A stretch of 49,212 nucleotides of DNA, taken from positions 1 through 49,212 of the forward strand of contig PLGI01000095.1 in assembly GCA_003139775.1 (NCBI GenBank), given 5' to 3'. This DNA is from Syntrophaceae bacterium (GTDB taxonomy: Bacteria > Desulfobacterota > Syntrophia > Syntrophales > Smithellaceae). The notes under the pieces are model-generated. The model made no database searches, was not told where the DNA came from, and saw only the letters and a program-made list of their open reading frames with translations. Below, piece after piece: positions 1-49,212 of this stretch; the stretch's first letter is position 1, and the number at the start of each line of letters is the position of its first letter. The position numbers and the translations under genes were made by a program.

Positions 1-463
1 TTCAATAAGTAATCCTCAATTATTTTAAACCTGGCAATCGTTTCTTTGTGTAAGAATTGTCAATGTAAAGCTTGATTGGACACTATTTGTCAAGTCAAGA
101 ATAGGTCAGGACAGATTAAATTCTCCTTAATTCCGAAGTTTGATAGGCTCTTTTTGCGGCCAAGAATTAATGAGACTCAAATATTACAAACGTAGTGTAG
201 TAATATTTGTTAGTCGAATTATCCCGCGCAGCAGAGGATAATGAGACTCGCTGACTATAGAAAGCGTTAGTCGAATTATCCCAGGAGCGAAGCGCAAGAG
301 GAACAATCCCTACAACGTAGTTGGCAGGGACGAGGGGCTATCCCACATAGCTTGCTTTGGGGTTCGTATTCGTGATTGACATACAAGTTCGTTCTTCTTA
401 TACTCTCCACGTTACTTCCTGCAGTTTAAGGGAAGTTTTTGTCAAAGATTTAAAGAGGAAAAA

Positions 464-1516
464 ATGGAAGAAAAAAAGATTGTTCGTTTAACAGAGACAG
501 TACAGAGCGCTGGTTGAGCCTGTAAGATAGGTCCGGGAGACCTGTCCGAGATTATGCGCGATTTGCCGCTGATTCAAGATCCGAATTTGCTGACCGGGTT
601 TGAACATGCGGACGACGCGGGAGTTTATAAACTTTCCGCTGATCTTGCTCTTGTCCAAACGGTTGATTTCTTTACTCCCACGGTTGACGACCCCTTTACC
701 TTCGGTCAGATCGCTGCCACCAATGCGCTCAATGACGTTTATGCTATGGGCGGCAAACCTTTGACCGCCATGAACATCGTTTGTTTTCCGATCAAAACGA
801 TGGATAAATCCGTGCTGCGGGAAGTTATGCGCGGCGGATTGTATAAAATGCGTGAAGCCGGTGTCTTGCTGGTTGGCGGGCACAGCGTTGAAGATAATGA
901 AATTAAATACGGTCTTTCCGTAACCGGAGTGATTCATCCGGACAAAGTATTATTTAATCGCGGTGCTAAAGCCGGAGATAATTTGATTCTGACCAAACCT
1001 TTGGGCACGGGCATTATCAGTACGGCCATAAAGGCTCAAGAAGCGTCTTCAGAAATGATAACAAGGGCAATATCCTGCATGACACAGCTTAACAAGAAAA
1101 CATCGGAGATGATGATTGCCGCAGGCGATATTCACGCCTGCACCGATATAACCGGTTTTGGTTTTTTAGGCCATGCTTGTGAGATGATTGAAGGCAGTGA
1201 CGTTGGCATGAACATAAACTCCGCCGCCGTGCCCATTTTTACCGGTTTGCAGGAATTAGTGGAAACCGGTTTTGTTCCCGGCGGTCTTTACCGCAATAAG
1301 AATTTCCGTATTTCCCAAATTGAAGCGGCGGATACCTGCCCCCCGTGGCTTTTAGATATTTTTTTTGATCCGCAGACCGCAGGAGGGTTATTTTTCAGTT
1401 TGCCCCAAAAGCAAGCGCAAAACCTTGTGGAGAAAATGCGTCGCTCCGGGATTGGCGACGCCGCTGTTGTCGGTGAAGTTGTTGCCGATCATCCCGGTAA
1501 AATTTTTATTTACTAA
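464..1516 (+). CDS. selD: Selenide, water dikinase (SelD), selenocysteine-containing; in-frame UGA at 515-517
   Basis: ATG at 464 with AGAGGA upstream; MEEKKIVRLTETVQSAG-U-ACKIGPGDLSEIMRDLP runs in frame into the 554..1516 ORF; matches the SelD active site (Cys/Sec-x-x-Lys). Confidence 0.93.
526..546 (+). promoter_or_regulatory. Candidate bacterial SECIS hairpin
   Basis: GATAGGTC-CGGGA-GACCTGTC: 8-bp stem (one G-T pair), 5-nt G-containing loop, starting 8 nt after the UGA. Confidence 0.75.
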
Positions 1517-1552
1517 GGAGATTCAGTTGGCAGTTTCATTCACGCCCGAGCC

Positions 1553-2632
1553 ATGAAAGTAGAATCAATTACAATCAAGAAAGAGACGGAGCTGAATTTT
1601 AAAAAGCTCATGGACATAGTCCGGCCTGATGATTCATTAGTCCTGCTGATGCAGGGCAGTCCTGATCCCGATGTCATCGCTTCGGCTATGGCGCTGCGCG
1701 AAATTATCCAGCGGACAAAAGGTCTGGCCAAAAGTGTTTTTGTTTCCACGGAGCCATTGATCAGACAGCAAAATCACGAATTTGTTTCTTCCATGCGTCT
1801 CCATATTAATTTAATTAATCAAGTGGATTTGAATTCTTACAGTTTAATCGCGCTTTTGGATGCCCAGCCTTCTTTTTTTGATGACGCATTAAACTTCATA
1901 AAGCCGCAGATTGTTTTCGATCATCACCCCCGCGAAGGAAACTGGCAAGCAGATGTGGAAGATATCCGGCCCGACTACGGCGCGTTATCCAGCATTATGA
2001 CCGAATATCTGCTTTGTGCCCGCGTGAAAATCCCCCATAACCTGCACACAGCTCTGCTTTATGGAATCAAATCGGATACGGACAATTTTAATCGAGCCAC
2101 CATTATCGAAGATATCAGCGCTTATACCTATCATACAAAACACGCCAATATGCGACTGATCCGCCGCATTGAACTTAATCAAACTCCGGGCAGTTTTTTG
2201 AAATATTACGATCACGCCTACCATCACATGAACAATTCTCACGGCCGGCGGGTTTGTTATCTGGGAGGCGTTGAAAGCGCTGATGTCTGCGTTCAGATCG
2301 CTGATTTTTATTTGCGTTTAATCGGCACTTACTATGTTGTTGTGGCCGGAACCGTCGGCGATAAGTTCATCATTATTTTTCGTGGTGATGGTTATCGACA
2401 GGATTGCGGCGCAATCGCGCAAAGGGCTTTCGGGTTAATCGGTAAAGGCGGTGGACATAGAAGCGCCGCACGAATGGAAGTTCCTCTGGAAGTATTAAAA
2501 GAAAAATTAGGCGGCGATTTATCCCAGAGAAATGTTGACAGGTTTCTTTCCCAAAGCCTGAGAAGAGATCAAAAACCTGATTCCGCCGGACATAAATGTT
2601 CCACTAAACATACAGGGAAGGAAAACATATGA
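1553..2632 (+). CDS. DHH-family phosphoesterase (NrnA/RecJ-like)
   Basis: DHHPR motif, SDTDNFNR and GKGGGHRSAARM glycine-rich DHHA1-type motif. Confidence 0.85.
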   Translation: MKVESITIKKETELNFKKLMDIVRPDDSLVLLMQGSPDPDVIASAMALREIIQRTKGLAKSVFVSTEPLIRQQNHEFVSSMRLHINLINQVDLNSYSLIALLDAQPSFFDDALNFIKPQIVFDHHPREGNWQADVEDIRPDYGALSSIMTEYLLCARVKIPHNLHTALLYGIKSDTDNFNRATIIEDISAYTYHTKHANMRLIRRIELNQTPGSFLKYYDHAYHHMNNSHGRRVCYLGGVESADVCVQIADFYLRLIGTYYVVVAGTVGDKFIIIFRGDGYRQDCGAIAQRAFGLIGKGGGHRSAARMEVPLEVLKEKLGGDLSQRNVDRFLSQSLRRDQKPDSAGHKCSTKHTGKENI

Positions 2633-3672
2633 AAGACGTCGGATTCAAAAAAGAAATATCAACAGGTTGTTATCTTGATCCTTTTAATGGCTTCCAAGAA
2701 AAGAAAATCCCTATTGAATTGCGTTATGATGAAATCACCGGTGTGGCGTGCCGCATTTTACCTTACCGCGTCCGTCCAGCCCAAAGGCCTGATTTAAATT
2801 TTTATTTGGAACAATCGCCGGAATCGTTATGTCCATTTTGCTCTGATCTTTTTGAGAAGACAACCCCCAATTTCATGCCCAATATTATTCCGGAAGGAAA
2901 ATTTAGGCGGGGAGAAGCATGCCTGTTTCCTAATGCCTTTCCTTACGATCAAAACAACAATGTGGCAATTTTATCGTCACGACATTTCATCGGACTGGAT
3001 CAACTGACAGCGGATACGATGCGCGACGGTTTTGCCGTCTGCCGCGACTATTTTCACCGTACCGCCGAATTAAATTTGGGTTATAAATATTGTTCAATTA
3101 ACTGGAACTATATGCCGCCGGCCGGCGGCGGGCTGATTCATCCGCATTTGCAGACAATTGCCGGACATAAACCCACTAATTTTATGCAACGCCTTTTAGC
3201 CAGCGCCCAAAATTACGCCGTCGCTACAAATGGAGACAACTTATGGCGCAATTTGATTGCTTTGGAAAAAAACGCGAAAGAGAGGTTCATTGCCAGCACA
3301 GGCGTTATCAGTTGGCTGACCAGTTTTGCGCCGAAGGGCATGGCCGGAGAAATAGATTTTATTTTTCCGGAAAAAACATCATTTTTTGATTTAACGGAAG
3401 CTAATTTCAACGAACTCCTGACAGGACTATCCAAGGTATTTGGCTATTTGTACGCGAATAACTTTATAAGTTTCAACATGTCATTTTATGCCACAATGAT
3501 AAACAATCGTTATTTTTGCGTGCAGGGAAAGATTGTGCCGCGCTTTGTGATTAATCCATTAGGAACGAGCGATTTGAATTATTTTGAAAAACTGCACAAT
3601 GAAATTATTTGTCCGACTGTTCCGGAAGAATTATGCAGTGAACTTCAACCTTATTTTAATATCGGGTTATAA
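2629..3672 (+). CDS. Galactose-1-phosphate uridylyltransferase-like (HIT superfamily) protein
   Basis: CPFC, SINWNYMPPAGGGLIHPHLQ (GalT-like HPH active site); 4-bp overlap with the upstream ORF. Confidence 0.7.
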   Translation: MKDVGFKKEISTGCYLDPFNGFQEKKIPIELRYDEITGVACRILPYRVRPAQRPDLNFYLEQSPESLCPFCSDLFEKTTPNFMPNIIPEGKFRRGEACLFPNAFPYDQNNNVAILSSRHFIGLDQLTADTMRDGFAVCRDYFHRTAELNLGYKYCSINWNYMPPAGGGLIHPHLQTIAGHKPTNFMQRLLASAQNYAVATNGDNLWRNLIALEKNAKERFIASTGVISWLTSFAPKGMAGEIDFIFPEKTSFFDLTEANFNELLTGLSKVFGYLYANNFISFNMSFYATMINNRYFCVQGKIVPRFVINPLGTSDLNYFEKLHNEIICPTVPEELCSELQPYFNIGL

Positions 3673-3767
3673 AGAGATTCATAGTCAACAGATCATTCTC
3701 TTTCATAATCGGATTATTAACAACAGTGGAGTTTAAGGATTATAAAATGACAGGTCATTGTCCGGCG

Positions 3768-3981
3768 ATCACGGGTATGAACCCCAAAGCAATCTGCGCT
3801 GTGTTTGTAATATTTGAGTCTAAAATCCCGCGTCCCGGCCAACTATGTTGGCGGGATTGTTCCTTTTGCTCTTCGAGCTTCACTCCATTCGCTCTCAGCG
3901 GGAGTCACGATCGCTACGCTCCTGGGATAATTCGACTAACGAATATTACTGCACTGCGTTTGTAATATTCGAGTCTCATTA
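3768..3981 (-). repeat. F1 modular palindromic element, copy ii
   Basis: ATCACGGGTATGAACCCCAAAGCAA at one end, ATTCGAGTCTCATTA at the other; hairpin GAATATTAC-TGCACTGCGTTT-GTAATATTC. Confidence 0.85.
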
Positions 3982-4263
3982 TTCTTCTTTGCTGGTTTTG
4001 GCGGTCTCCGTTTTGGTAGTTTCTTTGGGTGTAGAACTATCGCTAGTTTCTGGTTTTTCTGCTTTAGCGGTCGCCGAAGGTTTCTTTCCTTTGTAATCCG
4101 TTACGTACCATCCTGAACCTTTCAGGCTAAAAGAGGATAAAGAAACTAACTTTTGCACCTTGCCTTTGCAAAACTTGCAGCTTTTCACTTCCGGATCGGA
4201 AATTCCCTGAAACACTTCAAATTGGTTGCCGCATTTACGGCATTTATATTCATAAATAGGCAT
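3979..4263 (-). CDS. FmdB-family zinc ribbon protein with Ser/Thr/Lys-rich tail
   Basis: MPIYEYKCRKCGNQFEVFQ...CKFCKGKVQKLVS; internal ATG preferred over ORF-track start. Confidence 0.88.
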   Translation of the reverse strand: MPIYEYKCRKCGNQFEVFQGISDPEVKSCKFCKGKVQKLVSLSSFSLKGSGWYVTDYKGKKPSATAKAEKPETSDSSTPKETTKTETAKTSKEE

Positions 4264-4291
4264 ACTGAAAACATCCTTCCACAACGATCTA

Positions 4292-4828
4292 TTAGTTAAA
4301 TAGATCGCCAATTTTAAATTGACTGCTGAAGCAGTCCAATACTATTCCTAAATCATGCTCTTTAACGGGTTGCAACGCATTCCTGGTTAAATTGTGCACG
4401 ATATCTTCCTCTTTTCCCTTTTCTTCCCTGGCGGCATTAAAGTCAATTTCTCCGTTGCCAAAACGCAAGACATGAATCAATTCATGCACGGCAATGTAAA
4501 GCATCAAAGGGCTGAACTTAATGAAAGAATTAGCCCGATCTACCGCATCCAGAATGATATTGTCCTGCAGGCAGATTCTGTAAAAATCAAACCCGTCTTT
4601 GCCGCTTCCCGCGAATACGTCAGGCTTTTCGTAAGAATATTTGCAAAGATGAGCAAACGTTCCGTCTTGGATCTCTTGTTGATCCAAATAAGCAAGCGTT
4701 TTTACATCATATTTATTTTTTTTAAATTCATCCTCGCTCAGCCTGAAATGATACGATACCAGTTTCTCAGCATCGTTAAATGCTCTTTTCGCCATTGGCA
4801 CCTGTGCCGTATTAAAGTAAAGAGGCAT
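4292..4828 (-). CDS. Putative zincin-type metallopeptidase-like protein
   Basis: MLYIAVHELIHVLRFG (HExxH). Start at MPLYFN inferred. Confidence 0.6.
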   Translation of the reverse strand: MPLYFNTAQVPMAKRAFNDAEKLVSYHFRLSEDEFKKNKYDVKTLAYLDQQEIQDGTFAHLCKYSYEKPDVFAGSGKDGFDFYRICLQDNIILDAVDRANSFIKFSPLMLYIAVHELIHVLRFGNGEIDFNAAREEKGKEEDIVHNLTRNALQPVKEHDLGIVLDCFSSQFKIGDLFN

Positions 4829-4914
4829 AAAATCACCACAAAAAATCATCTTAAATTCTGAACTAATATATGCATTTAAATAGTTTTTGTCAAGACAGGT
4901 TAAATACGCGTGAT

Positions 4915-5032
4915 ATTATACCATTTCTAAATCAAAGATGATATTGAGGCGGCTAGGCGGAGGCGACGAGGCGTATTTTTGTACATACGTTGAGGAAGCC
5001 GCCGACGTAGCCAACAAAGTTAGCCAAAGACC
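4915..5032 (+). repeat. F3 MITE-like element, copy a
   Basis: TATACCATTTCTAAATCAAAGATGATATTGAGGCGG...GACGAGGCGTATTTTTGTACATACGTTGAGGAAGCCGCCGACGTAGCCAACAAAGTTAGCC, shared with other F3 copies. Confidence 0.75.
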
Positions 5033-5127
5033 GGGAGCGCATCCCGCAGGGGAGCGCATAACAAATAAGTTTTTTACCTTACCGGTAATTACCACCGGTA
5101 AGGTGGTAACTTACATCCGACTTGGTA

Positions 5128-5898
5128 TTAGAAACTGATGGCCAAACCCACATAAGGACCGTAGAAATCCATCTTGGCGTATATATCGCTGACATTATCA
5201 ATTTTTACGGACATCGCCCGGTAACCGCCGTGGATATTTAAAAAGGGAAAGGGAGTTACAGAAAGATCCGCCATTGCGTCATAAAGAAAGCTTCCCGAGT
5301 AGCCCATTCCCGTGACCTTTGCCCGTGCTTCCAGAATATTAGCCAACAATCCGATTTTAGCGCCGACGCCGATCATAGGAATAGGAACGTGGATATCTTT
5401 TTGGGTATCGGATACTGATGAATGGATTCTGACATCGCCATCGAAATATTTTACTTTACCTATAATTCCCAAAGACAGGCCGGCGAGAATATTTTTAAAG
5501 TTTAATAATTTATATTGATATTCAAGGTCAATCATGCTTGTTTTTAATTCGGATTCAACGTAGTCACTCACATTATATGTGTCGCCGTTAAATTTAATTT
5601 CCTTGTCTATATTCTTAGCTCCGGAAAGATTTACCCATGAATAAGCCAAGCTGATTTCGTGGTTGCCAAGTTCAAAATAGGCTTCTGCTCCGGGGATATT
5701 GTCATTACTAATTCCTAAATCATCCTTTAGATTGATATCTGTGCCGGTAACGCCATTGTCGTCTATGCGCAAATTACCACTGAAAGAGGGAATCCAATAA
5801 TCGGCGCGCGCGCCAAATCCTAAAGCAAAAGCTGACGGGGCACAAAATATTGTCAGTAAAATTAATGTTCCAAGAGTGGCGAATAAATTCTTTTTCAT
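5128..5898 (-). CDS. Outer-membrane beta-barrel protein
   Basis: Signal peptide MKKNLFATLGTLILLTIFCAPSAFA; alternating strands; terminal aromatic (GLAISF). Confidence 0.7.
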   Translation of the reverse strand: MKKNLFATLGTLILLTIFCAPSAFALGFGARADYWIPSFSGNLRIDDNGVTGTDINLKDDLGISNDNIPGAEAYFELGNHEISLAYSWVNLSGAKNIDKEIKFNGDTYNVSDYVESELKTSMIDLEYQYKLLNFKNILAGLSLGIIGKVKYFDGDVRIHSSVSDTQKDIHVPIPMIGVGAKIGLLANILEARAKVTGMGYSGSFLYDAMADLSVTPFPFLNIHGGYRAMSVKIDNVSDIYAKMDFYGPYVGLAISF

Positions 5899-6083
5899 AT
5901 GAGAATTTCCTTATCGATTGCTGGATATTATTGTTTTGCGAAAGCCGGGAAGTGTATAAATTTATTTAAAGGTTTTGTAAAGGAATTTGCTTTTGGCAGA
6001 ATTTGTGTATCTTGATGATTAATACACCGGATAACCAAAATTAAATTGACATCATTGCCGCTTAAGGCGTATATCCAGTTAAA

Positions 6084-6263
6084 ATCACGGGTATAACCAT
6101 CAAAGCATATTTTGGAAACATTTCGCAGCAAGCTGCGCTTTAAAAGATAATCCCGCTTAGCTTCACACGTGGGATAATTCGACCGGCAAGCTTCAGTCGC
6201 AGATGACCTTCAGGTTGTGCACTTTGTTTCTGAAGCTTGGGTCTCATTAAATTGGAGTTTCAC
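6084..6263 (-). repeat. F1 modular palindromic element, copy iii
   Basis: ATCACGGGTATAACC...CATTTCGCAGCAAGCTGCGC...GTGGGATAATTCGACC...GGGTCTCATTAAATTGGAGTTTCAC. Confidence 0.85.
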
Positions 6264-6301
6264 AATAATACAATAAATAGTTTATTATTTTGAGGATAAA
6301 T

Positions 6302-7441
6302 ATGGTGCGAAAAACAGGTTTAAAAAAAGCGGCAAAAATAAAGATCGGCGTTTTATACGGCGGCAGGTCAGGCGAGCATGATGTCTCGCTTTGTTCCGCC
6401 GCTTCGGTTTTTTCCGCCTTTGATCGAAACAAATATGAAGTAAAGGCCGTAGGCATTGCCAGAGATGGCCGTTGGTATGTGCAGGACAAACCGGAAATAA
6501 TCCCGGATAAAAGTTTCGGCAATATCCTGTCTTTAAAGAAAAGCGGGAAGTGGCTCGTCAATCATTTCGAGCAAAATAATAAATTGCATCTTTATAATAT
6601 TGAAAACAAAAATGAAGAGGTTATTCTGGATGTTGTGTTTCCCTTGCTTCACGGCACATTCGGCGAGGACGGCACACTACAAGGCTTGCTGGAACTGGCA
6701 ATGGTGCCTTACGTGGGCGCGGATGTAACCGGTTCGGCTGTCGGCATGGATAAAGATATTGCCAAAAGATTGCTTAAAGAAGCGGGCGTTCCGGTCGTGC
6801 CATCTTTAACTATCAATAAACAGCAGTGGAAGGATAATCCAAAATTAATAATTAAGAACGCGCTGGATAAACTCGGACTGCCTGTTTTTATTAAACCGGT
6901 CTGCACCGGCTCTTCCGTGGGAGTCAAAAAGGTAAAGAAAAAAGAAATGTTCGCGAAGGCGATGAATTTTGCTTTTCAATTCGACACGCGTGTCATGATC
7001 GAGAAGGCCGTTGATTGCCGCGAGATTGAATGCGCCGTAATGGGAAATGATAATCCCGCCGCATCAGTATTGGGAGAAATAATTCCCCAACATGAGTTTT
7101 ATTCCTATGAGGCCAAGTATCTTGATCCCGACGGCGCCAAGCTTTTAATTCCAGCACAAATTAAAGCATCTCTTGCCGATAAAATCAGAAAGACTGCGGT
7201 TGAAGGATACATGGCACTGGGTTGTTCTTCCATGGCACGGGTTGATTTCTTCCTGGATAAGAAAACCAATAAATTTTATCTCAACGAAATAAACACGCTT
7301 CCCGGCTTCACCAGCATCAGTATGTATCCGAAACTGTGGGAAGCTACAGGACTTAAATACAGCGACCTTCTGGACAAACTTATCGCTCTGGCACTCGATC
7401 GCCACAAGAAAAAGTTAGAAATTAAAACGGAGGGGATTTAA
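6302..7441 (+). CDS. ddl: D-alanine--D-alanine ligase
   Basis: GVLYGGRSGEHDVSLCSAASV, HGTFGEDGTLQGLLE, NEINTLPGFTSISMYPKLWEATG; RBS GAGG before ATG 6302. Confidence 0.95.
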   Translation: MVRKTGLKKAAKIKIGVLYGGRSGEHDVSLCSAASVFSAFDRNKYEVKAVGIARDGRWYVQDKPEIIPDKSFGNILSLKKSGKWLVNHFEQNNKLHLYNIENKNEEVILDVVFPLLHGTFGEDGTLQGLLELAMVPYVGADVTGSAVGMDKDIAKRLLKEAGVPVVPSLTINKQQWKDNPKLIIKNALDKLGLPVFIKPVCTGSSVGVKKVKKKEMFAKAMNFAFQFDTRVMIEKAVDCREIECAVMGNDNPAASVLGEIIPQHEFYSYEAKYLDPDGAKLLIPAQIKASLADKIRKTAVEGYMALGCSSMARVDFFLDKKTNKFYLNEINTLPGFTSISMYPKLWEATGLKYSDLLDKLIALALDRHKKKLEIKTEGI

Positions 7442-7600
7442 TGAGACTTAAGTTTCAGGAACGTAGTGAACTGAAACTTGTTAGTCGTAATGAGACTAAA
7501 ACTTCAAAAGCAAAGCGCATTGAAGTTTTTTAGCCGAATTATCCAATAGCCAAAGGCTATTGGGAACTATCCCGATAATGAAGCTTATCGGGATTAGTAC
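7439..7600 (+). repeat. F1 modular palindromic element, copy iv (tandem hairpins)
   Basis: TAATGAGACTTAAGTTTCAG-GAACGTAGTGAA-CTGAAACTTGTTAGTC, second hairpin AAAACTTCAA-AAGCAAAGCGCA-TTGAAGTTTT, then CCAATAGCC/GGCTATTGG and CCCGATAA/TTATCGGG hairpins. Confidence 0.9.
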
Positions 7601-7694
7601 AACAGATTCATGATATCCAAAATATCGGAAAAAACGAAGTTCGTATATTAATTGTTATATTTCAAACAAGTATGCCAAGCCTTAGGAACTAATA

Positions 7695-8564
7695 ATGACT
7701 CCAGAGTATCGTATCAAAACAGAAAAACAAATTACGTCTTACTTGAAAAGATACGGTGTTAAAAAAATAAAATACATGCAGGTTGAACAGACTTTTCAAG
7801 ACTTAGGCGCAGAAGTTAACGTTTGGAATGTTAAGACTGAAAATAGTGCTTGGTGGGTTGTTGAGGGTGAAAATGTCCCAATGAATCTTTACTCTCAAGA
7901 TGCTAACTATTTTTCCGCAGATGAAGCGTACTCATTTCATATGGGTATAACACAAAGGCTCCAAGCCCAACATCAAAAAGAATTTAAACATGTCATTGAT
8001 GAAATACCCTTGGACATCGATAGAGTAAAGTCAATTAGTCGAAGATTGAATATCGCTTCACAAGATTTAAACGATATCTCAGGCCCTGAAGACATTCAAA
8101 GCATTGGCCTGACATGTCGAGAAAGCTTAATCGAATTGGCTACCGTGTTGGCAAATGATAATCCCAATTTATTGAAGGATAACAACTTAAAGGCGACTGA
8201 CTTTAAAGGCATTGCAATAGCGGTAATAGACATATACGCTTCAGGAAAAAGCAACAGCAAACTGCGTAAACGTTGCCGAACTATGGCCGAAATTGCATGG
8301 GATCAATCGTCAGAAATTGTACACTCACCAAATAAGAACCTCCCAGATGCTAAAATCTGCCTCCTTTTTACCTGTGCGGTTGTATCAATTTTTCAAAATT
8401 TATTTCTAAAGTATTTGGGATTTGATTCCGAGCCGAAATGCGCGGAATGCAAAAGCATGGATATGGATCTTCTCTCAACCGACCAAGATTCTATCATAAT
8501 CATGCATTGCAACGCCTGTGGTCATGAAGAAGATATACAAATGGCGAATAATAAAGCTGAATAA
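7695..8564 (+). CDS. Uncharacterised protein with C-terminal zinc ribbon
   Basis: Intact 289-aa ORF; C-terminal CAECKSMD...MHCNACGHEED. Confidence 0.6.
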   Translation: MTPEYRIKTEKQITSYLKRYGVKKIKYMQVEQTFQDLGAEVNVWNVKTENSAWWVVEGENVPMNLYSQDANYFSADEAYSFHMGITQRLQAQHQKEFKHVIDEIPLDIDRVKSISRRLNIASQDLNDISGPEDIQSIGLTCRESLIELATVLANDNPNLLKDNNLKATDFKGIAIAVIDIYASGKSNSKLRKRCRTMAEIAWDQSSEIVHSPNKNLPDAKICLLFTCAVVSIFQNLFLKYLGFDSEPKCAECKSMDMDLLSTDQDSIIIMHCNACGHEEDIQMANNKAE

Positions 8565-8672
8565 AAATATAACCATGCTCTTGCAGCGTAGTGCAAAAAG
8601 CCGCGCCCACTGAAGACCGCCGTTGGCCAATTGTTCGAAATAAAATAATTTATTTTTTCAGGAGGTAAAATT

Positions 8673-8861
8673 ATGAAACGACCGGCGTCATTAGTAATAG
8701 GCATTTTACTTCTTGTTCTAGCCTGTGCCCAATTGGGCCGTTTTATTTGGGGAGTCAGCATAATTGCCGCGGGAATGGAATTTCCTCTCTGGCCCAGCGC
8801 GGTGGCCGCTGTAGTTCTGGCCGCTCTGGGTATCTGGCTTCTGAAAGAAAGAAATAAATAG
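8673..8861 (+). CDS. Small two-TM membrane protein
   Basis: 62 aa, two hydrophobic helices, RBS AGGAGG upstream. Confidence 0.6.
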   Translation: MKRPASLVIGILLLVLACAQLGRFIWGVSIIAAGMEFPLWPSAVAAVVLAALGIWLLKERNK

Positions 8862-9017
8862 AACACATAAAAGCTTAGACTATTGGAGACGATTAATAAA
8901 TATTTGATTTTAATAAAATATTGTCGTAAATAATCAAGAGCTGAATACGTTGTTTTAAAAACAGCAAGTTTATGTATTACTATATTAATTGTTGGGTCAA
9001 AGAAAGGAGATAAGGAA

Positions 9018-9446
9018 ATGAACAGAAGAATAGTAATAGTATGTTTTGTAGCGATTGGACTTATCCTTGGTAGTACTACTGTCATGGCTGCTAGATCTGA
9101 TAGGGAAAAGGCTGCAATTGCTTCAGCTGAGAAATGGCTTAGAATTGTTGATAAAGGAAAATATAGTGAGAGCTGGGAGGAATCGTCTGAATATTTTAAA
9201 CAAGCTGTCACGCAGGATCAGTGGGAACAAGCAGTTCAGGCAGTACGGGAACCCCTCGGCAAATTGATTTCAAGGAAAGTAAAAAGTGCCACTTACGCAA
9301 CTTCTTTACCGGGAGCGCCCGATGGGCAGTATGTTGTAATTCAATTTAACACTTCATTCGAGAATAAAAAATCAGGGATTGAGACAGTTACTCCAAGGAT
9401 GGATACGGATGGTATATGGAGAGTGTCTGGTTACTATATCAAATGA
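9018..9446 (+). CDS. DUF4019-like secreted protein
   Basis: Signal peptide; AEKWLRIVDKGKYSESWEESSEYF...LPGAPDGQYVVIQFNTSFENK...DGIWRVSGYYIK. Confidence 0.75.
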   Translation: MNRRIVIVCFVAIGLILGSTTVMAARSDREKAAIASAEKWLRIVDKGKYSESWEESSEYFKQAVTQDQWEQAVQAVREPLGKLISRKVKSATYATSLPGAPDGQYVVIQFNTSFENKKSGIETVTPRMDTDGIWRVSGYYIK

Positions 9447-9463
9447 AGACTAAATAATTATAA

Positions 9464-11419
9464 TTAAACATTCCAGATGAATATCACACCGCTGGTGGGG
9501 AAAATCCATTCCTTGTCAGATATCTTTATGCCGATGGATTTACCTTTACGTTCTGATATGGCAGGTTGGGGATGCCTTCCGGCAAAAAAGCTCGATTCCC
9601 TGACGTTTTTTAATTTAGCCTTTTCGTAATTGAAGTTAATATCCACGCCTCTTGTGGGATAAATAAGATAAACAGGAAAGATTTTATTATGTTTTGCCTG
9701 TTTAGTGGCAATTTCTATTTCAATCTTGACTTCGCTGTTTATCTTTTTCTTTAGCGCTTCATTGCCGCACCAAACTTCGTAGCCGCGCTTTGTCTTTTTT
9801 GTTTCGATAATAGGAATTTCTTCATTGTCAATACGCACTCGCTCGACGGTAAAATCACGCTCCATGACCAAATCTTTGCCGTTGCTCAGAAGCCAGCGGT
9901 ATTCGCAGAGCGGGTCTTCAAACAATGCGGCTAATTGTGAATTATTCAGGGCGCAGCCGATCATGAAAATATTGTTTCTGATCGTTTTTTTGTATTCGAC
10001 GTGAGTGCTGACGCGAAAATAATCTTTGGAAGGTGCGGCAATTTTTTCCGCTTTCGGCAATTGCGCTACGCGAATATTGTAGCGGAAGCAGGAACGCAAT
10101 TCGAGCTGGCGGTCTTCCTTGCCGAAGAGCGTTTCAAACATTTCGTAATAAATGGCGTTGCCCAGTTCCTCGTCACGCGCGCGTGTTTGAAGGCAATGAC
10201 GGATAATATTGTCAATGCGGGAGATGGATTTTTCTTCATCCGGAATAAATATCCGCCGCAGCCGGGGCTCAACAGCATCGGTTTTTCCTTTTTGCAGAAA
10301 AACACGGGGCGCCCTTTTTCCTAAGGCACAGAGGACTTCATAGCTGATGGTTTTGGCCTTGGCGGCAATTTCATTGGCGCTGATGTATTCTTTCCCTTGC
10401 CTGCCCAAAAGAACGACTTCATCACCAACCTTGCAATTGGGAATATGGGTAACATCAATCGTGCACAGATCCATAGAAATCCTTCCGACAATGGGCGCCC
10501 GCTTGCCGCGGATTAAAGCCTCGCCTTGATTGGAAAGAATAAAGCCGTAACCGTCTCCGTAACCTACGGGGATAGTCGCAATGCGTGTTTTTCTGCTGGT
10601 AATGTATGTGCTACCGTAGCCGATACCGTAGCCTTCAGGAAAATCCTTCAGTAAAACAATGCTGGTTTTAAACGACATTACCGGGGAAAGCCTGGCTTTG
10701 GATTCGTTTACCGGTGATGGATAAATGCCGTAAGTCATAATTCCCGGACGCGCCATGTTCAATTTAAATTCGGGATAGTTTAAAATCGCGCCGCTGTTTT
10801 CCATGTGCCGGATAGGTATGGTTATGTTCACGCGTTTAAGCCGAGCAAGCAAATCGTGAAACAATTGCCCTTGATTTTTATTGTAAGGAGTAACGACTTC
10901 GCTGGAGGCAAAGTGGCTGAAAATTCCCTCCAGCGTAATATTGGGCAATTTGGATATTTTACGTATAAATTTCAGCACTTCGCTGTGCATGATTCCGCCG
11001 CGTCCCATACCGGTGTCAACTTCAATATGTACAGGCAGTTTATGGCCGGAATTTTCCAGTGCTTTATGCAGCTTTTTCGCAAAAGCCGCGTCCGAAACTG
11101 ATGGGGTAAGGTTGTATTTGATTATTTGTTCGATTTCGGCCACGGTTGACGGCCCTAAAATTACAATGGGCGCTTCGATGCCGCTTATTCTAAGCTGAAC
11201 GCCTTCATCGGCATTGGCCACTCCCAGCATCCGTGCGCCGTTTTTTAAGGCGATGTTGGAAATTTCTATGGCGCCGTGCCCATAAGCATCAGCCTTGACG
11301 ACCTGCATAAAATCAACTTGCGGCCCGATCAATCTTTTTATTTCTTTCAGATTACCAATAAAATTATCAAGATCAACTTCGACCCAACTTCGATATTTTT
11401 GTTCTTTCTTTAACGCCAT
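9464..11419 (-). CDS. alr: Alanine racemase with ~270-aa C-terminal extension
   Basis: VVKADAYGHGA (PLP Lys), EVDTGMGRGG, VGYGDGYG, VGRISMDLCTIDVT; residues after ~375 are outside the Alr fold. Confidence 0.9.
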   Translation of the reverse strand: MALKKEQKYRSWVEVDLDNFIGNLKEIKRLIGPQVDFMQVVKADAYGHGAIEISNIALKNGARMLGVANADEGVQLRISGIEAPIVILGPSTVAEIEQIIKYNLTPSVSDAAFAKKLHKALENSGHKLPVHIEVDTGMGRGGIMHSEVLKFIRKISKLPNITLEGIFSHFASSEVVTPYNKNQGQLFHDLLARLKRVNITIPIRHMENSGAILNYPEFKLNMARPGIMTYGIYPSPVNESKARLSPVMSFKTSIVLLKDFPEGYGIGYGSTYITSRKTRIATIPVGYGDGYGFILSNQGEALIRGKRAPIVGRISMDLCTIDVTHIPNCKVGDEVVLLGRQGKEYISANEIAAKAKTISYEVLCALGKRAPRVFLQKGKTDAVEPRLRRIFIPDEEKSISRIDNIIRHCLQTRARDEELGNAIYYEMFETLFGKEDRQLELRSCFRYNIRVAQLPKAEKIAAPSKDYFRVSTHVEYKKTIRNNIFMIGCALNNSQLAALFEDPLCEYRWLLSNGKDLVMERDFTVERVRIDNEEIPIIETKKTKRGYEVWCGNEALKKKINSEVKIEIEIATKQAKHNKIFPVYLIYPTRGVDINFNYEKAKLKNVRESSFFAGRHPQPAISERKGKSIGIKISDKEWIFPTSGVIFIWNV

Positions 11420-11573
11420 GTTTGCGATAATATCAAACCGTTGATGAAAGTCAAGCTGTCTATATTTTTCAAAAAAACAGCAATTTATGCTTGATAAAAT
11501 TATATTTTTGATTAGAATAAAAAAACACTGGAGGGTGAATATTTAAACCCCTTACAACGAGGAGGAAAAACCG

Positions 11574-11873
11574 ATGGCGAAAGTAAAGGCTGGAGATGTT
11601 CTGAATTGTGAAGTATGTGGACTTGCCGTAATAGTAGACGAGGAATGCGGTTGTGCTACAATTGACCTTATTTGTTGTGAAGAGCCGATGGTCAATACGG
11701 GTGTGTCAAAAATAAAGAAAATACAGGCTGCAGCCGCGCCGAAAAAAAAGGCGGTAGTGAAAAAAGTAAAAGTGGCAAAGAAAAAAACACCAGTGACGAA
11801 AAAGAAACCTGTAAAGAAAATTGTAAAAAAGATTGCAAAGAAGATTGTAAAAAAAGCAGCAAAAAAGAAATAA
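11574..11873 (+). CDS. Desulforedoxin-like domain fused to Lys-rich histone-H1-like tail
   Basis: LNCEVCGLAVIVDEECGCATIDLICCEEPM then KKKAVVKKVKVAKKKTPVTKKKPVKKIVKKIAKKIVKKAAKKK; RBS GAGGAGG. Confidence 0.75.
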   Translation: MAKVKAGDVLNCEVCGLAVIVDEECGCATIDLICCEEPMVNTGVSKIKKIQAAAAPKKKAVVKKVKVAKKKTPVTKKKPVKKIVKKIAKKIVKKAAKKK

Positions 11874-11896
11874 GTAATTGTGGGCTGTTCACTAAT

Positions 11897-12005
11897 GTTC
11901 AGATGCAAGGCGCGCAAAAAAACGAGCCGCGAGGCGTATTTAGATATACGTCGAGCGGTGCGGTTTGCAGCGCAACACAGCTGATGAGCGTTTTTCAACA
12001 ACCCC
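11897..12005. repeat. Intergenic repeat-like block (CAAGGCGCGC...GAGGCGTATTTAGATATACGTCGAGC)
   Basis: CGTAT...ATACG palindrome and GAGGCGTAT core shared with F3 copies. Confidence 0.45.
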
Positions 12006-12207
12006 ATTCTCTGAAAGTTAAATCTTACATTTAATAAAGTACCATTAGAAGCGGGACTCTATTAAATATATGTTTTTACCAAAACTGCCCATCTCATATA
12101 ACCATTTGCACAAAAGCCAAGCCGGGAAACCCGCCTCCGGCACGTATGTTCGGGACTTGAAAAATTACGCGAATTCTGATTAATCTGTTTTTCGAAGGGG
12201 TTCCAAC

Positions 12208-15200
12208 ATGACAACGAAAAATAGTCCAAATGAAAAAAAAGAGGAATTGGGTTCGTCCGCTCTTAAAGTGAATTTGGAAAGGACAGCCGTAACCATAGAA
12301 ATACCGGAGCAATATGCGCCTCTGCTTCAGGTTGTGGCCGGCCATTATGGCCTGCAGAAAAAGACCAGTGAACTGCTGACGGAGCTAAACCATCCTTTAG
12401 TTAACTGGGAATATGTTCTGAAAGAACTGAAAGCCATTTCCATCGGAGATTTCTATATTTACAATAATCATCAAGATGGGTTGTCCGCTCTTTCCATGAT
12501 GCTGCGTATTTACTTCGACGTTATCAAATCGGCATCAAATAAGGACATTAAGGACAGCGCGATACACTATCTGTTCGATTATATTGACACGATACTTACT
12601 CAGAGCAACGAATTTCTCCCGCGAAACTTATTTCTATTTTCAGAAATCACCGAATCACTCATTAATATTGCGGATGGGGATGCGATTGTCTTCAAGAAAT
12701 GTTCGACGTACCTCAAAAGAATCATCAAGAGCATTACAGAGAACAACATAGATATTCACACGCCCCTGTTCGATAGTTTGGTCTACAGGATGTTTAAAAT
12801 TACATATCAATTCTGGCTAACTCAACCCGACCCCTTCGAGTGGTTTACGAAAGTAGAAGGAGAGACGGAGGAATCAATCAACGCTTACAGACAATTCATC
12901 CAGCCCCTGAGCCATCAGCATCTCCAATCCCTGCTCGAAGGGTTGGAAGCCCTTCGCCCGGACAAGCTGGAGGCAAGCGGGGACAAAATAAAAAGGTACA
13001 TTGATATGCCGGATTATTTTCAGATAGTAAATGGCTATTTGCTGGCCGCTGATCTATTGGAAAAGTCGGAAGCACATCAAGGCCGTCAGCATCTGGCTAA
13101 ACTGGGTTTCCTTTTTAACATAATGGATATTCCCAGCCTTGCCGATATCCATGCCAGCGCCCTGCGGGAAATCAATCATGCTCTCAACAAGGTTTTCCAG
13201 GAAGAAAAAAAGGAAAACATGAACGACTTTGTGCGTAAGGTATTCGGCTTTCTAAAAAAGAGCAAATCCCAATATGAATTCAGCATGGCAATTTTTGACT
13301 GCATCACGACGACGGCGAAGGAAGTTTTTGCGCAAAACAGCCATCCTCTTGTGGATACATTTATCGATGAACTGATTGCTTACGGTTTTCAATATCCGGA
13401 GATTAAAGGCTCAACCACGGAATGGCAGGTTAAAGTCAATCCCGCCCATATCACCAATATACGGTCATGGCTTGAGATTATCGGTATGAAGCCCCGACGG
13501 ACAAAAAGGTTGATTTCAGCCCTGATCATCAATTTGAAAATCGGGGGTATTTTTGTTCGGGATACAGATCTCATCCAGAAAAATATTTCCGCGCTGCTCA
13601 ATACCGATATCGCGCCGGCGTACAGTCTGATAAAACAGCTCCTCAGAATCTTTCCGGTCTACTTCAGCGAAATCGGCGCCGAAGGCGAATTGCGGGATAT
13701 CTCCACCAAGGTTGATGAGCTTTCTTCCCGTAACGACAAGCTTGTATACTTCTTTCGGAAGCAATCCCACGTTGAGAGTAACAGTCTGCTCGTGAAATTT
13801 ATTGAGGACATTTTCCAATACTGGCGCTCTGGTGACAAGGAGTTTCTCCGCGTACATCTCCCCGACGAGGTGTATGAGCAAGTGGTGAACTCCGGAGAAT
13901 ATTTCGACGGAATGCACAAAGCGTTTAAATATTTCTTTACGAAGGTTAATAATGATCCCCTGGATTTTCTCGAATGGGACAAAGAAAGAGTGTACAAGGA
14001 ACTCCGTCATGTAAAAGGTCTTAATGACAGAGATCAGGAGCGGATCCAAATCATGATCCGCATTTACCAGTTGATCTATAAAAAATACTATCCTCAGTAT
14101 ATCGATTTATTGAAAGATTTGGAATCAGTCAATGCGTTTCCCCAAACTGATATTACCTCTTTGAAACGCTCTCTGGACATAAAGGATTATTACCGGAGTC
14201 TTACAATTATACTAAAATTTTTGTCCATATTGAAAGCAACGATTCTTTCTCCCCAGAAGACGCAGTTTTATGAGAACATATATTACAAGAGGCACATAGC
14301 GGCAGGCATTCCGTCAATGTACGGAAACTACCATGAGAAGAAATTTGAGGCCGTTGGTTTATCTCTGAGACTGGAAACCTTATCCACTATGCTTTTTGAG
14401 GAGTTGATTCAATCATTTAATCTCAAATTCATTACCAAACAAACCATTACAAAGATTCATAGATATCTGTGGCTCTATATCAGCGCCCTGGAAATTGAAG
14501 GTATTTCCACGGAAGGACTGGCCGCTAAAGTCAAATACGTAACGCACGCCCTGCCGGTAAAACAGTTTTCCACAGACCAATACATAGACATCTTCCGTTT
14601 TATCTCCAAAGATATTCAGGATATTGTTCATAATTATTACATTGACGCCCACAGCTTCAACTTGTCTGTTATTATCGGGCAGGTTTACCAGCAAGACGCT
14701 GAAGCTGATAAAAAATCAGAGCAGAAAAAATATGAAAAATCCGTCTATCAGCACTCGGAAAATTTTATCAGAGGGATGATATCTTCGGCCTTCGGTCTTC
14801 AGGTGTTGGACAATTTTGTTAATGCAGTAATCAAAACTCTGAATTCCGAGTCGGAAAAGTTTAAGGATAACAAACAGATTCTCAACGTCCTCATGGCCTA
14901 CAATCCGGAGTTGACTGTTGCATCCTTTTACAGAAAGAATAAAAGGTTGGATAATCAAATATTCCTCGGGAACAAGGGATATTTTCTCAAAGAGATGGTA
15001 TCTTTTGGTTTTAATGTGCCTCCCGGATTTATCATCACCACGGAAGTATTCAGAGGATATGATGCGGTCTATGGCTATAAGTATATTTTTGATGACCTCG
15101 TTGTCCGGGTAAACAAAGAGATAGTCGCGCTGGAGAAGATAACGGGCCGTAAATTCGGTGATCGCCGCAATCCCTTGCTGTTATCAGTACGAAGCGGCGC

Positions 15201-16422
15201 CACGGTCTCTCTGCCCGGCATGATGAAATCTTTTTTAAATGTGGGTATTAACGAATCCATAGCGGAAAATCTCAGCACAAAGGAAAACTTTCAGTGGGCG
15301 GCCTGGGACTCGTATCGCCGGTTTTTACAGACATGGGGCATGTTCCAGGGGCTGAATCGTAATTATTTCGATGCAATAATCGATGAATTCAAACAAAAAC
15401 ATGACATAGAAAGAAAGATAAAGTTTCTTCCCGACCAAATGAAACAGATTGCCCTTTCCTATAAGAAAGGAATAACGGACAGTGGCATTATACTCAAAGA
15501 TAAACCCCTGGAACAGTTACGGCACGCCATTCTCCAGGTTTTTGACTCGTGGTATTCGGAACAGGCGGAAATCTATCGCCATCAGATGCATCTCTCCGAT
15601 AAATGGGGAACAGCCGTGATTGTACAGGCAATGGTCTTTGGAAACCTCAATGAGCAATCCGGGTCAGGGGTTATTTTTACCCGCGAACCAAAAAGCTCAT
15701 CATCCGATGTGACCCTTTACGGAGATTTCATATTTGGTGTTCAGGGAGATGATATTGTTTCCGGTCTGGCGGAGACGTATTCTATTTCGGAGCGGCAGCG
15801 CATGGCAGAACGCAGATATTCAGAAATATCTCTGGAAGCAAAATTCCCGGAGATTTACGCTGAACTGGTAAGGATTGCTGAAATCCTGATTTATGAGAAA
15901 GGTTTCAACCATCAGGAGATTGAATTTACCTTTGAAGGTCCAACCAGCGATAAATTGTATATACTGCAAACGCGGGATATGAATCCAATAAAGACAAAAA
16001 AATGGAGGCGTTTTAAGGATACCAAGACCTTACAATCAGCCGTGCTGGGAACAGGAATAGGCGTGAACGGCGGCGCTCTTTGCGGCAGAGCGGTCTATTC
16101 AGAATCGGACATTAAACGTTTCCGCAAAGCTGAACCGGAAACGCCTCTCATTCTGGTGCGCCCTGATACTGTTCCTGATGATGTTGGAGTCTTGCTGCAA
16201 GTTGAAGGACTTTTGACCGCCAAAGGCGGAAGCACTTCGCATGCCGCGGTAACAATCCCGCAACTCAACAAAGTCGGAGTTGTCGGTTTCAGTAAACTAA
16301 AGGTTTATGAGGTTGATGAATACGCAACAATAGAAGACCATGCAATCAAAGCAGGAGACTTCATCAGTATAGACGGTTGGAGCGGCACGGTATACTCAGG
16401 ACAACATGAAAGCGAGGTTTAA
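12208..16422 (+). CDS. PEP-synthase/PPDK-like dikinase: ~900-aa N-terminal region + nucleotide-binding domain + phosphohistidine domain; no PEP/pyruvate TIM barrel
   Basis: LGNKGYFLKEMVSFGFNVPPGFIITTEVF, LLSVRSGATVSLPGMMKSFLNVG, VIFTREPKSS, LTAKGGSTSHAAVTIPQLNKVGVVG near the C-terminus. Confidence 0.8.
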   Translation: MTTKNSPNEKKEELGSSALKVNLERTAVTIEIPEQYAPLLQVVAGHYGLQKKTSELLTELNHPLVNWEYVLKELKAISIGDFYIYNNHQDGLSALSMMLRIYFDVIKSASNKDIKDSAIHYLFDYIDTILTQSNEFLPRNLFLFSEITESLINIADGDAIVFKKCSTYLKRIIKSITENNIDIHTPLFDSLVYRMFKITYQFWLTQPDPFEWFTKVEGETEESINAYRQFIQPLSHQHLQSLLEGLEALRPDKLEASGDKIKRYIDMPDYFQIVNGYLLAADLLEKSEAHQGRQHLAKLGFLFNIMDIPSLADIHASALREINHALNKVFQEEKKENMNDFVRKVFGFLKKSKSQYEFSMAIFDCITTTAKEVFAQNSHPLVDTFIDELIAYGFQYPEIKGSTTEWQVKVNPAHITNIRSWLEIIGMKPRRTKRLISALIINLKIGGIFVRDTDLIQKNISALLNTDIAPAYSLIKQLLRIFPVYFSEIGAEGELRDISTKVDELSSRNDKLVYFFRKQSHVESNSLLVKFIEDIFQYWRSGDKEFLRVHLPDEVYEQVVNSGEYFDGMHKAFKYFFTKVNNDPLDFLEWDKERVYKELRHVKGLNDRDQERIQIMIRIYQLIYKKYYPQYIDLLKDLESVNAFPQTDITSLKRSLDIKDYYRSLTIILKFLSILKATILSPQKTQFYENIYYKRHIAAGIPSMYGNYHEKKFEAVGLSLRLETLSTMLFEELIQSFNLKFITKQTITKIHRYLWLYISALEIEGISTEGLAAKVKYVTHALPVKQFSTDQYIDIFRFISKDIQDIVHNYYIDAHSFNLSVIIGQVYQQDAEADKKSEQKKYEKSVYQHSENFIRGMISSAFGLQVLDNFVNAVIKTLNSESEKFKDNKQILNVLMAYNPELTVASFYRKNKRLDNQIFLGNKGYFLKEMVSFGFNVPPGFIITTEVFRGYDAVYGYKYIFDDLVVRVNKEIVALEKITGRKFGDRRNPLLLSVRSGATVSLPGMMKSFLNVGINESIAENLSTKENFQWAAWDSYRRFLQTWGMFQGLNRNYFDAIIDEFKQKHDIERKIKFLPDQMKQIALSYKKGITDSGIILKDKPLEQLRHAILQVFDSWYSEQAEIYRHQMHLSDKWGTAVIVQAMVFGNLNEQSGSGVIFTREPKSSSSDVTLYGDFIFGVQGDDIVSGLAETYSISERQRMAERRYSEISLEAKFPEIYAELVRIAEILIYEKGFNHQEIEFTFEGPTSDKLYILQTRDMNPIKTKKWRRFKDTKTLQSAVLGTGIGVNGGALCGRAVYSESDIKRFRKAEPETPLILVRPDTVPDDVGVLLQVEGLLTAKGGSTSHAAVTIPQLNKVGVVGFSKLKVYEVDEYATIEDHAIKAGDFISIDGWSGTVYSGQHESEV

Positions 16423-16480
16423 TCTCTATGGGTTAAATTCCCCGTCGCTTGCGACGAAGAAATAATTATAATACAAAAAG

Positions 16481-16575
16481 ATACCCCGCTGCTTGCGGCG
16501 GGGTTGTTCATTTGAACGCGTGATATAAAAAATTTAACTCGCAGCCGCGAGCAGCAGCTGCGAGTTAAAAACTAA
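16481..16575. terminator. Strong hairpins between convergent genes
   Basis: CCCCGCtgcttGCGGGG-type stem (TACCCCGCTGCTTGCGGCGGGGTTGTT) and AACTCGCAGC...GCTGCGAGTT. Confidence 0.55.
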
Positions 16576-16592
16576 CCCTACACTAATTTCTC

Positions 16593-17870
16593 TTATAAAA
16601 TATTTTTATGAACGTAGACGGTAAGATCTCCCATCCTGTTTACGTAACTTCCATATTCATTGTCATACCAGCCGAATATCTTTGCCGCAACAACAGGCAC
16701 TTTCATTAAATTCTCGGGAAATGCCTTCATCAGGTCAGCGGGCAAGTTGGGAATATGAGAAAGATCCAGATTAATAAAGGCAGTTCGTGTGTGATTAAAC
16801 TGACCTTCAATGATTACCGCCGCATCCACGCCGAAAAGATCGGTGGGTACATTTTGTTCCATTGTAAATTTTATTAAGTGGTCAGGATTATTTTGCGCCG
16901 CTTTTTCATAAATTTCGTTGACCATTTTTGTATTGATGGCTATTGCCGCGCCTTGTTTATTAGTGCGGGTCTGAAAAGTCGCATTGAGAACGATCAGGGA
17001 CATGGTGCTGGTGGGCACTCTGATTGAATCCGCCATAAAACCAATGTGCTGTACCTCCGGAATTACATCTATCAAAGCCTTGGCGGCATTCGTGGATGTC
17101 AGGATGATATTATTCAGAATGCTCCTGTTTTTTCTCAGGTCCTTTTCGCCCGCTTTGGGAACGCTGTCCAACACGCTCTGGGTATTGGTAACCGCGTGAA
17201 TGGTCGACATGGAGGCCGTAAGAATATTGTTTGTTTCCTCGTTTTCCAGAAGCGGTTTAATCATATGGGCAAGCCCCGTTGTTGTGCAGGACGCGGCGGA
17301 AACAATCAGATGTTTCTTCGGATCGAAAGCGGTATGATTTATTCCGTAAATCAAAGTAACAGCGTCATCCGGTGTGGAAAATGCTTTGTTCTTTATCTTG
17401 AAGGGGGAAGAGTTGATGACTACCTTTGCTCCTCCGTGTAAATGTCCTCGAATAGAACCGCTTTTATTATCCGAAGCAATGGTCGGGTCCTTAAATTTTC
17501 CTGTGCATTCCATAACGATGTCCGCACCGTATTGTTTCCAGGGAATTTCGGCTGGATTTCTTGCTTCGCGCAGTACCGTGACAGGAATTCCATCAATTAG
17601 CATTTTGCCTTTCTTTTCGTCTATAATCTGAATGAGGCGTTCTGATTTTATGCCATAGAGAAATCTGTGCATCAACCCGTAGGTCGAATCTTTTTCAATC
17701 GTTTGGGCGATGGCATCCATGCCGGTGCCTGCTTCCCGTCCCAGATTAACAAAAATTTCCTTAAAATATTTCCTGCCGATATGGTGCCATAGAGTTAGTT
17801 TTCCGATTCTGCCTAAACTGTTGATACCAAGTACCGGTGGCCTATTTTCAAATACCTGAACTTTTGCCAT
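16593..17870 (-). CDS. Divergent GAPDH-like dehydrogenase (425 aa)
   Basis: GINSLGRIGKLTLW; SAASCTTTGLAHMIKPLL; STIHAVTNTQ; WYDNEYGSYVNRMGDL. Confidence 0.82.
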   Translation of the reverse strand: MAKVQVFENRPPVLGINSLGRIGKLTLWHHIGRKYFKEIFVNLGREAGTGMDAIAQTIEKDSTYGLMHRFLYGIKSERLIQIIDEKKGKMLIDGIPVTVLREARNPAEIPWKQYGADIVMECTGKFKDPTIASDNKSGSIRGHLHGGAKVVINSSPFKIKNKAFSTPDDAVTLIYGINHTAFDPKKHLIVSAASCTTTGLAHMIKPLLENEETNNILTASMSTIHAVTNTQSVLDSVPKAGEKDLRKNRSILNNIILTSTNAAKALIDVIPEVQHIGFMADSIRVPTSTMSLIVLNATFQTRTNKQGAAIAINTKMVNEIYEKAAQNNPDHLIKFTMEQNVPTDLFGVDAAVIIEGQFNHTRTAFINLDLSHIPNLPADLMKAFPENLMKVPVVAAKIFGWYDNEYGSYVNRMGDLTVYVHKNIL

Positions 17871-17892
17871 AATAAATTCCTCCTTTATTTGT

Positions 17893-18045
17893 AATGAGAC
17901 TCGCTAAAAACGAATGAAGTGAATACCCTGAAGGGCACCATGGGGTCACTGTAGGTTTGAAGCGTTAGTCGAATTATCCCGCAAAGCGGAGGGCATGAAT
18001 CCCAAAGCTTGCTTTGGGGTCCATGCCCGTGATCCTGTTTGTGCA
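17893..18045 (+). repeat. F1 modular palindromic element, copy v
   Basis: TAATGAGACTCGCT...AGCGTTAGTCGAATTATCCCGCAAAGCGGAGGG...CCCAAAGCTTGCTTTGGGGTCCATGCCCGTGAT. Confidence 0.88.
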
Positions 18046-18424
18046 AGAAGTAAAATGTTGGTTGGTTTTTTCTTTGATGAGTTAATGAAAAATAATGCAG
18101 AGACACCCGCAGAAGTGCGCTGAAGTTAACTTTATTTAAATACGGTTTTGTGGTGACCGGGACACACATAAACTATCTCCCTTAAAAGGTCACCACTTCT
18201 TTACAGGGAAGACGGAAAAAAGTCAATAGCATAAATGGGAAATTTTCAACTTTTCGGTTTTTGCCTCTGCGTAACTTATTTGTTTTTAGTAATAATTAAT
18301 TTATTTTGCGATTTATGCCATTTCTCAATCAAATATGAAAAAACTTATTCACACCTGCCTGAACTTCTTGCTCGTATTTGAAATGTGGAGTAATATCTGA
18401 TTAGTCCAAGGAAAGGAGAATTCA

Positions 18425-19300
18425 ATGAGACTAAATTTGTTTAGAGTGGCGCTGGTATTATTTATTTTGTTTACAGCTTCCGGCGCTGGGGCGGAAAGTT
18501 CCGTATGGGTAGTAAGTTCTTCCAAGGCAAATGTTTATCTTGCCGGCTCTTTCCATGTGCTGAGGGCATCTGATTATCCCCTGCCTGCTGAATTTATCAC
18601 AGCCTATAAGAATTCCCGCAAAATCATATTTGAAATCCCGCCCGGTGAAACGGAGAGTCCTGAATATATGGAAAAAATTCTTAGCATGGCAATTTATACT
18701 GACGGCACAACTCTCAAAGATCATATTTCATCCGCCGCTTACGCCAAAGCGGAAAAATTTTGTCAAGAACGGAACTATCCGCTGGAGCAATACAAAATTT
18801 TTAAACCGACCACGTTCGTGATGACGCTTACGTTATTAGAAATAAACAAAATCGGCGCCGATCCCCAGAAAGGGCTTGATAAATTCTTCCAAGAAAAAGC
18901 TATGCAGGATGGAAAAACTACCGGAAGTTTGGAAACAGTGGATCAGCAAATCAGCCTTCTTGCGTCAATAGACGCAAACATTGGAAGTGACCAAATCCTT
19001 GAATCTATCGAGGAACTAAAACAAATTGAAGCAATGTTGGGAGAATTTCTGGCCGTCTGGAGGAAGGGAGATGAACCGAAAATGGAAGAACTTTACATCA
19101 AAGAACTAAAGCTCTATCCCAAATTATATCAGTCCCTGATTGTTGAGAGAAACAATAAATGGATAAGGAATATCGAAGGCTGTCTCAATGGTTCAGGAAA
19201 CACTATGGTGGTTGTGGGTGCAGCGCATCTTGTCGGCGCGGACGGGTTGGTTAATTTGCTGCGCAAACGCGGTTACAAAGTGGTTAAGCTGCAGAAATAA
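18425..19300 (+). CDS. TraB/GumN family protein
   Basis: Signal peptide; VYLAGSFHVL...; VVVGAAHLVGADGLVNLLRKRGYKV. Confidence 0.82.
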   Translation: MRLNLFRVALVLFILFTASGAGAESSVWVVSSSKANVYLAGSFHVLRASDYPLPAEFITAYKNSRKIIFEIPPGETESPEYMEKILSMAIYTDGTTLKDHISSAAYAKAEKFCQERNYPLEQYKIFKPTTFVMTLTLLEINKIGADPQKGLDKFFQEKAMQDGKTTGSLETVDQQISLLASIDANIGSDQILESIEELKQIEAMLGEFLAVWRKGDEPKMEELYIKELKLYPKLYQSLIVERNNKWIRNIEGCLNGSGNTMVVVGAAHLVGADGLVNLLRKRGYKVVKLQK

Positions 19301-19340
19301 TAATCAGGCAAACCGCCCATCGTAAGAGAAAGGATATGCC

Positions 19341-19428
19341 ATGATACCATTTCGATTTCAAAGGATAACGAGGCGGCAAGCCGACGACGCAGCCAACAAA
19401 GTTAGCCAAGGAAAGCGAATTGATATGA
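19341..19428 (+). repeat. F3 MITE-like element, copy b (internally deleted)
   Basis: GATACCATTTCGATTTCAAAGGATAACGAGGCGGCAAG / CCGACGACGCAGCCAACAAAGTTAGCCAAGGAAAGCGAATTGATAT, matching both ends of copy c. Confidence 0.8.
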
Positions 19429-19898
19429 GAAGTGTTGTGACGATTTTCCTTGTTTTCGTTATAATCATTACCGCCCTCGGTTGTCACAAACAGACTGAGC
19501 AGGACAAGGTCAAGAAGGTTATTACTGACATCCAGACGGCGGCCCAAGAGAAGGATGTTAAGAAGATCATCAACAACCTCGCGAAAACCTACAACGATCC
19601 TCAGGGATTCAACTACGAAACTATCCGAGGGTTGCTGCTCGGCTATTTCTTTCAATACCCGAAAATATCAGCCTATATCACCAATCTCGAGATATCCGTT
19701 GAGAACACATCGGCCAAAGCTGTATTTCAGACTGTCCTGACCAGTGGAAACAAGACCGGCTCCGCGTCCGACGTGATCCCGCAGTCGCTCGGCGTGTGGG
19801 ACTTCGATGTATCGCTGAAAAAGGAATCGAATGGCTGGAAAGTCACCTCCGCCAAATGGGAACAGGCGGAAAATGATGAGCGCGGGGGAGGCCGATGA
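19425..19898 (+). CDS. Putative lipoprotein
   Basis: MRSVVTIFLVFVIIITALGC lipobox; ORF-track N-terminus lies within F3 copy b. Confidence 0.65.
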   Translation: MRSVVTIFLVFVIIITALGCHKQTEQDKVKKVITDIQTAAQEKDVKKIINNLAKTYNDPQGFNYETIRGLLLGYFFQYPKISAYITNLEISVENTSAKAVFQTVLTSGNKTGSASDVIPQSLGVWDFDVSLKKESNGWKVTSAKWEQAENDERGGGR

Positions 19899-20066
19899 TT
19901 CAGGAAGAAAAAACAGTGACTAATTAATTTTTAACTCTATTATCGCTTTCACAAAGTTTCAGTCATGGGCAGTTGTCGAATTTGAGGATTACGGACCGAA
20001 ACAAATAATCTGATAAGCTTTGAACTTAAATGCACCTGATTGGATACCTTTACCGGATTGTCTTCA

Positions 20067-21086
20067 TTATATCCATCCGATAAAGCTTCCTTTGGGTCCG
20101 CTTCTATCAGGACAAATCCTGTCTGTACCGTCCTTTTTCGCCAGGTACATGAGTTCGTTTACCCGCTGAATAAACGTTTTCATATTTTCCTTCGGCTGGT
20201 ACTGCGCCAGACCTATACTGACCGTCATATAAATATTTTGATCCAACACCGGAGAAAAGGTTTCTTTCCTTAATTCCTCTTGGATTCTTTTAGCGGTTAC
20301 AATTCCCTCCTCTCTTGCGGTCATCGGCAGTATGATAGTAATTTCTTCGCCGCCATAACGATAGGCGGAATCAGCCTCACGCAGGCATCGTTTCACTACT
20401 TGACCGAGTCGCGATAATACATAGTCCCCTTCAGCATGTCCGTATGTGTCATTGAACTCCTTGAATTTGTCAAGATCCAGCATCATAATGGTCAAAGGTT
20501 GTACATAATAATAACTGTTCGACCTCTCTATTTCTCTTTCAAGCTGAGCGTAAAAATGTATGGAATTGTAAAGCTGCGTGAGGTCGTCTATTATGCTCTG
20601 TTCACGGTATTTTTTTTCGCTTTTCTTGAGCACATCCTCCACTCGCTTGCGCTCGGTGATGTCTCGGTAGTTGATAATTATAGCTTCAACAACATTATTA
20701 TGGACCAGGTTACTTGCCACACCTTCAAATGTAAGCCAGCTTCCATCCTTATGACGAAGATGCATTTCACGTTTAATAATAGGGGTGTTTGTATCCTTGG
20801 ACAAAGTATTGAATGCGTCAGCTAAAAACTGCATGTCATCCGGATGAACAAGTTCAAATCCTTTGGCCCCAATCCTTTCTTCATCCTTGAATCCCAAAAC
20901 TCTCTCCACCGCCGGATTTATATAAGTGATAATTCCTTCTAGATTAAGGAGAGCAATGATGTCTAAAGAGTGCTCTACTAAAGCCCGGAAGCGCTGTTTC
21001 TCGCGGCGTAATTTCTCCTCAGCTTTCTTTCGCTTTTTGGCAGTATCCGGTGACTTAGCTTTGCTTGTTTTTTCGTTTTTCGTCAT
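20067..21086 (-). CDS. PAS domain diguanylate cyclase
   Basis: PAS region HSLDIIALLNLEGIITYINPAVERVLGF and RYGGEEITIILP (GGEEI). Confidence 0.88.
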   Translation of the reverse strand: MTKNEKTSKAKSPDTAKKRKKAEEKLRREKQRFRALVEHSLDIIALLNLEGIITYINPAVERVLGFKDEERIGAKGFELVHPDDMQFLADAFNTLSKDTNTPIIKREMHLRHKDGSWLTFEGVASNLVHNNVVEAIIINYRDITERKRVEDVLKKSEKKYREQSIIDDLTQLYNSIHFYAQLEREIERSNSYYYVQPLTIMMLDLDKFKEFNDTYGHAEGDYVLSRLGQVVKRCLREADSAYRYGGEEITIILPMTAREEGIVTAKRIQEELRKETFSPVLDQNIYMTVSIGLAQYQPKENMKTFIQRVNELMYLAKKDGTDRICPDRSGPKGSFIGWI

Positions 21087-21380
21087 TTTTTGCCTTAATA
21101 CAAGACTATTTGCTTAGAAATAAATTGCCGGCCAAAGTGTTCATGGAATTATAGTTACACTATTCAAGGCTTAATTATTGATGGTATAAAAATTTGGACT
21201 AATATGTCAAGGTAATCTTGACTATGGAATGTATGGCACGAACGGTGTTGATTATGGATTGAAAGGTTGTATGAATTGGAAAAATAAGAAAAACAACATT
21301 ACAGGAAGAAAGATTTTCAGTCTCTCTTTGCACTTGCTGCCAAGATAAATTTTCCCTGCAAAAAATAATCATTGATGAAA

Positions 21381-22136
21381 TTATTTCTTCCCGAAAATGT
21401 TTTTAATTATGCCCAGAAATCCATCCACTTTTAAGGATGCGCCGCCGACAAGGGCGCCATCGATATCTTCCATCGCAATTAATTCGCCGATATTGTCTTT
21501 GGTTACGCTACCGCCATAAAGTATGCGAATGTCATTCGCCATACTGCCATACAAATCTTTTAAGATGCATCGGATGAAGGCGTGCACGTCCTGCGCCTGC
21601 GCGGGTGTGGCTACTTTTCCCGTTCCTATCGCCCATATCGGTTCATAAGCGATGACAACATTATCAATTTTCTCCACGCCGCTTAATCCCTGTTTTACCT
21701 GCCTGTCAACCACTGATCGAGTAATCCCTTTTACCCTTTCCTCGTCAGTTTCACCGACACACATGATCGGCTTCAAACCAACAGCCAACGCCTTCTTGAC
21801 TTTCAAATTCACATCTTGATCTTGTTCGTGAAAGTATTTCCGGCGCTCGGAATGACCGATGATCACGTAGGCGCAGCCGATATCTTTGAGCATGCCTGGC
21901 GCTATTTCGCCGGTGAATGCGCCTTTGTCTTCGTAAAACATATTTTGTGCGGCCAGAGATACGTTAGAGCCCTTAATGGTTTCTCCAACACTGAGCAAGG
22001 CGGTAAAAGGTGGCGCTAAAACGACTTCTCCGTTTTTTATAGTAGTCGTGCCTTCCTTGATTGCTTTGGCTAACGCGATTGATTCGGCAATCGTGTTGTG
22101 CATTTTCCAGTTACCGGCAACAATCCAATCTCTCAT
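21381..22136 (-). CDS. tpiA: Triosephosphate isomerase
   Basis: [47 protein letters not shown]; start MRDWIV with AGGAGTG RBS. Confidence 0.97.
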
Positions 22137-22151
22137 TATTTCACTCCTCAT

Positions 22152-22327
22152 TGTGAAACTCCAATTTAATGAAACTCAGATATTACAAGCGTAGCACAGT
22201 AATATCTGTAAGTTGAATTATCCCACGTGCGAAGCTAAGTGGGACTATATATGAGACTCCAACTTAAAAAGCGCAGCTTGCTGCGAAATGTTTCCAAAGC
22301 TTGCTTTGGGGTTCATACCCGTGATTT
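22152..22327 (+). repeat. F1 modular palindromic element, copy vi
   Basis: TGTGAAACTCCAATTTAATGAAACTCAGATATTAC-AAGCGTAGCACA-GTAATATCTG...GAATTATCCCACG...GCGCAGCTTGCTGCG...CCAAAGCTTGCTTTGGGGTTCATACCCGTGAT. Confidence 0.9.
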
Positions 22328-23500
22328 TTCCAGCGCGGCAATTCCGGGCAGGATTTTTCCTTCCAGCAATTCTAGAAACGCGCCGCCGCCGGTGGATATA
22401 TAAGACATCTTTGCGCTAAGGCCTGCTTTTTTAATTGCCGTATCAGTGTCACCACCGCCGATGATGGAGAGCGCTCCGGAATTTGCAACAGCTTGAGCCA
22501 GTTCGAAAGTTCCTTTGCTGAAAGGGGCGAGTTCAAACATGCCCATTGGGCCATTCCAGACGATTGTTTTTACACCCCGCAAGCCTTCATTAAACAGAGA
22601 AATTGTGGCCGGGCCGATATCCAGACCAATCCAGTCTTTGGGAATTTCTTTTACACCACAGACTTTTGTTTCGGCTTCCGCCATGGCGGTTTGGGCAATC
22701 ACGGTGTCTACCGGTAATAAAAACTGTACGTTTTTTTGCTTTGCTTTTTCCACGATCTTTCGTGCCAGATCCAGCATGTCTTCTTCGCAAAGCGATTTAC
22801 CGGTTTCGTAACCCGCCGCCCGTAAAAACGTGAAGGCCATGCCGCCGCCGATAATTATTTTATCCACCTTTTCGATGAGATTTTCCAGAAGTCCGATTTT
22901 ATCGGAGACCTTCGCACCGCCGATAATTGCGGCCAAAGGCTTGGCCGGATTGACCATAGCTTTTTTGAAATATTCGATTTCATTTTTCAGCAGGAAACCG
23001 GCAGCGCAGACGGGGACAAATTCAGTGATAGCCGAATTGGAAGCCGCCGCGCGGTGAGAAACGGCAAATGCGTCATCTATGTAAATATCGCAAAGAGCGG
23101 CCAGCTGTTTGGCGAATCCCGCGTCGTTTTTATCTTCGCCCGGATTAAACCGGAGATTTTCCAGCAGGAATATGTCGCCTTCTTTCATAATGCCTACGGC
23201 CTTTTCGATTGCTTCTCCCACGCAATCATCGAAAAAAGTAACCGGTTTTTTCAGAAGATCCGAAAGCACCTTGGCCACCGGTTTGAGAGACATTTCTGCA
23301 ACCCTTTTGCCTTTGGGTCTGCCCAGATGAGAAGCGATAATTAATTTCGCTCCCCGCTCCAGCGCGTAATTTATCGTCGGGATGCTTGCCCGCACTCGCT
23401 TATCGCCGGTAACATTTCCTTCTTTGTCCATCGGGACATTAAAATCCACCCGCAAAAAAACTTTTTTACCCTTCATCTCTACTTGATCTATATACTTCAT
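22313..23500 (-). CDS. pgk: Phosphoglycerate kinase
   Basis: VFLRVDFNVPMD, IASHLGRPKG, LLENLRFNPGE, IGGAKVSDKIGLL, GPMGMFE, GGGDTDTAIKKAG. Confidence 0.97.
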   Translation of the reverse strand: MKYIDQVEMKGKKVFLRVDFNVPMDKEGNVTGDKRVRASIPTINYALERGAKLIIASHLGRPKGKRVAEMSLKPVAKVLSDLLKKPVTFFDDCVGEAIEKAVGIMKEGDIFLLENLRFNPGEDKNDAGFAKQLAALCDIYIDDAFAVSHRAAASNSAITEFVPVCAAGFLLKNEIEYFKKAMVNPAKPLAAIIGGAKVSDKIGLLENLIEKVDKIIIGGGMAFTFLRAAGYETGKSLCEEDMLDLARKIVEKAKQKNVQFLLPVDTVIAQTAMAEAETKVCGVKEIPKDWIGLDIGPATISLFNEGLRGVKTIVWNGPMGMFELAPFSKGTFELAQAVANSGALSIIGGGDTDTAIKKAGLSAKMSYISTGGGAFLELLEGKILPGIAALEKSRV

Positions 23501-23519
23501 CTTTTCTTCCTTACCTTTT

Positions 23520-24518
23520 CTATTTCATTATAAAAGAAAGCAGTTCCAGCATCCTGTTGGAAAAGCCCCATTCATTGTCATACCACGAAAGAATCTTTAC
23601 CATTTTGCCGCCGATGACATATGTATTCGGCATATCCACTATGGAGGAGTGTTTGTTGTCGTTGAAATCGCGGGAAACCAGTTCTTCTTCCGAACACATA
23701 AGAATACCTTGCATGGCTCCTTTTGCATATTCTCTGATCTTGGCGTTAATTTCTTCTTTGTTCGTACTCTTCGAGAGCGTTGCCACAAAATCGACGAGAG
23801 AAACATTAGGCACAGGCACCCGGATAGCCAGCCCATCGAGTTTTCCCTTCATCTCCGGTATAACTTCCGCGATAGCCTTGGCGGCTCCGGTTGTGGTAGG
23901 TATTATGGAAAGAGCGGCGGCGCGGGCTCTTCTCAAATCCTTATGCGGTTCATCCTGAACAACCTGATCGTTGGTGTAGGCATGGATTGTCGTCATCAAT
24001 CCGTATTCTACGCCAAATTCCTGATGCAATATCTTGACAATCGGCGCGAGGCAATTTGTGGTGCATGATCCCATGGAAATGATGTTGTGCTTGCTCTTGT
24101 CGTACACTTCCTGGTTGACGCCAAAGACGAAGGTTACATCCGGATTCTTGGCTGGGGCGGAAATGACAACCTTTTGGGCGCCTGCCTCGATGTGTTTCCC
24201 GGCGCCTGCCTTGTCCGTATATTTTCCGGTGCTCTCCAGAACAACATTAATTCCCAAATCTTTCCAGGGCAGTAATTCCGGTTCTCTGACGGAAAAAATT
24301 TTAATCTCTTTACCATCAACAATTATTGAATTGTTTCCAGCCTTAACTTCGGCATCCAGTGTTCCATGAGTTGAATCATATTTTAGCAGGTGAGCCAGGG
24401 TTTTGGCATCGGCGAGATCATTCACTGCCACGAATTCCACATCTTTGTTTTTGTATCCGGCTCTAAACACAAGCCGGCCAATTCTTCCAAATCCGTTAAT
24501 GGCAATCTTTACTGGCAT
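23520..24518 (-). CDS. gapA: Glyceraldehyde-3-phosphate dehydrogenase (canonical)
   Basis: KIAINGFGRIGRLVFRA, SMGSCTTNCLAPIVKIL, TTIHAYTNDQ, WYDNEWGFSNRMLEL. Confidence 0.97.
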   Translation of the reverse strand: MPVKIAINGFGRIGRLVFRAGYKNKDVEFVAVNDLADAKTLAHLLKYDSTHGTLDAEVKAGNNSIIVDGKEIKIFSVREPELLPWKDLGINVVLESTGKYTDKAGAGKHIEAGAQKVVISAPAKNPDVTFVFGVNQEVYDKSKHNIISMGSCTTNCLAPIVKILHQEFGVEYGLMTTIHAYTNDQVVQDEPHKDLRRARAAALSIIPTTTGAAKAIAEVIPEMKGKLDGLAIRVPVPNVSLVDFVATLSKSTNKEEINAKIREYAKGAMQGILMCSEEELVSRDFNDNKHSSIVDMPNTYVIGGKMVKILSWYDNEWGFSNRMLELLSFIMK

Positions 24519-24821
24519 AATATCCCCCTTATCTGTTAAAAATTATTAATCAAAAGATATTTTTTGTCAATCTGTTTTGTGGTCTCGACGATGAAGACAG
24601 CGCGCTATATTGAATATTTAGGAGTAAGTAAACAAATACTTCACCAACAACTATTCTGTAATTGTCATTCGTTTGAATGGAAAATTACGGTTCGAAACAA
24701 ACAGTAAATAACTCATATGCTATCCCCGGAATAGAGCTGGGAATGACAATGATTGCGGTGCCTCTGACACTAAAAAATCAAGAGTAAAAAATAGACCCCT
24801 ATTTTCCCGTCAGCTCCCCGC

Positions 24822-25967
24822 TCACCGTTTGCGCAACACCAAACTGCCAACGGAATATCCGGCGCCAAAGGAACAGATCATTCCTATAGCACCCTTTTTC
24901 AGATCATTATTATAAAGATGAAAAGCGATAATTGATCCTGCGGACGCTGTATTACCATAGCGGTCAAGAATTGTAGGTATAGTTTCTTCCTCGACATCTT
25001 TACCAAGGAGTTGTTTTATCACCATATTGTTCATGTTGATATTTGCCTGATGAAGCCAGAACCGTTTTACATCCCGGGGTTTTAAATCAAGACTGGCCAG
25101 ATGTTCACTAATATGTTTGACGGCAATCGGACTTACTTCTTCAAAAACAATGCGCCCTGACTGATGAAAAAACTTGTCCCATCCGAAAGGATCAACATCT
25201 GTGACATAAGACAGATGTCCGAAATTGGAGCGGATATTATTTGAAAATCGAGTCAGTGCTTTTGTGCTCAAAATTTCGTAACTATTCGGGCTAGTGCAGG
25301 TTTCAGACCGCTCCATTATTATGGCAGTACTTACATCACCAAAAATGAAATGACTGTCCCGGTCACAAAAATTTACCTGAGGAGTATTCAATTCCGGATT
25401 TATAGCCAAAACACACTTTGTTGAACCTGACTTCAGACTGTCATATGCGCGGTGAAGACCGAATGTCGCCGCCGAACAAGCCACCAGCATATCAAATCCA
25501 AAACCATCAATGCCCAGTTCATTCTGTATTTCAATGGCAATGGCAGGATAAGCCCGCTGAGTATAAGCACCGGCAACAATAACAGCATCAATATCGGCTG
25601 CCGTCTTACCGGCGGCGGCCATTGCCTTCCGCGCTGCAAAAATGCCGATCTCAGCCTGAATGCTTAATTCTTCCTCTTTTCTTTCAGGAAACTTGGGACG
25701 CATGCGATCAATATCTAAAATACCTTCTTTTGCATATACATACCGTGCTTTTATTCCAGACGTTTTCTCAATGAATCTTACGCTGGAGAGGGGTTTTTTC
25801 TCGATTTTGCCAACTGCTATATCCGATGCATGATCAGAATTGAACTTTTCCGCATAGGCGTTATAGCTTTCAACCAGTTCCTCATTTGTTATAACATTCG
25901 ATGGTGTCCAAACTCCCGAACCACTAATGACGATCTTTGGGGATGATTTTGTTGTCATATTCAACAA
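24822..25967 (-). CDS. FabH-like 3-oxoacyl-ACP synthase III
   Basis: DMLVACSAATFGLHRAYDSL (Cys), WLHQANINMNNMV (His), DRYGNTASAGSI (Asn). Confidence 0.87.
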   Translation of the reverse strand: MLNMTTKSSPKIVISGSGVWTPSNVITNEELVESYNAYAEKFNSDHASDIAVGKIEKKPLSSVRFIEKTSGIKARYVYAKEGILDIDRMRPKFPERKEEELSIQAEIGIFAARKAMAAAGKTAADIDAVIVAGAYTQRAYPAIAIEIQNELGIDGFGFDMLVACSAATFGLHRAYDSLKSGSTKCVLAINPELNTPQVNFCDRDSHFIFGDVSTAIIMERSETCTSPNSYEILSTKALTRFSNNIRSNFGHLSYVTDVDPFGWDKFFHQSGRIVFEEVSPIAVKHISEHLASLDLKPRDVKRFWLHQANINMNNMVIKQLLGKDVEEETIPTILDRYGNTASAGSIIAFHLYNNDLKKGAIGMICSFGAGYSVGSLVLRKR

Positions 25968-26043
25968 TCCTTTTTATAATACTATAAACGAAAAATTATA
26001 TAGATCAACGTTTGTCCATGCTTGAGCTATATGAATTTCGGTC

Positions 26044-26093
26044 TTGTGTGTCAAGGAAATACTGACCACAAAAGTTGAGGTGTTGCGTCGATG
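26044..26093 (+). repeat. ~50-bp repeat flanking hrpA, copy 1
   Basis: TTGTGTGTCAAGGAAAT...CACAAAAGTTGAGGTGTTGCGTCGAT aligned without gaps to 30572-30621, roughly three-quarters identical by eye. Confidence 0.5.
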
Positions 26094-26230
26094 TTTGTCG
26101 TTAGGTGTAAATTTGGTTTTTTATGGATTGAAAACAAGTATATACGTGAAAAATTCTAAACGCTTATAAGAAAGAACACATGCCGTCGCCAATTCTTCAA
26201 GATGTCTTGGTCTTTTCCTTCCGCCGGCGT

Positions 26231-29200
26231 TTAAAGTTTTTCAATCTCCTCAATCAACTGGTTCAACTTTTTTGGTGACACAGGGTAAGGGGTTTTGAGT
26301 TCCTGCGCGAACAGAGAAACTTTGTATTCTTCAATCATCCAGAATAATTCTTCAATCATCTTCTTTTTTTCTTCTGGATAATCCACAACAATATCGTTCT
26401 TAAACCGGCTGATTTCCTGAATAGAGGTACGCGATGGCATAAAGTCGTCTGTGGCTGGTATAATCATTTGCTGTAACTGCCGGGAATAAATCAAAACTTG
26501 CTGCATTTTATTTTGCGCCGAAGTAAGATTAAGACTTCCCCGCTCGGCCCGCAGAGCAAGGGCTTTGCTATAGCGCGGTAAATCCTTCATGCGGTCAAAT
26601 GTATAAAGCTCGGGAAAATCAATAGGCACAAGGCCTTTAAGCTCTGTCTGGATGTCCTGAAGAAATTTCAACACAGGATTATTGCCGGTATTCTTTATCA
26701 TGAGTTTGTGTAGGGAAGTATGAGTATCGTCAAAGGCTTTCAATGCCGGCACTATGGAAACCAGAACATGCTGACCGTATTGCAGAATTTTAGAATTCAG
26801 GGAATCGGCATGTTGAATAAAATCTTTCTGCTTACGCCATGGTTTTAAAAATAAATCCTTTTTTACTCTGTTGATAATTGATTGCTCCAGGTGTTTGGGA
26901 TTGCCGATATTTGCCGCAATTGCTTTCATGCCGGCGTTCAGAACAACATTCTTTTTCAGTTGCTTCAGCTTGTCGGCAAAATTAATTTCATAAAGAGCCG
27001 CAACACCATGGAAATGATTGACGGCACTTTCTTGCTGATCGGAAAAGAGCCGGAGATTAATTGAATCATCAATTACATGCAGGGCCAGGTAGGCATAGCC
27101 GATAAGTCCGTGAATGCCGGTGAGAGGAATCTGCGTTGGCAATTCGCCAAAGTCCCAGCGGATGATTCCTTCTTTTTCCCAATCACAGCGTATATTATCC
27201 ATCGCCGATGTATTTATCGTGTCAGCAAGTTCTTTTTGCAGTAGATTAATGTCCCTGCTGTTTTTTATTTCTTTTCCTTTTTCATCAATCACGCTGTAGC
27301 GAACATTCAAGTGAGCCGGCAGTTTTTCCAACGCCCAGGCATCACGAGGAACTGTTACTTTGTATTTATCTTGCAGCAGTTGGCTCAAAGCCTGCGGCAA
27401 AGATTTATTTAAATATGATTTCTGCTCCAGCAATAACTGTGCAATATGGACAGGTGCGGGAAGTTTTTGTCGCAGTGATTTAGGGAGCGACTTCAATAAG
27501 TAAACGGCCTTCTCCTGCAATAATGACGGCAGATAGCGGTCGATATTTTCCGCGGCAGCCGTGGAAACAAATCCCAGGGGAACATTTACGGTTACACCAT
27601 CATCACTTTTGCCGGGTTCAAAACTATAATGGCAGGTAAAAGCAGCATCCCCGATTTTTATTTGATCGGGATATTGAGATATTTCTTCAGGATCAGGTTC
27701 ATGGGCAATCAAATCCTCTTCCCGGAAACGCAGGAATTCATCGCTGCCTTTTTCTTTAATGAGGTTCAGTAAAGACCGGATATCGGAAATCACCGGCAGC
27801 CTTTGTTCGTAAAGACGGGCGATGGTTTCTTCGTCAACAACAAGGCCGCGTTTACGCAGTTTTTCTTCCATAGTCTTTACATGATTGAATAAAGACAAAT
27901 TATGTTCCAGAAAAGGAATCCTGCGGGGAACCTCTCCGGTGACGAGGGCTTCCCGGATAAATATTGATTTGGCTTCCTCGGGATTAATTCTTTCATAAGC
28001 TACAGGTCTTTGTTCCACAATGGTCAGACCAAAAAGAGTTACTTTTTCCAGAGCGACAACTTGCCCGCGATTTTTCTCCCAATGGGCGGCAGCGTGAGTA
28101 TAGCGGCAATTATCACGTCCCAGCACCTCCAGCCACTCGCTTTTAATATTGGCAACATTGCGGGCAAAGACTCGTGAGGTCATGCTTATTTCCGCCGCCA
28201 CGATCCAACCTCCGGCGCGATTAAATAAGCCGGAACCGGGAAAAATCATTACAGATCTGCTTTTTGCCGCGTTGTAAAAGTTTTTTTCCTTTTTTTGAGC
28301 AATATTGGAAAGATAACCGCTGAGAATGCAGCGATGAATTTTATCGGAAATTTCCTGATCTATTTCTATTTTAATGTGTTTTTTACCCCGCTGCAGAAAG
28401 ACCCCGGCTCCCGCCGAGGGGTGAATACTTTCTGCCAATCGCTGGATGTCGCGTTTTGGAAAGGAGCCTCCGGCTCCTGCCGAATGGGCTCCACTTTTTG
28501 CCGTTTTGTTTTTTCCGTCGATAATGTCCAGTATTTGATGATAGATGTCACGCCATTCAATCATTCTTCTGTAGGAAAGAAAATGTTCGCGGCAGAATTT
28601 TCTCAGTTTGCCCTGCGAAGGCAGACTTTCCAGCGATCCATGATAGCGATTCCAGATATTCAGATAGGTTAAGAAGTCTGATTCGGGATGCGCAAAGAGA
28701 ACATGAGCCTTTGAGGCCTGATCAGTTTTATCATAGGGACGTTCGCGCGGGTCCTGAATACTTAACGCGGCGGCAATAACGGCAATTTCGTTTACGCATG
28801 CTTCTTTTTTAGCTTCAATCAGCATTCGGGAAACTCGGGGATCAAGAGGGAACTCGGCCATCGTCCGGCCAACTTCAGTCAGTTTATAATGATCTGCTTC
28901 GTCAAAATCATCATCTTTAGTCAGAGCGCCTAAATCACGCAAAATATCAATGCCGTCGCGGATGCTTTTTGGTTGGGGCCGGTCAATAAAGGGGAAGGAA
29001 GTGACTGAGCCGAGATTGAGGGAAAGCATCCGCAGGATAACGCCGGCCAGATTGGAACGCATTATCTCCGGCGGCGTGTAAAGAGGCTTTTGCGAGAAGT
29101 CTTCCTGGGAATATAGCCTGATGCAAATGCCGTTTTGTACCCGGCCGCAGCGTCCTTTTCTTTGTTCCGCGCTGCTAAGTGATATTGGTTTTATCGGCAG

Positions 29201-38132: not shown

Positions 38133-38908
38133 ATGTAAATATCTCCATCCGTTTTATTCGAATCTGGCAACGGAATCTGACAGTTTACCGTGAAAATTGG
38201 AAGATCAATTTTCTGCCGCCTTTATTGGAACCATTGTTTTATCTGGTGGCGTTCGGAATCGGTTTCAGCGGCCTTATCGGCAATATCACTTATGCTTCCC
38301 GAGAAACGTCTTATGTGCGTTTTATTGCGCCGGCGCTTGTGGCGATCAATATTATGAATAGTTCTTTTTTTGAAAACACTTTCAGTTCGTTTGTGCGAAT
38401 GTATTATCAAAAAACATTTGACGCTATGATGGCTACTCCGCTCAATGCCGAAGAAATTATAACCGGTGAAATATTTTGGGGAGCGACAAAAGCGGCAATT
38501 GGCACGACGATCATGCTGACAGTGATAAGTTTCTTCGGATTAGTAAGCTATCCATCAGGAATATTGATTATACTCGCAGCCTTTTTGGGCGGGATTGCCT
38601 TTGGTTCCGTGGGCATGCTTTTTACCAGCGTGGTAAAAACAATCGAGTTGTTCAACCTGCCGATTTTTTTATTGGTTACCCCGATGTTTCTTTTCAGCGG
38701 CACTTTTTTTCCGTTAACCAACCTGCCTTTATGGGCGCAATATTTTGCTCTGACTTTACCGCTTACTCATTTGGTCAACCTTGTCCGGGCATTGAGTTTT
38801 GGCTTATTCAACTTAGAGTTATTGATCAGTTTATGCTATTTAATTGTTTTTTGCCTCATCATGTTCCCTCTCGCTCTTTTCAAAATGCGCCGCAGACTGA
38901 TTAAATAA
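38129..38908 (+). CDS. ABC-2 type permease (NodJ-like)
   Basis: Multi-TM; 4-bp overlap with ATPase gene. Confidence 0.88.
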   Translation: MNVNISIRFIRIWQRNLTVYRENWKINFLPPLLEPLFYLVAFGIGFSGLIGNITYASRETSYVRFIAPALVAINIMNSSFFENTFSSFVRMYYQKTFDAMMATPLNAEEIITGEIFWGATKAAIGTTIMLTVISFFGLVSYPSGILIILAAFLGGIAFGSVGMLFTSVVKTIELFNLPIFLLVTPMFLFSGTFFPLTNLPLWAQYFALTLPLTHLVNLVRALSFGLFNLELLISLCYLIVFCLIMFPLALFKMRRRLIK

Positions 38909-38945
38909 ACGCTTAATGCCGCAGGATAATAAAAGAAAATATCTC

Positions 38946-38974
38946 TTGACTATTAATGGTATTGCGCCTATATA
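38946..38974 (+). promoter_or_regulatory. Candidate sigma70-type promoter
   Basis: TTGACT-17 bp-TATATA. Confidence 0.6.
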
Positions 38975-39037
38975 GGTGAAAAATAAGTGTGTTTATGTTT
39001 TTTAAAATGTTTAATCATTCTTTATAAACGAGACACA

Positions 39038-39072
39038 ACCACCATGCTCCCTGGAGTGTCGGTGGTTTTTTT
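39038..39072 (+). terminator. Rho-independent terminator, ~65-90 nt downstream of the candidate promoter
   Basis: ACCACC...CTCC-CT-GGAG...GGTGGT followed by T-tract. Confidence 0.78.
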
Positions 39073-39299
39073 CTTTACCGTGTAATTGCAATTAGATTAT
39101 CATCTCACAAAGGATAATTTAACTGCAAAGATTTATAAAATGAGCAATTTACATGAGCTCAAGAGGTAAGGCATGCAAGCCCCTCACTATTTCCTTCCTT
39201 CTCAATCAGGAGCCGGATGGGGGTGATTTTGATGCTTTGTGAGCCCCCAGGGGACAATGAAGGTTTAGAAAATGCTAATCAGCAAGAAAGGGGATTAAA

Positions 39300-39668
39300 A
39301 TGAACAAAAATTTGTATGTCGGCAACGTGTCTTTTAAAGTCACAGATGAAGACCTTAAAACCAACTTTAGTGAAGCGGGAGAAGTTGTATCCGCTTCAAT
39401 CATTAAGGACAAGTTTACCGGTCAATCCAAAGGTTTTGGATTTGTCGAAATGAAAACGGAAGAAGGCGCCACAGAAGCCATCAAGAAGTTCAATGGTGGA
39501 ATGCTTGACGGAAAAGCAATTACCGTTAATGAAGCAAGACCGAAGAAAGAATTCGGTGCTGGCGGCGGCGGAAATCGTGGCGGCGGCGGCGGTGGCTACA
39601 AAGGCGGCGGCGGAAATCGTGGTGGCGGTGGTGGAAATCGCGGCGGTGGCGGTGGTGGCCGGTACTAG
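39300..39668 (+). CDS. RRM-domain RNA-binding protein with Gly-rich tail
   Basis: NLYVGNVSF (RNP2), KGFGFVEM (RNP1), GGGGNRGGGGGG tail. Confidence 0.94.
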   Translation: MNKNLYVGNVSFKVTDEDLKTNFSEAGEVVSASIIKDKFTGQSKGFGFVEMKTEEGATEAIKKFNGGMLDGKAITVNEARPKKEFGAGGGGNRGGGGGGYKGGGGNRGGGGGNRGGGGGGRY

Positions 39669-39792
39669 AATTATTACACCGGTAGTATAATATATACGGT
39701 GTCATTCCCGCCACAGATGACCTTCAGGTTACGCAGGCGGGCTTGTACCCATCACCTTCAGGTGATTAGGGTAAATCCAGTATTTTACAAAT

Positions 39793-39834
39793 AAAGAGCA
39801 GAAGGCTGTTTAACACAAACCTTCTGCTCTTTTT
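39793..39834 (+). terminator. Rho-independent terminator after RRM gene
   Basis: AAAGAGCAGAAGG/CCTTCTGCTCTTT + T-tract. Confidence 0.85.
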
Positions 39835-39845
39835 GTTTTAGAAAT

Positions 39846-39907
39846 TAAAATCAGCTTTGGAAAAAACTGACAGCTACTTCCGGCACCCCAACAAAAAAAC
39901 AGTAAAG
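39846..39907 (+). repeat. ~60-bp direct repeat flanking TA cassette, left
   Basis: TAAAATCAGCTTTGGAAAAAACTGACAGCTACTTCCGGCACCCCAACAAAAAAACAGTAAAG. Confidence 0.8.
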
Positions 39908-39925
39908 TTTGCCCGAATTTTAGAA

Positions 39926-40225
39926 TTAGCCATGAAATGCTTCAGCATGCAACTTCAAGCCCAGTGCATTCACAACCTTGAGGATCGTATCGAAGCCGGG
40001 ACTGCGCTCGCCGGAAAGCGCCTTATAAAGACTTTCGCGGGACAGACCGGCATCTCGGGCCACCTGTGTCATGCCCTTGGCGCGGGCGATATCGCCCAGC
40101 GCTTTTGCAATAAGCGAAGCATCGCCGTCAGATTCCTCAAAACAAGCTTCAAGATAAGCTGCCATTTCCTCGGGGGTTCGAAGGTGCTCTGCTACATCGT
40201 AGCGAGTGGTTGTTGTTTTTTTCAT
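39926..40225 (-). CDS. HigA-like / HTH addiction-module antidote
   Basis: IAKALGDIARAKGMTQVARDAGLSRESLYKALSGERSPGFDTILKVVNALGLKL. Confidence 0.85.
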   Translation of the reverse strand: MKKTTTTRYDVAEHLRTPEEMAAYLEACFEESDGDASLIAKALGDIARAKGMTQVARDAGLSRESLYKALSGERSPGFDTILKVVNALGLKLHAEAFHG

Positions 40226-40234
40226 CGTTTGCTC

Positions 40235-40524
40235 CTATAAGTTGCGTGCGAGACGTAAAGCAGTTTTAATGTCGGAGGCCTGTGTGCGTTTTTCGCCGCC
40301 AGCCAGCAAAATGATAACTACGCGTCCGCGCATTGTGAAATAAACCCGATAACCGGGGCCATAATTTATTCGCAATTCAGAGACTCCTTCCCCAACCGGT
40401 TTAGCATCGCCCGGATTTCCTGATGCGAGCGTTCAACTCTGGCCAGCACGCGTGCACGCGCACGAATGTCACGCAGACCATCAAGCCACCGGGTGTAAGC
40501 CTCGGTCTTTCGAATCTCAATCAT
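40235..40524 (-). pseudogene. RelE/HigB-like toxin, frameshifted
   Basis: MIEIRKTEAYTRWLDGLRDIRARARVLARVER then, in another frame, LASGNPGDAKPVGEGVSELRINYGPGYRVYFTMRGRVVIILLAGGEKRTQASDIKTALRLARNL. Confidence 0.85.
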
Positions 40525-40584
40525 AATTTATTGTAGCCTACTGGATACACAATGTCAATGTTTTTTATGAGCGGTGGTAGATAC

Positions 40585-40650
40585 TAAAATTAGCTTTGGA
40601 AAAAACTGAAAGATAATTTCCGGAATCCCAACAAAAGAAAACAAGTAAAT
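40585..40650 (+). repeat. ~60-bp direct repeat flanking TA cassette, right
   Basis: TAAAATTAGCTTTGGAAAAAACTGAAAGATAATTTCCGGAATCCCAACAAAAGAAAACAAGTAAAT. Confidence 0.8.
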
Positions 40651-40743
40651 AGTTTTCAGATTATTGTTTCTTCTGAAGATGAGCCAATCAAATATTTTAC
40701 CAGTCAATCATGTACCTATTGGGCGGTAAATATCCCTTCATTA

Positions 40744-41331
40744 TTATGATTGCCCCATCCGTAACTTACCGAATTTTCGCAATTCGTTGATGAACATGGT
40801 GGCAGCATTTTTTGCTTGCTGCCGTCCTAGGCCATTTTTCCTCATGTCCTTCACAATATTGCTATGAAACAATTGATCCCAAGTTTTAAGAAAACCTGTG
40901 TCGGGAATTTCGATAATAATTTTTTTTGCATCGGGTTTGGTTTTAAATCTATCTCCGTCTCTACCTGCTTGGATGTATAGCCCCTTAGATGTAAGGATTT
41001 GATCAACAAGAATCCCTTGCTTAACGATATCAAAATCAATAACTACGATCAGCTCACTAGGCCTTTTGAAAGAAAGAATTAATGCAACAGTCCCTTCTGA
41101 ATTTTTCAGTTTTGCCCACTGAATCTCAACATCACCCGGAGTGATATACTCATGTATACGGATAAGTTCTTCAATATCGGGACGTTCCGCGGTGTCAAGG
41201 ATAACTAAGGGTATTAATCGACCTTCACCAAGATTTCTTGTGGCTATGGCAGCATCCGCAACTATTCGGACCGGTTTTGTTTCTAGCATGGTATTAGTAA
41301 ATCTTTTAGACCACATTTTCATTAGTTTCAT
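40744..41331 (-). CDS. Uncharacterised protein
   Basis: 195-aa intact ORF overlapping the upstream gene. Confidence 0.6.
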   Translation of the reverse strand: MKLMKMWSKRFTNTMLETKPVRIVADAAIATRNLGEGRLIPLVILDTAERPDIEELIRIHEYITPGDVEIQWAKLKNSEGTVALILSFKRPSELIVVIDFDIVKQGILVDQILTSKGLYIQAGRDGDRFKTKPDAKKIIIEIPDTGFLKTWDQLFHSNIVKDMRKNGLGRQQAKNAATMFINELRKFGKLRMGQS

Positions 41332-41863
41332 CGTGAAACTCTCGAATCAAGATTGGTTCAATTTTGGTCTCTATTCCGTGGGTGTCGATTATTGAAATTG
41401 AGTAAGCTTCAATATCAGTCCCCTTGAGGATAGTTTCCTCAACCATGAAGAACACCCATCCCGAAACAGTTTGGTGAGTATCTGTCCTAGAGGGTATTAA
41501 TAGAGAATGACCACGCCTGTCCGGATAGAATTTATTGAGTGTGCTATCGGAACGAACTTTAATATTCATTTGATAGCTGTTCTGTTTTTTATAGGTCAGC
41601 CTAAGGTCAATTGATGCGACAGCATTATCGGAATCTGTGGGATTACTAACTGAGAGTAGAAAAGCATAAACACGACCATCTGAAATATAACGGACGTATC
41701 CATCTTGCAAATATGGAACTAAGAATGGCTTCCGGAGATCTTCTTGTTGCTCTTGGATGCGCAATGCCCTTCGGGATATAATAATACCGAAAAGCGACAG
41801 TAGAAGTGCCAACCACGCAGCGACCCTTGTAATAATTTCTAAGAATGATGGATCATTATACAA
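41306..41863 (-). CDS. Uncharacterised membrane-anchored protein
   Basis: N-terminal TM (VAAWLALLLSLFGIIIS), soluble C-terminal domain. Confidence 0.6.
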   Translation of the reverse strand: MYNDPSFLEIITRVAAWLALLLSLFGIIISRRALRIQEQQEDLRKPFLVPYLQDGYVRYISDGRVYAFLLSVSNPTDSDNAVASIDLRLTYKKQNSYQMNIKVRSDSTLNKFYPDRRGHSLLIPSRTDTHQTVSGWVFFMVEETILKGTDIEAYSISIIDTHGIETKIEPILIREFHDETNENVV

Positions 41864-42037
41864 GTCAAATCCCTCATTGATCTTCTTCCATTGTAGCGAC
41901 GGCTAGATCAGTAGCTGTTTGCAAACTTTTATTTGCTCGATAATATATTCAGTAATGTTTCGTCGACACCTTACGAGTTTTTATTTCAACAACACAGCTA
42001 AATGAAGTCTGCATATCGAAACGATTGAGGCCTTTCG

Positions 42038-43372
42038 TTAAGATAAATTGATAGTTGTTTGTAAACTTGTATTTGACGAATTAATATATTCGGTAATTTT
42101 TGCAGCGATGGTTTTGACGATAAGTTCAAATTCGTCGACGTCCTTGTCCAGGAGCGTCATGCGGAAACCGAGCAGTGGTGTAAAGAATGACGTCAGCGGC
42201 ACCACGCAAATGCCGGTGGCCGCCAGCAGATAGTAAACAAATCTCTTGTCGTATTCCATCGTGCCTTTTGTCAGCTCTTCCACATATTTTTTAATCTCCG
42301 GTTTTTCAATCCGCAGATATTGTCGGTCATTGAGCACCGACTCATTGAAAATGACCGTGTTGTAAAACGCCCCATTAGTTTTATTGGCAATCAGGAAAGG
42401 AACATCCTTCAAAATACCATAGGCGATGGCGGACAGTTTTTCGTAGTGCTGTGTGCGTTCCCGTAAATAATTTTTATATTCCGGATGCATCATGATCCGC
42501 GGAATCGCCATTTGCGGCAGCGTTGTCGAACACACTTCCGACATTTTCTGATGCAAAATGGTATTAATGAAACGTGCGAATATCGGGTCTTTGTCCGCGT
42601 TATACACTTCCATCCAGCCGCAGCGCGCTCCCGGCCAGGGAGCTTCCTTGGATACGCTTTTCATGGCGATAGCGGGAACATCGCCGATAATATCGCCAAT
42701 CGGCACAGTCGTTTTGCCGTTATAGACGATATTGATATAGGTCTCATCGGAAATCACAAAAAGATCGTTTTCTCTGGCAATCCGGACAATATTCTGGAGC
42801 GCCTCGACCGGATACACAAAACCAGTGGGATTATCGGGATTGATGATCAGGATGCCGACAATCGCCTTATGGCTTTTGACTTTCTGCTCCAGTTCCCGAA
42901 GATCAGGATGCCAGCTGTTGTAAGGATTCATCCGGTACGTATTGGACGGAAATGAAGCATGAAGCACTTCCGCCATAAAGTGCGTGGAATATGTCGGCTC
43001 CGGCATGATCATGCGGGCATCCACCTGAATGGAACTGTAGGCGCGGGCAATCGCGTCGCCCAAGCCGTTGAAGAAAATAACGTCTTCGGGTGTAATCTGA
43101 ATTTTGCCGCGTGAATTGACGCGGTCGGCAATAAAAGCGCGAGTGTCGTCCACTCCCTTGGTGGGTGAATAAGCGTAAGAGCTGTCTTCCTTGATAATAT
43201 CGATAAGAACTTCTTTCATCCAATCCGGAATATTTTCGCCTTTTTGAACCGGGTCGCCGATATTTTCCCAGATGATCTTCACGCCAAAGTCCTGAATCTT
43301 TTTGGCGATGGGCACGAGATTGCGGATATCATAAGTAAGGCCGCTGCCGCCGCGGGCAATTTCGAATCGCAT
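42038..43372 (-). CDS. PLP-dependent class I/II aminotransferase
   Basis: NPDNPTGFVYP, ISDETYINIVYNG, SVSKEAPWPGARCGWME. Confidence 0.92.
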   Translation of the reverse strand: MRFEIARGGSGLTYDIRNLVPIAKKIQDFGVKIIWENIGDPVQKGENIPDWMKEVLIDIIKEDSSYAYSPTKGVDDTRAFIADRVNSRGKIQITPEDVIFFNGLGDAIARAYSSIQVDARMIMPEPTYSTHFMAEVLHASFPSNTYRMNPYNSWHPDLRELEQKVKSHKAIVGILIINPDNPTGFVYPVEALQNIVRIARENDLFVISDETYINIVYNGKTTVPIGDIIGDVPAIAMKSVSKEAPWPGARCGWMEVYNADKDPIFARFINTILHQKMSEVCSTTLPQMAIPRIMMHPEYKNYLRERTQHYEKLSAIAYGILKDVPFLIANKTNGAFYNTVIFNESVLNDRQYLRIEKPEIKKYVEELTKGTMEYDKRFVYYLLAATGICVVPLTSFFTPLLGFRMTLLDKDVDEFELIVKTIAAKITEYINSSNTSLQTTINLS

Positions 43373-43443
43373 AACTTGTTTAACTCCTTAGATATTCTTA
43401 ATGGTTTCATAATACATATTTGTTCAAATATCCAGATTTTTTT

Positions 43444-43572
43444 AGTGAGTCCCAAGTTTCAGAAGCGAAGCACACTGAAATTTGATAGACGAACTATCCC
43501 CTGTGATTCGCACAGGGGGGAGTGGATACCTTTAAGTTATGAACTTCGTTTCTGAAGCTTGGGTCTCATTAA
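43444..43572. repeat. F1 element, copy ix, two inverted ends (REPIN-like)
   Basis: AGTGAGTCCCAAGTTTCAG-AAGCGAAGCACA-CTGAAATTTG...AACTTCGTTTCTGAAGCTTGGGTCTCATTA. Confidence 0.85.
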
Positions 43573-43669
43573 AAATCTCAAAGACAAATTAGATTTTTTA
43601 TGTTATCGGGAAATGAGCCCGAAGTACCGAAGTGCGGCGCTTAATTACAACTTGACAAGAGGAACAACA

Positions 43670-44830
43670 ATGGAAGATACAAAAAGTTTTGCTGAAATGC
43701 TGGAAGAAACAAATCTTGCCCCCAAACATTTTGATGCCGGTGAAAAAACAGAGGCAACCGTAGTAAAAATTTCACCGGAATGGATATTCATAGATTTAGG
43801 CGCAAAAAGCGAAGGGTATCTCGATAAAAATGAGTTCCTTGATGAAGAGGGCAATCTTACTGTGAAAGAAGGTGATACCATCACCGCGTATTTTCTTTCC
43901 TCGCGCCACGGTGAAAAACTTTTTACCACCAAGTTGCTGACCAGCAGGAGCGTTGACGATTTCTTACTCAACGCCTACAAAAGTAAAATTCCGTTGGAAG
44001 CAACCGTAGAGAAGGAAATCAAGGGTGGTTTTTCGATCAAAATAAGCGCCAGTGCCAGCGGCTTTTGCCCATACTCGCAAATGGATACGAAAAAAATTGA
44101 CGATGTAACCGCTTATGTTGGCAAGAAACTTGATTTTATTGTTATCGAATATACGGAAAATGGGCGAAATGTAATCCTGTCCCGCCGTCCTATTCTTGAA
44201 AAAATTGAACAGGAAAAAATAAATGTTCTCAAGGATTCACTGAAGAAGGGGATGACCGTGCGCGGTGTGGTTGCCAGCGTACAAAACTTCGGCGCATTTG
44301 TTGATATCGGTGGCATTCAAGCACTGTTGCCTGTTTCGGAAATGACATGGGGAAGAGTTGAAGACGTCAAAGCTATCTACTCTCCGGGCGACGCGGTTGA
44401 GGCTATCATAATCAATCTGGATTGGGAAAATAATCGCATCTCCTTATCTTGCAAAGATACGCTTCCTGATCCATGGAATGATGTCGTAAGAAAATATACC
44501 CAGGGGAATGTGCACAAGGGAAAGGTATCCCGCCTGACGGATTTCGGCGCTTTCATTACATTGGAGGATGGGGTGGACGGTCTTTTGCATATTTCCAAAC
44601 TGGCGCGTGGCAAGAAGATTAAACACGCCCGCGATGTTCTTACAACCGGAGCGGAAATAGACGTTAAAATTGAAAAGATTGATCGCGACAACAAAAGAAT
44701 TTCACTTGATCTGGTCGGGAATGATAAAGATAATTCCAGCGAAGGCGAAGATGAAGATTTCCGCAATTATGTCGCCCCGGCACCTAAGACTATGGGTACT
44801 TTTGGTGATCTGCTCAAGAAGAAAAAATAA
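43670..44830 (+). CDS. S1 RNA-binding domain protein (ribosomal protein S1-like)
   Basis: Repeated S1 motifs (VRGVVASVQNFGAFVDIGGIQALLPVSEMTW; HKGKVSRLTDFGAFITLEDGVDGLLHISKLA); ATG 43670 with AGAGGA RBS. Confidence 0.9.
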   Translation: MEDTKSFAEMLEETNLAPKHFDAGEKTEATVVKISPEWIFIDLGAKSEGYLDKNEFLDEEGNLTVKEGDTITAYFLSSRHGEKLFTTKLLTSRSVDDFLLNAYKSKIPLEATVEKEIKGGFSIKISASASGFCPYSQMDTKKIDDVTAYVGKKLDFIVIEYTENGRNVILSRRPILEKIEQEKINVLKDSLKKGMTVRGVVASVQNFGAFVDIGGIQALLPVSEMTWGRVEDVKAIYSPGDAVEAIIINLDWENNRISLSCKDTLPDPWNDVVRKYTQGNVHKGKVSRLTDFGAFITLEDGVDGLLHISKLARGKKIKHARDVLTTGAEIDVKIEKIDRDNKRISLDLVGNDKDNSSEGEDEDFRNYVAPAPKTMGTFGDLLKKKK

Positions 44831-45084
44831 TCTATTCTGAACTATATTTGACTTAACAGACAGAAAAAAATTGAATTCTGGTTGGACAAAGATAACACCT
44901 ATAAAGATTCAGTAGTGAGCAGTTGCTAAAAATTGAAGATTTCGGGTTGAAAGTTGCAAACAAAAATTTGATCCTGAACATTCTAGAAAACTGCGATCGG
45001 CTTCATAATCCTATTGATATCCTATGACTTAAAACAATTTTTAATTATTAAAGCACGTTGCAGGGGGGTGTTTTCGGCTTTTTC

Positions 45085-46686
45085 TCAATGAGAATCCGGT
45101 AAAAATACACCGAAGTAGTAATCGTTTGACGTATCTTTAAAAACTGCGACACCCACGCCACCGCTTACTGCAACCAGCTTTGCCATATAAGGAGTAGTAG
45201 GAATGGTTCTTGTATACACGGGATTCAGCGGATTGGAGATGTCAAAGACCCTGATTCCGGATGCTCCGTCAGCCGTGTACAGGTAACCGTTATAGACAGC
45301 AACATCACTGATGCTCAATAGAGCGGGTATTGTCAAAACGAGTGACGGACTCGCGGGATTGCTAATATCCATAATACGCAACCCGTTGGTTCCAGCTGCA
45401 ATGTACAGAGCATTTCCGCAGATGGTAATGCGGTCATTTGGTGTACCAAAGGTTATGCCGCTGCCTGCGTCATACAGAACTGATGGACTTGCCGAATTTA
45501 TTACATTAATAGTCTCCAGTACATCAACGCTGGACAGATTGTTATAAGCCATAAATATTAAGTTGCCGGTTTTTGCCAGACTGCCGGCCGCGTCTATGTT
45601 AACAGAACCCAGAATGCTTGCTTGCGGCTGAACCGATGTATCAATTACATTAAGCTGGGGCTGGGTGTTGTTCTGCGATACATAAGCGATATTGCCATCG
45701 AGTATGATATCACCGGTTGACATTCCTAGAGAGAATGTCCTGACTGGATTTGCCGGATTGGTAATATCGTAAGTATAAAGATCACCGGCAAACGGAGACA
45801 TAGAGCACCACCCGTTACAACCAAGTGTTGTGCCAACCAATATTTTATTATTTGATACTGAAACATTGGTCATAATGTCGAAAAAGCCCATCTGAGTGTT
45901 GTCGTCAGAAATGGTACTAAAAATCGCGGACGCGGCAGGAGCGCTTACATCAATTATACGTATACTGCCGTCAGCGAGAAAGGCTATACCATTTTGAAGC
46001 GCAAGCCTGGAAGGACTGTATGATGAGTAAAACTTTAGGGTGGATATAATTTTCCAGGGCTCGAGTACGGTCACCACATACGTCTGCGTTGAAGAATCCA
46101 CCGCCGTCACAGTATATGTCACCGGCAATGTAAAGTCGTTGGCGGTTGCACCGCTTACCTGCGCAGTCGTGCCTACATTAATACTTACGCCTGTAGTGGC
46201 GAAAGTCCCTACAAGCGCTGTAAAATCTGTGCCAGATGGCAAGGTAACTGATATTATTTTTGCTGTTTCATTGATCGTTCCGGCAATGCCGTTTATGGAG
46301 TATGACGTGATGGCCTTCTCCGATGACAAAATGACTGTAACAGTATAGTCTGCCGTTGTCCCGTCTGCCGCGGTGACAGTGTATATCAGAGGATTTGTAA
46401 AATTGTTTGCCGTTACTCCGCTCTCCTGTACAACAGAACCTATTTTTACATTCAATCCGGTTGTGGTGAACGTTGCAGTCAATGCGGTAATATCTGCCGG
46501 AAAAGGTATAACAACATTAATGGTTTTTTCCGATTCATTTATTGTTCCGGCGATGCCGTTTACAGAATACGCGGAAATTTCTTTTGCTGATGATGGTGAA
46601 TCACCTTTGCTGCCGCATCCATTAATTAAATTCAGCGCGAGTATCAGAATAACTAGTAATGATACAAATATTCTTCTGGCCTTCAT
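45085..46686 (-). CDS. Lipoprotein with two Ig-like (DUF5018-type) repeats and LVIVD-like propeller repeats
   Basis: Lipobox LNLINGC; tandem ISAYSVNGIAGTINESEKTINVVIPF.../ITSYSINGIAGTINETAKIISVTLP; IRIIDVSAPA, LRIMDISNPASPSLV, IRVFDISNPLNPVY. Confidence 0.8.
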   Translation of the reverse strand: MKARRIFVSLLVILILALNLINGCGSKGDSPSSAKEISAYSVNGIAGTINESEKTINVVIPFPADITALTATFTTTGLNVKIGSVVQESGVTANNFTNPLIYTVTAADGTTADYTVTVILSSEKAITSYSINGIAGTINETAKIISVTLPSGTDFTALVGTFATTGVSINVGTTAQVSGATANDFTLPVTYTVTAVDSSTQTYVVTVLEPWKIISTLKFYSSYSPSRLALQNGIAFLADGSIRIIDVSAPAASAIFSTISDDNTQMGFFDIMTNVSVSNNKILVGTTLGCNGWCSMSPFAGDLYTYDITNPANPVRTFSLGMSTGDIILDGNIAYVSQNNTQPQLNVIDTSVQPQASILGSVNIDAAGSLAKTGNLIFMAYNNLSSVDVLETINVINSASPSVLYDAGSGITFGTPNDRITICGNALYIAAGTNGLRIMDISNPASPSLVLTIPALLSISDVAVYNGYLYTADGASGIRVFDISNPLNPVYTRTIPTTPYMAKLVAVSGGVGVAVFKDTSNDYYFGVFLPDSH

Positions 46687-46957
46687 AGTAGGTCTCCCTA
46701 TAATATTTGTACTGCTAACTAATGGATTCGTTACGAGGTGGTGATTATTCTTTATATCTATAGAATGACTGGCATCATACAGATAATAATATTAATTTCA
46801 AGATAAATTTAATGTTAATTATGTTTTCAGAATTAAGGATTACCATTTGCAAGGTTGAATAATTATCGAGGCGGATGATTTGAGGATTACAGGAAGAAGT
46901 TGATACAAGACTTAACTCTAATTACTAGATCAAGTCTTATCTAGTACAATTTTTACT

Positions 46958-49212: not shown

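Follow-up and report, generated by a model that had tools for sequence, protein, structure and literature searches.

A palindrome-associated repeat family, probably of IS200/IS605 type, with two in-frame copies in hrpA of a Syntrophaceae bacterium

Palindromic repeats within coding sequence have been known in Rickettsia since 2000, and in the literature we found no account of the mechanism by which they move. Two other systems offer points of comparison. IS608 inserts 3' of the tetranucleotide TTAC, which pairs with the guide AAAG beside the left hairpin, while its right site, TCAA, pairs with GAAT (PMC5934647). The palindrome-associated transposable elements (PATEs) are a group of repeats from Haloquadratum walsbyi (PMC3119063).

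Here we analyze a repeat within the hrpA gene of a Syntrophaceae bacterium (GCA_003139775.1), whose genome is available as a 3.4 Mb draft in 206 contigs. The window, that is, the whole stretch of DNA that was analyzed, comprises the 49,212 nt of contig PLGI01000095.1. We consider it likely, with a probability of roughly 0.8, that the stretch at 28387-28494 is an IS200/IS605-type element, palindrome-associated and non-autonomous, which inserted in hrpA and was moved in trans by a Y1 (HUH) transposase. The original prediction, made from the letters alone, described the repeat but did not name an element type.

Element copies in hrpA and in other genes

The original prediction placed a second, oppositely oriented copy of a repeat at 28387-28496, where a variable linker of HrpA would carry it with the reading frame preserved. 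Its account of the sequence and of the encoded peptide is correct. The limits of the elements in hrpA were set from the empty sites of orthologs, which confirm the start and bring the end 2 nt inwards, to 28494. Ortholog alignment bears out the presence of two in-frame copies in opposite orientations, with the copy at 29622-29732 in sense and the copy at 28387-28494 antisense (Table 1). Smithella and related MAGs supply the closest hrpA orthologs. About 75 orthologs, the nearest relative included, lack the 36-aa insert (GAHSAGAGG...FLQRG) and have only a short linker where the copy sits, which goes against the refuting case named with the prediction, a linker conserved in element-free orthologs. 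The Pfam domains of HrpA (DEAD, Helicase_C, HA2, OB_NTP_bind and DUF3418) are all intact.

Table 1. Coordinates of the element copies, their parts and the host gene in the window
Feature	Position	Strand	Basis
hrpA, ATP-dependent RNA helicase (DEAH/RHA family, DUF3418), 1391 aa; host of two in-frame insertions	26231..30406	-	ORF, Pfam, orthologs
Type II element copy, 108 nt, antisense to hrpA, in frame, 36 aa	28387..28494	+	blastn, family models, empty sites in orthologs
Target tetranucleotide TTAC, left flank of type II hrpA copy	28383..28386	+	also in empty site of L010
Left guide AAAG, immediately 5' of left hairpin	28397..28400	+	pairing as IS608 GL AAAG-TTAC (PMC5934647)
Left-end hairpin ACCCCGGCTCCCGCCGAGGGGT of type II hrpA copy	28401..28422	+	fold
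Type II outer stem GCAGAAAG (28393-28400) / CTTTCTGC (28428-28435)	28393..28435	+	fold
Right guide GGAG of type II hrpA copy	28463..28466	+	end alignment
Right-end hairpin CCTCCGGC-TCCT-GCCGAATGG of type II hrpA copy	28467..28487	+	fold, end alignment
Predicted right end / cleavage tetranucleotide CCAC	28491..28494	+	aligned copies
Type I element copy, 111 nt, sense in hrpA, in frame, 37 aa	29622..29732	-	orthologs, empty sites
Target TTAA of type I hrpA copy	29733-29736		empty site in orthologs = TTTTAATAACG
Intergenic copy upstream of hrpA, degenerate, with a decayed right end and an intact left end	30620..30735	+	
Intergenic type I element, centre broken by another palindromic repeat (about 33112-33181); target TCAA 33035-33038	33039..33220	+	

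Both hrpA copies belong to a genome-wide family. A blastn search with the 28387-28494 stretch returned 40 matches in the same genome, the best non-self match having an E-value of 1.6e-22 and 79% identity, which is far above chance similarity. A covariance model built from eight copies found 107 family places in the host genome; the 28387-28494 copy, itself one of the eight rows of the model, scores 106 bits. These places amount to about 100 full or partial copies of an interspersed element of about 110 nt. A loose regular-expression scan produced many false copies and was replaced by nhmmer. An Rfam search of the region returned nothing above the gathering score of any family.

Full-length copies have (T)CCCGC at one end and GCTCCAC at the other and, where undecayed, measure 108-111 nt, most being near 109 nt. 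Folds and the consensus structure place a hairpin close to each end, and the aligned copies, with ends CCCGC... and ...GCTCCAC, have no terminal inverted repeats. Differences at the left end split the family into three subfamilies. There, type I has GACTTGGAAT, and type III, found in one relative (G015), has GATATGAAAT. Type II has GCAGAAAG, carries a GCAGAAAG/CTTTCTGC stem and includes the 28387-28494 copy; the diverged centre with a stem of its own that had been noted for this copy is real and marks a subfamily. The nhmmer set, drawn from the host and related genomes, contains 11 full-length type II copies. Many copies carry additional palindromic modules in their centre, as at 33039-33220. 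The presence of three identical type II copies and of five near-identical type III copies in one relative suggests recent movement.

Two other kinds of repeat were seen in the window. Another palindromic family (TTAATGAGACTC...GTTAGTCGAATTATCCC) occurs at 167-228, 7438-7548, 22166-22227 and 43442-43503, as a direct-repeat family of five copies; inverted relatives lie elsewhere, one of them nested within the 33039-33220 element. A third dispersed repeat (AAGCCGACGACGCAGCCAACAAAGTTAGCC...) is present in both orientations at 4913-5030, 19344-19426 and 34870-34993. A search of the literature on Smithella repeats found nothing relevant.

The original prediction further held that either orientation of the element, and different frames, can be tolerated. 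Ortholog alignment, the genome-wide family and further in-frame cases support this, but tolerance within genes is the exception, since 27 of the 30 best host-genome copies are intergenic. Only the two hrpA copies among these 30 lie within a long reading frame; one further copy forms the end of a glycosyltransferase ORF, and in a radical SAM protein another copy makes up the C-terminal tail. The C-terminal tails of this kind come from type II copies (L103, G000:C168; L105, G000:C1; L174, G009:C167), and the glycosyltransferase tail was seen in two species.

In-frame insertions also occur in folC of G015, where the site is empty in the 16 other genomes of the genus, in a PIN_3 gene of G009, where protein matches indicate empty sites in G003, G007 and G010, and in a spermidine-synthase-like gene of the host genome, where a composite element is present and relatives are empty. 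The last gene (L262, G000:C192:537-2060) encodes a membrane protein with a 52-aa insert that is absent in relatives. Less surely, a TPR gene of G009 has an in-frame copy at its N-terminus. The coding copies are mostly antisense. Type I lengths are often not a multiple of three. The type I copies in coding sequence, four with the TPR case, all measure 111 nt; among the 35 remaining copies of types I and III, 8 have a length divisible by three (Fisher p=0.006). The count of stop-free frames, also proposed at the outset, gave a divided answer: some type II copies exceed their shuffles (five of six frames, p about 0.04; six of six, p about 0.03) and others do not, so we make no general claim of an excess of open frames.

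Target sites and the guide/target code

Empty sites could be compared at five coding insertions, namely the two in hrpA and those in folC, the spermidine-synthase-like gene and the PIN gene. At the first four, which were compared at the DNA level, there is no target duplication. The elements are inserted 3' of a tetranucleotide. On the left flank, 30 of 40 type I copies have TCAA or TTAA, 9 of 11 type II copies have TTTA or GTTA (register TTAC/TTAT), and all five type III copies have TTAA. The guide register was set for each subfamily from insertion lengths, that of type II from the net insertion of 108 nt.

A pairing rule was fitted to the two published IS608 pairs, TTAC-AAAG and TCAA-GAAT (PMC5934647). 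The four bases ahead of the left hairpin track the target: GAAT accompanies TCAA in type I, AAAG accompanies TTAC in type II, and AAAT accompanies TTAA. For TTAA the rule predicts AAAT, which is what type III carries. For the right end the rule predicts that CCAC should be read by GGAG, and GGAG with CCAC is found at 34 of 50 right ends. All three pairs, wobble allowed, are present in 40 of 47 copies (permutation mean 24, p=5e-5), and when the guide is slid by one base at most 4 of the 47 still pair. Copies from other genera, which had not been used to form the rule and whose guides and targets were read by eye before scoring, fit in 12 of 19 cases against 5.7 expected (p=2e-4). Some of these pairings are not unique: CTCC offers GGAG an alternative partner in an outer stem, and the left stem of type I can be lengthened by a T-A pair that reaches into the guide.

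The mobilizing enzyme and the inserted peptides

In the mechanism that we propose, a single-strand transposase of the Y1 (HUH) class would act in trans and bind the two subterminal hairpins. The four-base guide beside the left hairpin would pair with the target tetranucleotide, TTAC in the case of the 28387-28494 copy, and the element would be joined 3' of this target without duplicating it. HrpA would then be read through with 36 extra residues, because the copy is 108 nt long, is open in the right frame and lands in a loop of the HA2 region. We infer both the identity of the transposase and that HrpA with its inserts is produced and works.

Near the 32 Y1_Tnp loci examined, a subset of the Y1 loci in these draft genomes, there was no autonomous IS200/IS605 element or RAYT with matching ends, and the number of Y1 genes did not track element copy number. 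Y1 genes were rejected as a local source on both counts. An IS200-like TnpA gene of 144 aa (L089, G000:C135:8595-8948) is accompanied by end hairpins (ACCCCGCCC...GGGCGGGG) unlike those of the element.

The same transposase class has a relative, the RAYT (TnpA-REP), and the family could be a REP/BIME-type repeat moved by a RAYT rather than by an IS200/IS605 TnpA. REPs also have a conserved tetranucleotide ahead of the hairpin and a guide-like choice of cleavage site (PMC8266576), and several Y1 genes in the examined genomes are long RAYT-like ORFs. We nonetheless regard this reading as improbable: according to the published description, REPs always flank the RAYT gene (PMC2817692), yet the element is at none of the examined Y1 loci, and where a REP is a palindrome of 20-40 nt, the unit here measures about 110 nt, has two unlike ends and uses a fixed target.

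A different question is whether the inserts matter to HrpA. Site 1, which holds the type I copy, is empty in all of the approximately 75 orthologs except L012. This ortholog, from Smithella SDB_sulfate1, carries an old, diverged copy (L012:5671-5793) exactly at the window's site 1. In the hrpA tree the window sequence groups with L015 (97/92), which has no inserts; L012 falls in a different clade, whose remaining members lack its insert. At site 1, identity between the window copy and the L012 copy is 78%; other family copies match the window copy at up to 94.6%, and the two site 1 copies therefore look like independent hits. Two independent hits on one hrpA target would be the simplest reading of these comparisons, although precise loss in several lineages may account for the pattern instead. 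Horizontal transfer of hrpA was discarded as the source of a common insert, as identity between the window and L012 is not elevated around the site.

In an AlphaFold2 model covering HrpA residues 41-800, both inserts are coil with pLDDT below 50, lying between ordered elements. They are predicted to form disordered loops; low confidence is expected for homolog-free sequence, and the low pLDDT is thus weak evidence. It is very unlikely, in our estimation, that selection maintains the inserted peptide as a functional, lineage-specific extension of HrpA. Such a role would suit a gene that carries two inserts and that, in the separate lineage of L012, whose close relatives have none, has a third one at the identical nucleotide position. 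Against it, the inserts are predicted to be disordered, derive from a genome-wide repeat and are each confined to one genome, save for the site 1 insert also found in L012, where the identities given above point to independent hits. We believe that the peptide is most likely neutral baggage.

We give next to no credence to a classical MITE derived from a DDE transposon, which would likewise be short, non-coding, hairpin-rich and high in copy number, as it is already contradicted by ends that are not inverted repeats and by zero duplication at the four sequenced empty sites.

Significance and comparison with known systems

The element family joins in-frame gene insertion, empty sites and a readable guide/target code, and this combination makes the transposition class directly testable. 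Its three subfamilies with three guide/target pairs amount to a natural experiment on how single-strand transposons change target. A further, speculative reading, which we think unlikely, is that a miniature IS200/IS605-type lineage turned "gene-compatible", with 108- and 111-nt subfamilies that are open in many frames, spread in coding sequence and changed target through the guide. If true, this would offer a general route to coding palindromes such as the Rickettsia elements.

Like REP/BIME repeats and their RAYTs, the family combines high copy number with a conserved tetranucleotide beside a hairpin (PMC2817692, PMC8266576), and a transposase of the Y1 HUH class is suspected for both. It differs in its unit of about 110 nt with two distinct ends, and the Y1 loci examined include no RAYT flanked by the element. 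The Rickettsia palindromic elements (RPEs) are also palindromic repeats of about 100-150 bp that lie in frame in exposed regions of preexisting genes (PMC3767692, PMC10969869), as our copies do in hrpA, folC, the PIN gene and the spermidine-synthase-like gene. The likeness drawn here is one of behaviour in genes, and it spans two phyla; here the copies are mostly intergenic, and the target, the guide code and the missing duplication are visible.

With IS608 and the IS200/IS605 family the element shares subterminal hairpins, insertion 3' of a tetranucleotide and the guide/target pairs AAAG-TTAC and GAAT-TCAA (PMC5934647). The latter pair belongs to the right end in IS608 and to the left end here, and the element, having neither tnpA nor tnpB, could at most be a non-autonomous derivative. 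PATEs (PMC3119063) similarly lack terminal inverted repeats and target duplication, have palindromes near their ends, are too short for a transposase (108-111 nt here), often have other small repeats nested inside, and carry a targeting sequence of 4-5 nt at the 5' end (here TCAA/TTAA and TTAC/TTAT). The resemblance drawn is again in features, between a haloarchaeal element and one from the bacterial Smithellaceae, and the 32 Y1_Tnp loci from our incomplete drafts do not include an IS605-type transposon with resembling end palindromes. By its features, rather than by descent from a given transposon, we would file the element as a PATE-like, non-autonomous element of IS200/IS605 type, set apart from PATEs by several in-frame gene insertions and by subfamilies with different guide/target pairs.
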